This document shows, in pieces, positions 1-64,000 of a stretch of 64,000 bases of DNA. The translations under genes were made by a program, and so were the position numbers. This DNA comes from Fibrobacterota bacterium. GTDB taxonomy: Bacteria; Fibrobacterota; Fibrobacteria; UBA11236. Every line of letters starts with the position of its first letter. Position 1 is the first letter of the stretch. The stretch is taken from positions 1 to 64,000 of the forward strand of contig JAEKLQ010000039.1 of the NCBI GenBank assembly GCA_019509785.1, in the 5' to 3' direction. The notes under the pieces were generated by a model, which was given only the letters and a program-made list of their open reading frames with translations, was not told the origin of the DNA and ran no database searches.

Positions 1-139
1 CATGCGGGCGACCACGGTGGAATCGACGACCAGGGTGCGCACGGTATCGCCCAAGTCCGCCGTCTCCCCGCCTCCGCTGGCGATTTCGATCCCGTGGCCG
101 GCCAAGAGGGCGACGCATTCGCGATAGCCGGCGATGATG
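1..139. repeat. 139-bp exact direct repeat, copy 1 (window edge)
   Basis: Identical to 688-826 for as far as the window allows. The period is 687 bp, an exact multiple of three, so the purM reading frame is kept across both copies. The copies share the same right-hand boundary although their flanks differ. This fits an assembly-graph loop at a contig end or an in-frame tandem duplication. Confidence 0.95.
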
Positions 140-1134
140 CCTGCGGCAGCGCCGGGCTCGCAAACCAGTTCCATGCGATGGCCCATATTGAGGGTGCGGT
201 AGAGTTCGCGGGGGGAATGGGCGGGATCGGCCTGGAGAAGCTTGAAGGCGGGCGGAGGATCGAACAGATCGTCCTTCACGTAGAGGAGGCCTCGGCCGAA
301 GCGCAGGCATTTGGCTTGCCCGCCGCCCGTATTGTGGAAGATGGCGGCGATGGCGTCGCCGGCGGCGGCGATGGCGGCTTTGAGGATGGGCGCGTAGGTT
401 CGCGTCGGCGAAAGCAGGGCCTGGCCGATGGTGAGGCTGGATCCCGGGAGCGCGTCGGAAAGGCGATGGCGGCCGGTGTAGGCCAGGTTGGCGATCTCGG
501 GCGCATAGGCCTCGGGATAGGCCTGCTTGTAATGGGGCGAAAGGAACTCGTGCCTCAGCATGGTAAAGCCGTTGCTACCCAGCCCGGAATTCTCGGCGCT
601 CTCGTAAGTCGCGCGCCCGCCCGAGTATAGTCCTACGATGGCGAGGCCCGGGCGCAGGCGATCGCCCGTAATGACGCGCTGGCGCGGCATGCGGGCGACC
701 ACGGTGGAATCGACGACCAGGGTGCGCACGGTATCGCCCAAGTCCGCCGTCTCCCCGCCTCCGCTGGCGATTTCGATCCCGTGGCCGGCCAAGAGGGCGA
801 CGCATTCGCGATAGCCGGCGATGATGAGGAACGGGCCGAAGGCGCCCACGCAGGCGAGATCGTCCACGTTCATGACCAGGGAGTCCTGGGCCAGTCCCTT
901 AAAGGCGGAGAAATCCCCCGTTTCCTTCCAGTGCAAATAGGCCAGGATGGCTTTGGTGCCGGCCCCATCGGCATGGATGAGCAAGCATTGGGCCGGATCT
1001 CCCGCGAGGGTGTCGGGCAGGACTTTGCAGAAGGCGCCGGGAAAGAGGCCGGGATGCTCCCCCGCGATGGCTTTGTGTACCTCGCTCTTATCGGCCGAGG
1101 CGCCTCGGTCTTCGTAACGGATGGGCTCGCTCAC
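1..1134 (-). CDS. purM: Phosphoribosylformylglycinamidine cyclo-ligase (AIR synthase), rearranged, runs off the left edge
   Basis: Makes aminoimidazole ribotide from FGAM with ATP in cytosolic purine synthesis. Read on the minus strand from a GTG at 1134, the product starts SEPIRYEDRGAS and contains HADGAGTK, MNVDDLACVGA, GGGETADLGDTVRT, SPTRTYAP and NMGHRMEL, matching the long Bacteroidetes-type PurM. Two things are abnormal. After GAFGPFL (about residue 103) roughly 20 residues usually carrying a TIGRN...IPGEV segment are missing. After the near-C-terminal NMGHRMELVCEPG the frame does not finish but re-enters a second copy of residues 104-149. Family identity is firm; an intact enzyme from this sequence is doubtful. 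The GTG start lacks a clear Shine-Dalgarno sequence. Confidence 0.85.
   Translation of the reverse strand, partial: MSEPIRYEDRGASADKSEVHKAIAGEHPGLFPGAFCKVLPDTLAGDPAQCLLIHADGAGTKAILAYLHWKETGDFSAFKGLAQDSLVMNVDDLACVGAFGPFLIIAGYRECVALLAGHGIEIASGGGETADLGDTVRTLVVDSTVVARMPRQRVITGDRLRPGLAIVGLYSGGRATYESAENSGLGSNGFTMLRHEFLSPHYKQAYPEAYAPEIANLAYTGRHRLSDALPGSSLTIGQALLSPTRTYAPILKAAIAAAGDAIAAIFHNTGGGQAKCLRFGRGLLYVKDDLFDPPPAFKLLQADPAHSPRELYRTLNMGHRMELVCEPGAAAGIIAGYRECVALLAGHGIEIASGGGETADLGDTVRTLVVDSTVVARM
688..826. repeat. 139-bp exact direct repeat, copy 2
   Basis: Second copy of the segment at 1-139, inside purM. It encodes the GYREC...GGGETADLGDTVRT part of the enzyme. Identity ends at base 826/827, the point where about 20 residues of normal PurM sequence are missing. 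Confidence 0.95.
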
Positions 1135-1171
1135 GGGGCAAATATAGCATTCGCCGGTTGCCGTCCCGTGA

Positions 1172-1436
1172 CGGTCGGCCTTCGCCGGCCCGGGCGGACC
1201 CCTCACCGAATCCCGTATCCTGGACGAAGTGGCGGTAGGGCAGGTCACGCCCGGACCTTTCTTCACCACCGCCACCTTCATCGGTTACCTGCTCGGCGGG
1301 GTAACGGGCGGGTTACTGGCCGCCCTGGGGCTCATGGCCGGGGGCCCTCTTCTTGCTCGGACGCAATGCTTCTTCGACCCTCCTGATCGCCATCGGAGGG
1401 GCGGTCGGGCTCCTTGCGCGCTGGCTGGGGGGATAG
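1172..1436 (+). pseudogene. chrA: Remnant of a chromate transporter (ChrA family)
   Basis: The frame from 1172 reads RGGPLTESRILDEVAVGQ followed by VTPGPFFTTATFIGYLLGG, the hallmark of the C-terminal half of ChrA, an inner-membrane chromate/sulfate carrier. The rest is badly eroded. The segment that normally follows (FLPSF up to GAFLDGVN) is absent and the sequence jumps to AALGLMAG. A one-base shift in a G-run near 1340 is needed to continue into LLIAIGGAVGLLARWLGG and the stop. A second gap precedes that last segment. Nothing of the N-terminal half lies upstream, where purM starts divergently. It cannot encode a working transporter. Confidence 0.8.
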
Positions 1437-1512
1437 CCAAGGCCGGAATTGCGCCCTTTCACACGGATCCGTCGCTATTTCCGCCGCCTCGCGCCGAACG
1501 TATTTCCGGATT

Positions 1513-2304
1513 ATGCGCTCCCGCGTGGCCTATGCCTTGGCCGGGCTCCTATTCCTTTCCTGCCAAACGTTCGATTATAGCCCGACGATTCTGGAGGCCG
1601 AACGCCAGGAGCCGCATCTCAATGAGAGGAATCTCGAGCGCATCGCCGCGCTCGCCGGGGGGAGGCTGCAAGGCAAGATCGCCGTCATGGCCGATACCCA
1701 CCTTTTCTACGACCAATTGCGGGCCGGGATCGATAAGATCAACGCCGACAGCAGCATCGATTTCGTGGTGGTGGCGGGGGACGTCACGAAATACGGTTAT
1801 GCGGAGGAATACCAGGCCTTCTCGGACATCATCGCCAAGATCCGGGCGCCGGTAATCGTAGGCGTCGGCAACCATGACGTGCAGGCCGACGGGAAGGCCC
1901 TCTATGAACGGCTTTACGGCCCGACCGATTTCACCTTCGCTTGGCGCGGGTATGAATTCGTTTTCTTCGACGACAACGCGCGCGGCATCCCCGATGGGAT
2001 CCCCGATTGGGGATGGCTGGACAGCGCCATGTCGTCGGCGGGCGATTCCCTCCGCATCATCCCCGTCTGCCATGCCCCGCCATACACCGATCAATTGGAC
2101 AGTTCCCAAAGCCAACGGCTGGTGGACTTGTACGCCAAGAACCGGGCCGTGATCGTCATCGGCGGGCATACGCATAGTTACGACTATGGCGAGTTCTACG
2201 GGGACGGGATCCCCTACCTCATCGCCGACGACATCGGCGATCGCAACTACGTCCTGGTGACCCTGAACGACGGGAAAGCCACGGTGGAAAGGGTATTCTA
2301 CTGA
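1513..2304 (+). CDS. Calcineurin-like metallophosphoesterase, lipoprotein
   Basis: A 263-residue phosphoesterase, probably anchored on the periplasmic side. Starting at the ATG at 1513 gives a short signal peptide with lipobox LFLS-C17. Metal-binding motifs follow in family order: ADTH near residue 60, AGDVT near 90, GNHD near 120, CHAPP and finally GGHTHS. The frame is open upstream to 1414, but that start would bury the lipobox. The stop overlaps the next start (TGATG), so the two genes are probably translationally coupled. The substrate is unknown. Confidence 0.85.
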   Translation: MRSRVAYALAGLLFLSCQTFDYSPTILEAERQEPHLNERNLERIAALAGGRLQGKIAVMADTHLFYDQLRAGIDKINADSSIDFVVVAGDVTKYGYAEEYQAFSDIIAKIRAPVIVGVGNHDVQADGKALYERLYGPTDFTFAWRGYEFVFFDDNARGIPDGIPDWGWLDSAMSSAGDSLRIIPVCHAPPYTDQLDSSQSQRLVDLYAKNRAVIVIGGHTHSYDYGEFYGDGIPYLIADDIGDRNYVLVTLNDGKATVERVFY

Positions 2305-2903
2305 TGCCGGCACGCCGCGCGCGGGCGCGCTTCGCGGGGTTGTGGGCCCTGGGGATCTTCTTCTCCGCCCTCGGGGCTCGCGCGACCGAAAGCGCGGCAT
2401 CCGCCTTGATCCCCGATTTCGTGCGCATGCAATACGCCGGCCAAGCGGGCCTGATGAGCTTCGGGCCGGGCTATTCCTGGTGGCGCCGGCAGGTGGAGCT
2501 CAGCGCCAGCTACGGCTACGTGCCGGTGTGGGTGGCCGATCGCCGCGTCCACGTTTTCTCGGAACGGAATTCATTTTCCTTCGGTAGCCTGGAGTTGCCG
2601 CGGCATTTCGCGTTGGAGCCCGCGTTGGCGGGAGTCGCCGCCAACGTAACCCTCGGCAACCAGTACCAGTTATTCCTACCCAAGGCCCAGCGCGATTATT
2701 ACTGGCCCGACGCCCTGTACTTCTGGTTCTTCACGGGGGCCAAGTTGGACTATCTGCCCCGCCGGACCCGGGGTTTTCGCGGCATCGGGACCCAAGTGGA
2801 AGTGGGCACCATCAACCAGTACCTGAAATCGTACCGGGAAAACCGGGAAGTGGACCTGGGCGACATCCTGAGCCTTTCGATTTCGGCCCAGCTTTACCTG
2901 TAG
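2304..2903 (+). CDS. Predicted outer-membrane beta-barrel protein
   Basis: A 199-residue protein with an N-terminal signal (LWALGIFFSALGARA) followed by alternating aromatic/polar stretches (YSWWRRQVELSASYGY, YYWPDALYFWFFTGAKLDYL) and ending in hydrophobic LYL, as many outer-membrane barrels do. I do not recognise a named family. The 1-nt overlap with the phosphoesterase suggests a shared envelope role. Part of its 3' end is repeated about 64 bp downstream. Confidence 0.6.
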   Translation: MPARRARARFAGLWALGIFFSALGARATESAASALIPDFVRMQYAGQAGLMSFGPGYSWWRRQVELSASYGYVPVWVADRRVHVFSERNSFSFGSLELPRHFALEPALAGVAANVTLGNQYQLFLPKAQRDYYWPDALYFWFFTGAKLDYLPRRTRGFRGIGTQVEVGTINQYLKSYRENREVDLGDILSLSISAQLYL

Positions 2904-2965
2904 GACGTGGTAAGCCGGGTTAGAGGATGTTCTGAGCCTTTCGATTTTGGCGCGGGTTTACAGTT
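2868..2965. repeat. Imperfect duplication of a gene 3' end
   Basis: The 16-nt string starting at 2868 (CTGAGCCTTTCGATTT) recurs at 2932, and similarity continues for about 15 more bases (GGCCCAGCTTTAC against GGCGCGGGTTTAC). The first copy is the coding end of the outer-membrane gene; the second is noncoding. It looks like a short slipped or segmental duplication. Confidence 0.7.
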
Positions 2966-3057
2966 GACGCGGATATTTTCCCGGCCCGGATCGCATTCGT
3001 ATACTACCCTCAACGAAGGCCGCGCTTGCGCCCGGCCGCCATCCGCGGGACATCCGT

Positions 3058-3894
3058 ATGATTCATCTCCTCCTTCGCCCGAGATCCACCGGCATAATGG
3101 GGGCCCTCTGCCTGGCCGCCCTCGCCCCTTCTTTCGCCGCGAGGACTCCGCTCCCGTACGGATTGTCCCCCTGGGTGGATGGGCCGATGGCCCTGGGCCT
3201 TTATGCCATGAAGACCAACTCGGACGCGCTGATCGCGAGTACGCGCGCGGATCATCCTTGGAGCCCCTCGCTGGATAAGTCAGCCATTCCGCTTTACGAT
3301 CGCTGGGCCATCGGATTCTATTCGCCCCGGCTGTCGGCCCTGAGCAGCGTGGTGGCCGGCGCGGAACTGTTGGTGCCCGCCGCCGTGGACTTGGCGGATA
3401 GTTGGAACGGGACCGCTTCCTGGGGAGCCATCGCCGTCGACGGGATCCTGCTGGAAGAAACCCTGGTGCTCTCGGGGGCGTTAAGCAGCTATGCAAAAAG
3501 CGAGCGCGTGCACGCCACTCCGCTCTCGTACGATCCCGCCGTACCGGAATCCGAAAGAAAGATCCCGCAGAACGCGAGCAGTTTCTTCTCCAACCATACC
3601 GCATCCGCCTTCGCCACCGCGGTCTATTCTTCCTACACCTTCCAGGCCCGCCATCCCGATTCCCGCCTCACGCCTTGGGTATGGGGCGGCAGCCTGGCCC
3701 TGGCCTCCACCGTGGGATCGATGCGCGTCCTGGCGGGCAAGCACTTCCCTTCCGATGTGCTGGCGGGCGCGGCCGCGGGAGCCCTGTGCGGATACCTGGT
3801 TCCCAAGGTGCATATGGGTATAGCCTGGCGCCTTGGGATAGTCGCTCCCGAAGGGACCAACGCGGTGGGGCCGTCCTTGCAGCACACCTTTTGA
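3058..3894 (+). CDS. PAP2-family (phosphatidic acid phosphatase type 2) membrane phosphatase
   Basis: A 278-residue protein with an N-terminal signal or TM segment (GALCLAALAPSFAA) and C-terminal PAP2 signatures: KSERVHATP (variant of motif 1), FFSNHTASAF (variant of PSGH, catalytic His in motif 2) and MRVLAGKHFPSDVLAG (motif 3, SR-X5-H-X3-D like). Such enzymes remove phosphate from lipid phosphates such as undecaprenyl pyrophosphate or phosphatidate at the outer face of the membrane. The motif 1 and 3 arginine positions are only loosely conserved, so the substrate is open. Confidence 0.75.
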   Translation: MIHLLLRPRSTGIMGALCLAALAPSFAARTPLPYGLSPWVDGPMALGLYAMKTNSDALIASTRADHPWSPSLDKSAIPLYDRWAIGFYSPRLSALSSVVAGAELLVPAAVDLADSWNGTASWGAIAVDGILLEETLVLSGALSSYAKSERVHATPLSYDPAVPESERKIPQNASSFFSNHTASAFATAVYSSYTFQARHPDSRLTPWVWGGSLALASTVGSMRVLAGKHFPSDVLAGAAAGALCGYLVPKVHMGIAWRLGIVAPEGTNAVGPSLQHTF

Positions 3895-3967
3895 AACCGC
3901 CCCGGCGATGCTTTAATCGTCCGGGCGATTCGGCGTCCAGGCCCGCCTTTACTTCGAAAGCCTGTTT

Positions 3968-6900
3968 CTATTTCACATCGATATAGTTGAGGTTGAAATT
4001 CGATGTGGACATCGTTACGCGCATCACATGCACGCCGGCCGTCAGCTTCACCCCAGTCACCGTAACGTTTTGCCAACTCTGGGTCCCGGACGCGTTCGTG
4101 AACGAGAAGGTCGCCACGTTGACGCCGTCGACTGAAAGGACGGCGGATTTCGTACCCGCCGTTCCTGATGCCATGCGCGCGGTCAGGCTATAGGTTCCGG
4201 CCGCGGCGACATTGACGTCGTAGGCCAACCACTCGCCGGCCTGGATCCATCCCACATTATAACCGCCGCCGGCGTCCGTGGTCGCCTGTATGTCTACGTT
4301 GTCCGTCCGGTATTGGCCCCCCGCGTTCCCGGTCGTCAAGTCGTGGTAACCGACGCCTTCGCCGCCGAGCTTGTAATCCTCCGCCTGGATCCGGCCGGGC
4401 AAGGGCAGGCTCGGATCCTTCTTGAAGGACGCTGCGAGGGTATGCGTTCCCGTGGTGGTGGCCGGGAAGGTATAGGTCGTAACGGCTCCGACGGCGGCGC
4501 CGTCCACGGTTACCGCGTTGACCAGGTATCCCGTCGCCGGCGCCATGGTGAAGACGCGCGCCGTTCCCTGATAGGTCGTGACCGTGCCGGAAGGGCTTAC
4601 CGTTCCATTTGTCCCCGCCGTGGCCGTGACCGTGTAGGTGGGAAGAGCGGTGAAATTGGCCGTGACGCTCTTGTTGGCGGTCATGGTTACGCTGACGGGA
4701 TTGGCCGTGCCGGTGACGGCTCCGCTCCAGCTCCCGAATTTGTAGCCCGTATTCGGCGTCGCCGTCAGGGTCACCACGGTTCCGCTCACATAGGTTCCGC
4801 CTGCCGGGGACAGGGCCACGGTGCCGTTGGCGGCGCTTACGGTGAGGGTGTATTGGGGGGCGGGCTTGAAGGTGGCGCTGATGGAATGGTTGGCGGCCAC
4901 GTTGGAGAAGGTATACGAGGTCACTGAGCCTTGATTAACCCCGTCCACCGAGACGATGTCCACCACGTATCCCGCGGCCGGGGTAATGGTAAAGGCCTGG
5001 GCGGACCCCTGGTTGACGGCGACGGAACCGGAGGGGCTGATGCTCCCGTTGGCGCCGGCGGAAGCGTTGATGGAATAGACCGTGACGGTGGCGCTGGCAT
5101 AGAAGCGCGCTTCCCAGATGGAATAACCGTACATGGTGTTCCGCGCGGTGCCGCTCATCCGGTAGTACCGATAGGCGCCGGTCAGTCCGGCTAGGCTATC
5201 GATGCGATGGTCGCCGGTGGGCATGTTGGTCTTCGTGGCCAGAACCGTTTTGGTGGTGAAGGCGGGGTCGTTGGAACCTTCCAAGGTGTAGTTCTTCGCG
5301 TTGGAGGTCTGCCAGTCCAGGACCGCGGTGGTGATGCTCTTCGCCGTTCCCATATCGAATACGATTTTCTGGGGATCGCTGAAGGCGCTGCCCCAACGCG
5401 TCGTGGTCGCATTGCCGTCGATGGCGTCGGCGGCGGGATGCCCGGTCTCGGTGCTGGAAGCGGTGGCGGCGGCCACGGTTTGCTTGACCAGGATCTTGAT
5501 CTGCGGGTTGAACACGGCGGTGACCGTTTTGTCCCCGGTCATGACCAGGTAGGTGGGATTCGTCGTCCCCGTCAGATCGCCGGTCCAGTTCGTGAAGACG
5601 TATCCGGCCGCGGGCGTTGCGACCAAGGAAGAATTATCCGATGGGAAATAGACGCCCCCGCCGCTGATGCTCCCCCCCGCCGCAGGCGAGGCTACGGTAG
5701 TAAGGGTATATACAACCGGTACGGTGATCACAATGTCATCGTATGACGCGGCGGATCCGTCAGCGACCGTTAGACGGAAGACATAGGTGCCCGGTACCGT
5801 CGGCGTGAAACTCGCCAGGACGGAATTGGCATTGGCCAGGGCGACTGCGGGGCCCGAGATTTGGGCCCAGACATAGGCCAAGGGTTGCGGGTAACCATCC
5901 GGATCCGAAGAAGCCCCGCCGTCTAAGTATGTGGAGTGATTCGGCAAGAGGGTGCGGTCGGGACCGGCATCGGCGACGGGAGGCTGGTTGATTTTGGGGG
6001 TGACATCCAGGTAATTCCAGCTGAACCTGTCCGCTCCCATGTTGATGCGGAGCGTATGCGGCCCCGCGGTGAGCCGCAAATGATCGAACACCACGTTTTG
6101 ATAAACCCCGGGCACGGACGGATTGTTGAAGGATAACGTCGCCGCATTGATCCCGTCGACGGCGATGGTGGCGGATTTCGGACCGTTGTCGATGGCGACC
6201 ACGCGGGCCGTAAGGGTATAGTACCCGGTAGCCGTGACATTGACATCGTAATCCAACCATTCTCCAGGCTGGATCGTGGTAACGTCGAAGGCGCCGGTCG
6301 CGTCTCCGGTCACCTCGATATCGACGTCATCGTTGCGGTATTTCCCGCCGAAATTCCCCGCGGTAGCGTCATGGTATCCGACGCCTTCGCCGCCGTAATT
6401 ATAATCCTCGACTTCGATCCGGCCCGGAACCGGAATCATGATGTTCATCCCCGTCGTCAGGGGAGCGGATACGGCCATGGCGCTGGAATAGACGCCTTTG
6501 GAATGGGCCCTAACCGACAGATAGAATTCCTGGTTCGGCGCCACATCGGCCTTATTGATACGGGCCGTATAGTCGGGGGTCGAGATCAGGGTCCAATCCG
6601 ACAAGTCGGTCTGGCCGGGCAAGGTTCCCAGCGCGTACTCGTAGTAGCGGATGCCTTGCGGATGATCCGATGCGAGATGGAACGACAAGCCGAGCCCGTC
6701 GAGGTCCGGTACGAGGCCGGTTATGTTGATGACCGGGCGGGTGGGAAAGTGCTGGAGGGCGACGGGTTCGGTGGTCCGGTAGAGGTAGTTCCCTATCTGC
6801 CAGAAACCCGCGAATTGCAGGTTGACTGAATACGAGGAGTTGATCCCGTCGTTCACGAGCTTCTGCTGCATAGGCCATTGATAGGAGTAATTCCTGGTAT

Positions 6901-9820
6901 ACTCATCATAAGGAGCGTATCCGCTCCAGTTCCCATTGACCTGCCTTTGCCCGAAAAGGTTCTGCTTTTGCAGGACTCCGCCCGTCTCCCCGAGGTGGGC
7001 GATATCCGGACCGCCATCCGTGGAGAGGTATTCCATGTCGCCCAGGCCGAACATGCTCAATGCGGATGAGTACGGCGGCAATAACTCGGCGCCCAGGTAA
7101 TACCCGGTGAACAGGTTTTGGACCGAAGCCCAGGCGTTGGAGCCCAGGATTTGCAGGGAAGTCGCGGGGTCGGAAGGACTCCTGGCCATCCGGTACAGGT
7201 CATTGCCGAACACGAAAGGTTCCGTCGTGAATTGGGATGGATTCGTAGGGAGGCTGATCTCCGGGCCCCAGCCTCCGGGCGTTCCCGATCGTTTGTACTC
7301 CGACCCATCGACCCAGTACAAGAGGTCGCGGGATCCATCCCCGAGCGTATGGGAGCTCAAATAATTATAGGGGAGCCCGGAGAGGCCATGCACTAAGCTT
7401 TCCGGGCCCAGGATGGACCCGGAAACGGTTCTCGAATAAAACCCTTCCCCTCCCGTCCGATTATCCATCCATACGACGTGGTTGGTTCCTTCCGGCTCGG
7501 CTGCCATGGTAAGATCGCCGGCGTAAAAGGAAACTTGCCCGCTCGAGGTTACTTGCAATTCGGGAGACCAGGCTCCGCTGGCGTGATCGAGTTTGGTCAG
7601 GAATACGTCGCAATGCGGAAAATCGCCGGACAACCCGATATAGGCCACGTACACGTTCATCTGCGCGTCCACGGTGGCGGCGAAGTTATAGACGGTGCGG
7701 TTGATCGGAAGGAAGTACGGCTCGTCCCAGGTCCCATCCGCCGATCGGGAAGTTACGGAAAGACTGGAAAAAGGCGAGACAAGGTTGACCATGAGAGAGA
7801 AAATCCGCCCATCGGGCAGGCGAAGCATTTGGTTCGTCCCAATTCCGCTCGTACCCATAAGGTGAATCCCGCCCCAGCGCGAATTGATGCGATTGAGATC
7901 GATGGGTTCGGTTTTGACCAGGGACGCCCCGGAGTAGATATCCATCGACAGGGTGGTCTGGTAATCCTGGGGCACGTTGGCTGCCAGCTTAAGCTGGAAT
8001 GGGGACGAGGAATTGGTTTTGGACATCCCCTCGCCGATCGCACCGTAGTCGGCGTCCGAACGGATTACCTGGATATAGGGATCATTTCCGCTGATCCGTG
8101 CGGTAAAGGAATTGGCTGAAGAGTAGTTCCGGAGGGAGACGAGCAAATCCACGGTCTCGCCGGGTTCCGGCAAGCCATTCTGGTTCCCTTGGGTATCCAT
8201 TAGGGTCGGATCCGCCGCATGCACGTTCACCCCGGAATAATACGGGCCGACCGCCTGCGCGGCATTGACAAGTCCGCTGCCCAACAGTCCCCGCATGTGG
8301 AAATTGGTCCCATCGATATCCGTCGCCGTTGCCAATAGCTGATGCGCGACCTGGTCCCGCGTCCAGTCCGGATGGGCCGCCATCACCAAAGCGGCGACGC
8401 CGGCGACCACCGGGCTCGCCATGCTGGTGCCCGATTCCTTCCGATACCCGTTGTTCGGGATGGTGCTGAGGACGTTTACGCCGGGGGCCGCGATGTCGAC
8501 GTTCGCGCCATAATTGGAAAAGACCGCGGCGAAGTTCGTACCACCGGTCGCGGCTACGGCAATGACTTCATTGAAATCGGCGGGATAGAATTTCAGCGGA
8601 GAGCTACTGTTCCCGGCCCCCGCCACCAGAAGGCAGCCCCCATCGTAGGCGAATCGGATCGCCTCGTATTCCGCTTGGCTGTAGTAGGGCGACCCAAAGC
8701 TCATATTGATGATATCGGCGCCGTTCAGGGCGGCATAATGGAGCGCCCCGATGATGGCATCTTCCGTAAGGGCCCCGTTCCCGCCTTGCGTGCTGTACCC
8801 GGCGCGCAGGGGCATGATTTTCGTCTTCCAGGTTACGCCCGTGATGCCTACGCCGTTGTTGCCGCAGCCTGCCACGATGCCGGACACGTGGGTTCCGTGG
8901 CTATGGAAATCCATGGGATCATTGTCCGGCGGGCCGAAGTCCTCGCCCGGGTCCACTTCGCTTTGCGATACGTCCACGAAGTCCCAACCGCGCACGTCGT
9001 CGATGAATCCGTTGCCGTCGTTGTCGATGCCGTCTCCGTCGATTTCGCCCGCATTGCTCCATATATTCGCGGCCAAATCCGGATGGGTCCAATCCACGCC
9101 GACATCGATGACCGCCACCACCACGTTCTCCGAGCCCGTGGTCGCGTCCCAAGCCTCCTGGGCGTGGATGGTTTGCAGGAAAGGTTGGTCCGTGAAGCCG
9201 GGGTCGTTCGGAGTCGTGGAGCGGGTGCGGTAGATATGGTTGGGCTGCGCCCATTCGATATCGGGATTCTTCCCCAATTCCGAGAGAAGCTGCTTCTGGG
9301 TTTCGCCTTTCACGTCGAATTTCATTTTATAGACCCGGCCCCGCTTGGAGAGGAGCGCTTGGGTTTGCGCCCGTTCCAGCCGCTTGCGCATGCGATCGCG
9401 TTTGGCATTCGCGGGCGCGGCGCCGGGCGCCTTCATGCTTTCCAGTTTCCGGGTAATGGCATCGTACGGATCGTCCTGGATTTGCTTGATGCCTTTGAAG
9501 CGGAAGCGGCTTTCCAATCCCTTGAAAGAAGCCACCGAAGTGGTCTTCGCAAGGGACGAAGCGCCCGTCACCTGGGAGCGTACCTGCGTCTCCGCCCCCG
9601 GCTTGAACTTGACCAGGACTTCCCCCGGCACGCTTTCTTCGGCGAAAATGCCGGAATCCGAAACCACGGAGATACCCGCGGCATTCGCGACGACATGCGA
9701 CCCGGACGGGGCCGCCGAAATGCGCGCCGCCGGCGCCGCGTGAAGGGCAATCGCCGTCATCACTAATGGGATCAGGGTTATCGGTGAAAGGAAACGTGAG
9801 CCTGGCCGGAGATGCAGCAT
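3968..9820 (-). CDS. Giant secreted subtilisin-like protease with CBM6, PKD, discoidin and InlB-type repeats
   Basis: A 1950-residue exoprotein. After a signal peptide comes a propeptide with VPGEVLVKFKPGA, then the S8 peptidase with catalytic Asp in VVAVIDVGVDWTHPD (about 240), His in HSHGTHVSG (about 310) and Ser in GTSMASPVVAG (about 467). An IDGDGIDNDGNGFIDD calcium-loop-like insert lies between Asp and His. Residues 650-1050 look beta-propeller-like. Then follow CBM6 (IEVEDYNYGGEGVGYHD, about 1130-1270), PKD (PPVADAGPD, about 1290-1365), an InlB-like repeat, an F5/8 type C domain (about 1445-1580), three more InlB-like repeats and a second CBM6 ending at the C-terminus. The triad is intact. 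CBM6 domains suggest it is held on polysaccharide. I see no type IX sorting domain. Confidence 0.92.
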   Translation of the reverse strand: MLHLRPGSRFLSPITLIPLVMTAIALHAAPAARISAAPSGSHVVANAAGISVVSDSGIFAEESVPGEVLVKFKPGAETQVRSQVTGASSLAKTTSVASFKGLESRFRFKGIKQIQDDPYDAITRKLESMKAPGAAPANAKRDRMRKRLERAQTQALLSKRGRVYKMKFDVKGETQKQLLSELGKNPDIEWAQPNHIYRTRSTTPNDPGFTDQPFLQTIHAQEAWDATTGSENVVVAVIDVGVDWTHPDLAANIWSNAGEIDGDGIDNDGNGFIDDVRGWDFVDVSQSEVDPGEDFGPPDNDPMDFHSHGTHVSGIVAGCGNNGVGITGVTWKTKIMPLRAGYSTQGGNGALTEDAIIGALHYAALNGADIINMSFGSPYYSQAEYEAIRFAYDGGCLLVAGAGNSSSPLKFYPADFNEVIAVAATGGTNFAAVFSNYGANVDIAAPGVNVLSTIPNNGYRKESGTSMASPVVAGVAALVMAAHPDWTRDQVAHQLLATATDIDGTNFHMRGLLGSGLVNAAQAVGPYYSGVNVHAADPTLMDTQGNQNGLPEPGETVDLLVSLRNYSSANSFTARISGNDPYIQVIRSDADYGAIGEGMSKTNSSSPFQLKLAANVPQDYQTTLSMDIYSGASLVKTEPIDLNRINSRWGGIHLMGTSGIGTNQMLRLPDGRIFSLMVNLVSPFSSLSVTSRSADGTWDEPYFLPINRTVYNFAATVDAQMNVYVAYIGLSGDFPHCDVFLTKLDHASGAWSPELQVTSSGQVSFYAGDLTMAAEPEGTNHVVWMDNRTGGEGFYSRTVSGSILGPESLVHGLSGLPYNYLSSHTLGDGSRDLLYWVDGSEYKRSGTPGGWGPEISLPTNPSQFTTEPFVFGNDLYRMARSPSDPATSLQILGSNAWASVQNLFTGYYLGAELLPPYSSALSMFGLGDMEYLSTDGGPDIAHLGETGGVLQKQNLFGQRQVNGNWSGYAPYDEYTRNYSYQWPMQQKLVNDGINSSYSVNLQFAGFWQIGNYLYRTTEPVALQHFPTRPVINITGLVPDLDGLGLSFHLASDHPQGIRYYEYALGTLPGQTDLSDWTLISTPDYTARINKADVAPNQEFYLSVRAHSKGVYSSAMAVSAPLTTGMNIMIPVPGRIEVEDYNYGGEGVGYHDATAGNFGGKYRNDDVDIEVTGDATGAFDVTTIQPGEWLDYDVNVTATGYYTLTARVVAIDNGPKSATIAVDGINAATLSFNNPSVPGVYQNVVFDHLRLTAGPHTLRINMGADRFSWNYLDVTPKINQPPVADAGPDRTLLPNHSTYLDGGASSDPDGYPQPLAYVWAQISGPAVALANANSVLASFTPTVPGTYVFRLTVADGSAASYDDIVITVPVVYTLTTVASPAAGGSISGGGVYFPSDNSSLVATPAAGYVFTNWTGDLTGTTNPTYLVMTGDKTVTAVFNPQIKILVKQTVAAATASSTETGHPAADAIDGNATTTRWGSAFSDPQKIVFDMGTAKSITTAVLDWQTSNAKNYTLEGSNDPAFTTKTVLATKTNMPTGDHRIDSLAGLTGAYRYYRMSGTARNTMYGYSIWEARFYASATVTVYSINASAGANGSISPSGSVAVNQGSAQAFTITPAAGYVVDIVSVDGVNQGSVTSYTFSNVAANHSISATFKPAPQYTLTVSAANGTVALSPAGGTYVSGTVVTLTATPNTGYKFGSWSGAVTGTANPVSVTMTANKSVTANFTALPTYTVTATAGTNGTVSPSGTVTTYQGTARVFTMAPATGYLVNAVTVDGAAVGAVTTYTFPATTTGTHTLAASFKKDPSLPLPGRIQAEDYKLGGEGVGYHDLTTGNAGGQYRTDNVDIQATTDAGGGYNVGWIQAGEWLAYDVNVAAAGTYSLTARMASGTAGTKSAVLSVDGVNVATFSFTNASGTQSWQNVTVTGVKLTAGVHVMRVTMSTSNFNLNYIDVK

Positions 9821-10085
9821 TGGAAGCGCCTTTGGTGTATCGAAACAGTTTTATTGGTCCGGGTGAAACGCGAGCGAACCAGAAATAGTCAGAGTTTCCG
9901 CGGATGGCAGCATGTTTATTCGGATTTTTTGGCGGAAGCCCGGAGGCCATGGCTTCCCGGTAGGCTCCAAACCAACTTTCTCAAATTTCCTGGTCAAAAA
10001 CGGATTTTCCGGACTTGGCTTCGCGGAGGTTAAATTCCCCTGCGCGCAACCCTTTGTCCGGAGTCCAGGATTGGTTTTGAAGACT

Positions 10086-11255
10086 ATGCTTTTCCCGCTT
10101 TACCGCAACCCTGTCCGCCTTCGCTTCCTCGCCCCGGCCGCGATCTTCTTCACCTGCGCATACGCATCGGCCCAAACCCCCTCGGCCGGAGCTGTCCCCG
10201 CCTCCCGCGCCAAGTCCCGACCCGGAAGCCCGGACCAAGTGGAGATCTTCCCATACGGTTATTCCTTGATGGACCCCGCCTTTTCCCAAGGCATCGGCGC
10301 GGAAACCTTGGTGCCGGAAAACGGTTTCGCCGCATCCTTCATCAATCCCGCCGTATTGGCCGACTCGAACCGGTCCGGGACCGCGGCCATGTCCCTTGCC
10401 TATGCTTCCTTGTATCCGAATCTCAACTTCCCGGACCTGAATGAGACGGCCTGGGAGGCGCATTATCGCCATGCGGATTGGGGCTATTCCTTAAAGTTGC
10501 GGCGTCACGATTTCGGATCCACGCCCGTCGATTCGGTTACGGCTTCCCCATCGGGTTCAGGCGTGGGCATGGAATATTCCCTCTCCTTGGCCCGCGCCTT
10601 TTCGTTAAGCCCGCGCTTGCGCCAGGCCTTCGGGGTAACCTTTACGGTGATCAAAGCGCCCGCATCCTTCGTGGACAAGGGCGCGACGGAGGGAGGGTAT
10701 TCGATGGATGCCGGGTATTACGGCACCTGGGGAAGGAATTTCCGCTGGGGCGCCGCTCTAGACAATGTCGGCTTTCCCATCGAGGGCGTGCGGCCCGAAA
10801 TCGTCCGCTCGCGCTATCCCGGTTATCAAGTCGATGAGCGTTTGCTGATTTCCGATCCCGGTTCCGTGCTGACGCCGATGGGAATCCATGTGGGCGGCCG
10901 CATCTCGGAAAGCGCGCATCTGCATGGGATCGAGATCGTGGGCGTCGGGATCACGGCGGTCCTTTCCGGGCAGTTCCCCGGATACTCGTTCCGCGATGCG
11001 CAACGTTTCTGGATCGGCGCAGCCGACGTGGAAGTTGCGAAAACCCTGCGTCTGCGCGCCGGCCGCTTGGATGGCGAAGGGGAAATGGCGGTGAACCGAT
11101 TCGCCGCCGATCTCGGGCTTTTCCGCCACGTGGAAATAGGGTTCGCATTGGCAACCGCCAGGGATGCCTTATACGACGGGCAAAAATCCTTCCATGTCGG
11201 CTGCTACGATCTGTTGGATTGGGGCCGCGGGGATTGGACCTGGTGGCGGGATTGA
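10086..11255 (+). CDS. PorV/FadL-like outer-membrane protein
   Basis: A 389-residue protein from the ATG at 10086, chosen because it opens directly into a signal peptide (RFLAPAAIFFTCAYASA); the frame is open further upstream without such a signal. The N-terminal region carries NGFAASFINPAVLADSNRSG, resembling the NPA signature of FadL/PorV-type barrels, followed by regular beta-strand patterns (AHYRHADWGYSLKLRRHDFG, GVGMEYSLSLARAFSL). PorV-like proteins act in secretion or as outer-membrane channels. It diverges from the protease gene across 265 bp. The PorV assignment is by pattern only. Confidence 0.5.
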   Translation: MLFPLYRNPVRLRFLAPAAIFFTCAYASAQTPSAGAVPASRAKSRPGSPDQVEIFPYGYSLMDPAFSQGIGAETLVPENGFAASFINPAVLADSNRSGTAAMSLAYASLYPNLNFPDLNETAWEAHYRHADWGYSLKLRRHDFGSTPVDSVTASPSGSGVGMEYSLSLARAFSLSPRLRQAFGVTFTVIKAPASFVDKGATEGGYSMDAGYYGTWGRNFRWGAALDNVGFPIEGVRPEIVRSRYPGYQVDERLLISDPGSVLTPMGIHVGGRISESAHLHGIEIVGVGITAVLSGQFPGYSFRDAQRFWIGAADVEVAKTLRLRAGRLDGEGEMAVNRFAADLGLFRHVEIGFALATARDALYDGQKSFHVGCYDLLDWGRGDWTWWRD

Positions 11256-11279
11256 TCGGGGCCGCAAGGCCTTTCCGAC

Positions 11280-11854
11280 CTAGGCCGTTTTACGCGACCG
11301 TAGCATCCCGATGATCCCCGGCAGCAGGCTGATGAAGATTATGGCGAGGATGACCACGGTGAAGTTCCTCTTCACCACCGGGATATTGCCGAACAAGTAG
11401 CCCGCCCCCGTGCACACCGTGACCCACAGCAGGGCCCCCGCCACGCAATACAGGATGTAGGTACGGAAGCGCATGGCGCCCATGCCGGCCACGAAGGGCG
11501 CGAAGGTGCGGACGATGGGCACGAAGCGGGCCATCACGATGGTCTTGGCGCCGTGGCGGGCGTAGAAGGCATGGGTCCGCTCCAGGTAGGCGCGCTTGAA
11601 CACGCGCGAGTCGGGTTTGGAAAAGAGCCGCGTCCCCAGGAATTTGCCGATGGCGTAGTTGACGAGATCACCCATGAGGCAGGCGCCAAAGAGCAAGGGT
11701 ATCAGCACGGTTACCTGCAGCTTTTCCAGGGCCGCGAAGGACCCGGAATGGCGAAGAGGATGGCATAGGTGAGGCCGCCGTATTGCTGGATCACCATTCC
11801 CAGGCGCACGTCCAGATGCAGGAACAGATCCACCAATTTCCGTAGTAATTCCAC
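11280..11854 (-). pseudogene. dedA: DedA/VTT-family membrane protein disrupted by an internal deletion and frameshift
   Basis: From a GTG at 11854, preceded by GGGAGGATC, the frame reads VELLRKLVDLFLHLDVRLG and reaches YAILFAI, the normal DedA N-terminus. Family members continue with a re-entrant segment (FCETGLVVTPFLPGDS-like). Here that is missing, the frame shifts and stops soon after, while the other frame resumes with SFAALEKLQVTVLIPLL and runs through GDLVNYAIGKFLG, ERTHAFYARHGAKT and ARFVPIVRTFAPFVAGMGAM to the stop. The lost part includes the conserved polar residues thought important for DedA transport, so even restart at the internal ATG (11708) would give a defective protein. Confidence 0.8.
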
Positions 11855-11882
11855 CGATCCTCCCAGGTAACTCTAGCGAACC

Positions 11883-13016
11883 TTAAGCCCAGCGGGCGAT
11901 CACGTCCATCACGTGGCGCGCCCCGTCCCGCACGGGGCTGGCTCGCATGGCTTCGCGGTAAATCTCCGCCTGGGCCTCGAGCAAGGCCAATTCCTGCTCC
12001 AAGCGTCCCGGCACGATGTCCTCTTCCGCCAGGACGCGGCTGAAACCTTCCGCCTCGAAGGCTCGGGCGTTCAGGATTTGATCGCCGCGCGAAGCCGTCA
12101 GCGGCAAAGGGACCAGAAGGTTCGGCTTACGCAGCGCGAGGAATTCGAAGATGGCGTTCGACCCCGCGCGGGAAAGCACCAGATCGGCGGCGGCCAGCAC
12201 GTCCGGCATTTCCGCGGAAACGTATTCGAGTTGGCGATACCCCGGGCGGCCTTGCAAGGCTGGATCGATTCCGCCCTTGCCGCACAGGTGGGCGATGCGA
12301 TAGCGCGCCAATAGTCCCGGCAGAGCCGCGCGCACGGCCGCGTTCAGGTTGCGCGACCCCAGGCTCCCGCCGATGATCAAAAGCAATGGCCTCCGATCGG
12401 CGCCCGCGCTTTGTCCGCCGGCACCCGGTGCGACCGCGCCCTGCGCGTCAGCCTCATGCGCTGTCAATCCCAGGAACGCCTCCCCCTTCTCCCGCGAACC
12501 TTGGAAAAGTTCGGCGCGGATGGGGGCGCCCGTCTGCACCGCCTTGTCCTTGGGCAAATGCCGCAGGGTCTCCCGGAAGCTGACGCAAACCGCGCGCGCG
12601 AACGGGATCGCCATCCGGTTTGCCAGCCCCGGCGTGAGATCGGATTCGTGGATGACCACGGGGATCCCGCGCAAGCGCGCCGCCAGGACCACGGGCACGG
12701 CCACGAAGCCGCCTTTGGAGAAGACCAGCTTGGGCCGAACGCGCCCCAGGATCCGCCACGCCTGCCAAAGGCCGAGGACGATCCGGAAGGGATCGGAAAA
12801 ATTCTTCCGGTCGAAATAACGCCGCAACTTGCCCGAAGCGATCCCGTGGAAGGGCAAACCCGCCTCGGCGACCAGTTTTTTTTCGATGCCGGCCTCGGAG
12901 CCTACGTATTCGGCGCGCCAGCCCGCGGCCGAGAGCAGCGGCAGCAAGGCGAGGTTGGGTATGACGTGCCCGGCGGTGCCGCCGCCGGTCAGCACGATCG
13001 TGCGCGCGGGATCCAT
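11883..13016 (-). CDS. murG: UDP-N-acetylglucosamine--MurNAc-pentapeptide transferase
   Basis: Adds GlcNAc to lipid I to make lipid II at the cytoplasmic membrane face. Starting at ATG 13016 gives 377 residues with the N-terminal glycine loop GGGTAGHVIPNLAL, KGGFVAVPVVLAA, HESDLTPGLANR, the second loop GGSLGSRNLNAA and the donor-binding region SRAGSNAIFEFLALRKPNLLVPLP. Length is normal apart from a short low-complexity insert (AVAPGAGGQSAGADRR) before the second glycine loop. It stands alone, away from any mra/fts cluster, which is seen in some phyla. Confidence 0.95.
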   Translation of the reverse strand: MDPARTIVLTGGGTAGHVIPNLALLPLLSAAGWRAEYVGSEAGIEKKLVAEAGLPFHGIASGKLRRYFDRKNFSDPFRIVLGLWQAWRILGRVRPKLVFSKGGFVAVPVVLAARLRGIPVVIHESDLTPGLANRMAIPFARAVCVSFRETLRHLPKDKAVQTGAPIRAELFQGSREKGEAFLGLTAHEADAQGAVAPGAGGQSAGADRRPLLLIIGGSLGSRNLNAAVRAALPGLLARYRIAHLCGKGGIDPALQGRPGYRQLEYVSAEMPDVLAAADLVLSRAGSNAIFEFLALRKPNLLVPLPLTASRGDQILNARAFEAEGFSRVLAEEDIVPGRLEQELALLEAQAEIYREAMRASPVRDGARHVMDVIARWA

Positions 13017-13103
13017 CGGGGCAAAAGTAGCAAAGGCCACGGCATGCGGACGCCCACCGCGGCGGACCCGTTTCCGGGACCACTTCTTTGGTACAATGGG
13101 AAT

Positions 13104-14513
13104 ATGCCGTTGAACCCTCCCTGGAACCTGATGCAAGAAACCCTGGAGCGGCTCCAGGATTTCAACCTCGGCGCCCAACGGCTTTCCGACTTCTACAAGT
13201 CCAAGGAAGAGAAGCACGGCCCGGACGAACTGACGGATCTCTTCTTCCAGGGCAATCCGCCGCAAAAGCTGCTGGAACGCCTGCTCTTTTTCCTCTTCGA
13301 CATCGGCGTACCGGATCGGCAGACCGGAAGCCGGGCTTTGGAATTGCGGCGCTTGCGCCGGCTTTGGAAACGCATCGGCGCCGAGCTTCCCATGACCGAT
13401 ACCGAACATGCGCTCGCGGACAAGACCGAATGGCTCTTCGGACGTGGGCCGGAAGAATTGGATGCCGGGCTGAAGGATGCCAGGGCCGCCTTCCAATCCG
13501 TGCTCGACGGCCGGCCCATCGCCGCGGAGCAGCGCGCCACCCTGGCGGGCCTCATCCGCGCGGAGGCAGAAGCCTTGCAGGATCGCGTCATTTGGCTTTC
13601 CGAGAACACCGACCCGTATAACCTGAAGACCATGGCGCGCATCCTGCCGCGTCTGCGCATCTACGACGAAGCCGTGCACGAGGGGCTGGACCTGGCCCGC
13701 CGCCAGGAGGCCGGCGAACCCGTGGGGCTGAAAGTCGTGAGCTTCGAAGCCTACATGAAGGAGGGCATCTTCAATAAGTGGCGGTCCAAGGTGGCCAAAC
13801 GCGAAAGCCTGGCCCGCCTCGCCCAGCTGATGGAAACGCAACGGATCAAGAAGATCCCCACCTTGGATCTCATCGCCCTCTCCACCCTTTGCCGCTGGAC
13901 GTATGAAGCGATCGGCGAGACTTCCGCGCCCCTGGATTGGATCGAGAAGGCCATGGCCTGCTACCGCGACGGAGAATTCGAAGTGGACGCCGGCCAGGCC
14001 GCGCGGGTATTGCAGCCCGCGCTTTCGGGCAGCGGCGCCAAGATGGCCGGCACCCGCGTGACCGGTAACTTCGGGGTGAAAACCTTCCCCGCGTGGATCG
14101 GCCGGGACCTGTTGACAAAATCCTTCCTCAAGGGCGTGGACGAAGGATCGCTGGACATCAAGGCCGTCATCACCCAGAACATCACCCGCGACTCCATCGT
14201 GGAAGCGCTGCTCAACAACCCGAAGGTATTCCAGATGCCCGGGTTGGTCGCCTTCATATGCGCCACCAGCCGGTCGGTGGCCCTGCTCAGCAAGATCGCC
14301 AAGTCGCGCCAGCTGCATACGGGGTTCGCCAATCGCGACGTCCCTCTCGGCCTTCTGCATAGCCCCTGTAACGTCCCGATTTCCCTGCTGCGCCCCTTCA
14401 TCAACGTGAAGTACGTGGCCCTGATCGATCTGAAGCACCTGGCCCGGGCCAAGGCGGGAATCCGCCGGGCGGTCAAGGATGAAGCCGAAGCCTATTTGAA
14501 GTCGCGCCAGTAG
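13104..14513 (+). CDS. Hypothetical protein, 469 residues
   Basis: I do not recognise this family. The ATG at 13104 is preceded by GGGAAT and starts just after the divergent murG promoter region. The protein is soluble-looking, mostly helical and charged, with no signal peptide or TM segment. Conserved-looking stretches are QRLSDFYKSKEEKHGPDELTDLFF near the N-terminus and FNKWRSKVAKRESLARLAQLM in the middle. The C-terminal third (LTKSFLKGVDEGSLDIKAVI, LHSPCNVPISLLRPFINVKY) resembles a repeat-type helical fold. It could be lineage-restricted. Confidence 0.75.
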   Translation: MPLNPPWNLMQETLERLQDFNLGAQRLSDFYKSKEEKHGPDELTDLFFQGNPPQKLLERLLFFLFDIGVPDRQTGSRALELRRLRRLWKRIGAELPMTDTEHALADKTEWLFGRGPEELDAGLKDARAAFQSVLDGRPIAAEQRATLAGLIRAEAEALQDRVIWLSENTDPYNLKTMARILPRLRIYDEAVHEGLDLARRQEAGEPVGLKVVSFEAYMKEGIFNKWRSKVAKRESLARLAQLMETQRIKKIPTLDLIALSTLCRWTYEAIGETSAPLDWIEKAMACYRDGEFEVDAGQAARVLQPALSGSGAKMAGTRVTGNFGVKTFPAWIGRDLLTKSFLKGVDEGSLDIKAVITQNITRDSIVEALLNNPKVFQMPGLVAFICATSRSVALLSKIAKSRQLHTGFANRDVPLGLLHSPCNVPISLLRPFINVKYVALIDLKHLARAKAGIRRAVKDEAEAYLKSRQ

Positions 14514-14625
14514 CGTGATGGCCCGGCATGGGTCCGGTCGCGGTTTCGATGGGGCCGCCGGGATTGGGATTTTCCCCCTTGCCAAGGGCTCCTCCAGGAT
14601 TTACCATTATCCCTATAGGCTTAAT

Positions 14626-15081
14626 ATGTTGTCGATGCGCGCCAAATATGCCCTTAAGGCCCTCGTCTTCCTGGCCAAGTCCAAGGACCAGGGTCCCGTG
14701 CAGATCGGGGAAATCGCGGAGTCGCAAAAGCTGCCGCGCAAATTCCTGGAACAGATCCTCCTCGAGCTGAAAAACATGCGCGTGCTGAAGAGCCGGCAGG
14801 GCAAAGGCGGCGGATATCTTTTAGCCAAGGAGCCGGCGCAGATCCAGGTGGGTCAAATCGTGCGCGCCTTCAATGGGCCATTGGCGCTGGTGCCTTGCGT
14901 GAGCGTGTCCGCCTTCGGGAAATGCGAGGAGTGCCTCGACTTCGCCCATTGCGGCGTGCGCCGGGTGATGAAGAAGGTTCGCGACGTGACCGCGGACATT
15001 CTCGATGGGACAAGCTTGGAAGCCATGGTGGTTATCGAAGCCTCGGAGACGGATGAAGCCGCCCTGATGTACTTCATCTAA
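14626..15081 (+). CDS. Rrf2-family transcriptional regulator
   Basis: A 151-residue winged-helix repressor. The ATG at 14626 gives MLSMRAKYALKALVFLAKS, the usual Rrf2 start, then IGEIAESQKLPRKFLEQILLELKN as recognition helix region and SRQGKGGGYLLAK as the wing. The C-terminal half carries four cysteines in CVSVSAFGKCEECLDFAHC, like members that bind an Fe-S cluster or sense thiol state (IscR/NsrR) and like regulators of cysteine synthesis (CymR/CysR). It lies directly upstream of the sulfate-uptake and cystathionine genes on the same strand, so control of that sulfur block is the natural inference. The exact ligand is unknown. Confidence 0.88.
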   Translation: MLSMRAKYALKALVFLAKSKDQGPVQIGEIAESQKLPRKFLEQILLELKNMRVLKSRQGKGGGYLLAKEPAQIQVGQIVRAFNGPLALVPCVSVSAFGKCEECLDFAHCGVRRVMKKVRDVTADILDGTSLEAMVVIEASETDEAALMYFI

Positions 15082-15147
15082 TTTTTTTAATCAAATGCAT
15101 ACTAATTCTATATGATAAATATAACCGTAACTCGAAATGGAGATCCT
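15082..15147 (+). promoter_or_regulatory. AT-rich leader before the porin/sulfate operon
   Basis: This 66-bp stretch (starting ATTTTTTTAATC) is strikingly AT-rich against its surroundings and includes TATATGATAAATATAA, which could hold a -10 element and a regulator site. GGAG at 15139 is the ribosome-binding site for the porin. Binding by the adjacent Rrf2 protein is inferred from position only. Confidence 0.4.
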
Positions 15148-16674
15148 ATGCGCTCGCCTTTCCTTTCCGTCCCCTCGCCTTGGGCCGCATTATCCGTGAT
15201 TACCGCCCTCTCCCTCCCGACGGTCGCGCGTGCGGCCGACGCGGCCATCCCGATCGATTCGGCGCGGGGACAAGCCGCGAGCGGCGGCCCGGCGGAGACG
15301 GCGCCTTCGCTCGAAGAGCTGGACGGGAAAATCCGGCTCCTGGAACGCAAGCTGGAGGTGAAGGAAGAGGAAGAGGCCGCCCGCAAGGAACAAGCAGCCG
15401 CGGTGACCGCGGGCAAGGATGGCTTCAGCCTGATCTCGGCGGACAAGGAAAGCACCCTCAAGTTCAAGTTCTTCCAGCACACCGACGGCCGCTACTACTT
15501 CGAAGATGGCGATAACAAGCTGCCCAATACCTTGCTCTTGCGCCGCGTGCGACCGGTGCTCGAGGGCACGGTAGGCAAGTACTACAACTTCCGCGTGCAG
15601 CCGGAATTCGCCGCGACCTTCCAAATCCTCGACGCCTATGGCGAACTGGCCTTTTGGCCGGGGGCCCGCCTGCGCATCGGCAAATCCAAGACGCCCCTGG
15701 GCCTGGAGCGGATCCAATCGAGCCAGGACATGGCCCTGGTGGAATTCGCCCACCCCACTTCGCTCACTCCCAATTACGATCTGGGGATTTCCCTGCTCGG
15801 CGATTTCCTGGACGAGTCCATCGGCTATTACGTCGGCGTTTTCAACGGAGCGGTGGACGGCGCCAGCCGCGACGCCGATCTCAACGACGACAAGGATCTG
15901 ATCGGGCGCGTCTTCGCCCAGCCTTTCAAGAACGGCAGGGTCGAGCCGCTGCAAGGCCTGGGGCTGGGGTTCGCGGCCAGTTGGGGTAAGCGTTTCGGGG
16001 ATGCGGCCAATACCGAGTTGGCGGCTTATAAGACCGAAGGCCAACAGACCTTTTACGCGTATCGATCGGTGGCCGACAAGGCTTCCGCCGTCGCCTACAA
16101 TGCCGCGACCAAGGCCGTGAGCAACACCGCCGCCGTCGCGGGCGATTCGGGAACGGCGCGGGCGGTTGGCGGACAGTACCGCCTCAATCCCCAAGGTTAT
16201 TGGTACTTCGGACCCTTCGGGCTTTTGGGGGAATACATAGCGTCGACCCAGGAAGTGGGTAAAGGCGGCGCGAACGCGGGCGAGAAGGCCACGCTTACGA
16301 CCACGGCCTGGCAGGCTACGGCCTCGTGGGTCTTGACCGGCGAGTCGCCTTCCTTCAAGGGCTTTAAGCCGCGCCATCCCGTTTCCCTTTCAGGAGGGGA
16401 CGCTGGCGGGAACGCGAATGGGTTCGGGGCCTTGGAGCTGGTGGCCCGCTACTCCCGCTTGGACGCCGATGCCGATGCCTTCCCTCTCTACGCTAATCCC
16501 GCCTCCGCGGCCGAAGAGGCCGCCACTTGGACCGCCGGCCTCAATTGGTATTTGTCGCGCTACGCCAAGCTCTCCGCCGATTACGCATGGACCGAATTCC
16601 GGGGCGGCGGGGCGTCCGGGGCCGATCGGCCCGAAGAAAAAACCTTCTTCGGCCGTTTGCAGACCGCTTTTTGA
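15148..16674 (+). CDS. Porin_O_P (OprP/OprO-like) anion porin
   Basis: A 508-residue outer-membrane porin from ATG 15148, chosen for its GGAG site and the signal peptide WAALSVITALSLPTVARA. A short coiled coil (SLEELDGKIRLLERKLEVKE) precedes the barrel, as in many Porin_O_P proteins. Diagnostic barrel text includes YYNFRVQPEFA, DAYGELAFWPGARLRIGKSK, PLGLERIQSSQDMALVEFAHP and YYVGVFNGAVDGA. The classical substrate is phosphate or polyphosphate; here, immediately ahead of the sulfate-binding protein, sulfate is the more likely solute. That is inference from context. Confidence 0.88.
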   Translation: MRSPFLSVPSPWAALSVITALSLPTVARAADAAIPIDSARGQAASGGPAETAPSLEELDGKIRLLERKLEVKEEEEAARKEQAAAVTAGKDGFSLISADKESTLKFKFFQHTDGRYYFEDGDNKLPNTLLLRRVRPVLEGTVGKYYNFRVQPEFAATFQILDAYGELAFWPGARLRIGKSKTPLGLERIQSSQDMALVEFAHPTSLTPNYDLGISLLGDFLDESIGYYVGVFNGAVDGASRDADLNDDKDLIGRVFAQPFKNGRVEPLQGLGLGFAASWGKRFGDAANTELAAYKTEGQQTFYAYRSVADKASAVAYNAATKAVSNTAAVAGDSGTARAVGGQYRLNPQGYWYFGPFGLLGEYIASTQEVGKGGANAGEKATLTTTAWQATASWVLTGESPSFKGFKPRHPVSLSGGDAGGNANGFGALELVARYSRLDADADAFPLYANPASAAEEAATWTAGLNWYLSRYAKLSADYAWTEFRGGGASGADRPEEKTFFGRLQTAF

Positions 16675-16710
16675 TCAACGCCGAACCACAACCTATATGG
16701 AAGGACCGAT

Positions 16711-17757
16711 ATGAAAACGAAGCGTACCCACGGCTTAATTTTCTCCCGCTTATTTCCCGCTCGCTGGCCCGCCGCCCTTGCCCTGTCCGCCTTGGCCGCC
16801 ATCCCCGCCTTGGCCGGGAAGGTCACCTTGCTCAACGTCTCCTACGATCCCACGCGCGAGTTGTATGAGGATTACAATAAGGCTTTCTCCGCCTATTGGA
16901 AAACCACCGCCGGCGAAGACGTGGAGATCAAGCAATCCCACGGAGGCTCGGGCAAGCAGGCCCGCTCCGTCATCGACGGGCTCGACGCCGACGTGGTGAC
17001 CTTGGCCCTGGCCTACGACATCGACGCCATCGCCGAGAAGGGGCAATTGTTGGCGAAGGATTGGCAAGGCCGCTTGCCGCACAACAGCACGCCTTATACT
17101 TCCACCATCGTCTTCCTGGTGCGTAAGGGGAATCCCAAGGGGATCAAGGACTGGAATGATTTGATCAAACCGGGCGTCGCGGTGATCACTCCCAATCCGA
17201 AGACCTCGGGCGGGGCGCGTTGGAATTACCTGGCCGCCTGGGGCTACGCACTTAAGCAGAACGGCGGGGACTCCGCCAAGGCCCGCGCCTTCGTAGCCGC
17301 CTTGTATAAGAACGTGCCGGTATTGGACGCGGGCGCGCGCGGGGCGACGACCACCTTCGTACAGCGGCGCATCGGGGACGTGGCGATATCCTGGGAGAAC
17401 GAGGCCCTGTTGGCGGTGAAGCAGCTAGGGAAAGACAAGATCGAAATCGTGGCGCCTTCGATCTCCATATTGGCCGAGCCTCCGGTGGCGGTGGTGGATC
17501 GCGTGGCGGCCAAGCATGGCACGGCCAAGGTCGCGAAAGCCTACCTTGAGCATCTCTACAGCCCCGAGGGCCAGGAAATAGCGGCACGGAATTATTACCG
17601 GCCCAGCGACGGGAAGGTCGCGGCCAAATACGCGGGGCAATTCCCGGACATCAAGCTATTCACCATCGCCGACACCTTCGGGGGCTGGGCCAAGGCGCAG
17701 CAGGCGCACTTCGCCGACGGCGGGGTGTTCGATCGGATCCAGAAGGAAGGGAAGTAA
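16711..17757 (+). CDS. sbp: Sulfate/thiosulfate ABC transporter, periplasmic binding protein
   Basis: A 348-residue solute-binding protein with a long signal peptide ([15 protein letters not shown]). It carries Sbp/CysP family text: [78 protein letters not shown] and [17 protein letters not shown] lies just upstream of ATG 16711. The stop is one base from the CysT start, so it is the first gene of a tightly packed transporter unit. Confidence 0.93.
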
Positions 17758-17758
17758 C

Positions 17759-18595
17759 ATGGCGCGGAAGCGGGCGGCATCGGTGATCCCCGGGTTCGGG
17801 CTCACCCTGGGCTACACCCTGCTATACCTGGGCCTGGTGGTGTTGATCCCGCTTTCGGCCACCTTCGTGAAGGCGGCCCACATCACCTGGCCGCAATTGC
17901 ACGATATCCTCCTGGACCCGCAGGTCCTGGCCGCCTTCCGGCTCAGCTTCACGGCATCGGCCGGGGCCGCCCTGGTCAATGGCGTGTTCGGATTGCTGGT
18001 GGCCTGGGTCTTGGTGCGGTATCAATTCCCCGGCCGCGGTTTCCTCGACTCCATGGTCGATCTACCCTTCGCCCTGCCCACCGCCGTGGCCGGCATCGCC
18101 CTCTGCACCGTCTACGCCGAGACCGGTTGGATCGGGGGGCCGTTATCCAAGCTCGGCATCAAGGTGGCTTACACCCAGTTCGGCGTCATCGTCGCGCTCA
18201 TCTTCATCGGATTGCCTTTCGTGGTCCGCACCGTGCAACCGGTGCTCGAAGATTTGGATAAGGAAGTGGAAGAAGCCGCCACCTCCTTGGGCGCCAATCG
18301 CTGGCAGATATTCCGCCGGCTCATCTTCCCCGCCGTGCTCCCCTCCCTCTTCACGGGCTTATCGCTGGCCTTCGCCCGCGCCTTGGGCGAATACGGATCG
18401 GTCATCTTCATTTCGGGTAATATGCCGATGAAGACGGAAATCGTCCCCCTCATCATCGTGAGCAAGCTGGAGCAATACGATTACGTGGGCGCGACCGCGG
18501 TGGCCTGCATCATGCTGGTCCTCTCCTTCGCCTTGCTCCTGATCATCAACATGATGCAACGCTGGGCGGGCGCCCGCACCCGGGGGGGCCATTAG
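17759..18595 (+). CDS. cysT: Sulfate ABC transporter permease CysT
   Basis: A 278-residue inner-membrane permease with six predicted TM segments. It has the CysT start [23 protein letters not shown], the [15 protein letters not shown] segment and the EAA loop [21 protein letters not shown], which contacts an ATPase. It starts one base after the binding-protein stop and ends one base before CysW. It should pair with CysW and an ATPase, but no cysA is encoded in the window. Confidence 0.93.
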
Positions 18596-18596
18596 C

Positions 18597-19457
18597 ATGG
18601 ATTCCAAGCAAGCGGCGGTCAGCGAACCGCGCTGGTTGCAGTGGGTGCTGATCGCGGCGGCGGTAGGCTTCCTTTTCCTGCTGCTCTTCGTCCCCCTCAT
18701 CACCGTGTTCGCCGGGGCGCTGGACCAAGGCATAAAAGCCTACCTGCACTCCTTCGCCGATCCCGATACCTTGTTCGCCATCCGCCTCACCCTCCTGATC
18801 GCCGTAATCGCCGTGCCCTTGAACCTCACCTTTGGGGTGGCCGCCTCGTGGGCGATCGCCAAGTTCGATTTCCCGGGCAAGCAACTGCTCACCACCTTGA
18901 TCGATCTTCCTTTCGCCGTTTCCCCCGTCGTCTCCGGGCTCATCTTCGTGCTGCTTTTCGGGAAGAACGGTTGGTTCGGGCCCTGGCTGCAGGCGCACGA
19001 CATCAAGATCATCTTCGCCGTGCCCGGCATCGTGCTGGCCACCATCTTCATCACCTTCCCCATGGTCGCCCGCGAGCTCATCCCCCTGATGGAGGAGCAA
19101 GGCAAGGAGGAAGAGGAAGCCGCCCGCACCCTGGGGGCCAACGGCTGGCGCATCTTCTGGCACGTGACCTTGCCCAACATCAAGTGGGGCGTGCTCTACG
19201 GAGTCATCCTCACCAACGCCCGCGCCATGGGCGAGTTCGGCGCGGTCTCCGTCGTCTCCGGCCATATCCGCGGGCTCACCACCACCTTGCCCCTGCAGGT
19301 GGAAATCCTCTACAACGATTACAGTTACGTGCAGGCCTTCGCCGCCGCTTCCCTGCTTTGCTTCCTGGCCCTGATAACCTTGGCCGCCAAGGCCATCGTG
19401 CAGAAGCGTGTGGACCGGGCCCGAAAGAACGCGGGCGGCCCCGTAAGCGGAACCTGA
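18597..19457 (+). CDS. cysW: Sulfate ABC transporter permease CysW
   Basis: A 286-residue permease, partner of CysT. Recognisable parts are [17 protein letters not shown], the [20 protein letters not shown] segment, the EAA loop [22 protein letters not shown] and [20 protein letters not shown]. In most bacteria cysA, the ATPase, follows directly; here the next gene, 21 bp on, is cystathionine beta-synthase. The transporter must borrow an ATPase encoded elsewhere or be inactive. Confidence 0.93.
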
Positions 19458-19478
19458 GCCGGAAAAGAGGATAACGCC

Positions 19479-20906
19479 ATGCCCACGAACTCCCCGCCTT
19501 CCCGCCGCGACGGCATCGCGGATAACGTCCTCGACCTGGTAGGCCAAACGCCTCTCGTGCGCCTGCGCCGACTGCAAGGCGCGCAAGGCGCCGACATTCT
19601 CGCCAAGCTGGAATGGTTCAACCCCGGAGGCAGCGTCAAGGACCGCGCGGGCGTGGCCATGATCGAAGCCGCCGAGGCGCAGGGCCAACTTCGGCCCGGA
19701 GGCACCTTGGTGGAAGCCACCTTCGGGAACACCGGCATCGGCCTGGCCATCGCCGCGCGAGTCAAGGGCTATCGCCTGGTCGTGACCATGCCCGATCGCA
19801 TCTCGCCCGACAAGGTGAACCTGCTCAAGGCCTACGGGGCCAAGGTGATCCTGACCCCGACCGATCTGCCCGAAGATAGTCCCGGCCATTACCGCAACCT
19901 GGCCCGGCGCATCGCCGACGAGACGCCGGGGGCCTTCCATCCCAACCAATATTTCAACGAGGCCAATCCCCGCGTGCACTATGAGACCACCGGGCCCGAG
20001 CTCTGGCGGCAGACCGGAGGCAAGTTGGACGTGCTGGTGGCGGGCCTGGGGACGGGCGGAACGCTCACCGGGGCGGGCCGCTACCTGAAGGAGATGAAAC
20101 CGGCCCTGAAACTGGTCGGCGTCGATCCCAAGGGGTCGCGCTACCAAAGCGCCTTTGCCGGCGCCGAAGCGCAATCCCGGCCTTACTTGCTGGAAGGGAT
20201 CGGCCAGGACTTCCTGCCGGGGACCTTGGATCTGAAACTGCTCGATCAGGTCCTGACCGTGGACGATGCCGAGGCCTTCGCCATGGCTCGCCGCCTGGCC
20301 CTGGAGGAAGGCCTTTTGGCGGGCGGATCCTCCGGGGCCGCAGTAACCGCGGCGTTACGGATCGCCGCCGCTTGGGCCGCCGGGAAAACCATCGCCGTGA
20401 TCTTGCCCGACGACGGGCGCAATTACCTGTCGCGCATCTACTCGGACGAATGGATGCGCGATCAGGGTTTCCTGGACGGGGCGCGCCGCGAGAACGCCGT
20501 ACCGGTGGCGGAACTGTTGGCCAAGAAACCGGTGCGCTTCGGGCGGCTGCATACCGTGCATCCCGACGATCGCGTCCGCCAGGCCATTACCGCCCTGATG
20601 ACTCTGGACATTTCCCAATTGCCCGTGCTCGCCGATGGGGTCCCGGTGGGCAGCGTGAACCAGAAGGGCATCGCCGAACGGTTGGCCGAATTCGAAGCGA
20701 CGGAGCGGGGCGACGCCCACGCTTTCGGCGAAATGAAAGTCGCGGAGGTGATGGGTCTGCCTTTGCCGACTTTACAACGATCCGCGACGCTGCCCGCCCC
20801 CTTCGGCTATTTCCGGGAGAACCCGGCGGCCCTGGTCTTGGATCGCGGGGAACCGGCGGGCATCCTGACCTACTCCGACATCGTCCACTTCCATCTGGGG
20901 AGTTGA
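19479..20906 (+). CDS. cbs: Cystathionine beta-synthase with C-terminal CBS-domain pair
   Basis: A PLP enzyme that joins homocysteine and serine to cystathionine (or acts as an O-acetylserine-type synthase). The N-terminal fold-type II domain has NPGGSVKDRAG with the PLP lysine at residue 54, the EATFGNTGIGLA substrate loop and the phosphate-binding GLGTGGTLTG. After about residue 340 come two CBS domains (FGRLHTVHPDDRVRQAITAL and PAALVLDRGEPAGILTYSDI), normally a regulatory module. At 475 residues the length is typical of the full form. It sits behind sulfate uptake genes, consistent with sulfur assimilation or transsulfuration. Confidence 0.92.
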   Translation: MPTNSPPSRRDGIADNVLDLVGQTPLVRLRRLQGAQGADILAKLEWFNPGGSVKDRAGVAMIEAAEAQGQLRPGGTLVEATFGNTGIGLAIAARVKGYRLVVTMPDRISPDKVNLLKAYGAKVILTPTDLPEDSPGHYRNLARRIADETPGAFHPNQYFNEANPRVHYETTGPELWRQTGGKLDVLVAGLGTGGTLTGAGRYLKEMKPALKLVGVDPKGSRYQSAFAGAEAQSRPYLLEGIGQDFLPGTLDLKLLDQVLTVDDAEAFAMARRLALEEGLLAGGSSGAAVTAALRIAAAWAAGKTIAVILPDDGRNYLSRIYSDEWMRDQGFLDGARRENAVPVAELLAKKPVRFGRLHTVHPDDRVRQAITALMTLDISQLPVLADGVPVGSVNQKGIAERLAEFEATERGDAHAFGEMKVAEVMGLPLPTLQRSATLPAPFGYFRENPAALVLDRGEPAGILTYSDIVHFHLGS

Positions 20907-20960
20907 GGCCCGCGCCGGCTCCCGCTTGCGCCGCCGGCGACGGGGGCTTATCTTAGCCGC

Positions 20961-21953
20961 ATGCCCGACGCGCCCCTCTTCGACGCTCTGGTGATCGGGG
21001 CCGGCCCGACCGGCTTGGCCTGCGCCATCGCCCTGAAATGCCGCGGCCTCGCCACGGTGGTGCTGGACAAGGGTTGCATCGTAAATTCGCTTTGGAACTA
21101 TCCGACCAACCTGGTCTTCTTCACTACGCCGGAGAGATTGGAAATCGGCGATTTGCCCATGACCTCCTTGGGCGAAAAGCCGGTGCGCGCCGAAGCCCTC
21201 AAATACTATCGCCGCGCGGCGGAACACTATGGTCTCGATATCCGGCAGTGGCGGGGCGTGACCGCATTGCGCGGGAGCGAAGGGGATTTCACGGCGGAGG
21301 CCCGCAACCGGGAAGGCGGCGTGGAAACCTTTCGCGCCCGCGCCGTGGTGGCCGCCACCGGCTTCTACGACGAGCCCAAGCTGCTGGGCGTGCCGGGGGA
21401 GGATTTACCCAAGGTGCGCCATTACTACCGGGAAGCCCATCCCTTCTGGAACCAGGACGTGCTGGTGGTGGGCGGGGCGAACTCGGCGGTGATCGCGGCC
21501 CTGGACCTGGTCCGCAGCGGAGCGCGCGTGACCCTGATCCACCGGGGAACCGCTTTCGATGAGTGTGTGAAATATTGGCTGAGGCCGGATATCGAAAACC
21601 GCATCCAAGAAGGCAGCTTGCGGGCCCATTTCCAAACGACGCTGTCGGTGGTGCGGGAGCGCGAGGTGGTTTTGCGCGGACCGGAAGGCGAGCGGACCTT
21701 GCCCAACGACGCGGTCCTGGCCATGACCGGTTATAAGCCCGACTTCGCCTTCCTGGAAAGACTGGGAGTCGCCATCGACAAGGAAGCGGGCCGGCCCCGG
21801 CTCGGCGAGGCCTTCGAGACCGGGCGCCGGGGCCTGTTCCTGGCCGGGGTGGTGGTGGCCGGCGTGCACACCAGCGAGGTCTTCATAGAGAACGGGCGAC
21901 ATCACGGCGGCATCATCGCCGACGCCATCGCCGCGCGGCTAAAGGGCCCTTAG
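20961..21953 (+). CDS. ypdA: YpdA-family flavoprotein, putative bacillithiol disulfide reductase
   Basis: A 330-residue FAD/NADPH oxidoreductase. It begins DALVIGAGPTGLACAIALK (FAD loop), then NSLWNYPTNLVFFTTPERLEIG, a stretch specific to YpdA/Bdr, and VLVVGGANSAVIAALDLVRSG (NADPH loop), ending with GLFLAGVVVAGVHTSEVFIENGRHH. YpdA reduces oxidised bacillithiol in Firmicutes and Bacteroidetes relatives. Its place behind sulfate uptake and cystathionine genes suggests this organism makes bacillithiol or a similar thiol. It begins 54 bp after cbs, probably in the same operon. Confidence 0.88.
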   Translation: MPDAPLFDALVIGAGPTGLACAIALKCRGLATVVLDKGCIVNSLWNYPTNLVFFTTPERLEIGDLPMTSLGEKPVRAEALKYYRRAAEHYGLDIRQWRGVTALRGSEGDFTAEARNREGGVETFRARAVVAATGFYDEPKLLGVPGEDLPKVRHYYREAHPFWNQDVLVVGGANSAVIAALDLVRSGARVTLIHRGTAFDECVKYWLRPDIENRIQEGSLRAHFQTTLSVVREREVVLRGPEGERTLPNDAVLAMTGYKPDFAFLERLGVAIDKEAGRPRLGEAFETGRRGLFLAGVVVAGVHTSEVFIENGRHHGGIIADAIAARLKGP

Positions 21954-21960
21954 GGGCCGT

Positions 21961-22338
21961 CTACGGCTTCTTGATGAAGAGCTTCAGGCTCTTGATGAAA
22001 TCCGCCAGGGTCTCGTCCTTGTATTCGCGGAATTCGCCCGCGTCGAAAAAGGTCCCGTGCCCCTTGCGGCACACCTCGTAATGGATGTAGTGCTGGAAGC
22101 GGTCGGCGACGCGGTTCATGACGATGTCGCATACGGGGCAATGCACGTCCTTCATCTCGTCGTACTGCTTGCCCAATTCCGCGCTGCCCGTATCGATGGA
22201 ATCGGATCCCTTGAAGGCCTTCAGATCCTTGTGCTCCACCCCGGGGAACCAAATGCCCTTGCATTGGGTGCACCGTTCCACGGTGATGTTGTGGAAGGTG
22301 ACGTCTTCCATGATCGAGTCGCACTTGGGACAATCCAT
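21961..22338 (-). CDS. zf-TFIIB-domain zinc-ribbon protein
   Basis: A 125-residue protein from ATG 22338. It opens with MDCPKCDSIMEDVTFHNITV and ERCTQCKGIWF, a CxxC...CxxC TFIIB-type zinc ribbon, and has a second CxxC/C set (VHCPVCDIVMNRV, YEVCRKGHGTFFDAGEF). Members are small cytosolic proteins of unknown biochemical role. It converges on ypdA with only 7 bp between stops. Confidence 0.85.
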   Translation of the reverse strand: MDCPKCDSIMEDVTFHNITVERCTQCKGIWFPGVEHKDLKAFKGSDSIDTGSAELGKQYDEMKDVHCPVCDIVMNRVADRFQHYIHYEVCRKGHGTFFDAGEFREYKDETLADFIKSLKLFIKKP

Positions 22339-22435
22339 CGTCGCTCCGCGCCCGCCGCCCGGCAGGGCGTCGGCTTTTGATTTGGGGTGTAGCGGAAAAA
22401 TAGCCTTTTTGCCGGAAGCGGCCAGCCGTAGGGCG

Positions 22436-23371
22436 TTAAACGCCGCTGGGCCGCTTGAAGACGAGCAGCAAGGGACGCTTATCGTTGGGATCGGCCTGGC
22501 GGCCCACGCCCTTGTTGTCCAAGGCGATGAAGACCGATCGGCCATCCATCGCCAGCCCCCGGGCCAGCCCCATGCGCAGGCCGGCGTACTTGTACTTCGC
22601 ATCCTCGATCACGTGGGAGTAGCTCCAGTATTGGCCTTCGGCGTAATCGGAGCCGCTCCACTTCAGCTGGGCGATGGCGTCCGAGTTCGCGCATAAGGCC
22701 CAAAGCTTGCCTTGGTCCGCCGTCAGGTCCGCGAAGTCCGGCCGGCGCCGGCCTTGTCCCAAGGGGACCTGGGTCTTATCCAGGAGCCAAGCCGTGATGA
22801 CCGGGCCCTTACCGGAGAGATCCAGATCGAGCAGGCCGCGGGGCTCCCGCGAGGCGGCCACCAGGAACTTTTTCTTCCCCAATGCCGCGAGGCCCTCGAT
22901 GCCGGAGTTCCCGCCCGCGAAGAGGCCCTTCTCCGCGCCGGCTTCCAGAAGGCTCGGCCCCATCCACTCGGCATCCCCGTCCTTTTCCACGCGCAGGATG
23001 CGGCAGGCCTGTTCGCTGGCCAGGTAGAGCGCCCCGTCCTGGCCCACGGCGATGCCGCGCCAAGCCAGCTTCATGCCTTCGGCGTCCTTGGGGCGACGGA
23101 TATGGATCGCTTCCTTGAAGGCGGCCTTGTCCCCTTGGGGTTCCACGACGAAGATATCGTCGTCATGAACGGAGCAGACCATGAGCAGGCGCTTTCCGTC
23201 CCAAGCCAGGCCCGAAGGCTGGACCAGGGCCGGTCCGTCCAAGGGCAGGGCCTTGTCCAGTTCCAGCCTTTGCTGGGCCTGCGCCACGCCCGCGCAAGCG
23301 GCCCAAATCAGCCCCAGCGATCCGATGGTTATCCGGTTCCGTCGTCCTATCGTTTCTCTTATCGACGCCAT
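22436..23371 (-). CDS. Secreted beta-propeller protein, phytase-like/DUF3616-like
   Basis: A 311-residue protein with a signal peptide (GSLGLIWAACAGVAQA). Repeating motifs of a propeller are visible: PSGLAWDGKRLLMVCSVHDDDIF, WRGIAVGQDGALYLASEQACRILRV, GIEGLAALGKKKFLVAASREP, RGLAMDGRSVFIALDNKGV. This resembles the esterase-like-activity-of-phytase and SdiA-regulated groups. No catalytic residues are certain, so no substrate is proposed. Confidence 0.6.
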   Translation of the reverse strand: MASIRETIGRRNRITIGSLGLIWAACAGVAQAQQRLELDKALPLDGPALVQPSGLAWDGKRLLMVCSVHDDDIFVVEPQGDKAAFKEAIHIRRPKDAEGMKLAWRGIAVGQDGALYLASEQACRILRVEKDGDAEWMGPSLLEAGAEKGLFAGGNSGIEGLAALGKKKFLVAASREPRGLLDLDLSGKGPVITAWLLDKTQVPLGQGRRRPDFADLTADQGKLWALCANSDAIAQLKWSGSDYAEGQYWSYSHVIEDAKYKYAGLRMGLARGLAMDGRSVFIALDNKGVGRQADPNDKRPLLLVFKRPSGV

Positions 23372-23536
23372 TTGCCCCTCCGCAATCAGCTCCGGAATGA
23401 ATTTACCGTTACCGGCCGGGAAAGCGAAACCTTTTCGGACGGGAATGCCATGCCGGCTTGGGGAGGATGGGGGCGGGAGGGCCGGACGGAACAGTTCCTT
23501 CCGGGACCGCTTATAAAAATGGTAACGCAGGATTTC

Positions 23537-24697
23537 CTAGCTGTGCGACGCCAGCCATTCCACCGCGCCCAAGGTCTGGTGCCAGGCCCCCAGGGCCCCC
23601 GAGGCATAGGCGCCGGCGGCTTCGGGGCCGCCCGGCGCCACGGCGGAAGGCGCGCTGGAAGGCAAAGGTTTACGTTTGAGCAGAAACGCGGGAACATGGG
23701 GATTGGCGCGCAGGGCCTCGGCCAGGGCGGCGTCGGCGGCCTTACCCCGGCCCGCGCGGCGGAACTGCCAGAGGGCCCGGGTGTACGCGATTTCCGGCGA
23801 AGCATCCTCGCCGTAACGGGACAGGAGGTCGCCCAACTCCTCGTCCGCTCCGCTTTCCAAAAGGCATTGCAGCAAGATGTAGCGCACGCCCTGGTTGTCC
23901 GAGGGATTGAGGCGTATCAATTCCCGCAAATGGCCCAGGGCCTCTTCCTTACGGGACAGATCCCACAGGCATTCGGCCAGGGCCAGGCGGGCGCGCATGT
24001 ACGGCCGCGTTTCCATGATGGCCCAGAAGTCGCCTTCCCCTTCGACGAAGATCGCCGGATCCAGGGCGCGGCGTCCGGCCTCGTAGGCTTTATGGTACAG
24101 ATCCAGCGCGGCCTCGCGCGTCTTGGTCTCTTCCTGGGCGAGTATCAGGTAGGCGTCGGCGCAATCCTCGGATAGTTCCAGGGCGCGCCGCGCCAAGGAG
24201 GCCTTGCGGGCGCCGTCGGAGTTCCAGGCCTCGTAGACCAGGCTCTGCGCCTCGTCGAGCGGGTCGAGCGCGGCCGAAGGCGGGATTTCCCCGCTGGCCA
24301 TCTTATCGTCGAGCAGGGCGTCGAGCTCGGCATCGGACATGGTATCGCGTCCGCCGAAAATCTGGGTGAGGCTGGCCATCACCTTCTCCAAGCTGGCGCG
24401 CTCATCGCGCGGGACCGCATCGGTTCCGAACGCCTCTTCGAGGGCGGGACCCGTGGACTTGGCTTCGGCCGGCTTCGGTCTGGCCGCTGGTTTCGGTTTG
24501 CCCGTTGCATCCGGTTTGGGCGCCGCTTTCGGCTTGGCCCGCTTGATCGGGGCGGCCGCAGTGGGCGACTTGGCCTTGGCCGGACGCTTGGACGGCGCGG
24601 CCTTCGCGCTCTTAGGCACCTTCGCCTGCTTGGACGGCTTCGAGGGCTTCGCCGCGGATGCGGTCTTGCGCGCCGCTTTGGCCTGCTTTTTCTTCAT
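23537..24697 (-). CDS. TPR (ST7-like) protein with histone-H1-like Lys/Ala/Pro N-terminal tail
   Basis: A 386-residue two-part protein. Residues 1-80 are almost wholly K, A, P and S (KKKQAKAARKTASAAKPSKP and similar), like the tails of bacterial histone-H1-like proteins. The rest is a known bacterial helical family: AWNSDGARKASLARRALELS, CADAYLILAQEETKTREAAL, FWAIMETRPYMRARLALAEC and RLNPSDNQGVRYILLQCLLE. Known homologues usually consist of the TPR part alone. The tail would be strongly basic and could bind nucleic acid; this is inferred from composition. Confidence 0.8.
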   Translation of the reverse strand: MKKKQAKAARKTASAAKPSKPSKQAKVPKSAKAAPSKRPAKAKSPTAAAPIKRAKPKAAPKPDATGKPKPAARPKPAEAKSTGPALEEAFGTDAVPRDERASLEKVMASLTQIFGGRDTMSDAELDALLDDKMASGEIPPSAALDPLDEAQSLVYEAWNSDGARKASLARRALELSEDCADAYLILAQEETKTREAALDLYHKAYEAGRRALDPAIFVEGEGDFWAIMETRPYMRARLALAECLWDLSRKEEALGHLRELIRLNPSDNQGVRYILLQCLLESGADEELGDLLSRYGEDASPEIAYTRALWQFRRAGRGKAADAALAEALRANPHVPAFLLKRKPLPSSAPSAVAPGGPEAAGAYASGALGAWHQTLGAVEWLASHS

Positions 24698-24796
24698 GGC
24701 TTCCCGCTTGCCCCGGACCCGTGCCCGCCCCCGGAATTCCGAAGTGCGGATCGTACCCCAAAATAAATAATCCCCCGCCGGGGCGGGGCGATCGCG

Positions 24797-25936
24797 TTAG
24801 CCGCCTTCCGGGCCCGCTTGCGCCCGACCAGTTCCGGAATCGCCACCCTGCGGGCGACGGCTCCCGCCGGACCGGATGCGGATGGTACGGCCGGGAACGG
24901 CGAAGCGGATGCCGGACTTGCCCAAGTCCTCATGGAGCCCCAAGTTGACCTCGTGCTGGATGTCCAGATGCCGGCCGAAATCCGGCGTCTCCACCACGTA
25001 CGAGGTCTCGAAGCGCGGATTCCCGTCGGCGAAGCGGACGAAATGGCAGCGCTCGAAGGTGACATCGGGAAAGCGGGCGTATTGGGCCTTAACCTTGTCG
25101 GGCAGGCCGCGCAGGGCCTCGGTCGGCGTGGCGGCATCGAAGTCCAACTGGTAGACCACGCGGCGCCGGTGCATGCGCTTGAAGTTCTGCACCTTGGAAT
25201 CGGTCAGCGACTTGTTGGAGAGGATGATCTGCTCGCCGTCGCCGCTGCGGAGGCGCGTAGTCTTGAGCCCGATATGCTCGACCTCGCCCTGCAGATCGCC
25301 GACCTTGATGTTGTGGCCCACTTCGAAGGGTTGGTCGAAAAAGATCACGAAGTAGGAGAAGACGTCGCCCAGGATGGCCTGGGCCGCCAGCGCCACGGCG
25401 ATGCCGCCGATGCCGAGCCCGGCCATGAAGGCGGAGATCTTGATGCCCAGGTTATCGAGCAAAAGGAGTAAGCCCAGCATCCAGACCACGATCTTGGCGA
25501 TGGTGATGATGCCATTGAGATTCTTCTCGCGGGCCTGGGTGCGGTCGGCCTCGTGCCGGCGCCAATACGCCTGGATGGAATGGTTGACGATGGCGATCAC
25601 CGCGCGCACGGCGAGTACGGTGATGAGGGCGGTGGCCAGGGTGCGCATACCGTCCTGGATGGACTTCCGCCAGGGCAAATCCCGCAGACCCAAATAGACG
25701 ATCATCACGTAGAGCGCGGGTACCACGTCCTTTTCCAGCGATGCGACCAGCAGATCGTCCCAGGTGCTGGCGGTGCGCTCGAAAATACGGCGCAAGCGCC
25801 GGATGACGAAGACCTGGAACAGGCGCAGCAAAGCGACGCCCACCAGGATGCCTAAGAGGACCTTGATTTCCTCGCGGACGGGGCTGCCGAGAAAGCTTTG
25901 ATCGAGGAACTTGGCGAGGGTTTCGGGGAAATCCAT
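24797..25936 (-). CDS. MscS-family mechanosensitive ion channel
   Basis: A 379-residue inner-membrane channel from ATG 25936. Three or four TM helices (ILVGVALLRLFQVFVI, VVPALYVMIVYLGL, LITVLAVRAVIAIV, IVVWMLGLLLLLDNLGI) precede the pore-lining helix FMAGLGIGGIAVALAAQAILG and the beta domain FFDQPFEVGHNIKVGDLQGEVEHIGLKTTRLR. The cytosolic part ends with a charged Gly/Arg tail. It releases solutes on membrane tension. Alternative upstream starts add no recognised sequence. Confidence 0.92.
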   Translation of the reverse strand: MDFPETLAKFLDQSFLGSPVREEIKVLLGILVGVALLRLFQVFVIRRLRRIFERTASTWDDLLVASLEKDVVPALYVMIVYLGLRDLPWRKSIQDGMRTLATALITVLAVRAVIAIVNHSIQAYWRRHEADRTQAREKNLNGIITIAKIVVWMLGLLLLLDNLGIKISAFMAGLGIGGIAVALAAQAILGDVFSYFVIFFDQPFEVGHNIKVGDLQGEVEHIGLKTTRLRSGDGEQIILSNKSLTDSKVQNFKRMHRRRVVYQLDFDAATPTEALRGLPDKVKAQYARFPDVTFERCHFVRFADGNPRFETSYVVETPDFGRHLDIQHEVNLGLHEDLGKSGIRFAVPGRTIRIRSGGSRRPQGGDSGTGRAQAGPEGG

Positions 25937-26090
25937 GGGGCTAGGGGGCGGAGAAGGAAGTTTGCATGATCGGTGGGGGAAAAGTAATAATCGGGGCGGC
26001 CGGCATCCCCACGGGCCAGCGCGCGGCCTTTCCAAGAGCCGTTGGCGCGTTTTTTAAAAGAATCCCCGGGAAAAATCCGGTGCCGATAAA

Positions 26091-26123
26091 AAATAAGCCA
26101 GTTGAATCCTCAACCGGCTTTTC
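26091..26123 (-). terminator. Rho-independent terminator after the small lipoprotein gene
   Basis: An 11-bp stem with one mismatch (AAGCCAGTTGA, 26095-26105, paired with TCAACCGGCTT, 26110-26120) and loop ATCC. Read on the minus strand it is followed by TTATTTTTTATC. It lies about 50 bp past the stop of the minus-strand gene at 26172. Confidence 0.8.
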
Positions 26124-26171
26124 GAACTCGAGAGACGGGGCGAACGGCCCCGTGCCCTTATTCCATTCGGA

Positions 26172-26519
26172 TCATTTGCAATCGAAAGACAGAACCACTT
26201 TGTAGTTCTTCTTATTGCGATCCAGTCCCATCGCCAGCATGCTGGTCGCCGCACCCGCGAAGCCGCTGCCCGCATCGCTCTTGGGGTTCAGATTTTCGGT
26301 CTGGGTGTTGACGATTTTGAAGTACTCATTATTGTATTTGTCTTTGCAAATGCCTTTGGCGTCCGTGTTGGCATTGCCCATGGCTTCGTTTTCGTCTTTA
26401 CCGTAGGTGGTCGTGGAAAACTGCCCGTCGCCGATTTTACTCACCATTCCAATTGGTTTATAAGCGCAGTTCACGATAATAAAAGCGACAGATCCCAATA
26501 CAAACAGCTTCATTTTCAT
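26172..26519 (-). CDS. Small lipoprotein of unknown function
   Basis: A 115-residue protein with signal peptide MKMKLFVLGSVAFIIVNC, a lipobox ending at Cys18. It is preceded by GGAGGAG, an unusually good ribosome-binding site for this window. The mature part (MGNANTDAKGICKDKYNNEY, NYKVVLSFDCK) has no recognised domain. It is visibly lower in GC than its neighbours, and its codons (AAA, AAT, TAT) are unlike the local style, which may indicate transfer. Confidence 0.7.
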   Translation of the reverse strand: MKMKLFVLGSVAFIIVNCAYKPIGMVSKIGDGQFSTTTYGKDENEAMGNANTDAKGICKDKYNNEYFKIVNTQTENLNPKSDAGSGFAGAATSMLAMGLDRNKKNYKVVLSFDCK

Positions 26520-26651
26520 TCGATCTCCTCCGGTTTAAGTAAGCGCGAACGAAAAATGGTAGTATTTTTCCGCTTGGAAACCAGGTTTTTTGTGGGTTTT
26601 TCTGGCGGAGCCTGGTCTGTCCCGCAAGAAATTTCGGGGGCCGCAAAAAAA

Positions 26652-27107
26652 TTATGCGGTTTCAACCCTCTTTTTCATCGATTGGTTCTTTTTATGGAGA
26701 AACCTTTTCATATACCATTTCAAGAATAAGCCTTCCGCGATCCAGCCCAACGGGCCAAAAGGCGCTTCGATATGCATGACATCCGACTTTTCCGTTTTAT
26801 CGCTATCGATTTCCTTGAAGCGATGTTCGTGCGAAAAGGTCTTGAATGCGCCCTTGATCATTTCGTCCCGGAAATAATACGGCTTCTCCATGTGCGTGAT
26901 TTTGACCCGCAGCCTTTGCTTTATCCCGAAATGGACCGCCTCCCATTCCACCTCCTGGCCTTGCCCGATAAGACCGGATGTGACGCCACCGACCGCCCTT
27001 TCGCCCCGATGCTCCTGGGTCGCGGAATGCAGGGAGATATCCCGCTCGGCATCGAAAACCGTTTCGATCGATGCATCAAAAACCGTTTTCTCTTCGATCG
27101 TGATCAT
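26652..27107 (-). CDS. SRPBCC (START/Bet v1-fold) family protein
   Basis: A 151-residue protein from ATG 27107 (MITIEEKTVFDASIETVFDA), which is where SRPBCC proteins normally begin. Further text is EVEWEAVHFGIKQRLRVKIT, EKPYYFRDEMIKGAFKTFSHEH and the C-terminal helix APFGPLGWIAEGLFLKWYMK. These small proteins form a ligand-binding cavity and often act in lipid or polyketide handling. Composition is AT-richer than the flanks, like the adjacent lipoprotein. Ligand unknown. Confidence 0.8.
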   Translation of the reverse strand: MITIEEKTVFDASIETVFDAERDISLHSATQEHRGERAVGGVTSGLIGQGQEVEWEAVHFGIKQRLRVKITHMEKPYYFRDEMIKGAFKTFSHEHRFKEIDSDKTEKSDVMHIEAPFGPLGWIAEGLFLKWYMKRFLHKKNQSMKKRVETA

Positions 27108-27220
27108 GCCCGGATCCCGCTCATCTTTTTGGAGTACAGGACGAACCAATAGTAAGTAGCAATTTGTGTCGCGCATAATCCCGTCGACAAGGGCTACCTG
27201 GGTCATGGATCCGGCCGGCG

Positions 27221-29704
27221 CTACCAGGTTCCGATCCCTGACCAACCCGTGAAGGAACCGGGAGTGGTATGCACGCAGGCGCCGCCCGATAGGCTGACCC
27301 CGCCTGCGGATCCCCAGACCGTCTCCGTGCCGTTCACGAAGATCCGCTTATCCGTCGCGCCGTCGCCGGGCGTGTTCCATACGCCTCCGGCCACGCCCGT
27401 AATCGCGAAGCACTCTTCGCCATTACCCAATCCCTGGCCGCCCACGGGAGCGGTCAGGAAAACGGGCGCGATCCCGTCCGGGCAATTGCCCGCGCAAGCG
27501 CCGCAGTTGCAATCCTGCGGGCAGCTCGTGCATCCCTCGCCCGCGCCGCATACGCCATCGCCGCAGCTGCTTAAGGGTTTCACCACCCAACGCATGCCGG
27601 CCGAGGCGGGATCGAAACGCAGCGCCGAGACCTCGGCTTCGCGGGCGATGGCCGGCGTCGCGCCGAGAACCCTGCCGTCCCAGCGGGAAACCAGGCGCAC
27701 ATGGCCGGCGCCGGCGTCGAAAGCCATCCAGGCCTGGTTATCCTTACCGTTGCAAACCTGCGCCACCACCGAATTGCCGACGGCGGCCAAACAGGCTCCG
27801 GAAACCTGCAAAGCCGCCCAACCTTCCGCGTCCACCGAAACGGCGAGGTTCTGGCCGGCGCGGCGATCGCAAACGTCCAACAGCGATAAGGAGCCCGAGG
27901 ACGTGAAACACAGACCGGCGCTATCTCCGGCCGTGAGGGTGTAGGTTTGTCCCGCGGCCAAGACGGCCTGGGGATTGGCGCTGGCCACAGGATAGCGGCG
28001 GGAGATGGGGACGGGTTGCGGACGCTGGCCGCGGGCGGACCATACGATTTCCGCCTGATCGGCGTCGCGGCCGGCCGCTTCCATCACCACGGGAACCACG
28101 TGCCCCTTGATGAGATGCACGGTGCGGGATTCGCGCCCGCGATCCTCCCCCGCCACTTGCTTCCCGTTCACCCAGATCTTGACTTCGTTTTCATCCGCGG
28201 AGCGAAAGGCATAATCGTCGGTGCGATCGGGCTTCAGGAATCCGCTGTACCGGATGGAACCCTTGGTTTCATGCCTATCGTGACGGCAATATTTGGCATG
28301 GCGGCCATCGCGCAGATCGAACAGGGTGGAGTCGATCCCCAGGCCCACCAGATGTTTGAAGTCGTCCTTGGCGTAAACCTCGGTCAGGAAACCTACGCCG
28401 GGGGCGTCGGCCAAGGCCTGCACGTTGGGGGTATTTCCCGACATGGTGAGTAGGCCGAACAGTTGCCAAGCGTTGTTGAAATAGTCGTACTCGCCGATCG
28501 GCTCGGCCGTGGCCCTCGCGATGTCATAGGCTTCTTGCGGCGTGCTATTGGCCTGGTGAGAAGCCTCTCCGCATGCGGCGCCGGGATTGATGGCCGAATC
28601 GGCCGCCCAGATGCCCACGCCGGCGTTGGCCGAGAAGAAGGCGTTCAACCCCCAAGGCCAATCGGTCGTCCCATCCATGCGGTACACGGGCTTGATGTTG
28701 CGCGCGCCGACCTGCTTGAAGAAGCCGCCCATTTCGTTCATGGTTTCGTTCGCCTTGGGCGTATTGAACCAGAGCTTGTCCAAGGCCACGCGCCAGACCA
28801 CGCGCGCCGCATCCCAGCCGAATTGATCGTAATCCGTATTGCCGGCGAAAGGCAGGGTCGGGGCGCCGGTGGAATCGGTCCAGTTATAGACGAGCTTGGA
28901 ACATTGGCCATGATTGGCCTGTACGGCGTCGATGTTTTGCAGCGCCTTGTCGGCGACAATTTTCCAACGCGTGCCGCCCTCGAAGGCGTCGAATACGCGG
29001 TAGTAGCCTGGCGAGTAATACGACGGGTTGAGGACCGGTGCGGACCAGTTGTTGCCGGAGAGCAGATAGCCCGAGGGGCCGACTTCGTATTTCCGGATAT
29101 TGGACAACGCGGTCTTGGCATCGGCGCAATAGTCATGGGCCCCCGTTTTCCAGGCCCCCGCTTCCACCTTCTTGCAGGCGAAGACCAGCGCGAGCGCCGC
29201 ATCCTCGTCCGCGTCGGTGGCGGCTCCGCCCGCGTCGATGCTACACGGCGCGTTATCGCGGTCGATGCACCATTCCATCAGGCCTACCTTGCCCTTGGAC
29301 GCCCATCCCTTATAGTACGTCCACAAATCGTCGAACAATCCTTGCTCATCGAAGAAGGCGGAAAAGACCATGGCGTATGCCTGGCCCTCGGACACGGTCG
29401 TGAAATACTTCCCGCCCGTGGCGTCCGTTTTCCAGATGCGCTTGCCGCCGATGGCGCCTACCGTGAGCTGGACCGGGGACAGCGGCGAAGGGGTTACGTG
29501 CCGATCGCGCCAGGTCACCCACTTGGCATGGATATCATCGGGATCGGCGGAGACGCCGCGACGGCAGGAGTTGTCCGTGCAATAAGGCCAACAAACGCCG
29601 CTGGCCGTGTTACGGCAATCCAGGCCGATGGAAAAGGCGCCGGCGGTCAAGGCCGTTGCCGCCAGGGCCACGACTATTTTTTGAACGAATGGGAATGGCT
29701 TCAT
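27221..29704 (-). CDS. Secreted GH8 endoglucanase with PA14, beta-trefoil-like and Cys-rich C-terminal domains
   Basis: An 827-residue exoenzyme for beta-1,4-glucans. Signal peptide: KIVVALAATALTAGAFS. The glycoside hydrolase family 8 domain (about 40-470) has TVSEGQAYAMVFSAFFDEQG with the putative acid Glu near 104, ATDADEDAALALVFAC, and NTDYDQFGWDAARVVWR. Then come a PA14-like segment (IRYSGFLKPDRTDDYAFRSA, about 480-560), a ricin-type beta-trefoil-like segment (about 590-665), a Cys-rich patch (SCGDGVCGAGEGCTSCPQDC, about 711-743) and a C-terminal domain of unknown type, probably carbohydrate-binding. ATG 29704 starts the signal peptide directly. Confidence 0.9.
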   Translation of the reverse strand: MKPFPFVQKIVVALAATALTAGAFSIGLDCRNTASGVCWPYCTDNSCRRGVSADPDDIHAKWVTWRDRHVTPSPLSPVQLTVGAIGGKRIWKTDATGGKYFTTVSEGQAYAMVFSAFFDEQGLFDDLWTYYKGWASKGKVGLMEWCIDRDNAPCSIDAGGAATDADEDAALALVFACKKVEAGAWKTGAHDYCADAKTALSNIRKYEVGPSGYLLSGNNWSAPVLNPSYYSPGYYRVFDAFEGGTRWKIVADKALQNIDAVQANHGQCSKLVYNWTDSTGAPTLPFAGNTDYDQFGWDAARVVWRVALDKLWFNTPKANETMNEMGGFFKQVGARNIKPVYRMDGTTDWPWGLNAFFSANAGVGIWAADSAINPGAACGEASHQANSTPQEAYDIARATAEPIGEYDYFNNAWQLFGLLTMSGNTPNVQALADAPGVGFLTEVYAKDDFKHLVGLGIDSTLFDLRDGRHAKYCRHDRHETKGSIRYSGFLKPDRTDDYAFRSADENEVKIWVNGKQVAGEDRGRESRTVHLIKGHVVPVVMEAAGRDADQAEIVWSARGQRPQPVPISRRYPVASANPQAVLAAGQTYTLTAGDSAGLCFTSSGSLSLLDVCDRRAGQNLAVSVDAEGWAALQVSGACLAAVGNSVVAQVCNGKDNQAWMAFDAGAGHVRLVSRWDGRVLGATPAIAREAEVSALRFDPASAGMRWVVKPLSSCGDGVCGAGEGCTSCPQDCNCGACAGNCPDGIAPVFLTAPVGGQGLGNGEECFAITGVAGGVWNTPGDGATDKRIFVNGTETVWGSAGGVSLSGGACVHTTPGSFTGWSGIGTW

Positions 29705-30104
29705 TGGCTGCCCGCTCCTTCCCGCCATGGCGGGATTTGGCATTTTGTTATCCGACTGGACGGCAAATTTCGCGTTGGACAAGCCCAAACCGTTTCAAGT
29801 AACCGTCGCGCCGCAAAAAACTAAACGGAAGTGGATCGCATCTGGGGATTTATGTGTTTGGCCCGCGCCTAAACCGTGCTTTGGGGCCACCATTCCCCAC
29901 AAAATCGGGGAATTCATCGGTTAGGCCGATTCCCTAAAAATAAAACTTGGTCACCAGGACTCATGGTCGCTTACTGGAAGGAACCGCCAGCCTACTAGGG
30001 ACGTCATAGGAGACACGCTGCCTATCGAGTAGATTTCAGTGTCCGATTTCCGAATCGAAAGAATCGAAATTCAAACTGCCGGTTGCAACCAGCCTAAAGG
30101 AAGC
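29705..30104. other. 400-bp divergent intergenic region with a nested hairpin
   Basis: It lies between the endoglucanase (leftward) and the MORN lipoprotein (rightward) and should hold both promoters. The clearest structure is a nested inverted repeat: outer arms GCCTAAACCG (29867-29876) and CGGTTAGGC (29918-29926) with one bulged A, inner arms TTCCCC (29893-29898) and GGGGAA (29907-29912). AAAGGA before 30105 is the ribosome-binding site of the + strand gene. No coding sequence is evident. Confidence 0.5.
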
Positions 30105-31175
30105 ATGCTCAAGGGTCTTTTGCTCAGCACCGGCATCATTTGTCTATCGGCATTCTTTTCCGGTTGCAGGGAAGGCTCCTCATCACCGCTAGAACCCGAA
30201 CCCGCGGTCGAAAGCCCAAGAGAACTCCGGGAAACATTCTACACGAATGGGAAAATCGAATTTCGACACTTCGTGAAGAAGGATGCTTCGGGTAATGAAG
30301 TCGAAGACGGGCCTTGGGAACGTTGGTACGATGACGGCCAAATCTGGATGGAAGGCAACTATGCGTTAGGTTGGCCCGACGGGCTCGCGACGACATGGTA
30401 TCGGAACGGCCAAAAAGAGCATGAGTACACGATGAAAGAGCGCCAATGGGATGGGCTTGAAACCTATTGGTATGAGAACGGGCAGAAGAAGCGCGAAGGC
30501 TCCTATGCGAACGGATCGGCGATCGGACGATGGACTCTCTGGTATTCAAATGGAAATCCGTTGGAGCAGTCCGAATTCAATGACGGGAAATTGGATGGCG
30601 ACTACATACTCGGCTATGAAAATGGGCAGGTAAAGGTAAAGGGCTCCTATAGCCTTGGCCTACAGAATGGCAGCTGGGAATCCTGGTTTGATGATGGGAA
30701 AAAAAGCCAAGAGCAAACTTACAAGGACGGAAAAGAAGTCGGCCGTAGTACAACCTGGTACGCGAATGGGAACAAAAGCAGTGAATCCTTTTACACGGAT
30801 GGGAAACCGGATGGGCTTTGGACCGATTGGTTCCCGGATGGGCAAGTGGAAAACCAAGGCGCCTACAGCCTCGGGCAAATGATCGGGCTTTGGACGGGTT
30901 GGTATCCGAGCGGAACCCAAAGGTCGGAAGTTGTTTATGCCAACGGATTGGTTGAGGGAATCCAAACAACCTGGTACGAAAACGCGCAAAAGGAAAGCGA
31001 GCGGTATTTCCACAATGGATTCCCGGAAGGGCTCTCGACATTATGGTACGAGACGGGAGAAAAGGAATCCGAATCGACTTACGAGCACGGTGTTTTGGTA
31101 AGTTCGAAAACTTGGGATAAGAACGGCTCGGAAATTCCGGCCATAACCGATCCTCTTGCCCTCACGGCCCCTTAA
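30105..31175 (+). CDS. MORN-repeat (YwqK-like) lipoprotein
   Basis: A 356-residue lipoprotein from ATG 30105, preceded by AAAGGA, with lipobox FFSGC. The mature part is about eleven copies of a 23-residue MORN_2 repeat of the form GLxTTWYxNGQKxxExxYxNG (DGLATTWYRNGQKEHEYTMK, GLWTGWYPSGTQRSEVVYAN). Proteins of this type are annotated as YwqK-family antitoxins, though the name is weakly supported. A surface or periplasmic binding role is plausible. GC is lower than in neighbouring genes. It ends 9 bp from the convergent gene, whose own 3' end looks truncated. Confidence 0.85.
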   Translation: MLKGLLLSTGIICLSAFFSGCREGSSSPLEPEPAVESPRELRETFYTNGKIEFRHFVKKDASGNEVEDGPWERWYDDGQIWMEGNYALGWPDGLATTWYRNGQKEHEYTMKERQWDGLETYWYENGQKKREGSYANGSAIGRWTLWYSNGNPLEQSEFNDGKLDGDYILGYENGQVKVKGSYSLGLQNGSWESWFDDGKKSQEQTYKDGKEVGRSTTWYANGNKSSESFYTDGKPDGLWTDWFPDGQVENQGAYSLGQMIGLWTGWYPSGTQRSEVVYANGLVEGIQTTWYENAQKESERYFHNGFPEGLSTLWYETGEKESESTYEHGVLVSSKTWDKNGSEIPAITDPLALTAP

Positions 31176-31184
31176 GGCTCGCCT

Positions 31185-33503
31185 TCAAAGTCTCCCCGGC
31201 GCCGCCCGCCGCGCTCTTGTCATCCAAAATTCGGGGCTGCAAAAGATATGGTCGATGCGGAATACGGGATGGCGGCCGAAGAAGGTGTTTTGCGGGCGAT
31301 GCCCCTTGGCGTTCTCCTGCGCCTCGTGGAGGCGCGAGGTGAGGGTGCGGTACACGGTCGAGGAAGGGAAAGCGTTGAAATCGCCGCAGAGGATGACCGG
31401 GCCTACGCAGGATTCGCCGCCCAGCCATTCCGGTCCCATCAGGGCTTCGGATTGCCGTTGGCGCTCTTGGGAATAGAGACCCAAATGGGTGTTCAGGAAA
31501 TGCAGCTCGGCGCCGGCGAATTGGAGGGCGGCCCAAAGCGCCCCGCGTACCTCGATGTCGCGGCCAGGCAGGCCGGGCAGCCGGCCGGCCTTGATCAGGC
31601 GCAAAGGGGAAACGCTCAAGAGGGCGTTCCCGTAATCGTCCTGTAGAACCGAAAGATCGGTGGGATAGTGATAGGCTTCCTTCAACTCGGCGGCGATGGC
31701 GCGGGCCTGGTCGCCACGGCGCGCCCCGTAGCATTCTTGCAGGGCGATGATATCGGGTTGGTATTGGGAAATGACGCGCGCGATGCGCGCGGCCGAAACC
31801 TTGCCGTCCATGCCCGAACAGCCGTGGATATTGTAGGTCATCACCTTCACGGCGCGGCCGCTCGACGCGCTCCGGCGCGGGAAGGCGCGCGGGGTCGAGG
31901 GCGTGCCGCGCAGATGCATGGCCGCTTCGCGGATTTGGCAGTAGCGGAGGTAGGGTACGGGCGGCAAGGGGGCGTTGATGGGAAACAGGCCGAAGGCGTG
32001 CGTCTCATCGTAACCGGGGCCGCCATGGGCGCCGTTCTCCCATACGAAGGTGACGGGCTTGCCCCGGGGGCGCCAACCCGCGATCACGAAATCTCCGGCA
32101 TGGGGATGATGGCAGGACGCCACCAGGTCGCGGCCGCATTCTTCCGGGAAGCCGTGCAGGGGACCCAACACGCGGGCCGCGTCGCGGGGCAATTCGAATT
32201 GGCCTTCCGGCGTCACGACCATGGCCTTTTCGGGACCGTCCGGGTACATGACCATGGGGATATTGGCTTCGTTGACCAGGCGTCGGGCCAGCCCCGCGCG
32301 CTTGCCCGCTTCCGGGGGCTGGGGCAGATAGATGTGCCCGAAGGGCCCCACCGCGATCACCACGGCGGCCCCGGCGACCACCGGGGTTTCGGCGGGAACC
32401 GCGCTGCCGGCGCGCGTCAGCAGGTAATTCTCGGCGCGGCTGCCGGGGAAATTTTCGCTGCGGCTCATGCGCGGGGCGCGGCGCAGGGCGGCCACTTCGG
32501 CGACTTTCGCGCCCAGCACCTGGGAAACGGCCTGTTCCAAGGTACGCCCGTTCTCCTTGGCGTAGGGGACCACCGATTCCTGGCCATGATCGGAATAGAT
32601 CCAGACGTCATAGTCGCGGCGGTAGGAGCGATGGGCGGCGGCCCAGATGCGCATGATGCAATTGTCGATGCCCAGGAGGGAGAAATGGGCGAATTTCGAT
32701 CCCGGCCCGCGGCGGTGCGATTGCTCGTCGTAGCCGACGAAATTGCAATGGACGATAGGTAACCCGCGCGTTACGTCCATGGAGGATTGCACCGTGATCA
32801 GCTCGCGCAGGCCCACCGAGACGAAGACCCGCGAGAAGATGAAAAGCAGCTCCTGGCGGGCTTCATGGCGGGAGATGGCGCCCCGCACCGCGTCGTAGAT
32901 GGCCACCACCACTTCCACCAGCAGCAAGCCTATCATGCGGAACAGGCTGGGAAAATTCCACAGGATCACCGCCAGGATGCCCAGGAAATTGGCGTTCTTC
33001 CAGATGGCGGCGGGGGACAATCCCGATGCGCAGAAATGGGATTCGGCCGCGCCGCCCGAGTACATATTGGAATAGGAACTGCCGCCTTCGCACAAGCCCT
33101 GGCCCAGGCCCCCCAGGTGAGTCTCCATGCGGGACGAGCATTCGGGCAGGATCAACTTCATGTAACGGCCCGTCTCCCGCTCCAGGTAGGCGAAAGCGGG
33201 GATGGCCCCCTTCACGCCATAGAAGAGCTCCGCCTGGGCGGCGGCCGTGGTGGAGGGGATCCCCGAGTACACGTCGTGGAGATGATACCCTTCCTTTTTC
33301 AGCAACTTGCGCAGGAAGGGCATGCGCCCGTGCCGGATGGCCTTTTCCAGATGCGTGCGGGACAAGCCGTCGATTTGGATCAGCACCAGGCCCCGGCGGT
33401 TATCGCCGTCGATTTTGGGCAAGCGCAATAGGCGCAGGGACCATTCGCTACGGCTGAACCAGCGCCGCGCCTGCCGTAGCCGGCTTTCCAATACGTGGAT
33501 CAA
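31185..33503 (-). CDS. Fusion of an alkaline-phosphatase-fold phosphodiesterase and an EEP-family phosphatase/nuclease
   Basis: The N-terminal part (to about 560) belongs to the type I phosphodiesterase/alkaline phosphatase superfamily: LVLIQIDGLSRTHLEKAI (nucleophile region), VDVTRGLPIV-like core, HCNFVGYDEQSHRRGPGS, WIYSDHGQE (metal Asp/His) and GAHGGPGYDETHAFG. Residues from about 600 are endonuclease/exonuclease/phosphatase type: KVMTYNIHGCSGMDG, DIIALQE (metal Glu), LNTHLGL, LCGDFNAF and RIDHIFCSPEF. The usual terminal SDH motif is missing. The start is uncertain: TTG 33503 overlaps the glycosyltransferase stop, while upstream ATGs lie inside that gene. Two hydrophobic stretches near residue 210 suggest membrane association. 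Confidence 0.82.
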   Translation of the reverse strand: MIHVLESRLRQARRWFSRSEWSLRLLRLPKIDGDNRRGLVLIQIDGLSRTHLEKAIRHGRMPFLRKLLKKEGYHLHDVYSGIPSTTAAAQAELFYGVKGAIPAFAYLERETGRYMKLILPECSSRMETHLGGLGQGLCEGGSSYSNMYSGGAAESHFCASGLSPAAIWKNANFLGILAVILWNFPSLFRMIGLLLVEVVVAIYDAVRGAISRHEARQELLFIFSRVFVSVGLRELITVQSSMDVTRGLPIVHCNFVGYDEQSHRRGPGSKFAHFSLLGIDNCIMRIWAAAHRSYRRDYDVWIYSDHGQESVVPYAKENGRTLEQAVSQVLGAKVAEVAALRRAPRMSRSENFPGSRAENYLLTRAGSAVPAETPVVAGAAVVIAVGPFGHIYLPQPPEAGKRAGLARRLVNEANIPMVMYPDGPEKAMVVTPEGQFELPRDAARVLGPLHGFPEECGRDLVASCHHPHAGDFVIAGWRPRGKPVTFVWENGAHGGPGYDETHAFGLFPINAPLPPVPYLRYCQIREAAMHLRGTPSTPRAFPRRSASSGRAVKVMTYNIHGCSGMDGKVSAARIARVISQYQPDIIALQECYGARRGDQARAIAAELKEAYHYPTDLSVLQDDYGNALLSVSPLRLIKAGRLPGLPGRDIEVRGALWAALQFAGAELHFLNTHLGLYSQERQRQSEALMGPEWLGGESCVGPVILCGDFNAFPSSTVYRTLTSRLHEAQENAKGHRPQNTFFGRHPVFRIDHIFCSPEFWMTRARRAAPGRL

Positions 33504-34810
33504 GTGGGCCAGCCTTCCGTCTCGCGCGCCGAAGGGGGCGTCTCGTCCGCGCCGACCAAGGCCGATCCGGCGGCATGGGCCATGGTTCCGAACAGTTTCC
33601 ATTCGGCCCCGATGCGCCGCATGGCATTGCTCCAAAGGCTTTCCTCAGGAACCTCCCAGGCGGCCTTGCGCTTGACGAGCGATTGGTAGACCGAGGCCAA
33701 CCGGGCGGCGGATATCTCCGCAGAGAGGCCCCGCGCGGTGCGGAGGGCCTCGCGCGACAGGGACTGCCAGGCATCCTTCGGGAGGTCGGCGGCCCAGGCC
33801 AGCGCCGCGCTGAAGGCATCCTGATCCTCCACCGAAAGCTTGCGGCCGTTGACCCCGTCGCGCACTACTTCGCGCACCCCGCTGGCGTCCAGGGCCACCA
33901 CCGGCGTGCCCGCGGCCATGGCTTCGGCCATCACCATGCCCTGCGTCTCGCTCTTGGAAGCGAAGGCGAACACGTCCATGGCGTCATAGGCGTCGGCCAG
34001 ATCCTTGCCCTGCAGGATGCCGGCGAAGCGTACCCGCTCCGTTACCCCCGCTTCCGCGAAATACGCTTTCATGGATTCCTCGAGCGGGCCCGCGCCCGCC
34101 ACCACGAACCAGGCCTTCGGCCGCTCTTGCAGGAAGTGCGCCACCGCGCGCGTCAGGAACATCAGGTTCTTTTCCGGGGCCAGGCGGCCGATGTGCCCCG
34201 CCAGGAAAGCATCGTCCGGGATCGCGCTCGACTTGCGGAAGCGGCGGCCCTGGCGGCGCGTGAACTTGGCGAGGTCCACTCCGGTCGGGATCACGGTGAT
34301 GGGGGCGGTCACCCCGCGCTGCTGCAACAGGGTCGCCACCGATTGGCTGGGAGCGATGACGTGGTCGCACAAGTTGGCGTAGCCGGTGGAAAGATCGGTG
34401 ACGAAGCGCTTGAGCGCCTCGGACTCGCCGGAGACGTAATGGGTGTACTCCTCGTAGAGCGTATGGTGCGTGAATACCAACGGCAGCCCGCGGCCCGAGG
34501 CGACGCGGACCGCGGTATCGCCCAAGAGGAAAGGATGATGGGCGTGGATGAGATCGGGCTGGAAGCGATCGAGGGGCTCGGTCAGAAGGCCGGGCACGGG
34601 CAGGCGCACCGAGAAGTCGCTGCCGTTGAAGCGCTGGATGGCCGGCACCCGCACGACGTCGGTTTCCGTTTCCGGCCGCCCCGTGAATTCGGGAGCCACC
34701 ACCATGACCTTCATCCCCAGGGCGCGCAAGGAGCGGCTGAAGCCCTCTACGGATCGGGCCACCCCGCCCACATGGGGCAGGTAGGTATTGGTCATCATTA
34801 CGATCCGCAT
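33500..34810 (-). CDS. GT4-family glycosyltransferase (glycolipid type)
   Basis: A 436-residue GT-B fold enzyme starting MRIVMMTNTYLPHVGGVARSV. It has the acceptor-side DLIHAHHPFLLGDTA and HHTLYEEYTHYV, and the donor-side VIPTGVDLAKF, GRLAPEKNLMFL, FVVAGAGPLEESM and the EX7E motif region SETQGMVMAEAMAAGTPVVA. The pattern is closest to diacylglycerol glucosyltransferases, so a role in glycolipid or envelope glycan synthesis is likely. The following phosphodiesterase/EEP fusion overlaps its stop, suggesting the two act together. Confidence 0.88.
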   Translation of the reverse strand: MRIVMMTNTYLPHVGGVARSVEGFSRSLRALGMKVMVVAPEFTGRPETETDVVRVPAIQRFNGSDFSVRLPVPGLLTEPLDRFQPDLIHAHHPFLLGDTAVRVASGRGLPLVFTHHTLYEEYTHYVSGESEALKRFVTDLSTGYANLCDHVIAPSQSVATLLQQRGVTAPITVIPTGVDLAKFTRRQGRRFRKSSAIPDDAFLAGHIGRLAPEKNLMFLTRAVAHFLQERPKAWFVVAGAGPLEESMKAYFAEAGVTERVRFAGILQGKDLADAYDAMDVFAFASKSETQGMVMAEAMAAGTPVVALDASGVREVVRDGVNGRKLSVEDQDAFSAALAWAADLPKDAWQSLSREALRTARGLSAEISAARLASVYQSLVKRKAAWEVPEESLWSNAMRRIGAEWKLFGTMAHAAGSALVGADETPPSARETEGWPT

Positions 34811-34958
34811 CTAACTCAAGATAAACCCTTTTGAAGCGGAGCCAAGCGGAACGCGAATTCGGCCTCCCAAAGCCGGCGGGCGGCATGGGGATTTCGGAAG
34901 GATCGGAAGGGCCTTTTATATATTCTCCCCACCCCCAGCTACCAAAGAGGGAACGGAT

Positions 34959-35669
34959 TTGGACAGCGTAGCCACGGCCCTGCCCCTAAACGGCGGGTTC
35001 TTGCTGAATTCCCTCGGCATCATCCTGATCAATATCGTGCTTTCGGGCGATAACTCCGTGGTTATCGCCATGGCCGTGCACGAGCTCCCCAAACCCATGC
35101 GCATCCGCGGGATCGTGATCGGGACGGCGGGTGCGGTGCTTCTGCGGGTGTTCTTCACCCTTATCGCCTCCCACCTGCTGGAAGTCCCCTTCCTGAAACT
35201 CTTCGGCGGTCTGGCCGTCCTGTGGATCGCGGTGAAGCTCCTGATCGAGGAACAAGAGGCCCTCGAGGGGCGCCGCCCGCCCGCCTCGGTCTGGCACGCC
35301 GTCTGGATCATCCTGGTGGCCGATCTCACCATGTCCATCGACAACGTGCTGGCGGTGGCGGGCATGTCCCATGGCAATTCGGTGGAGCTCTGGTTGTCCT
35401 TAGGGCTATCCATCCCGCTGGTGGTGTTCGCCAGCACCCTGCTTTCCTCCCTGATGGATCGATTCCCCATCATCCTCATCCTGGGGGCGGCCCTGCTCGG
35501 CAAGGTGGGCGGGGAGATGATCATTACCGATCCGGGCCTGGGCGCATGGTGGCACCTGGGCGAATCGCGCCCCATCCGCTGGGCCTTCCAGGCGCTCACC
35601 GTCGCGGCCGTGCTTTTGGCCGCCTGGCGCATCCGGCGCCGTCGCCCCGCCGACCATGGCTCCCCGTAA
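34959..35669 (+). CDS. TerC/YjbE-family integral membrane protein
   Basis: A 236-residue membrane protein with about seven TM helices and the two TerC signature acidic segments LINIVLSGDNSVVIAMA and VADLTMSIDNVLAVAGMSHG. YjbE/TerC proteins are linked to metal (often manganese) export. The start is TTG 34959 behind AGAGGGAA; no better ATG exists. The end overlaps the next gene by 14 bp. Confidence 0.9.
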   Translation: MDSVATALPLNGGFLLNSLGIILINIVLSGDNSVVIAMAVHELPKPMRIRGIVIGTAGAVLLRVFFTLIASHLLEVPFLKLFGGLAVLWIAVKLLIEEQEALEGRRPPASVWHAVWIILVADLTMSIDNVLAVAGMSHGNSVELWLSLGLSIPLVVFASTLLSSLMDRFPIILILGAALLGKVGGEMIITDPGLGAWWHLGESRPIRWAFQALTVAAVLLAAWRIRRRRPADHGSP

Positions 35670-36297
35670 ATCCTCCTATCGGCCCGTCCCCGCCGGCTTC
35701 TTTTCCGCCGGAACGGTCGCGGTCGCGCGCGCGTTGCTGGGGAAAATCCTGGTGAGCCAATCCCCCGAGGGACGGACCGCCGGCCGCATCGTGGAGACGG
35801 AAGCCTACCTATGCGACGATGCCGCCTGCCACGCCTCCCGCGGGGAGACGAAGCGGAACCGGGCCATGTTCGGGCCCGCCGGACGATCCTACACCTACCT
35901 CATCTACGGGATGTATCGCTGTTTCAACGTGGTGACGGGGCCGAAGGGCGTGGGCGAAGCCGTGCTGATCCGCGCCCTGGAGCCGATCGAGGGTTTTGAT
36001 TTGATGGCGATGCGCCGCGGGGTCGCGGAGCCGAAGGCGCTTTGCAGCGGACCAGGAAAGTTGGTGATTGCGCTGGGGATCGCCGATCTACCCGATGGAT
36101 CCGATCTTCGGAAGGTGCCTTTGATGGTGGCGGAGGAGAGGGCGGAGGCGGTTGGACCGGGGGCCAAGGTGCGCGGCGGGGCGGGAACCGCGGCGGCCGC
36201 GGGAATCAAGGTGACGACGCGCATCGGGATCAGCAAGGATGCGCACCTGCCCTTGCGTTTCTACCTGGAGGGGAGCCCTTGGATCTCCCGCAAATAG
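35656..36297 (+). CDS. mpg: 3-methyladenine DNA glycosylase (AAG/Mpg family)
   Basis: Removes alkylated purines in base-excision repair. The 213-residue product has VARALLGKILVSQSPEG, the catalytic region GRIVETEAYLCDDAACHASR (active Glu in VETEAY), NRAMFGPAGRSYTYLIYGMY and CFNVVTGPKGVGEAVLIRALEP, all standard for the family. Length is normal. It is translationally overlapped with the TerC gene. Confidence 0.94.
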   Translation: MAPRKSSYRPVPAGFFSAGTVAVARALLGKILVSQSPEGRTAGRIVETEAYLCDDAACHASRGETKRNRAMFGPAGRSYTYLIYGMYRCFNVVTGPKGVGEAVLIRALEPIEGFDLMAMRRGVAEPKALCSGPGKLVIALGIADLPDGSDLRKVPLMVAEERAEAVGPGAKVRGGAGTAAAAGIKVTTRIGISKDAHLPLRFYLEGSPWISRK

Positions 36298-36313
36298 AAA
36301 TCCGGGTCCGCCT

Positions 36314-37384
36314 CTAAGGGCGGGGTGCGAGGGTCCGGCGGGAGCCATCGATCCTATATAGGCCCGATTTCCAGGGCCATCCCCGGAAATCCCTTCCCTC
36401 AGGCCGGCTTTTCCTTCCGCCCCGCGCTTTGACGGCGTCCGTCACGAGCGGATACCCGTCGTTTCCTTCCACCAGCCACACGTTGCGAAAGGCCCCCGTG
36501 CTATCCAGGCTCTGCAGCGCCACGAGTACTTGCTTTCCGAGGACGGGGATTCTGCGCCGCGAATGGATCAAGATCCCGTTTTGCCAAACCGTGAGAGCGC
36601 CTTCGCCTCCCGAATCCGGCGGGGTCGAAACCTGGATGTCCATGGTCTGCCATGCTAGCGGCGGAAAGGCCGCCATCACCCGTGGGGCGTACAAGCCTTC
36701 GATGCCGCCGCATTCCTCCGACCCCGTATCGCTGCCGAAGGAATCCAGCAGTTGGATCTCGGCATAGAAATGCCCATCGTCCAGGAAGCGCACCCCGGAG
36801 TTCCCGCGCGCCGGGCCGATGGCTTGCGGCAGGAAGGGCATGCGGAATTCCAGATGCAGGGAAAAGTCCGCGAACTTGGCGTTCGTCCTGGCCTCGCGTT
36901 GCAGCGGCGCGAGGTTCCCTTCGGAGTCCTGGGCCGCGTTCGTCCACGCGACCGGCGCCCCGCCGTCGAAGAGCACCGTCGCCCCGTCCGGGGGCTTCAG
37001 TCCCAGGGTCGGGCTTATCCGGCTCGTCTTGGTCAGGGTGAAGGGCGCGGCCGGACCGGCGAATCCTTTCAGGGTATCTCCCGAGATACCCCCCGCATAG
37101 ACCGAGTCGGAGATAGCCAGATCCCGACCGGAGCGGGTCCCTTGGACAGGATAGCGATCGCCTTGCGCGCCCGCGCCCGGCAGACCTCCCGGGAAGAAGA
37201 CGAGGGTGAAGGCGCCTTCGCCCCGGGCGATCACCTGCGACCCCAGGGGCGTCCCGTCGGAGGAGCCGGCCGTATGGACGGTTCCCAGGTATTCCCCTTG
37301 CAAGGCGAAATCGGGATCGGGAAGGACGGCGGGTTCTGGAGAAAGGGCGGTGGCCAGGGCGGCGAACAGGGCGGGAATCAGCAT
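36314..37384 (-). CDS. DUF1080 (3-keto-disaccharide hydrolase-like) secreted protein
   Basis: A 356-residue protein with a short signal peptide (LIPALFAALATALS). The C-terminal half is the lectin-like DUF1080 fold: GATVLFDGGAPVAWTN, KFADFSLHLEFRMPFLP, GNSGVRFLDDGHFYAEIQLL and the SEECGGIEGLYAP loop. The N-terminal part (LQGEYLGTVHTAGSSDGTPL) is the extra domain often seen with it. Family members act on oxidised glycosides or bind carbohydrate. Confidence 0.85.
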   Translation of the reverse strand: MLIPALFAALATALSPEPAVLPDPDFALQGEYLGTVHTAGSSDGTPLGSQVIARGEGAFTLVFFPGGLPGAGAQGDRYPVQGTRSGRDLAISDSVYAGGISGDTLKGFAGPAAPFTLTKTSRISPTLGLKPPDGATVLFDGGAPVAWTNAAQDSEGNLAPLQREARTNAKFADFSLHLEFRMPFLPQAIGPARGNSGVRFLDDGHFYAEIQLLDSFGSDTGSEECGGIEGLYAPRVMAAFPPLAWQTMDIQVSTPPDSGGEGALTVWQNGILIHSRRRIPVLGKQVLVALQSLDSTGAFRNVWLVEGNDGYPLVTDAVKARGGRKSRPEGRDFRGWPWKSGLYRIDGSRRTLAPRP

Positions 37385-37407
37385 GGTCCGTTAAAGATAT
37401 TTGATAA

Positions 37408-37431
37408 TTGCGGGTCGTCGATTACCATTGA
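37408..37431 (+). pseudogene. higB: Possible remnant of a HigB toxin C-terminus
   Basis: The frame ending at the TGA at 37429-37431 reads LRVVDYH before the stop, and HigB (RelE-superfamily) toxins typically end in VDYH or EDYH. It lies 14 bp upstream of the HigA start, the right place and frame order for a higBA operon, but stops precede it immediately. Only seven codons match, so chance is possible. Confidence 0.35.
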
Positions 37432-37445
37432 GCGAAGGCCAACTT

Positions 37446-37715
37446 ATGATTCCCAGAAATCGAACCCCCAGCCACCCCGGAGATATCCTGATCCACGAGT
37501 TCCTTGAGCCCATGGAACTCAGCCAGGTTTCCCTGGCCGCAAAACTCGGGATCCCCATCCAGAGGATCAATACCCTCATCAAAGGCAAACGCGGCATGAC
37601 CGCGGAAACGGCCATTCTTCTCAGCGAGGAACTCGGCACCAGCCCTGAGTTCTGGATGAATCTCCAAATCTCATGGGATTTGTTCCATGCGCAACGGCGG
37701 CTGAAAGCCGCTTGA
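37446..37715 (+). CDS. higA: HigA-family antitoxin-like HTH protein, without a toxin gene
   Basis: An 89-residue XRE-type regulator from ATG 37446. It starts PRNRTPSHPGDILIHEFLEP, diagnostic for HigA (the HPGxxLxEEFLxP motif), then the HTH QVSLAAKLGIPIQRINTLIK and GMTAETAILLSEELGTSPEF. HigA normally binds HigB and represses the operon. No intact HigB precedes it; only a possible trace of its last codons remains. Confidence 0.9.
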   Translation: MIPRNRTPSHPGDILIHEFLEPMELSQVSLAAKLGIPIQRINTLIKGKRGMTAETAILLSEELGTSPEFWMNLQISWDLFHAQRRLKAA

Positions 37716-37782
37716 GGCTTCGGAGTCTGAATCAGCGTCTGTCGTGGCCGTGAAGATTCCGAAGCTTCGGGGCTCCCAGCCC

Positions 37783-40392
37783 TCACTCCTGCACCGGCTC
37801 CGCCGGGCACAGCCATTCCAACAGCCAGGGCAGCACGGTGAACATCACCAACAGGCCGCACCCGATGCCGAGGGTGGACAGGAAGCCGATGGTCTGCATG
37901 CCCTTGTGGGCCACGAAGCAAAGCCCCAGGAATCCGAACACGTTATTGAGGGTGCCCGCCAGCACCGCCGAACCGGTGGTCTGATACAGTTCGCCGATCT
38001 TGCCCCGGCCCATTTCCAAGCGGCGATGGTATAGATGGATGACCGAATCCACCGAGGAAGAGAGCACGGTGGGCAAGACCACCAGATTGAACATGCCCAG
38101 CTTAAGCCCCATCAAGCCCATGATCTTGTAGGTCCACCATGCGGAGAGCGCCACGAAGCCGCAGCTGATGACCACGCCGCGCCAGGAACGCATGTCCAGC
38201 CAGGTGATGAAAATCAGGATCAGGAAGGTGAAAATGGCCAGGCGCACGCCGTCGCCCTTCACCATGCGCACCACGTCCGCGTAGATGAAACCGCTGGAGG
38301 CCACCATGACCGGCCCCTCATCGGAAGGGACGCTGCCGAAGCGTTCCTGGAACTTGCCGCTTTCCACCGCGTCGCTTTCCTTCAGTTCGCCGTAGAGGTA
38401 GCCGAACTCCCCGTGATGGCCGTTCGCCTCGGTGAGGAAGCGTTTGGCCCAATCGGGAAGCGAATCGAAACCGAATTCGCCGGCCCCCAGGTAGCGCCGC
38501 AGCAAGTCCAGGTCGGCCCGGGTGGCGCTATCGACATGCTCGATGGCGCGGGCGCCGAGCATCTGCCTGATCTCGGCCATGACCTTCAGGCGGGCGTTCT
38601 GCTGATCGACCGCGGGCACGAAGGATTGGATGGTGGCGAAGCTCTTCAGCATGCTATCGGCGGGATTGCCGTATCGGGACGCCAGGGAATCGTGCACCGA
38701 ACGCATCTGCGCCTCGCTCTTCCCCAGGATGATGGAGGGCGAAGTGTTGCGGCCCGCGCCCACGGCGCGCCCGTAGCTGATGCCCGTCGAGGTGCTAGGC
38801 CCGCGCAGATGCTCGAAGTCGTTCTCGAATCCCGTGCGCGGCCCCAAGGAGACGGCCAGGGTGAAAAGGACGGTGGCCACCGCCATCATCTTGAGCATCT
38901 TCGGGCCCATCTTGAGATGGGGCAGCAGAATCCCCCCGCCCACCTCGTCGCCTCCCGGCATGAGGAAGTCGATCACTACGTGGATCCAATGGGCATGCAA
39001 TTTCGCTTTGATCCAATCGGCAATCCGCACGAACAGGAAGAAGAGGGGCGGCAGCACCAGCCAGGTGGAGAGCAGGGCGAAGGTGATACCGAGGCTGACC
39101 ACGACGCCGAATTCCTTGAAGCCCTTGAAATGCCCCAACTGCAGGCTGGCCATGGCGAAGATGTTGCTCGCGGCGCCCGCCAGCAGGGAACGCCCGCTGC
39201 TATAGACCGCCTCGATCATGCCGTCCATGGGGTGGTAGCCTTTTCGCCCCTCCTCCGCCCAGCGCGAATAAAGATGCACGGTGTATTCGATGCCCAGGCC
39301 GGCTATCAGGGCCAGGATGAACATGGTGAGCAGGGTGAGGCGCTCGTAGATGAGATAGGTGACGCCGGTGGTCCACGACATCGCAATGGTGAGGGGAACC
39401 ATGGTGAGGACCACGCTCACCACCTTGCGGACGAAGAACCACAGGAGCAAGAGGATGAGCGCCAGGGAGACGGCGCTGGAAACGATAATATCGCCGGTGA
39501 CCTGGCTGATCTCGTTGAAGTTCCGGTAGGCGCCCACCACTTTCGCCACCATGTGCGGGGAAAAGCGCTCGGGATGCATCGAGTCGAGCAGGGCCGTGCC
39601 CCGCTCGTAGATATGCTTGGAGAAGATGGCGTCGGTGGAAGGATGGTTCATTTGGGCCAGCACTACGCCCACCCACATACCCCTTTCCTGATGCCAGCCC
39701 ATCAGGCGGGTCTTGAGGCTGTCGGGCCGGGGCGGGCTCTTGGCATCCGCGGCGGCCTGCGCTTGGGCCGCGGAATCCCCCTTGCCATGACGCACCTTGG
39801 CCAAAAGGGCGTCGATCAGATCCTGCGGCAGCCCTTGGCGCCGCAAGGCGTTCACGTCCGGCCAGCCGTCCAGGCTCGGCTTGGCCGCGGGCGTATCGTC
39901 CAGGCTCTCCACCAGCGGGTTGGCCTTGGCGAATCCCCCGCCGATCATCCCGGAGATGCGATCGCGCAGATCCTGGAGCTGATCGGTAGGCAGGTAAATC
40001 AAGGCGTGCCGCTCGAAGAAGCTGCGATCCTGATCGTATTGGACCCAAACCACCTCCTTCCAGCGCATCAACGAATCGGCGATCGCTTTCTGGAAAGCGC
40101 CCACCGCCTCAAGGGACGGGGCCTGGAGGGCGATGGTGAAGAGATCGGTGCTGCCCATGCGCTTCTCCGCCTGCTGCAAGGCCACCACCGATGGGGTCCC
40201 CTTGGGCAAGAGCACGCGTAGATCGGTTTCGATGCGCAGCTTGGCGGAGTACTGGGCCGCCAACCAAGTCACCACGCCCAGGAGGATGAGCGGGATGAGG
40301 GGCTGCCGGTAGGAGAACCGGACGTAGCCGTTGACGAACTTGTACCAGAGGCCGGAGCGTTTAGGAGGGACGGGAGGGAGAGAAGTATTCAA
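37783..40392 (-). CDS. MMPL/RND-superfamily membrane exporter
   Basis: An 869-residue protein with twelve TM segments in two halves: TM1 near 30-50, a periplasmic domain to about 300, five TMs (ILLLLWFFVRKVVSVVLTMV, TMFILALIAGLGIEYTVHLYSRW), a second periplasmic domain and a final TM block (LPTVLSSSVDSVIHLYHRRL, GTLNNVFGFLGLCFVAHKGM). The GLGIEYTVH and SSSVDSVIH segments are the MMPL core sites for proton coupling. Relatives export lipids or hopanoids. Start is a TTG at 40392. Confidence 0.9.
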   Translation of the reverse strand: MNTSLPPVPPKRSGLWYKFVNGYVRFSYRQPLIPLILLGVVTWLAAQYSAKLRIETDLRVLLPKGTPSVVALQQAEKRMGSTDLFTIALQAPSLEAVGAFQKAIADSLMRWKEVVWVQYDQDRSFFERHALIYLPTDQLQDLRDRISGMIGGGFAKANPLVESLDDTPAAKPSLDGWPDVNALRRQGLPQDLIDALLAKVRHGKGDSAAQAQAAADAKSPPRPDSLKTRLMGWHQERGMWVGVVLAQMNHPSTDAIFSKHIYERGTALLDSMHPERFSPHMVAKVVGAYRNFNEISQVTGDIIVSSAVSLALILLLLWFFVRKVVSVVLTMVPLTIAMSWTTGVTYLIYERLTLLTMFILALIAGLGIEYTVHLYSRWAEEGRKGYHPMDGMIEAVYSSGRSLLAGAASNIFAMASLQLGHFKGFKEFGVVVSLGITFALLSTWLVLPPLFFLFVRIADWIKAKLHAHWIHVVIDFLMPGGDEVGGGILLPHLKMGPKMLKMMAVATVLFTLAVSLGPRTGFENDFEHLRGPSTSTGISYGRAVGAGRNTSPSIILGKSEAQMRSVHDSLASRYGNPADSMLKSFATIQSFVPAVDQQNARLKVMAEIRQMLGARAIEHVDSATRADLDLLRRYLGAGEFGFDSLPDWAKRFLTEANGHHGEFGYLYGELKESDAVESGKFQERFGSVPSDEGPVMVASSGFIYADVVRMVKGDGVRLAIFTFLILIFITWLDMRSWRGVVISCGFVALSAWWTYKIMGLMGLKLGMFNLVVLPTVLSSSVDSVIHLYHRRLEMGRGKIGELYQTTGSAVLAGTLNNVFGFLGLCFVAHKGMQTIGFLSTLGIGCGLLVMFTVLPWLLEWLCPAEPVQE

Positions 40393-40497
40393 GCTGGCTT
40401 TCCCGGCGGCGAAATCATGGCGAGATGGTTTTCGGAAATATAGAAAGCCCTGTCCGGCGCTTGCGCGTATCCTTCAGCCGAGGCGGGCCGGGCCGTA

Positions 40498-41502
40498 ATG
40501 CGAACCCGCATTTTGATACATTCAAGCGGGATGGCGACGCTACGGGGATACCTGCTTAAAACGGACAAGAGCTGCTCGCGGATCGATGCCCCGGCCGCCC
40601 TTGCCGCGGCCGACGAGGAAAGCACCAAGCTCTTGTGGCTGGACATCGAGGGGGATTTCCCCGAGGACACGGGCGCGGAGATGGCCCGCATCCTGGGCTG
40701 GCATCCCCTGGTGCTGGAGAACTTCCGCCTCGCGAGCTCTCGCCCCAAGCTGATCCACTTCGATCGTTACACCCAGATCACCTTGCATGCGCTCAATCTG
40801 TCCGCGCCCAAGGACGAGGGGCGCACCGCGGAGATCGACGTGGTGATCGCCAAGAATTACCTCGTCACCAGCCATAAGCATCCGGTGGCCGCCATCGCCG
40901 AGTCCCTGGCCGACGTGGAGGCGGGGCGTTACGCGCCGCATGCGACCGACGAACTGTTGCATCAGGTCGTCTCCCACATGATCGACAAATACGTTCCCGA
41001 GGTGGAAGGCAAACGCGACCTCATCTCCGGATTGGAAGAAGAGGCCCTCTACGCGCCGGCCTCCGATCTGCTGGAACGGATCGTGACCCTGCGGGACGAG
41101 ATGATGGGCCTGGGGCTGGCCCTGGCGCCGCAGCAATTGATCTTGGCGCAACTGGCTTCCGGCGCCTGCCGCCACGTGCGCCCCTTCGTCCGACCCTATT
41201 TCCGGGACGCCGAAAGCCGGATGCGCAACCTAATCGATGAGCTGGGCAGCTACAAGGAGGTTTTGGCCAACTCCCTGGAGCTGTACCGGTCGGCCATGTC
41301 CTCCCGCACCAACGACACCATGAAGGTCTTGACCGCCATGTCGGCCCTGTTCCTGCCCCTTACCTTCCTGACCGGGCTCTTCGGCATGAACGTGGACCTG
41401 CCCCTGGTGCACGAGCGCCACGCTTTCATGGCCATCGTAACGCTATGCCTGACCAGTTTCGTTGGTATGACGGCATATTTCAAGATCAAGAACTGGTTCT
41501 GA
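40498..41502 (+). CDS. corA: CorA-family magnesium/cobalt channel
   Basis: A 334-residue divalent-cation channel. The cytosolic domain includes LLWLDIEGDFPEDTG, DRYTQITLHALNL and EIDVVIAKNYLVTSHKHPV. The C-terminus carries the stalk and pore helices with LFLPLTFLTGLFGMNVDLPL (GMN selectivity motif) and a second TM segment ending FKIKNWF. Either ATG 40498 or ATG 40531 could start it; neither has a strong ribosome-binding site. Confidence 0.92.
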   Translation: MRTRILIHSSGMATLRGYLLKTDKSCSRIDAPAALAAADEESTKLLWLDIEGDFPEDTGAEMARILGWHPLVLENFRLASSRPKLIHFDRYTQITLHALNLSAPKDEGRTAEIDVVIAKNYLVTSHKHPVAAIAESLADVEAGRYAPHATDELLHQVVSHMIDKYVPEVEGKRDLISGLEEEALYAPASDLLERIVTLRDEMMGLGLALAPQQLILAQLASGACRHVRPFVRPYFRDAESRMRNLIDELGSYKEVLANSLELYRSAMSSRTNDTMKVLTAMSALFLPLTFLTGLFGMNVDLPLVHERHAFMAIVTLCLTSFVGMTAYFKIKNWF

Positions 41503-41515
41503 AAGGGGCCGAGCC

Positions 41516-41869
41516 GTGGAAATCAGGTCCGTAAATCCCGAGACGCTCGCGTCCCTGAAGGAATATGCCGACCCTGAAGATCCGGACTTTTTACGGGATA
41601 TCCTGGGAACCTACCTCGCCGATTCCGAGACCCGTTTGGCGGCGACCCGGGAGGCCTACCGGACGGGCGATGTCGAGGCCCTATTTCGCCTCTTGCATAC
41701 CTTGAAAGGCAGCAGCCTCAACGTGGGAGCCGAAGCCCTCTCCGCTCTGCTGCAAGCGTTGGAACGGGAGGCGAAAGAGGGCAAATTGCCGGAAGCGGAT
41801 GACCTGCGCGCGATCGAGGCCGAATTCTCCCGGGTCAAGCAAGAGCTCTCCGCCTACCTCGACGCGTAG
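41516..41869 (+). CDS. Histidine phosphotransfer (Hpt) domain protein
   Basis: A 117-residue four-helix protein from a GTG at 41516. The phosphoacceptor is in LFRLLHTLKGSSLNVGAEAL (HTLKGSS motif). It shuttles phosphate between receiver domains. It ends 16 bp inside the 3' end of the convergent hybrid kinase gene, which makes it the likely partner of that kinase and the receiver beyond it. Confidence 0.92.
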   Translation: MEIRSVNPETLASLKEYADPEDPDFLRDILGTYLADSETRLAATREAYRTGDVEALFRLLHTLKGSSLNVGAEALSALLQALEREAKEGKLPEADDLRAIEAEFSRVKQELSAYLDA

Positions 41870-43881
41870 GCCCACTTTTCGATCATCCCTTTCAGGCTTT
41901 CCGGCCGGTAGGGCTTGCCGAGGAAGTCGTCCATCCCGGCTTCCAGGCATTTCTTGAACTCATCCTGGCTCACGTTGGCGGTGCAGGCGATGATAGGCAT
42001 GCGCGCCGATCCCCCGCCTTCCCGCGCGCGGATGGCCCGGGCGGCGGCGAAGCCGTCCATCACCGGCATCATGCAATCCATCAGCACTAGGTCGAACTCG
42101 CCTTCCCCGCAGAGGCGGCACGCGCATTCCCCGTCCACGGCCAAGGTCACCTCGCATCCCATTTTCCCGAGCAAGCGCATCCCCAGCTTCTGGTTGACGG
42201 GATTGTCTTCGACGAAAAGCACCCTAGGAGCGGGACGGTCCGGGGCCGGAGGCGATTGGGGAGGCCCTGCCACGGGGTCCGCAGCGGCTTCCTTGCCCAG
42301 GCCGGGCGCGATCGGTCCGGCGGCGGGGTCGCTCCCGGCCACGGTCGCCGCATGCGGTTGCGAGGGCGCGGGCGGCAAGGGTAAATCCACCCTGAATGCG
42401 GAACCCGCCCCTGGGCGGCTGTCCACCGCGATGATCCCCCCCATCATGGAAACCAGCCGGGAAGTGATGGCCAGCCCGAGCCCGGTGCCGCCGAACTTGC
42501 GAGAAGTGGAGGAGTCGCCCTGTATGAAGGGCTGGAAGAGGCGGCCAATCTGCTCCGGGTTCATCCCGATCCCGCTGTCTTCCACCGAAAAGCGGAGGCC
42601 TCCGGAGATCTGGGGCGAGGGCATCACGGTCAACCGGACCCAGCCCTTCTGGGTGAATTTGATGGCGTTCCCGATCAGGTTGAACAGGACCTGGCGCAAC
42701 CGCCCCGGATCGCCCCATACGAATCCGCCTTGGCGGGCCTCGACGTTCGCGATCAGTTCGATGCCGCTCTTGAGCGCTTTTTCCCTCAGGATTTCGCATA
42801 CCGACGTCGCGAGCCTCACGGGATCGAAGGGGATTCTCTCGACCTCCATCCGGCCGGCCTCGATCTTGGACAAGTCCAGGATGTCGCTGATGAGGTTGAC
42901 CAGATGTTCTCCGCTATCGAGGAGCACGCCGACCAGCTCCCCTTGCTCGGGCGTGAGACCGGTGTCCTGCAGGAGATGCGCCATGCCCAGCACCCCGTTC
43001 ATGGGGGTGCGGATTTCATGGCTGACCGTGGCCAGGAAGGCGGACTTGGCCAGGGTCGCGGCCTCGGCCTTTTCCTTCGCTTCCAACAAGCTCTCTTGCG
43101 ATTCCTGCAAGGCCTGGTTTTGCGAGGCGAGATCGCTGGTCAGGGTCGCAAGACGCTCTTGGGCGCGGCGTTCCCGGGCGCGGTAATCGAGGATGAAAAG
43201 GAAAGCGGTCATGGCCAGGGCCCCGGCCAGGAACAAGCTGCTCCATTCCGCGTTACGGATCAACCCCAGGCGCGCATCCAGGCTCTTGAGATCCATGTCC
43301 AGGCAAGCGGCCCCTAAGACGCTGCCGGCGGGACCGTTGATGGCGGAGCATCCGCTTTGGAAGGTCCCCCAGGCATCCCGGTAGGGAAACCGATCGGCCC
43401 GGGCGCCTCCCTCGCGCAAGACCTGACGGAGGTTTTCCGATGCCTCGGGATAGGCCTGCATCAAAAAGGAATGATCTTCCACTCCGTCTTTATCCGCGTC
43501 CCCGCGCGGAGTCCCGTCCACCACGAAAACCACGCTGTCCCCCCGCAACCGGCAGGTGTACGCGAAGCGGAAGACCGGATTCCGTTCCCGGAAGGTGTGG
43601 ATCCGTTGGTACAAGGTATCGTAGGCGGGGGAACCTTCCTGCCCGGGACGCGTGAGGGAAGCGAACAGCGCGGTGTCGATAACGGTGGAAAGCGCTATCG
43701 AAGATTGCGTAAGCCATTCTTCCAACTGCGTCCGCATCGCTGCCCCGGCCGTCCGGCCGATGTAGCCGATCGAGACGTAGGAAACCGCGAGGATGAGCCC
43801 TGCCGCGAACAGGCTTTCCCGCAGGGCCTTGCCATCGCGTAGCGAAGCGGCCCAACCGCGGAGTCTGCGCGCCTCTTTCAT
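41854..43881 (-). CDS. Hybrid sensor histidine kinase with C-terminal receiver
   Basis: A 675-residue membrane kinase. TM1 (LFAAGLILAVSYVSIGYIG) and TM2 (LFLAGALAMTAFLFILDY) flank a periplasmic sensor of about 150 residues. A coiled coil leads to HisKA with KSAFLATVSHEIRTPMNGVL (phosphorylated His), then the ATPase with N box NLIGNAIKF and G boxes VEDSGIGM and FGGTGLGLAIT. A Pro/Ala linker joins a receiver with VLFVEDNPVNQ, Asp in LVLMDCMMPVMDG and GKPYRPE. Together with the Hpt and the single receiver nearby it can form a phosphorelay. Ligand unknown. Confidence 0.93.
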   Translation of the reverse strand: MKEARRLRGWAASLRDGKALRESLFAAGLILAVSYVSIGYIGRTAGAAMRTQLEEWLTQSSIALSTVIDTALFASLTRPGQEGSPAYDTLYQRIHTFRERNPVFRFAYTCRLRGDSVVFVVDGTPRGDADKDGVEDHSFLMQAYPEASENLRQVLREGGARADRFPYRDAWGTFQSGCSAINGPAGSVLGAACLDMDLKSLDARLGLIRNAEWSSLFLAGALAMTAFLFILDYRARERRAQERLATLTSDLASQNQALQESQESLLEAKEKAEAATLAKSAFLATVSHEIRTPMNGVLGMAHLLQDTGLTPEQGELVGVLLDSGEHLVNLISDILDLSKIEAGRMEVERIPFDPVRLATSVCEILREKALKSGIELIANVEARQGGFVWGDPGRLRQVLFNLIGNAIKFTQKGWVRLTVMPSPQISGGLRFSVEDSGIGMNPEQIGRLFQPFIQGDSSTSRKFGGTGLGLAITSRLVSMMGGIIAVDSRPGAGSAFRVDLPLPPAPSQPHAATVAGSDPAAGPIAPGLGKEAAADPVAGPPQSPPAPDRPAPRVLFVEDNPVNQKLGMRLLGKMGCEVTLAVDGECACRLCGEGEFDLVLMDCMMPVMDGFAAARAIRAREGGGSARMPIIACTANVSQDEFKKCLEAGMDDFLGKPYRPESLKGMIEKWAYASR

Positions 43882-43918
43882 CCGCCCGCCGGTTGGAGGT
43901 TCATTCGCGACCGCGCCC

Positions 43919-44320
43919 TCAAGCCGGGCTAATCAAGTCATGCCGCCGAAGGTAGCGCAGCACGGAACCCGGTAGATAGGGTTTGATGATGTACCCGTCC
44001 GCTTCATCTCGGAACGATCGCATTACGGTTTGCTTGTCCGCCTGGGTCGTGGCCATCGCGATGGCGCACCGGCTCTCCCCGGCCACCGCCCGGGAGCTTT
44101 CATCGGCGCGGATCTTCCGCAACAATTCGCCGCCGTCCATTCCGGGCATCACGATATCGAGAAGGATCAAGTCGTAAGGAGCGCCCACCGCTAACGCGGA
44201 TTTATAGGCCTGCAAGCCTTCTTCGCCGTCGCAAGCCTGATCGCAGGTACCCAACTTGCGGAGTTCGCGCGTCAGCAGTTTCCGAGAAAGGAAATCGTCG
44301 TCGACGATTAGGATACGCAT
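43919..44320 (-). CDS. Single-domain response regulator
   Basis: A 133-residue CheY-like receiver. Motifs are complete: RILIVDDDFLS (acidic pair), LILLDIVMPGMDG (phospho-Asp) and YIIKPYLPG (Lys). ATG 44320 is preferred over a GTG three bases earlier because of AGGAG spacing. It lies 37 bp upstream of the hybrid kinase on the same strand and is its probable output. Confidence 0.9.
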   Translation of the reverse strand: MRILIVDDDFLSRKLLTRELRKLGTCDQACDGEEGLQAYKSALAVGAPYDLILLDIVMPGMDGGELLRKIRADESSRAVAGESRCAIAMATTQADKQTVMRSFRDEADGYIIKPYLPGSVLRYLRRHDLISPA

Positions 44321-44536
44321 CACTCCTCCGGATCGGCCAGGCGCGCGACATGATCATTATGCGGCCGGGTCGGCGCGAGGTCAACGCTTGTGCGGTTAGG
44401 AGAGGCCGGGGAACTTTCTTACCCGGATTTGCCCGGTTCCCATCCGAATCATGCCATTTCCGATGCTGATTCTATTGTCGCGCCCAGGCGCCAGTGCTAG
44501 AATCCGGTAACCGCCTACCCGCCCAAAAGGAGCGCT

Positions 44537-45010
44537 ATGGGATCGCCTGTCAAGGTCGAGCATATCAATCCCTTCGTGAACGCCACGATGGAAACCTTCA
44601 GAACCATGGTCCACACGGAGGCGACCCCGGGGAAGATCATGCTCGTCTCGGGAAGCCATTTGAAATACGACATCTCCGGCATCATCGGCCTGAGCGGCGG
44701 CGCCAAGGGCACCGTGGCCTTGTCCTTCCCGCGCATAACCGCCCTCAAGGTGGTCTCCGGGTTAATCGGGGAAAAGCAGCTGGCCTTGGACGATACCGTC
44801 AAGGATGCCGTTGGCGAGCTCGCCAACATCGTCGCGGGCGCGGCCAAGAAGGATCTGACGCAATACAAGATCAGCATCTCCCTGCCCACGGTCATCATCG
44901 GCGAGAACCACCAGGTCCAGGGCGGCAAGGAAGTCGTTCCTTTGCTCGTGCCCTTCGAAACCTCTTTCGGCGGTTTCCACCTGGTTGTCGGTTTTACGAG
45001 CGAGATCTGA
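44537..45010 (+). CDS. cheX: CheX-like CheY phosphatase, copy 1
   Basis: A 157-residue protein of the CheC/CheX/FliY phosphatase group. It has HLKYDISGIIGLSGGAKGTV and the catalytic E-x2-N helix DAVGELANIVAGAAKKDL. CheX removes phosphate from CheY. It is the first of three + strand genes (cheX, cheX, CheY-like) separated by 3 and 29 bp. Confidence 0.88.
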   Translation: MGSPVKVEHINPFVNATMETFRTMVHTEATPGKIMLVSGSHLKYDISGIIGLSGGAKGTVALSFPRITALKVVSGLIGEKQLALDDTVKDAVGELANIVAGAAKKDLTQYKISISLPTVIIGENHQVQGGKEVVPLLVPFETSFGGFHLVVGFTSEI

Positions 45011-45013
45011 AAC

Positions 45014-45484
45014 ATGCCCATATCCATCCGCGCCGAGCACGTCAATCCCTTCATCCTCTCCAACCTCGAGACCTTCGTCAAGATGGTCGGCATCGAGGCC
45101 AAGCCCGGCAAGCCCATCCTCAAGCAGGACGCCCGCCTCGACTACGATATCTCCGGCATCATCGGCCTTTCGGGCAAGGTGATCGGGACCGTTTCCCTCA
45201 GCTTTCCCGAAGCCACCGCCTTGGCGGTGTGCAATAAGTTCATGTCCGCCAATCTCAAGGTGATGAACGCGGAGATCCTGGATGCGGTGGGCGAGCTCAT
45301 CAACATCGTCGCCGGCAACGCCAAGAAGGGCCTGACGGAATTCAACATCGAGATATCCCTTCCCAGCGTCATCGTCGGCAAGAACCATCGCATCGTCGAA
45401 CCCAAGGGCTCCGTGGGATTCGTCATCCCCTTCGCAAGCGCCCTCGGGAGTTTCCACATGGCCGTGAGCCTGAAGCCGGCCTGA
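45014..45484 (+). CDS. cheX: CheX-like CheY phosphatase, copy 2
   Basis: A 156-residue paralogue of the preceding gene. It shares the ISGIIGLSGKVIGTVSLSFP core and the E-x2-N helix DAVGELINIVAGNAKKGL, so both copies keep the catalytic residues. CheX proteins work as dimers, so a heterodimer of the two products is conceivable. No motility genes are nearby. Confidence 0.88.
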   Translation: MPISIRAEHVNPFILSNLETFVKMVGIEAKPGKPILKQDARLDYDISGIIGLSGKVIGTVSLSFPEATALAVCNKFMSANLKVMNAEILDAVGELINIVAGNAKKGLTEFNIEISLPSVIVGKNHRIVEPKGSVGFVIPFASALGSFHMAVSLKPA

Positions 45485-45513
45485 AACCAATCACGCATCG
45501 CAGAGGTCACATC

Positions 45514-45879
45514 ATGAAAATCCTGCTCGTCGACGACTCCACCACCATGCGCCGCATCCAGAAGAACACGCTCGAGAAGCTCGGCCATACCGACGTCACC
45601 GAGGCCGGGGACGGCGCCGAGGCCATCGCGAAGCTGCAGGGCGGCGGCTTTGAACTGGTCCTGATGGATTGGAACATGCCCAACATGACCGGCATCGAAG
45701 CCTTGAAGAAGATCAAGGCGGATCCGGCCCTCAAAAGCGTGCCCGTGATAATGGTGACCTCGGAGTCGGAGAAAACCCGCATCCTCGAAGCCATCCAGAG
45801 CGGAGCGGCCAATTACGTGGTGAAGCCCTTCCAGCCCGAGACCTTGGCCGAGAAAATCGCTTCGTCAGTGAAGAAATAA
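45514..45879 (+). CDS. cheY: CheY-like response regulator
   Basis: A 121-residue receiver with KILLVDDSTTMRRI, phospho-Asp in LVLMDWNMPNMTG, Thr in VTSESEK and Lys in YVVKPFQPE. This sequence style is close to CheY of chemotaxis systems. Position 29 bp after the two CheX genes makes it their likely substrate. Confidence 0.92.
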   Translation: MKILLVDDSTTMRRIQKNTLEKLGHTDVTEAGDGAEAIAKLQGGGFELVLMDWNMPNMTGIEALKKIKADPALKSVPVIMVTSESEKTRILEAIQSGAANYVVKPFQPETLAEKIASSVKK

Positions 45880-45882
45880 GGG

Positions 45883-46314
45883 TTAGGCGCGAAACTCCCG
45901 CGCCAGCGACCAGGATTCCTGGCGGGATCTTTCCGGCGGCCCGATCAGCGCATCCACCAGATTGAGCAAGGCTTTGGGGCTGAACGGTTTCGCGAGGAAG
46001 CCCGACTCCGGATGCTTCAGAGCGTCGGCGACGCGCTCGGCCAGGCTACGGAACGGGGTCAGGTATAAAACCTTCATCGCTCCGTATTGCCCGCCCGCGG
46101 CCTCCAGCAGGACCGGCCGCGATGCCGTGCCGCATTGTTCCATGATCAATAGGCGAATCCCGGAGTAGCCGGCGCGGAGCAGGCGCACGGCTTCGTTTTC
46201 GCTGGCGACCGCCAGAGCCCCGTATCCGGCATGCTTCAAAATGGACGGGATGAGGCTCCGGATGGACCTGTTCTCATGGATCGACAATACGAAAGGGGTT
46301 TCGATGATCGCCAT
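45883..46314 (-). CDS. Degenerate receiver-domain protein
   Basis: A 143-residue receiver-like protein converging on cheY with 3 bp between stops. The fold is recognisable (FVLSIHENRSIRSLIPSILK, FLAKPFSPKALLNLVDALI), but the acidic pair is replaced by HE and the phospho-Asp position reads LLIMEQCG, with Glu. The Thr (VLYLTPF) and Lys are kept. It probably acts without phosphorylation or as a permanently active mimic. Confidence 0.75.
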   Translation of the reverse strand: MAIIETPFVLSIHENRSIRSLIPSILKHAGYGALAVASENEAVRLLRAGYSGIRLLIMEQCGTASRPVLLEAAGGQYGAMKVLYLTPFRSLAERVADALKHPESGFLAKPFSPKALLNLVDALIGPPERSRQESWSLAREFRA

Positions 46315-46407
46315 TGATGGGAAGATACGGGCCCGTACGGCCGAAGCAAGGAGAAAAACGGACGGTAATAGGTTAGGCAGGGGCGAGCCTGCTTAAGAAT
46401 CCGCTGC

Positions 46408-47679
46408 TCAGCTTAGGAAAGCGCGATCGGCCGCAAGGCTGTCGCATAGCGAAGCGTACGCGCTCCGCAAACGCTCCGGGTCCGGAGCGGATCCCGCGGC
46501 GCGCAAAAGGCGCTCGGCAAGGGATCCCTGCTCGAGGATCAAATTCAAGCGGGGGTACAGGGCCGCATCCGCGCCGTTCAGGCCGTCGGCGGGGAAGAGC
46601 CGCGGAGTCAGGGCCCGCAGGAACGCGCCCGCCGTGGGCTGAGGTTCCAGGCCGAAGGCGCTAAAAGGGAATCCGTCGGGCAAGGCCGCTCCGCCGCCGC
46701 TGCGGGCCGCCTCCAGGAAGACCGCCTTCAATAATCCGGGCGGAGCCTTGCGATGGAGCGCGGCAAGATCGCCCCCGTTCTCGATCATATGCTGCAATGC
46801 CCGCGCGGCCCAGCGGCACACCGCCAGATCCGCGGTCGGCCCCTCCTGGCTGTCCAGGCAGCGGATCTCGATGGACCCGCGCGAGAAACGCGCGATGGCC
46901 GCGCGCGAGTTGAGCCATTCCTCCTGCAAGAGGCCGTCCGGATCGTGCGGGGCGATGGCGCGGAACATGGGCTGCAATATCCGATCGCGGTATTCGGACT
47001 CGCTTTCCGCCGGCTCCGGCACGATGCCGCCGATGATCTGGGGAAGGCGCTTCTGGTTGCCCACGTAATGGGACAAACGTCCGCTCAGCCAACCATGATG
47101 GGCGCCGTCGTGGAAAGGGCTCGACGCCGCCAGGGCGGGAAGTACGGGCAACAGCAGGCTGATGGCGCTGTGCAGGCGCGCGAATTCGGCGTCGCCGCGG
47201 AAAGGCAGGTTCAGGTGCACGCTCTGGATGTTGAACCAGCCATGCCCGCGCACCCCGAAAACGCGGTCGAAGGCGGCATAGATGGCGTTGTCCTCGTGCA
47301 TCCACAAGCCCGATTCGCGGGCCGGATCCATGAAGGGGTGCATGCCGCCGGGCATGAGGCGGCAGCCCCAGCCTCGCAAGGCGCCATCGGCCGCGCGCAC
47401 GGCGGCGGCGAAGTCCCCGGCCTGCGCGGCCAGGTCCGTCGCGGGCCGCCGGAGTTTCAGCTCCAGCACGTGGGCGGCCAGTTCGTTGTCGGCCTCGACA
47501 TTGCCTGCGGCGGGATGGGCGTCCGGGTCGCCCCCCAGCGCCTCCAGGAGCCGATCGGCGGAAGCGTCCACCGCCAAGCCGTTCCGGCGGACGATGGCGT
47601 ATTCGATCTCCACGCCGTAGACCTGGAAGAGGGACCAAGATTTAGGCTCCTCGCTAGGAGTTCGCTGGGCGAACTCCAC
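46408..47679 (-). CDS. GCS2-family (YbdK-like) carboxylate-amine ligase
   Basis: A 423-residue ATP-dependent glutamate-cysteine-ligase-like enzyme. It starts its conserved part with FQVYGVEIEYAIVRRNGL and has NVEADNELAAHVLELKLRRP, LMPGGMHPFMDP, FNIQSVHLNLPF and RGSIEIRCLDSQEGPTADLA, standard for the GCS2 group. Such enzymes couple a carboxylate to an amine, often building small peptides. It is last of a minus-strand set with a C39-like peptidase and an ATP-grasp ligase. The first canonical start in frame is GTG 47679, but the frame stays open further upstream through a Pro/Ala/Glu-rich stretch. Confidence 0.85.
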   Translation of the reverse strand: MEFAQRTPSEEPKSWSLFQVYGVEIEYAIVRRNGLAVDASADRLLEALGGDPDAHPAAGNVEADNELAAHVLELKLRRPATDLAAQAGDFAAAVRAADGALRGWGCRLMPGGMHPFMDPARESGLWMHEDNAIYAAFDRVFGVRGHGWFNIQSVHLNLPFRGDAEFARLHSAISLLLPVLPALAASSPFHDGAHHGWLSGRLSHYVGNQKRLPQIIGGIVPEPAESESEYRDRILQPMFRAIAPHDPDGLLQEEWLNSRAAIARFSRGSIEIRCLDSQEGPTADLAVCRWAARALQHMIENGGDLAALHRKAPPGLLKAVFLEAARSGGGAALPDGFPFSAFGLEPQPTAGAFLRALTPRLFPADGLNGADAALYPRLNLILEQGSLAERLLRAAGSAPDPERLRSAYASLCDSLAADRAFLS

Positions 47680-47680
47680 G

Positions 47681-47743
47681 CTCGTCGCATTTGAATGGGC
47701 CGGCTCCTCGCTCCTCGTCGCATTTGAAGGGGTCGGCTCCTCG
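47681..47743. repeat. 33-bp tandem repeat upstream of the GCS2-family gene
   Basis: Two nearly identical units (47681-47713 and 47714-47743) beginning CTCGTCGCATTTGAA. On the minus strand in the GCS2 frame they spell two 11-residue units, EEPTPSNATRS and EEPAHSNATSV. A perfect 8-bp hairpin (GGAGTTCG/CGAACTCC, 47659-47679) abuts them and covers the GTG start. Confidence 0.75.
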
Positions 47744-47852
47744 CCGGGATTCTGATCAAAGGGAGCGGCACCGGACGCGGCGGGGGGCGCCGGTTCGGGT
47801 TCGGGGGCGGCTGGGACGGACCCGCCTAAGCCCCGGGCATCAAAGCGGGCGT

Positions 47853-49370
47853 TTATCGAACCACCTGCAGGTTGAGGAGCTTGACGATCTCGGCGGGCAT
47901 GGCCGGCTCGCGGTCCTTGCGCGCCTTCAGCTTATCGATGCGGTTGGCGAACTCCTCCATAATCGTGTTATAGAGGCGATCCTTGAGCACCTGATCCTCC
48001 ACGCCCACGTCGATGTTGGGGTTGTCGTTCACTTCCACCACGTAGGGCTTCTTGCCCACCACCTTGATGTCCACCCCGTACAGCCCGTCGCCGATGAGCC
48101 GGGCCGCGCGCAAGGCGGTATTGATGATGAGCGGCTGCACGTGCTCGACCGGATAGGTCAGATGGGCCCCGTCCTTGGCGTCGTCCTTATGGTTGATGAT
48201 CTGCCAGTGGTTGCGCGACATGAAATATTTGCAAGCGAAAAGCGCCTTGCCGTTGAATACTCCGACGCGCCAGTCGAACTCGGTGGGCATATACTCTTGC
48301 GCGATGATGTAATCGGAACGCTTGAAATACTCCTTGCACGTCGCCGCCAATTCGCCCGGATCTTCCACCTTCACCACGCCCCGCGAGAACGACCCGTCGG
48401 GGATCTTGATGATGATGGGGAATGAGAAATGCTCGTAGATCTGGCCCAGGTTGTCCTCGGACAGGATGAAGGTTTTCGGGCGCGGGATGCCTTCCCGCTT
48501 GAACAGCTCGTTCAGGAAGATTTTATTCGTGCAGTACAATATCGATTTTGGATCGTCGATAACCACGATCTTTTCCTTCTCCGCCTTCTTGGCGAAGCGG
48601 AAGGTGTGGTGGTCGATGGCCGTGGTTTCGCGGATGAATAGACCGTCGAATTCCGGCAGATGCGCGAAATCCTTCTTCTCGATGACTTCCACGTCCAGGC
48701 CGTTGTGCTTGCCGGCCTTGATGAATTTCTGGATGGCCGCGTCGTCCGAAGGGGAGAACCGTTCGTTCGGATTGTAGAGGATGGCCAAATCGTAGCGGGC
48801 CGAATTGTTGAGCCGCTTGATGCCCCACCGGTTGATGGAGAATTCGGACAAGGCCTCCAGGAACACCCCCAGGTGCGACTCGGGGATGGAGTTGATGGAC
48901 ATGGAGCGGATGGAGGTGAGGATCCAGTGTTTCTCGCGGCGGAAATAGACCTTGAAGAAGGGGCAAGGGAACAGGTTGAAGAACATGCGCGAGATCTTCT
49001 CGTATTTCTTGGACGCGTTCTTCCCGAAATACACCGACAGCTCGTATTTGTTGTCCGAGATGTTGGCCAGATCCTTCTGGATCTGCGCGTTCAGATCGTC
49101 GGTCTCGATGAGGTAGAATTCCTTCTTCGAGAGCGCCTGCATGGTGGAGATGTTGGGCAGCACCTTATGGCCGCGCGCCTCCGCCACCAGCGAAACGTAA
49201 TACCCCGATCCGAGGTAGCCGTAATTGCTGGCCAGGTTGATGATCTTCAATGGCCGCACGTCCTGCCATTCGGGGGCGAAGAGGTAATCCTCCACGCTCA
49301 CGAATTCGATCTGCGGGACCCGTTTCTTCCAGTGGCGGGGATTCTCCACCACGCATATGTTCCTGATCAT
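47853..49370 (-). CDS. RimK-type ATP-grasp ligase with RLAN N-terminal domain
   Basis: A 505-residue ligase. Residues 1-170 match the RLAN domain that precedes some RimK-like enzymes (LKIINLASNYGYLGSGYYVSL, SRMFFNLFPCPFFKVYF). The ATP-grasp part has LFIRETTAIDHHTFRFAKKA, IVVIDDPKSILYCTNKIFL, FPIIIKIPDGSFSRGVVKVE, EYMPTEFDWRVGVFNGKALF and the metal site LYGVDIKVVGKKPYVVEVND. These enzymes form amide bonds by acyl-phosphate chemistry. It starts 4 bp after the C39-like gene, so the pair is coupled. Confidence 0.92.
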   Translation of the reverse strand: MIRNICVVENPRHWKKRVPQIEFVSVEDYLFAPEWQDVRPLKIINLASNYGYLGSGYYVSLVAEARGHKVLPNISTMQALSKKEFYLIETDDLNAQIQKDLANISDNKYELSVYFGKNASKKYEKISRMFFNLFPCPFFKVYFRREKHWILTSIRSMSINSIPESHLGVFLEALSEFSINRWGIKRLNNSARYDLAILYNPNERFSPSDDAAIQKFIKAGKHNGLDVEVIEKKDFAHLPEFDGLFIRETTAIDHHTFRFAKKAEKEKIVVIDDPKSILYCTNKIFLNELFKREGIPRPKTFILSEDNLGQIYEHFSFPIIIKIPDGSFSRGVVKVEDPGELAATCKEYFKRSDYIIAQEYMPTEFDWRVGVFNGKALFACKYFMSRNHWQIINHKDDAKDGAHLTYPVEHVQPLIINTALRAARLIGDGLYGVDIKVVGKKPYVVEVNDNPNIDVGVEDQVLKDRLYNTIMEEFANRIDKLKARKDREPAMPAEIVKLLNLQVVR

Positions 49371-49374
49371 GGCC

Positions 49375-50067
49375 TTATCTCTTTGCTATGGCTAAGAGGT
49401 TTTCGTCGTAAGTGAGTATGCCGAGCATTACCGCGTTGCTGAACTTCACGAAGGGCAGGCGGTAGGTGCCCGTATCCGAAAAGGGATTCTTGCGCAGGGG
49501 ATCCTGGATGGTGACCATGCGCGTATGCGGATCCCACGCGTTCACCACCACGAAATGCCCCACGGGATGGCCCGCGACATCGTCTTCCAGGTTGTCGTGG
49601 GTTTCCCGGGACTGCTGGTAGAGATAGGTCGCGGAAAGACCGCAAATGACCGGCTTATGCGACCGGAATAGGCGGCCCATCAGATCCTCGTCCAGATCGT
49701 CGAAGCGAACCTTGCCGCCTTTTTTGAGGAAGTCCTGGTAAAAGCGGATCACTTCCTTCTGCTTCACGCTGCGCACCCGGCTTTGGCGAAGCCGTAGCTT
49801 TTGCGACAGGTCCTTGGACGGCAGATCCTTCCAGGTGGGATCGAAGATTTTCAGGTTGTAGGTGTAGATTTCGGCGTCGTAGCCGTGGGCGAGGGCATGC
49901 CGGGCCAGGTTCACGGCCACAGTGCCACCCGTGCGCCAATGTTCGATTTCGTGCTTGAGCGTGGCCAGGGATGTGGGATGCGCGTAGTAGTCGTAAATCG
50001 CTTTAAGGCAAGTGATGCCGCAACTCTCGTCGTCGGGCTGCTGGGTAACATGGAGGTCGAGCTTCAT
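49375..50067 (-). CDS. C39-like cysteine peptidase domain protein
   Basis: A 230-residue protein starting MKLDLHVTQQPDDESCGITC, where the Gln and Cys (DESCGITCLKAIYDYY) are those of papain-like C39 peptidases. The His/Asp region is GHPVGHFVVVNAWDPHTRMVTIQDP. No signal peptide or transporter domain is present, so it is cytosolic. Placed with the RLAN ATP-grasp and GCS2-type ligases it may process a peptide made by them. It could also act as a transferase. Confidence 0.85.
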   Translation of the reverse strand: MKLDLHVTQQPDDESCGITCLKAIYDYYAHPTSLATLKHEIEHWRTGGTVAVNLARHALAHGYDAEIYTYNLKIFDPTWKDLPSKDLSQKLRLRQSRVRSVKQKEVIRFYQDFLKKGGKVRFDDLDEDLMGRLFRSHKPVICGLSATYLYQQSRETHDNLEDDVAGHPVGHFVVVNAWDPHTRMVTIQDPLRKNPFSDTGTYRLPFVKFSNAVMLGILTYDENLLAIAKR

Positions 50068-50140
50068 CGGAACAGGCAATCCCCGTACCAAGGGCTGCGC
50101 GCGGCCCCGCTCTTCGCCCGCGCTCTGTCGGCGACCTGAA

Positions 50141-50908
50141 TCATTGCCCTTGCAACGCTCCCTGGATCATCTTCTTCATCTGCTCGATCTGCTCAGGCGT
50201 AGGCTGGGACGTTCCCGCCCCGGCGAGATCGGATTGGGCGTACCCCGTGGGCACCGAGAACATGGAGGTCGGCACCGTCCGACGTTCGATTTTCCGGACC
50301 TCGGTGGTGACGCGCTGGCCGTCCCGCACCACGATGCAGCGCATGGGCAGGCCCGACTTGCCGGCCGCGTCCAGGGCGCGGAAGGCGTCGGCCGCGCCGA
50401 ATTGCGGATTGGCCTGCTGCAGCTTGCGCAGCACGCCGTAGACGTCCGGCAGTTCCTGGGTGACCCATGCGTCCACCAATTCATGCGGCCGGGTCAAGGT
50501 CAGGTGGGTGCAGGCATAGCCGAGCAGCTTCTCCTTGCCCACTTCCTTGAGGGTATACTTCCCCCCGGCGGAATCGGCCCCGGGCGCGTCCGTGAGATCG
50601 ATCACGCTATAGGATTTCATGGCATCGTTGACGAGGGTGGCCTTGCGCGGCGCCTTGGCATCCAGCAGCACGGCCATGCGGAGGGGCGTGGGCAGGGGAT
50701 TCATCGTGATCGCCAAGTCGAGCTTGGCGCGCTCCCCCGCCATCCACAGGCGCAAATCGCCGCCCCCGCTTTCCATGGTGAGCTTGAGATCGATCGCGCC
50801 TTCGAAGGGCCCCGCGCCGGCGCCTTTCGCTGCGGCCATGGCACGGCCGCCGGCCGCCAATAGGAAAAGGAAGAGGAAGGTGGGAAGGATCGGAAGGCGT
50901 TTAGGCAT
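50141..50908 (-). CDS. DUF4412-like secreted protein
   Basis: A 255-residue exported protein (signal LFLFLLAAGGRAMA). It shows the DUF4412 pattern: GAIDLKLTMESGGGDLRLWM, KSYSVIDLTDAPG, LGYACTHLTLTRPHELVDAW and PTSMFSVPTGYAQ. The family forms periplasmic beta-rich domains of unknown role. It is 73 bp upstream of the C39-like gene and may be transcribed with it. Confidence 0.75.
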   Translation of the reverse strand: MPKRLPILPTFLFLFLLAAGGRAMAAAKGAGAGPFEGAIDLKLTMESGGGDLRLWMAGERAKLDLAITMNPLPTPLRMAVLLDAKAPRKATLVNDAMKSYSVIDLTDAPGADSAGGKYTLKEVGKEKLLGYACTHLTLTRPHELVDAWVTQELPDVYGVLRKLQQANPQFGAADAFRALDAAGKSGLPMRCIVVRDGQRVTTEVRKIERRTVPTSMFSVPTGYAQSDLAGAGTSQPTPEQIEQMKKMIQGALQGQ

Positions 50909-51010
50909 CGAGTGGGTGGGGTATTCCTTGCTATCCGATTATAAAAGTAACTTATCGGCGGAGTCGATGCCTAACCTTTCCCGGATTAAAATCGGAAGCG
51001 GGGAAACCCC

Positions 51011-52552
51011 CTGAGCCGCTTCTCCCTGAGCGCCATCCTGACGCTCGGCGTCCTGGTCGCGCCCCTTCGGACCGGCGCCGCTCCGTCTCCCGCCCGCCCC
51101 GCCGTTTCGGCGCCCACCGCTCCGGCTCCCGCCACAGCGGCAACCCACGCCCCGGCGCCCGCCGCTTCGCCTTCTCCCTGCGCCGCCAGGTCCCCCGACG
51201 AAGCCCCGCCCGTTCCCGGATCCCCCGCCGCCGTCCTCAAGGCCTTCGACTCCCTGCTCGATGCCGGCCGCCTGCCCCAGGCGCGCGCGCTCTGCGCCGG
51301 TTCCATGCTGCGCATGTTCGACTTCGTCGCCCTGGCCCAATCCAAATTGGCCGGCCTGGTCGACACCTGCCGCAGCCATGAAAAGATCCTGGAGGAGAAG
51401 CAGGGCGGAGGTTGGGCCTACGTCAAGTCGGCCGGGGTCACCGTCTTCAAGCGCCCCTTCATGGGCCAGGACTCCCTGGCCTCCGTGCAGGCCGCCCACC
51501 TCTACCGTTCGGGCCGGTACTGGCTTCTGGTGGAGATGGAAGAATTGCCCGATAGCTCGGCCCCCGTCCATCTGCGATCCGGTACGCCCAGGCTCGAAGT
51601 CGCTTCCGATCCGGGCGACCTTCGGTCGGGCGACCTTCGGTCGGGCGGCGTCCCGTCGGGCAGCGTCCCGTCGCGAGCCCTTCGGTCGGGAACGCCCACC
51701 CAGGCCGATGCCGGGTCGGCCTCAGGGGCCGCGAACCTGTTCCCGGTTTCGCGTTTGGCTCCCTCCCAAGCCGGCCTCGCCGATCGCCTGCGCCTGCGGC
51801 TCACCTTGAGGAATGGCGAAGCCTGGGAAGGCTTGCTCCCCTTGGGGCCGGGCCAGGTCCGCTTGCGCGCCCTCTCCCCTTCCGATTGGATCGTGGAGAA
51901 TCGCAAGGTGGCCCCGGGGCCGCGCGCGGCCGCGCCCACTTCGGCCAGCGATGCCCGCTGGCTTTCGTCCAATTCCTTCCTGGTCCTTACCGATACCTTA
52001 TTGCAGGCCACGGCCGCTTCCATCGCCGGGAAAGAGACCGATCCGCAACGCATCGCGGACGCCGTTTACCGCTGGGTCTCCGACCGTTTCCATTTCCGCT
52101 TAGGGTCCGTGCTTTTCGGGGCCAGCCCCGAGGTGCTGCGCAATCTGACGGGGGATTGCTCCGAGGCCGCCGTCCTCACGGCCGCATTGCTCCGCGCCCG
52201 CGGCGTGCCCGCGCGCATCGCCCTGGGATTCGCCAGCCTGGGCAGGGGGGTATTCATCGGACATGCCTGGTGCGAAGCCCGCCTGGGGGGAGAGTGGGTG
52301 GGCGTGGACGCGGCCCTGCGCGAGTTCCCGTCCGGCGTGGAACGGATCAAGCTGGCCGAGCTGGACGGCCGCGAGAACCTGCAGATCGCGGCGACCAACC
52401 TGATGATGCGGTTGATCGCGAATCTGGACGTGCAGATTGAGGGCGCCTGGAAAGACGGGAAGCCCTTGCCGCTGAAGCGCTTCGAAGGCAATGCGGCCGA
52501 GGCGGAGAAATACTTCCAGGACATCTTGGACGGAGCGACGGAGAAGCCCTAA
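51011..52552 (+). CDS. Secreted transglutaminase-like protein
   Basis: The papain-fold transglutaminase core is clear: DRFHFRLGSVLFGASPEVL, LTGDCSEAAVLTAALL (Cys), GVFIGHAWCEARLGGEW (His) and VGVDAALREFP (Asp). The frame is open from just after a TAA at 50986, and the region from 51011 encodes a signal peptide (FSLSAILTLGVLVAPLRTG) and a Pro/Ala spacer. The only possible start there is CTG 51011, behind AGCGGGGAAA; the first ATG (51305) would lose the signal. A tandem insert DLRSGDLRSG...VPSGSVPS lies near residue 200. Such domains crosslink or cleave proteins in the periplasm. Confidence 0.8.
   Translation: MSRFSLSAILTLGVLVAPLRTGAAPSPARPAVSAPTAPAPATAATHAPAPAASPSPCAARSPDEAPPVPGSPAAVLKAFDSLLDAGRLPQARALCAGSMLRMFDFVALAQSKLAGLVDTCRSHEKILEEKQGGGWAYVKSAGVTVFKRPFMGQDSLASVQAAHLYRSGRYWLLVEMEELPDSSAPVHLRSGTPRLEVASDPGDLRSGDLRSGGVPSGSVPSRALRSGTPTQADAGSASGAANLFPVSRLAPSQAGLADRLRLRLTLRNGEAWEGLLPLGPGQVRLRALSPSDWIVENRKVAPGPRAAAPTSASDARWLSSNSFLVLTDTLLQATAASIAGKETDPQRIADAVYRWVSDRFHFRLGSVLFGASPEVLRNLTGDCSEAAVLTAALLRARGVPARIALGFASLGRGVFIGHAWCEARLGGEWVGVDAALREFPSGVERIKLAELDGRENLQIAATNLMMRLIANLDVQIEGAWKDGKPLPLKRFEGNAAEAEKYFQDILDGATEKP
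51607..51692. repeat. Short tandem repeats inside the transglutaminase gene
   Basis: Copies of GGCGACCTTCGGTCG and related GGCGTCCCGTCGGGC units, each able to form a small hairpin (CGACC/GGTCG). They encode DLRSG and VPSG repeats in a linker that family members would not need. Confidence 0.7.
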
Positions 52553-52555
52553 GAA

Positions 52556-52652
52556 AGAGGGTACAGGGTGAAGGGTATCGGCGCGGAGGCGCCGGTGGGC
52601 CGATCCTCTTGATCCTAACCCTTCACCCTTCACCCTTCACCCTGTACCCTCT
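52556..52652. repeat. Repeat A, copy 1 (palindromic-ended dispersed element)
   Basis: Terminal arms at 52556-52576 and 52632-52652 are perfect inverted repeats of 21 bp built from GGGTACAGGGT and GAAGGGT. The middle contains GGCGC and GGCGCC stems and GATCCTAACCC. It lies exactly between two convergent stops (52552 and 52661), with CCCTTTTT after the right arm, so it can end transcription from the left and probably both sides. Copy 2 at 63271 is inverted relative to this one. Confidence 0.9.
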
Positions 52653-52660
52653 ACCCTTTT

Positions 52661-53551
52661 TCACTTCCACATCGTCACTATCACGATGGCCGCGAACATC
52701 AGCCCGGCCCCGATCAACCTGCGTCCCATTACGCCCGCCCCGGACAGGCGCTCGGTATTGCTGAACCAATGGCCCAAGAACCAGATCAACAGGAAATTCC
52801 AGAGTCCCCGGGAACTGAAGAGGATGTTCACCAGGGTCACCTGCCCGTAGATGCCGATCACGGCGGTGAGCAGAAGCGATTGCAGCCCGAGCACCAGGGA
52901 GCCGGCGGCCAGCCAGGCGAAGCCGCCTTGCGGCATCCGCCAGGGCGGAGCCTTAAGGCGCGGGACAAGGGCCAGGGAATACAAGGCCGTGCACAGGGCC
53001 ATGGGGGGAAGGAAATGGAACGCGCCCCAGCGCGGCGCCCATTTCTGGATCAGCACGTCCCCGATGGCGAAGAAGGCGGCCGCGCAGAGGGAGTAGAGCA
53101 AGGTGCGCCAGACTCCCCGGCGCAGGTGGGGCGCTCCGGCCTGGAGCAGGAAAACGGCGGCGAAGGAAAGCGAGGCCGCGATCCACCAAGGCAAAGGGAC
53201 CGTTAAGCCGAGCAGCAGTTCCGTGAAGAGGGCGACCAAGAGCACCTTGGAGCCCAAAGCCGGGGTCGCCACGGTGAGATCCCCCGATGCGAAGGCGAGG
53301 ATGGCGCAACCCTGCCCCGCGAAGGAGGTAAGCCCGATCACCGCGGGCTGCCACCACACGTCCCAGGGGATAGATCGGCTTTCGAAAGGGAAGGCGAAAA
53401 CGAAAACCAGGGCCATGGCCCAGAAGTTGGCGATCAAGGTCGAAGGCATGTCCGCGCCCTTTTCGATGGACCGCTTCATCAATAAGGTGCCGGTCGGATA
53501 CAAGAAGGCGCAGCACAGCGGGACCAGCAAAGGGACGAGGGAACGCGTCAT
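52661..53551 (-). CDS. EamA/DMT-superfamily transporter
   Basis: A 296-residue membrane protein with about ten TM helices in two EamA halves: LVPLLVPLCCAFLYPTGTLL, FWAMALVFVFAFPF, AVIGLTSFAGQGCAILAFA and, in the second half, LLYSLCAAAFFAIGDVLIQK and GAGLMFAAIVIVTMWK. Substrate unknown. ATG 53551 is preferred over an upstream TTG. Confidence 0.85.
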   Translation of the reverse strand: MTRSLVPLLVPLCCAFLYPTGTLLMKRSIEKGADMPSTLIANFWAMALVFVFAFPFESRSIPWDVWWQPAVIGLTSFAGQGCAILAFASGDLTVATPALGSKVLLVALFTELLLGLTVPLPWWIAASLSFAAVFLLQAGAPHLRRGVWRTLLYSLCAAAFFAIGDVLIQKWAPRWGAFHFLPPMALCTALYSLALVPRLKAPPWRMPQGGFAWLAAGSLVLGLQSLLLTAVIGIYGQVTLVNILFSSRGLWNFLLIWFLGHWFSNTERLSGAGVMGRRLIGAGLMFAAIVIVTMWK

Positions 53552-53630
53552 GGGCGGACGCAAGATAGATTATGGCGGAGCCGGGGTTTCACGGGCCATG
53601 GCGCTCTATACATCCATAACGGGGGCGGGC

Positions 53631-55100
53631 CTATATCTTCAAGGTGCTGGATAGGAATAGCCCGAAGTTATACGCGTCGAAGTTCTGGCGCGGGCGGTAG
53701 ACCTTATCGGGGTGGTCGGGATCGGACTCCAGGACGTAACGGCCCCCGTCGAGCCGGGTCCATTGGAAATGGGTGATGGAGGCGTCCCCGTAGGCCATGC
53801 TGAATCCGAAGCGCGATTGGGTGAGATCCTTATCCATCCCCAAGGAAACGGTGAAACCGTAGTAGTCGATATTGCGATCCCAGCTGGCGGGCCGGTTATC
53901 GTCCGGGCCTTGGCTGAAATCGGTATAACCGCCGCAAGCGATGGAGTAGCCTTTATATATCACCGCTTCGAAACCGCCCGAGAAATCGACGACCGATTTT
54001 TTCAGGATGGTATAGGTCTGCTCCAGCGGCGCGTAGCGTTCGAAGCCGGAGCGATTCAAGGCGATGCCGGTGTCCGGCGTCAGGCCGGTATAATCGTATT
54101 GGCTGCCGAGATAGTAATCGGTTTGCGCCGTGAGCAGAAGCCGATCGATGGGCCTCCACGACGCCCCGAGGGAAAGGCTGGGGGCGGTGACCTCGGTATG
54201 CCTTTCCGAACGCGAGGTGCTATAGATCTCGGGCGCATAGGTCGTCGGCGCGGAATTCGCGCTGACCACGGTATCGTTCCAGATATCTTCCACGCGCTGC
54301 TCTTCGGTGCGGGACACCCAGACCATGCTCCCCGGCGAAAGGTTGATGCCGATGGAGAAGTCCGGGCTCATGCGGATCAGGGCCCCGAAAAATGCCGATC
54401 CGCCCAATCCCGTTTGGGTCACCGAACGGGTCACGTTGTTCTCATGGAAGCGAGACAAGTCATCCGGGTTCCCGTCCACGTAGTTCCCGTCCCATCCGCC
54501 GAACGCCGTCTTTTCCAATTCGGTATTGTAGATGGCATACAGGGAAAACCCCAATGAGATCTTGTCGTTGTACTTGAACGCGATGCTGGGGCCGATCTGG
54601 GTCGATTTCGAAACGTCATAATAGGATAAGCTCAACCGCGTGTAGCAGGGATCATTCAAGCCCGGTTCGGAAGAGCACCAAGAGCCCGTGCCTTCGTCGT
54701 GGTAGGCGCCTTCGATCTTCTGCTCTCCGGTGAAAAGATCGTTGAGCGGCGTCACCACGCTGAACCCGTAGGCCCAATTGCCCATCCGCTGGGAGAAGGC
54801 GGTGATGGTGGGGCTGAAGTTGAAGGAGTTGTAAGGGATGTCCGTCCCCTCCGCGATACCGATCCTCTCCTTCTGGTATTGCACCACCTGGGCCGAGACG
54901 TTGAGCTTGATGTTCTTGATCTGGGTAAGGCCGGCCGGGTTGTAGTAGGTGGCGGTGGCGTCGTCGGCGAGCCCGGCGAAAGCGCCGCCCAAGGCCGCGC
55001 CCTTATCGCCCACCAGCACGATCTTATGGTTGAACGAATCCGCGCGCGCGGATAGCCAACATGCGGCCAGGACCATCCCGGCCTTCGGGAAAATGCGCAT
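53631..55100 (-). CDS. FadL/OMPP1-type outer-membrane transport protein
   Basis: A 489-residue barrel with signal peptide and the FadL plug region GDKGAALGGAFAGLADDATATYYNPAGL (NPAGL hallmark). Later parts (GVVTPLNDLF-like loop, IGPSIAFKYNDKISLGFSLY, LSLGASWRPIDRLLLTAQTD, GYSIACGGYTDFSQG) are barrel strands. FadL proteins move hydrophobic compounds across the outer membrane. The C-terminus ends in a strand as expected. Confidence 0.9.
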   Translation of the reverse strand: MRIFPKAGMVLAACWLSARADSFNHKIVLVGDKGAALGGAFAGLADDATATYYNPAGLTQIKNIKLNVSAQVVQYQKERIGIAEGTDIPYNSFNFSPTITAFSQRMGNWAYGFSVVTPLNDLFTGEQKIEGAYHDEGTGSWCSSEPGLNDPCYTRLSLSYYDVSKSTQIGPSIAFKYNDKISLGFSLYAIYNTELEKTAFGGWDGNYVDGNPDDLSRFHENNVTRSVTQTGLGGSAFFGALIRMSPDFSIGINLSPGSMVWVSRTEEQRVEDIWNDTVVSANSAPTTYAPEIYSTSRSERHTEVTAPSLSLGASWRPIDRLLLTAQTDYYLGSQYDYTGLTPDTGIALNRSGFERYAPLEQTYTILKKSVVDFSGGFEAVIYKGYSIACGGYTDFSQGPDDNRPASWDRNIDYYGFTVSLGMDKDLTQSRFGFSMAYGDASITHFQWTRLDGGRYVLESDPDHPDKVYRPRQNFDAYNFGLFLSSTLKI

Positions 55101-55196
55101 ACCCCCTATTCTTCCATGCCCGGCAGGCGGTCGGCCAGGGATAGGCGTACTTTGCCCCGGGATTTATCTTGGACCCGGAGTTTCCGGGAGGATCCG

Positions 55197-55694
55197 ATGT
55201 TCGCCCGCCGCCTCGATGCCGCTTTGATGGAATCCACCCTGGCCCGCGCCCGGGTTTCCCCGCGCCGCCGGGCGAATCATTGCTTCCATGCCCCCGCCGA
55301 TCGCCTACAGCGGATGGTGATTGCCGCCTTGGCGGGCAGCTACTTCCCGCCCCATCGCCACAAGGATCCGGATAAGCTGGAGATCTTCACCATCCTGTCT
55401 GGCCGGGTCCTGGCGATCACCTTCGACGATGCGGGAGGGTTGGACGAGACGGCCTTGCTCTCGGCCGACCCGGAGGAGCGGGCCCGCGGCGCGGTCGCCC
55501 AGGTGGAGATCCCGCCCGGCGCCTGGCATACCCTGGCGGTCTTGTCCCCGGAAGCTGTGATCTACGAAGTCATCGACGGCTATTTCGATGCCAAGACCCA
55601 CAAGCGCTTCGCGCCTTGGGCGCCCTCCGAGGCCGATGCCGAAGGCGCCCAGGCCTATCTCACCGACCTTATCGAACGCTGCGGCGCGGTCTAG
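55197..55694 (+). CDS. WbuC-family cupin metalloprotein
   Basis: A 165-residue cupin from ATG 55197 behind GGGAGG. It has RANHCFHAPADRLQRMVIAA, the metal-binding HRHKDPDKLEIFTILSGRV and EIPPGAWHTLAVLSPEAVIY. WbuC proteins occur near polysaccharide and LPS genes, with uncertain chemistry. The promoter is shared divergently with the FadL-type gene. Confidence 0.85.
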   Translation: MFARRLDAALMESTLARARVSPRRRANHCFHAPADRLQRMVIAALAGSYFPPHRHKDPDKLEIFTILSGRVLAITFDDAGGLDETALLSADPEERARGAVAQVEIPPGAWHTLAVLSPEAVIYEVIDGYFDAKTHKRFAPWAPSEADAEGAQAYLTDLIERCGAV

Positions 55695-55737
55695 CTTCGC
55701 GGTCAAAGCTCCGCTATCGGGTCCTCGCGGGCCGGGC

Positions 55738-56613
55738 CTACTCCGCGCTCTCGCGGTCGAGGCAAAGCCATCCCTCCGCGGCCCAGTCCCGGAACCATCC
55801 GGAGACCTCCCGCTCGAGCAAGGCCTGATCGGAAGGGGCCAAGACCCCATCGAGCCGGGCGAACACCTCGGGCAAGGTTCCCGGAAAGGCGCGCAGCAAT
55901 GCCAGGGCGGCGGCCGGCACTTCGGTTTTCATCACCCGCAAATCGGCCTCCCGATGGACCACGAGGTCGGCGGAGACGCGCAGGGGAGGGTCCATCGTCG
56001 CTTCCAAGCTTTCATCGGCCAGGCATCTGCCGCGGTACTCGGCGAAATCCCAGTCGGTATGCAATGGCGTTACGTGCGGCGCCAAGCGTAGTCGCTCCGC
56101 CATCAAGGCCTCCGGGCCCAGGCCGGCGGCGGCGAGGGTCGCCCCGTCGGGGGCATCGAACGCTTTCGAAAGCGCGCGCTCGTAGGCGATCGCCTGCAGG
56201 ACCGTATCCCGCAGCGGCCCCGCATAGCCGGCTGCCAAGAAGCCGGGGAATCCCGCGTCCAGGTCCGCCAGGAAAGGGGATGCGGGAGGATGGGCTTGCA
56301 AATACCGCACGGCCCAGTCATTGAACTCCTGAAGCCCCATCAGATGGATGGCCGCCGTGTAGTCCGATTGCATCACCGTGACCAGCCGGAACCAATATTG
56401 TTCGTTGTACACGCCCAAGCGATCGAAACCGCCCAGGTCCCCCTTGGACCGGAGCCGTTCGGCGGCCGATTCGGCCAAGCCGGGCGAAGACACCGCCAAA
56501 GGATTTTCGCCATAGCGCTTGGGAAGCGGGTTGGCGATGGCGGAGCCGAACCACGCCTGCAGGGCGGCTAGCGACAAGGAGGGAGGGTTTTCCGGCTCGC
56601 GATTTTGTGCCAT
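55738..56613 (-). CDS. DUF2063 (BufC/HvfC N-terminal domain) protein
   Basis: A 291-residue protein with LAALQAWFGSAIANPLPKRY, LGVYNEQYWFRLVTVMQSDY, FNDWAVRYLQAHPPASPFLA and YERALSKAFDAPDG, which match the DUF2063 family. These usually stand next to a DUF692 (MNIO) enzyme, the partner that modifies small peptides. No DUF692 gene or short peptide precursor is seen near it, so it is either an orphan or works with proteins elsewhere. Confidence 0.82.
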   Translation of the reverse strand: MAQNREPENPPSLSLAALQAWFGSAIANPLPKRYGENPLAVSSPGLAESAAERLRSKGDLGGFDRLGVYNEQYWFRLVTVMQSDYTAAIHLMGLQEFNDWAVRYLQAHPPASPFLADLDAGFPGFLAAGYAGPLRDTVLQAIAYERALSKAFDAPDGATLAAAGLGPEALMAERLRLAPHVTPLHTDWDFAEYRGRCLADESLEATMDPPLRVSADLVVHREADLRVMKTEVPAAALALLRAFPGTLPEVFARLDGVLAPSDQALLEREVSGWFRDWAAEGWLCLDRESAE

Positions 56614-56631
56614 GGCAGTAAAGTAGTTCCC

Positions 56632-56958
56632 TTACTTCTTGAACACGAAATACGCGGCGCCCATCATGCAAAGCCCCGCGGCGGCGTAGTTCCAGCGCAG
56701 TTGTTCCTTGAAATAGATGGTGGTGAACACTGCGAAAACGCCTAGGGTGATGATTTCCTGGAGAATCTTAAGCTGGGAAGGCGTGAATCGATACGACCCG
56801 ATGCGGTTGGCGGGCACTTGGAAACAGTACTCCAGCAAGGCGATACCCCAACTGGCGAGGATCGCCTTCCAAAGGACCTCGCTCCGGAACTTGAGGTGCC
56901 CGTACCAGGCGAAGGTCATGAAAATGTTCGAGACGAGCAGGAGGAGGATGGTCGTCAT
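56632..56958 (-). CDS. DUF486 (DMT_6) small membrane protein
   Basis: A 108-residue membrane protein from ATG 56958 with four TM helices: ILLLLVSNIFMTFAWYGHL, AILASWGIALLEYCFQVPAN, ILQEIITLGVFAVFTTIYFK and YAAAGLCMMGAAYFVFKK. The length and sequence fit the DUF486 family exactly. Function unknown. An upstream extension to 57030 would include the Arg-rich hairpin region and is unlikely. Confidence 0.9.
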   Translation of the reverse strand: MTTILLLLVSNIFMTFAWYGHLKFRSEVLWKAILASWGIALLEYCFQVPANRIGSYRFTPSQLKILQEIITLGVFAVFTTIYFKEQLRWNYAAAGLCMMGAAYFVFKK

Positions 56959-56977
56959 GGCCAGCGAAAATAATAAA

Positions 56978-57048
56978 CCCTTGGCCCGAAGGGACAAGGG
57001 TCGCCCTCGGCCCCGCAGGCCGAGGGTCACCCCCGGCCTTGCGGCCGG
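56978..57048 (-). terminator. Three tandem GC hairpins after the 57079 gene
   Basis: Stems CCGGCC/GGCCGG (57033-57048), CCCTCGGCC/GGCCGAGGG (57004-57026) and CCCTTG/CAAGGG (56978-57000). On the minus strand the last is followed by TTTATTATTTT, a terminator layout for the gene ending at 57079. Confidence 0.65.
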
Positions 57049-57078
57049 AGGCTATGCATGTTCCGATAAGGCGCGGTC

Positions 57079-58260
57079 CTAGAAGCCCAGCGCCATACCG
57101 ATATTCGCGAAGAGCCCCTGACCCGCGTTGCCGCCGATCAGGTAGGGTCCATTGGCGAGGACCGCTTCTTTGAGGCTGCCTTCCAAAGCGAAGTTATCCT
57201 TGACCCAGCGGAGGCCCACGGAGACGTCGGCCCCGCCGGTCAGCATGGTCGAGGAAGTATTGTTGTTTGCAGGCTCATCCTGGGCGCCGCGCAGGAGGGC
57301 GGTTACCGAGAATCCGGAAAAGCCTTCGAAGCCATGGCCGAACTGCTTCTGGAAGGCGATGTTCGGGCTGATGGAGACCGCGTATTGGTTGCCGTGCGTG
57401 GGGCCGACCGAATCGTTCTCGAAAGCCAAAACGCCGTTGGCGCCGATGAACACCGAGTAGTCGCTATTCGCCCGCAGGATATAGCCCCACATGGGCATGA
57501 TGGTCAGCATGTTGACCATATCGTCCACGTTCGGGGTGGGCGTATCGTCGGTGTGCAAGCCCAGCACGTAGTTGCCTTCGATGTTGACGGATTGGGTGCC
57601 CTCGACGGTGGCATCCTTCTTCCATCCGGCCATGAGGCTCAACTGATGATGGTTGACCTCGGTGTTGGAGCCCGCTGCCGGCTCGGTGGTTACGCTGTTA
57701 TGCGGCGCGGCCGGCGGGATGGTGGGGAAACCGGTGTTCCAGCCCACGGACCCGTACACGTCGCTGGCGCCCAGGCCTAAATCGAAGAAGGCGCCGAAAC
57801 CGCTGGCATCGTAATAGGTGGTGGTGGTGCCTGCCGCCGTCTTGTTGCTGACGCGATCCACGGCCAGCATGAGGCCGCCGCCCCAGGCGGTTCCTTTTCC
57901 CAATCCCAAACGCAAGGTGTTCGGAACTCCCGGAGAGGCCGCGCTCACCGGACCGGTGACGTCGCCGAACCAGTTCCAGCCCATTCCCTTGATGGAGAAT
58001 GCGGCATTGCCCATGTCCGCGCCGCCGAAACCGGCGAAATATTGCTTGTCGCCGATGAGGGTTGGACGACGGGAGTAATCGTCAACGGTGTTGTCCGCGG
58101 CGATGTTTCCTTTGGTTACGGTAGCATAAAGTCCGGTGCGGGGCGCGGCGGGTGCAGGTGCCGACGCCGGCGAACCCTGCGCCATGGCCAAACCCGAAAC
58201 CGCAAGGCAAGTAGTCGCTATCGTTCTGAGTATCGTCATGGTGCTCCGTTTCTGCTTCAA
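57079..58260 (-). CDS. Predicted outer-membrane beta-barrel protein
   Basis: A 393-residue protein with signal peptide (TTCLAVSGLAMAQG), a Pro/Ala spacer, then strand-rich sequence (GMGWNWFGDVTGPV, YYDASGFGAFFDLGLGASDVYG, MWGYILRANSDYSVFIGANG) ending GLFANIGMALGF with the terminal aromatic typical of outer-membrane proteins. No named family was recognised. Confidence 0.6.
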   Translation of the reverse strand: MKQKRSTMTILRTIATTCLAVSGLAMAQGSPASAPAPAAPRTGLYATVTKGNIAADNTVDDYSRRPTLIGDKQYFAGFGGADMGNAAFSIKGMGWNWFGDVTGPVSAASPGVPNTLRLGLGKGTAWGGGLMLAVDRVSNKTAAGTTTTYYDASGFGAFFDLGLGASDVYGSVGWNTGFPTIPPAAPHNSVTTEPAAGSNTEVNHHQLSLMAGWKKDATVEGTQSVNIEGNYVLGLHTDDTPTPNVDDMVNMLTIMPMWGYILRANSDYSVFIGANGVLAFENDSVGPTHGNQYAVSISPNIAFQKQFGHGFEGFSGFSVTALLRGAQDEPANNNTSSTMLTGGADVSVGLRWVKDNFALEGSLKEAVLANGPYLIGGNAGQGLFANIGMALGF

Positions 58261-58417
58261 GTGGCGCCTTCGGAATTTTGAATTGTTTCAATCCGCTTTC
58301 CAAAAGCGTCCAGAAGTTAACAAAACCCAAGTCAAATCGGGCCGCTTGCGGTTAGGGAAGACTCAAATCACCCGTAACCGGCGAATTTCCCCACTTACGA
58401 CGCGATTTGTTAACATC

Positions 58418-58437
58418 TGTGGATAGCTTGTGGATAA
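58418..58437 (-). promoter_or_regulatory. Pair of DnaA-box-like sequences
   Basis: TGTGGATAA at 58429-58437 is the exact complement of the consensus DnaA box TTATCCACA; TGTGGATAG at 58418-58426 differs by one base. Start-to-start spacing is 11 bp, one helical turn, and both face the same way. AT-richer sequence (ATTTGTTAACAT) adjoins. No dnaA or replication gene is near. Confidence 0.45.
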
Positions 58438-58439
58438 AC

Positions 58440-58470
58440 GCCGGGAAGCGATTTTCGACTACTTCCCGGC
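58440..58470 (-). terminator. Hairpin downstream of the HATPase regulator gene
   Basis: Arms GCCGGGAAG (58440-58448) and CTTCCCGGC (58462-58470) with a 13-nt loop. It is about 80 bp past the stop of the minus-strand gene at 58553. On that strand only GTTTATCC follows, so termination would be weak. Confidence 0.45.
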
Positions 58471-58552
58471 CTTTGAAAGGACTAAGTAATTCGGGGGGAG
58501 GTAGCGTTCAAGGCACCCCCTGCTTCCGACGGCCGAGGCAGTAATAGGCGCG

Positions 58553-59530
58553 TCAGAAGGGGTTCACTTCCGTAATGATGATGCTCTCGAACCGGTTCAA
58601 TTCCTTCTCATGATATTGCAGGAAAATCGTTTCCGTACGCACGCCCCTGAGGATGTTCACGATAAAGCGGCTATAGCGATAGACCATGGAGATTCCCCGT
58701 CCGCTCTCGTCCCAGATACCCGGAGGCATTTTTTCATCGCCGATCTTGGATTGCCGTCGCAACTTTTCCAGCACCCGCAACATGGAGAGCGAGCCGGTGG
58801 AATCCATCACCGAAACGCCCAACTTTTCCTTATCCCCCACCAAGCTGATCTTGATACCGCGCCGTTCCGGAATCTCCACCTCCGGGGGCGCTTTCAGGAG
58901 CTTGGCGTCCCTCTCCTCCGGAGTGATGCCTTCGATGGCATAGGCGAAAGTGTTGAGCATCAGCTCGTGGAGGAAGACGCGGAACGAGGCCTGTTCTTCT
59001 GGCTTCACGTAAGGCTGGCAGGCCCGGAAACATTCATCGATCGCGCTTTCCACACGGACCTGGCCCGCGAACGTCCGGTACAACGGGCCCACCGCGAACC
59101 CATCGGGGAAATAAGGCGCGAAGCCGAAAATGTTTCCCGTCAAAAGCCGGATGGTGAGCGCACGGATGACATCGTCGTCGAAAAGCCCTTTCTTGATCAC
59201 GTTGCCGATGTGGAAATCCCGCGCGATGCCGAAGTAGTCGGTACCGTCGTCAGCCAAGAGCACGATCTGCAAGGATGGATTGCAATCCCCGATCTCGCGG
59301 ATGAGCCGCGACTCTCCCGCGGTGCCCGCATCGGTGATTTCCACGTACACCAGCCCGCGTCCTTTTTCGGGCACCACCGCGCCCCAATGGCGCGCGGCCT
59401 TGGCCACGAACCCTGGTGCGATGCGGTACTCGTCCTCCCATTTAATGCGCGCATAGCAAGCCCTAAGGCGCTCGGCCAAAGCGGCGTCGGCGCCCAGGAA
59501 TACGACGGGTATGGGAAGCAATGCATCCAT
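58553..59530 (-). CDS. Regulator with receiver-like N-terminus and RsbW-type HATPase domain
   Basis: A 325-residue cytosolic protein. The first 130 residues look like a receiver fold (PIPVVFLGADAALAERL, GRGLVYVEITDAG with Glu at the usual phospho-Asp place, LQIVLLADD). The C-terminal half has an anti-sigma/HATPase_c_2 pattern: FRVFLHELMLNTFAYAIEGI (N box) and WDESGRGISMVYRYS (G box), with no HisKA. It may act as a kinase-like switch on an antagonist protein. Partner unknown. Confidence 0.7.
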   Translation of the reverse strand: MDALLPIPVVFLGADAALAERLRACYARIKWEDEYRIAPGFVAKAARHWGAVVPEKGRGLVYVEITDAGTAGESRLIREIGDCNPSLQIVLLADDGTDYFGIARDFHIGNVIKKGLFDDDVIRALTIRLLTGNIFGFAPYFPDGFAVGPLYRTFAGQVRVESAIDECFRACQPYVKPEEQASFRVFLHELMLNTFAYAIEGITPEERDAKLLKAPPEVEIPERRGIKISLVGDKEKLGVSVMDSTGSLSMLRVLEKLRRQSKIGDEKMPPGIWDESGRGISMVYRYSRFIVNILRGVRTETIFLQYHEKELNRFESIIITEVNPF

Positions 59531-59785
59531 GTGTATAACTAAGCCTGTCGCTTGCGATTATAGCACCCGCGGGGCCCGGGTTAGCGACCTGGCGCGCGCG
59601 ATTTGGGGTCCCATAGGCGCGCCGCCAATGCCTCGGAAAGCCCATGAATACGCATCTTCCGCAGACCCGGTAACGTCCCAAGAAAAGAAATTCGTTGAAA
59701 CTCCCCTAAACCAGGTGGATAATCATCTGGCAGAAATGACTACCCGCACCGCATGGACGGGGGAGTGGAGTTTCAGGAGTTTAAG

Positions 59786-60334
59786 ATGCTAACTACAGGG
59801 GAAGTGGCGAAGCTGTTCCATGTATCGGCCCAGACCGTCATCAACTGGCTCGATCAAGGCCGGATGCCCTATGAGCGGATCGGCCGGGGACCGCGGCGCC
59901 TCACCGAAGAAGCGGTCATGCGTTACGTGGAGGAAATCGGCATCTCTCCCGAAGCCCTCGACGAAGAGATTTACGCCCGCGCCACCAAGGCCGCTGCCGC
60001 CTACCGGAACGCCACCGGTCCGGCCGTGGTCGTAACCGATCCCGAGCTCAAGGTCATCGCCTGGAACGAAGCTTCCCGTACCCTATATGGGCACACCCAG
60101 GTCGAGATGTTGGGCAAACCCCTCAGCAAGATCGTCGCGAAGGTCCAAGGCTCCGACTCCAGCCTGGAGACCCTGGTACGCGCGCCCTGGCAGGACAAAT
60201 CCCTCCAGATCGAAGCCATGCAGGAAACCCGTTATGGGAAGCAATTGCATGGGCTCATGACGGTCTCGCGCTTCTACATGGACGGCATGTTGGCCGGCTA
60301 CGTGGTGGCTTGCAAGGAAAAGGGCAAAAAGTAA
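59786..60334 (+). CDS. HTH (excisionase/MerR-like) plus PAS domain regulator
   Basis: A 182-residue protein from ATG 59786 behind CAGGAG. Residues 1-50 are a MerR/excisionase-type winged helix (LTTGEVAKLFHVSAQTVINW, GRGPRRLTEEAV). From about 70 a PAS domain follows (GPAVVVTDPELKVIAWNEAS, GHTQVEMLGKPLSKI, FYMDGMLAGYVVACKEKG). It probably senses a small ligand or redox state and binds DNA. A strong terminator follows, so it is monocistronic. Confidence 0.85.
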   Translation: MLTTGEVAKLFHVSAQTVINWLDQGRMPYERIGRGPRRLTEEAVMRYVEEIGISPEALDEEIYARATKAAAAYRNATGPAVVVTDPELKVIAWNEASRTLYGHTQVEMLGKPLSKIVAKVQGSDSSLETLVRAPWQDKSLQIEAMQETRYGKQLHGLMTVSRFYMDGMLAGYVVACKEKGKK

Positions 60335-60388
60335 CCGGAAAGTTCCGTCTCCCCGCGGTTACGGCCGCGGGCCCCAACGCTCTCGCAT

Positions 60389-60412
60389 AGGACCCTTCCC
60401 GGGTCCTTTTTA
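60389..60412 (+). terminator. Rho-independent terminator after the HTH-PAS gene
   Basis: Perfect 7-bp stem AGGACCC/GGGTCCT with loop TTCCC, followed by TTTTTATTT. It lies 55 bp past the stop at 60334. Confidence 0.9.
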
Positions 60413-60424
60413 TTTGGATCGTCC

Positions 60425-60739
60425 TTATTTGGCGGGGCTTTTCGGCGGCACGAAGCGGAAAACCTTTTCGTCGGGCCTGGCCATGCCGAGGTCTTTGCGC
60501 GCGACTCTTTCGATATAGGCGCTATCGCGCTCCAAGCGCGCCTTTTCGATCTGCAATTCCCTTTTACGCTGGGCGAGGCTGTCCAGGTCCGATTCCATCC
60601 TCGCCTTTTCCCTCTTCAGACGCAGCAGATTGAGGGCGCCGCTGGGACCGGTCAGGACATGGTATACGCCCAAACCCGCTATGCCCAAAAGGACATATCG
60701 GAGCCACCTTACGCGTCGTTTGCCGGAGGGGGTCGCCAT
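60425..60739 (-). CDS. ftsB: FtsB/DivIC-type septum formation protein
   Basis: A 104-residue bitopic protein from ATG 60739. It has a basic N-terminus, one TM helix (WLRYVLLGIAGLGVYHVLTG), then a coiled coil (LLRLKREKARMESDLDSLAQ) and the conserved end RVARKDLGMARPDEKVFRFV. FtsB links FtsQ and FtsL in the divisome. The frame is open to 60841, but that start adds unrelated sequence. Confidence 0.85.
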   Translation of the reverse strand: MATPSGKRRVRWLRYVLLGIAGLGVYHVLTGPSGALNLLRLKREKARMESDLDSLAQRKRELQIEKARLERDSAYIERVARKDLGMARPDEKVFRFVPPKSPAK

Positions 60740-60855
60740 GAATAAGGGAAATGTAGCGCTTTCCGAAGAGCTTACCGAAAGCAATTCTAGCATTCCCGCC
60801 CGGGGAAGATCCCGGGCGTTCATTTCCTCGAAATTGGGCATTCCCTCGGCGGGAT

Positions 60856-62202
60856 CTAGGTGAGGCGGAACAAGGCCCCAGGCATCCGTTTCACCCGGCC
60901 CTTCAGTTCCAATTCGAGCAGGCCGGTCAAAAGGCGATGGGGCTTGGCATCCTGAAGGCGCGCTTTGCGGCGGGCTTTTTCGGCGATGGCGTCCAAGGTC
61001 TGGGCTTCCCGGCCCAACAACGAGAGCAGGGAGCGCGCTTCTTCATCAAGCCCCGCCGCGGCGGCCTCCAAAGCGGTGGAAGCAGTAGTCGCGTCAGGGT
61101 AGGGCGCATTGATCCACCCGGTGGGGACGACCGCCGCGTCGGCGTGCATGGGACCGGGCAGGGCCTCCACGGCCACGCCGGACGCGGCTGGTTCGGGGGA
61201 AAAGAGATCAGGGGAATCCGGGAAGGGCCCGGCCTCATCGAGCAAGGCGGTGATCGGTGCGATCGTTTGGAATCGTCGGGCCGGGACCGCTTGGGAAGTG
61301 CCTTGCAACACCGCTACGATATCCGCGGCGCGCTCCACGAGATGGGCCCCCTCCCGGATCAGCTTATGGGTGCCGCAGCTGCCGGGTTCATGCACCGCGC
61401 CGGGGACGGCGAAAACCTCGCGACCCTGGTCCAACGCGAAGTCGGCCGTGATGAGCGCCCCGCTGTCATTTCCCGCTTCCACCACCAAGGTGCCCAGGGA
61501 AAGGGCGCTGATCAACCGGTTGCGGCGCGGGAAATGGGTGGCATGCGGCGCCATGCCCATGGGGAACTCGGATATGAGCGCACCTTTACGCGCGATGTCC
61601 CGGGCCAGGTTGGAATTTTCGGAAGGATAGATCCAATCGAGGGCCGAGCCCAGTACCGCAAGGGTCCGGGCTCCGCAATGCAAAGCCGTTTTATGGGCCA
61701 GGGTATCGATACCGCGGGCCAAGCCGGAAACGATGGTAAAACCCTGTTCGGAAAGTCCCAAAGCCATTTCCCGGGCCATGCGCGATCCGTACGGGCTCGG
61801 GAAACGCGTCCCCACCACGGCCATGGCCCGCCGATCTTCCGGCCTCCACTCTCCGGCCATGAACAGGAAGGGCGGCGGTTGTGGCAAGGTGCGCAATGGA
61901 TCGGGATACGCTTCCGACCGCTCGCAAACGATACGCGCCCGCAAGCGCTGGCAGGCCTCCTCTTGGAAGCGGACCGCCCTAAGGTTGGGACCGTCCTGGA
62001 TGGCTTTCAGGGTTTCAGTCTTGAGGCCCGGGCACACGGCGGTCAGTTCCGCCGCCGAGGCCGCGAAAACCGCCTCTGCCGATCCGAAAGCGGCCATCAA
62101 TCGATGAAAGGTGGCGGGACCGACGCCCGAAGCCATGCTCAAGGCCAGCATCGGCCGTAATTCCTCTGGGGGAAGGTCGCCCCCGTCCCAAAAGTTTTCC
62201 AT
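60856..62202 (-). CDS. dprA: DNA-processing protein DprA
   Basis: A 448-residue single-strand DNA-binding protein that loads RecA in natural transformation. After an N-terminal helical domain with GVGPATFHRLMAAFGSAEAV, the Rossmann core has RRAMAVVGTRFPSPYGSRMA, VSGLARGIDTLAHKTAL, GTLVVEAGNDSGALITADFA and EVFAVPGAVHEPGSCGTHKL. A poorly conserved linker of about 90 residues leads to a C-terminal winged helix (LLGREAQTLDAIAEKARRKA). No other competence genes are nearby. Confidence 0.94.
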   Translation of the reverse strand: MENFWDGGDLPPEELRPMLALSMASGVGPATFHRLMAAFGSAEAVFAASAAELTAVCPGLKTETLKAIQDGPNLRAVRFQEEACQRLRARIVCERSEAYPDPLRTLPQPPPFLFMAGEWRPEDRRAMAVVGTRFPSPYGSRMAREMALGLSEQGFTIVSGLARGIDTLAHKTALHCGARTLAVLGSALDWIYPSENSNLARDIARKGALISEFPMGMAPHATHFPRRNRLISALSLGTLVVEAGNDSGALITADFALDQGREVFAVPGAVHEPGSCGTHKLIREGAHLVERAADIVAVLQGTSQAVPARRFQTIAPITALLDEAGPFPDSPDLFSPEPAASGVAVEALPGPMHADAAVVPTGWINAPYPDATTASTALEAAAAGLDEEARSLLSLLGREAQTLDAIAEKARRKARLQDAKPHRLLTGLLELELKGRVKRMPGALFRLT

Positions 62203-62205
62203 CTA

Positions 62206-62369
62206 AAGAGCCCCTAACATAATGGTTGCTCGGCTGCGGCCGGCTACGCGGCCCGGGGCCTGCGTCGGACTCAGTCGCGATATTCTCCGAATATCGCTCC
62301 TTCGTCCTCCTTGGCCGCGGGCCGCTCGCTCGGCCTCGCTCTTCGCCCCCATTATGTCAGGGGGCTCTT
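62206..62369. repeat. Repeat B, copy 1, inside a locus-specific inverted repeat
   Basis: A 100-nt core (62240-62339) is flanked by arms 62206-62225 and 62349-62369, which pair with one bulge and one mismatch (AAGAGCCCC...ACATAATGG). Inside the core are a 9-bp hairpin GCGATATTC/GAATATCGC (62277-62297) and a long-range stem GCGGCCC (62248-62254)/GGGCCGC (62319-62325). It lies between the divergent dprA and mazG starts. The core matches copy 2 at 86 of 100 positions. Confidence 0.9.
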
Positions 62370-62379
62370 CCAAATATAC

Positions 62380-62393
62380 TGCACATAAGTGCA
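62380..62393. promoter_or_regulatory. Perfect dyad upstream of mazG
   Basis: TGCAC-ATAA-GTGCA, a 5-bp perfect inverted repeat about 70 bp before the mazG start in a local AT-rich patch (AAATATACTGCAC). It could be an operator. No regulator is known for it. Confidence 0.35.
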
Positions 62394-62463
62394 TTATTGC
62401 AAGAGGGTTTATTCGCTCCCGGATCCGCCGAAATGTGCATTTTTGGAGGGAAGGGGGATTTTC

Positions 62464-63285
62464 ATGCCCAGTTATACTCTTTCCGACCTGTTGGCGATCA
62501 TGGCCCGGTTACGGGCTCCCGACGGGTGTCCTTGGGACCGCAAGCAGACGCACGCCTCCTTGCTCAATTACCTGATCGAAGAGAGCTACGAGTTCATCGA
62601 TGCCGTGGAGGCCGGGGACAAGGCCAATATGAGCGAGGAACTGGGGGACGTGCTTTTGCAAGTGGTCTTCCACGCGCAGTTGGCCCAGGAGGCGGGGGAT
62701 TTCGATTTCGCCGCGGTGGTGCAGGGCATCGCGGACAAATTGGTGCGGCGCCATCCGCACGTGTTCGGCGAAATGAAGTTGGCCGATGCCGAAGCGGTGG
62801 AAGTGAAATGGGCGGAGCTGAAGCGCGCGGAAAAGCAAACGGGAGAGGCCGCCGCCGCCGATGCGAAGCCCGAAGGCGGACTGGGCGAAGTCCCGAAGCA
62901 TCTGCCCGCCTTGCTCAAAGCGGAGAAGCTGCAAAAGCGCGCCGCCGTCCACGGTTTCGATTGGCCCGATTGGAAAGGTCCTGCCGCCAAGATCCGCGAA
63001 GAGCTGATCGAGCTCGAGGCCGAAGCCAATGCGCTTGATCGTGATCCGGATCGCATTGAAGACGAGTTCGGCGATCTCCTGTTCGCAGCCGTGAACCTGG
63101 GCCGGTTTTTCAAACTCGATCCGGAGCGGGCCTTGGCCCGGGCGAACCGAAAATTCATTTCCCGGTACGGGAAAATGGAGGCGATGGCCAAGGGTGAAGG
63201 GAAAGATTTCGGGTCTTTGCCCCTGGATGAAAAAGAAGCCTATTGGGTACGGACGAAGGAGGAGGAAAGAAAGGGTACAGGGTGA
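62464..63285 (+). CDS. mazG: Nucleoside triphosphate pyrophosphohydrolase MazG
   Basis: A 273-residue all-alpha NTP pyrophosphatase. The first MazG domain has LRAPDGCPWDRKQTHASLLN, EESYEFIDAVEAGD and EELGDVLLQVVFHAQLA (the EExxE...ExxD metal site). A second MazG domain follows after a charged linker (KIREELIELEAEANALDRDP, EDEFGDLLFAAVNLGRF). The final residues KGTG come from repeat A, which begins inside the 3' end. Confidence 0.94.
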   Translation: MPSYTLSDLLAIMARLRAPDGCPWDRKQTHASLLNYLIEESYEFIDAVEAGDKANMSEELGDVLLQVVFHAQLAQEAGDFDFAAVVQGIADKLVRRHPHVFGEMKLADAEAVEVKWAELKRAEKQTGEAAAADAKPEGGLGEVPKHLPALLKAEKLQKRAAVHGFDWPDWKGPAAKIREELIELEAEANALDRDPDRIEDEFGDLLFAAVNLGRFFKLDPERALARANRKFISRYGKMEAMAKGEGKDFGSLPLDEKEAYWVRTKEEERKGTG

Positions 63286-63378
63286 AGGGTACAGGGTAGA
63301 GGGTTAGGATCGATAGGGGTCGAGCGACCCACCGGGCGCCTCGGCGCCGGTACCCTTAACCCTTCACCCTGTACCCTT
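63271..63378. repeat. Repeat A, copy 2
   Basis: Arms 63271-63290 and 63359-63378 form a perfect 20-bp stem built from GGGTACAGGGT and GAAGGGT. The centre (GGCGCC, GGTACC, GTCGAGCGAC) matches copy 1 when reversed and complemented. The left arm overlaps the end of mazG, and the right arm sits just before the stop of the convergent small membrane gene. Confidence 0.9.
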
Positions 63379-63383
63379 CTTAA

Positions 63384-63605
63384 TCACTTAAAGACCAAAT
63401 TATTGACGATGAGCCCGCCGAAGAACACGATCAGGTATCCGAACCACAGGAACATCAGAGGATAGTTGAAAACCTTGTCTTCCCAGCGGTGCTGGTCCGG
63501 CTTTTTCGCGCGGATTTCGGCTAGGCTTTTGCGGAGCTGGCGGACCGAAAACCAGAGGCCCGAGAGGCCGACGGCGATGAGGAGAATCGCTTTAATCAAG
63601 AACAT
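63384..63605 (-). CDS. Small two-TM membrane protein
   Basis: A 73-residue protein: helix 1 FLIKAILLIAVGLSGLWFSV, a basic loop (RKSLAEIRAKKPDQHRWEDK) and helix 2 LMFLWFGYLIVFFGGLIVNN. ATG 63605 is the only start. No family was recognised; codon use is consistent with a real gene. It ends next to repeat A copy 2. Confidence 0.65.
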   Translation of the reverse strand: MFLIKAILLIAVGLSGLWFSVRQLRKSLAEIRAKKPDQHRWEDKVFNYPLMFLWFGYLIVFFGGLIVNNLVFK

Positions 63606-63843
63606 CGGCCTCTAAGTACTCCCGAAACGGCGGAAAGGGTATGTTATTGGCTTGCCGCTTCCGCGACAATTTACTTAAATTTCATATTCTTAGTGGTTAC
63701 CCACTTCCCCCTTCTTTAAAATTCCGGTTTCATCGAGGGTGGGGACCCACCCGGAAGGTGTGTCGCCTCGGGTGAGGCAGGCGCTCCGAAGCGGAGTGGC
63801 GCTCCACAAGGGAGAGGGACCTTTAGTTATTTTGATTCAGAAG
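63606..63843. other. Noncoding stretch with three consecutive perfect hairpins
   Basis: From 63722 come an outer stem TTCCGG/CCGGAA (63722-63756) enclosing GGGTGGG/CCCACCC (63737-63752), then GCCTC/GAGGC (63765-63778) and CTCCG/CGGAG (63784-63796). The rest is AT-rich with no coding frame. It may be a structured RNA; strand and function are unknown, and it is not a tRNA or a recognised riboswitch. Confidence 0.4.
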
Positions 63844-64000
63844 AGGTTGTGATGGTTGATTTTCGCTACTACGTCCGGCTGCGCGGGCCGGGGCTGTCGT
63901 CAGGCTCAGTCGCGATACTCTCCAAGTATCGCTCCTTCGCCTTCCTCGGCCGCGGCCCGCTCGCTCGGCCTCGCAACGCGAAAATCAACCATCACAACCT
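63844..64000. repeat. Repeat B, copy 2, inside a perfect locus-specific inverted repeat
   Basis: Core 63875-63974 is flanked by perfect 23-bp arms at 63844-63866 and 63978-64000; the right arm reaches the window end, so the stem may be longer. These arms (starting AGGTTGTGATGG) are unrelated to those of copy 1. Internal stems are GCGATACT/AGTATCGC (63912-63932) and GCGGGCC (63883-63889)/GGCCCGC (63954-63960). Confidence 0.9.

Follow-up and report, generated by a model that had tools for sequence, protein, structure and literature searches.

We put at about 0.55 the probability that the C39, RLAN ATP-grasp and GCS2 genes described here belong to a pathway that makes and breaks down a small non-ribosomal peptide containing glutamate. 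In the proposed scheme, GCS2 would activate glutamate, or a similar acid, at its gamma-carboxyl and join it to an amine to give a gamma-glutamyl amide, and the RLAN ATP-grasp ligase would add a further residue, extending the GCS2 product at the carboxylate. The C39 peptidase, assisted in most lineages by an FGase-type metallohydrolase, would reverse both steps and dismantle the product for turnover. The chemistry, substrates, direction and physiological role proposed are those that the enzyme families suggest. Such a compact gene set, which keeps its order over at least 11 phyla and sets two ligases against two hydrolases, suggests that a small-peptide pathway still awaits characterisation. 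The split between making and breaking, together with a swap of GCS2 for a GNAT acetyltransferase in a sister clade, turns a vague prediction into a testable one.

The RLAN domain was reportedly named by Iyer et al. 2009 (Mol Biosyst 5:1636), who are also reported to have predicted operons of a similar type for peptide metabolites or tagging. The literature searched, a scope that did not extend to that work, yielded no paper describing the set (combinations of RLAN, C39 and FGase) or its function; the FGase member, the making/breaking split and the GCS2/GNAT swap were derived in the present analysis.

Gene run and conserved linkage

The window, the whole 64,000-nucleotide stretch that was analysed, is part of a 5.4-Mb Fibrobacterota MAG. 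It carries a minus-strand run in the order DUF4412, C39, RLAN ATP-grasp, GCS2 (Table 1), with intergenic gaps of 49 bp between DUF4412 and C39, 4 bp between C39 and RLAN, and 173 bp between RLAN and GCS2. In a Pfam search all four identities (DUF4412, C39, RLAN/RimK and GCS2) lie above the gathering cut-offs, the RLAN ligase scoring 152 bits against 25 for PF14401 and 36 bits against 21 for PF08443; the gene identities and the 4-bp gap are as the first-pass annotation had described them. The GCS2 ORF opens with GTG and its start is uncertain, while the real start of C39 is probably the ATG at 50067, because homologues begin at Met9 of the listed ORF. Promoter-like sites number three in the region against 0.9 expected in shuffles, which is weak evidence for the candidate transcript start. 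The RLAN-GCS2 spacer is shorter in sister loci (5-86 bp) than in the window; the core of the 31-nt repeat within it is unique in the window, and related sequence occurs in the adjacent N-terminal part of the GCS2 ORF.

Table 1. Features of the gene run and its spacers.
Feature	Positions	Strand	Details
GCS2 carboxylate-amine (gamma-glutamyl) ligase; ligase module	46408-47679	-	423 aa; PF04107, E 1e-26; 94 bits against cut-off 21
Two 31-nt near-copies, 33-nt period	47681-47744	n/a	Within the enlarged RLAN-GCS2 spacer
RLAN + RimK-like ATP-grasp amide ligase; ligase module	47853-49370	-	505 aa; PF14401, E 1e-44; PF08443, E 6e-9
C39-like cytosolic cysteine peptidase; hydrolase module	49375-50091	-	238 aa; PF03412, E 1e-9; 38.6 bits against cut-off 22
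Exported DUF4412 protein	50141-50908	-	Heads the run; N-terminus hydrophobic; PF14371, E 2e-39
Promoter-like site TCGACT-18-TATAAT; candidate transcript start	50938-50967	-	Upstream of DUF4412; 10/12 consensus positions

The run is flanked by a transglutaminase-like gene (51305-52552, plus strand) and an EamA transporter gene (52661-53563, minus strand). Synteny of this block extends through the genus, since L035 and L039, two sister-genus loci, have similar genes on the same side of the set. The window also holds two tandem CheX-type chemotaxis phosphatase genes (44537-45484, plus strand) separated by 3 bp, and then a response-regulator-like ORF (45514-45879).

Linkage was surveyed with a scan of 84,980 species genomes for RLAN, from which the best 80 loci were taken; figures outside Fibrobacterota are therefore lower bounds. 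The order C39, RLAN, GCS2 occurs in at least 11 phyla, at approximately 40-45% identity and often with overlapping genes. Besides Fibrobacterota these include at least ten others: Thermodesulfobacteriota, Planctomycetota, Balneolota, Verrucomicrobiota, Acidobacteriota, Spirochaetota, Pseudomonadota, Tectimicrobiota, Ignavibacteriota and Bacteroidota. Because the same order recurs in those loci of the window's genus with enough contig, across the phylum and at a minimum of 22 loci in ten other phyla, the linkage of the three genes is not chance. Among the best 80 loci, 28 from outside Fibrobacterota fall on the window's side of the RLAN tree, and 22 of these carry the trio in order; of the remaining six, two carry just RLAN and GCS2, two lie near a GNAT gene, and two sit on 7-kb contigs with none of these partners. 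Within Fibrobacterota, the loci examined have GCS2 after RLAN and, as a rule, C39 before it; 4-bp overlaps of stop and start codons are frequent. RLAN itself has a patchy distribution in the phylum, occurring in 92 of 168 genomes, and the family has no member in 14 well-known control genomes. Inconsistent linkage would have counted against the cluster suggested at first pass; the neighbourhood survey proposed there found the trio consistently linked.

The exported DUF4412 protein had originally been grouped with the set. Four sister loci have sequence upstream of C39 (L034, L035, L037 and L039), and all four carry the DUF4412 gene at that place; it is absent from beside the set in every fetched locus outside the window's genus; with its linkage confined to one genus, we rejected it as a component of the system.

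An all-against-all comparison of 38 neighbourhoods (ORFs of at least 45 aa) revealed a single further widespread family, the N-formylglutamate-amidohydrolase-like FGase (PF05013), which lies directly downstream of GCS2 in at least 21 loci. The original picture of a three-gene cluster therefore stands for the trio itself and is incomplete in that FGase is normally a fourth member. The same comparison returned no recurrent precursor, carrier, target or exporter gene, in agreement with the earlier remark that no precursor gene was seen. This bears on whether the run could be a RiPP cluster, in which C39 would cut a leader peptide and the ATP-grasp enzyme would form lactam or lactone rings in the manner of graspetides. 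Leader cleavage is indeed what C39 domains do in bacteriocin exporters, and the ligases of graspetides belong to the ATP-grasp enzymes (PMC8939145). Against this, the 38 neighbourhoods hold neither a recurrent small ORF, among those of at least 45 aa, nor an exporter, the C39 protein is free-standing (238 aa, a single domain, no ABC domains and no recurrent ABC partner), and the ligase pair persists where C39 is lacking. We consider a RiPP origin very improbable.

Proposed making and breaking modules

RLAN, FGase, C39 and GCS2 were each searched over the same 168 Fibrobacterota genomes; Pfam scores served to tell trio-type from HutG-like FGase matches, and the counts exclude a weak C39 match in G006 (E 3e-4), which lies in a frame of 1026 aa. 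RLAN and GCS2 occur together in 90 genomes, RLAN only in 2 and GCS2 only in 3. C39 is never found without GCS2 (82 of 82 C39-bearing genomes). Within the 90 genomes with the ligase pair, C39 and FGase are both present in 73 and both absent in 9, C39 occurs without FGase in 8 (6 of them from the window's genus) and FGase without C39 in none. These counts come from related genomes and are not phylogenetically independent, and Fisher values calculated on them overstate the evidence. Of 19 Fibrobacter genomes checked in which C39 lies apart from RLAN, 17 have C39 and FGase 14-27 bp from one another at a separate site; when this site and RLAN are on one contig, 25-125 kb lie between them. From this operon split and the co-occurrence counts, the ligases RLAN and GCS2 form one unit and the hydrolases C39 and FGase another.

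Nine Fibrobacterota genomes keep the ligase pair without C39, as do 2 loci of other phyla and some members of the GNAT clade described below. For this reason C39 looks like an optional breakdown arm and is unlikely to be a maturation step, and the 'trimming' role first assigned to the peptidase is unlikely to hold.

A tree of 91 RLAN proteins, built by a quick method with SH-aLRT support and no bootstrap, separates the trio side, on which the window's genus forms a long separate branch, from 51 mostly proteobacterial loci (SH-aLRT 99). On this sister side, a GNAT is fused to a C39-like domain (DUF3335, PF11814) in at least 26 of the 51 loci, and a GNAT without C39 is found in at least 21. Stand-alone GNAT genes adjoin RLAN at L059, L073, L074, L075 and other Lysobacterales/Rhodanobacteraceae loci, whose relatives carry the GNAT-C39 fusion. 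Thus in Gammaproteobacteria a GNAT acetyltransferase substitutes for GCS2, with C39 either fused to it or missing, and C39 is therefore dispensable here too. The work is divided in this way in NAGGN synthesis too: Ngg carries out both the acetylation and the ligation of glutamine, and its operon includes an aminopeptidase gene (PMC8070244).

The FGase member varies more in its position. In Nitrosomonas communis and Blastopirellula marina it does not adjoin the trio and is encoded elsewhere in the genome, while none was found in the genomes of four loci with a trio and no adjoining FGase (L062, L068, L086 and L110). The nearest solved structure to the trio FGase is the uncharacterised Atu2144. 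FGase-type enzymes free glutamate from N-acyl-glutamate, an action that would fit hydrolysis of an amide whose amine is glutamate. The trio-type enzyme is absent from the window's genus, though C39 is present there. The single PF05013 gene of the window's genome (G000:C22:188842-189546) is HutG-like; it scores 52.7 bits against TIGR02017, below the cut-off, has no match to the trio-FGase profile, and was rejected as a relocated fourth member. In this genus the missing arm may or may not be supplied by an unlinked HutG-like enzyme.

FGase genes were also seen in other company. In Sedimenticola hydrogenitrophicus (L166:1339-3422) a different but related FGase immediately precedes a GCS2 ligase of the YbdK type, so that FGase and GCS2 are paired a second time, away from the RLAN set, and in another Fibrobacterota genome (G026:C8:8936-10247) an FGase-type match sits beside a clear glutathione-synthetase-type ATP-grasp (PF02955, 177 bits).

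The distribution of these genes also bears on amine detoxification or catabolism, whereby GCS2 would gamma-glutamylate a foreign or surplus amine, the ATP-grasp ligase would add a residue and the hydrolases would recover glutamate. The pairing of GCS2 with FGase also for YbdK-type ligases would suit such a role, as would a patchy occurrence of the kind expected of an accessory function. However, no recurrent oxidase, dehydrogenase or amine transporter lies near the set in the neighbourhoods compared, and the ligase pair is retained without the hydrolases; we therefore view this account as quite doubtful.

Catalytic signatures and predicted structures

Family signatures are kept in all three enzymes of the trio, and all three look active from their sequences. 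In C39, which matches its family above the cut-off with the Cys-His-Asp triad and oxyanion Gln retained, all 22 homologues compared, which come from many phyla, share Q18, C24, H179 and D197, and D197 is replaced by E in two Chitinispirillia-type sequences. D434, E446, N448 and R368 of the ATP-grasp domain are invariant over 29 homologues; going by family knowledge, we take the first three to bind Mg. The GCS2 metal and substrate motifs GxExEY, HP, HGxxNxQS and RxxxExR are invariant over 24 homologues and align with YbdK (1r8g). For C39 and GCS2 too, the residue roles given here follow from what is known of the families.

The AlphaFold model of C39 (pLDDT 84.7) resembles Alr0975 with glutathione (Z 15.7, 164 residues, 2.8 A) and, tied with it, the C39 domain of PCAT1 (Z 15.4, 134 residues, 1.9 A). 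Alr0975 cleaves a gamma-glutamyl tripeptide, and its structure entry is an acyl-enzyme with glutathione. A gamma-glutamyl tripeptide-like substrate is structurally plausible for C39 on this model, although the tie of 15.7 with 15.4 favours neither a small-peptide nor a protein substrate.

The model of the RLAN ligase (pLDDT 84.6) has ArgX, LysX and RimK as its nearest structures, all of which act at the C-terminus of a protein. That resemblance is what speaks most for protein modification, in which the RLAN ligase would extend a host protein at its C-terminus or a side chain, GCS2 would add a gamma-glutamyl branch, and C39 and FGase would remove the addition, as with RimK/RimB on ribosomal protein S6. 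RimK/RimB gives a precedent for a ligase-protease pair (PMC12239564), the RLAN domain could bind protein, and C39 enzymes usually target peptides or proteins. On the other hand, a target or carrier gene is linked in no locus, and two unlike ligases with an FGase, whose family acts on N-acyl-glutamate, suit a small molecule better. Moreover, the GCS2 enzymes known to us all use free amino acids. We judge protein modification, the chief rival of the peptide pathway, to be unlikely, while giving it serious weight. The first-pass annotation had allowed for either a small peptide or a protein modification, made and trimmed by the set; linkage and catalytic signatures leave synthesis and breakdown of such a peptide or modification as the best reading, with the trimming unlikely and the DUF4412 protein dropping out.

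In favour of the peptide pathway we count the gene order over at least 11 phyla, the position of FGase after GCS2, the co-occurrence counts, the Fibrobacter split, the lack of a precursor, carrier or exporter neighbour in the neighbourhoods compared, the GNAT swap with its NAGGN-like logic, the Alr0975 match and the Sedimenticola FGase-GCS2 pair. Counted against it are the closest structures of the RLAN ligase, whose substrate is a protein C-terminus and not a free dipeptide, the structural tie of C39, the phylogenetic non-independence of the counts, and the window's genus with no trio-type FGase. More specifically, and only tentatively, the product may be an undescribed gamma-glutamyl peptide metabolite with dedicated breakdown enzymes, shared by at least 11 phyla that include Fibrobacterota with no convincing glutathione synthetase.

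Relation to known systems

Several established systems were compared directly with the set. Window GCS2 scores 15-50 bits against glutathione-family models with cut-offs of 176-437, and PF02955 has no match in the window's genome or genus; with the family cut-offs missed and PF02955 absent from the window's genome, glutathione synthesis proper was rejected. Trio-carrying Fibrobacterota have no convincing PF02955 glutathione synthetase (matches above 50 bits occur only in genomes without RLAN), which would allow a glutathione-like role for the set in these bacteria. The window's RLAN ligase reaches 82 bits against TIGR00768 (RimK alpha-L-glutamate ligase; cut-off 143.4), and a Rufibacter homologue 19.6 bits against the GAK-system ATP-grasp TIGR04356 (cut-off 300). 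TIGR03103, the NAGGN synthetase Ngg, is not among the best 25 matches of the RLAN proteins, a clade II GNAT-C39 protein scores 18.6 bits against its cut-off of 569, and the neighbourhoods compared contain no recurrent AsnO-like amidotransferase.

An anti-phage defence role was rejected, as PADLOC matches none of the four proteins. Viral origin was also rejected: a single viral-classed contig matched (IMGVR_UViG_3300028573_000030, L032:5001-5852), and it encodes a RimK-like ATP-grasp protein with 37% identity to the window's ligase domain, in a match that does not cover the RLAN domain.

Systems in which peptide ligases are linked to further enzymes have been predicted before (PMC4431377, citing Iyer et al. 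2009), and three known systems share parts of this design. RimK/RimB and the Rlo operon likewise combine a RimK-like ATP-grasp ligase with an opposing protease (PMC12239564). The RimK/RimB protease is a retropepsin, a fold unrelated to C39, and RLAN, GCS2 and FGase are additional here. In the NAGGN system (asnO-ngg with an aminopeptidase gene), amine capping and ATP-dependent ligation likewise yield a non-ribosomal peptide, a hydrolase gene lies in the operon (PMC8070244), and the GNAT-clade RLAN loci use the same pair of activities. In contrast, capping would here fall to GCS2 and not to a GNAT, the AsnO-like amidotransferase is lacking, the hydrolase folds differ and the TIGR03103 cut-off is missed. 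The glutathione pathway also places a GCS-type gamma-glutamyl ligase before an ATP-grasp ligase (GshB), and the papain-fold, tripeptide-reactive Alr0975 is a top structural match of C39. The differences are that both ligases here fall short of every glutathione-family cut-off, that the ATP-grasp enzyme is of the RimK-like kind and carries an RLAN domain, and that FGase would replace gamma-glutamyl transpeptidase. By analogy, then, the proposed pathway resembles glutathione or NAGGN metabolism and is a member of neither.
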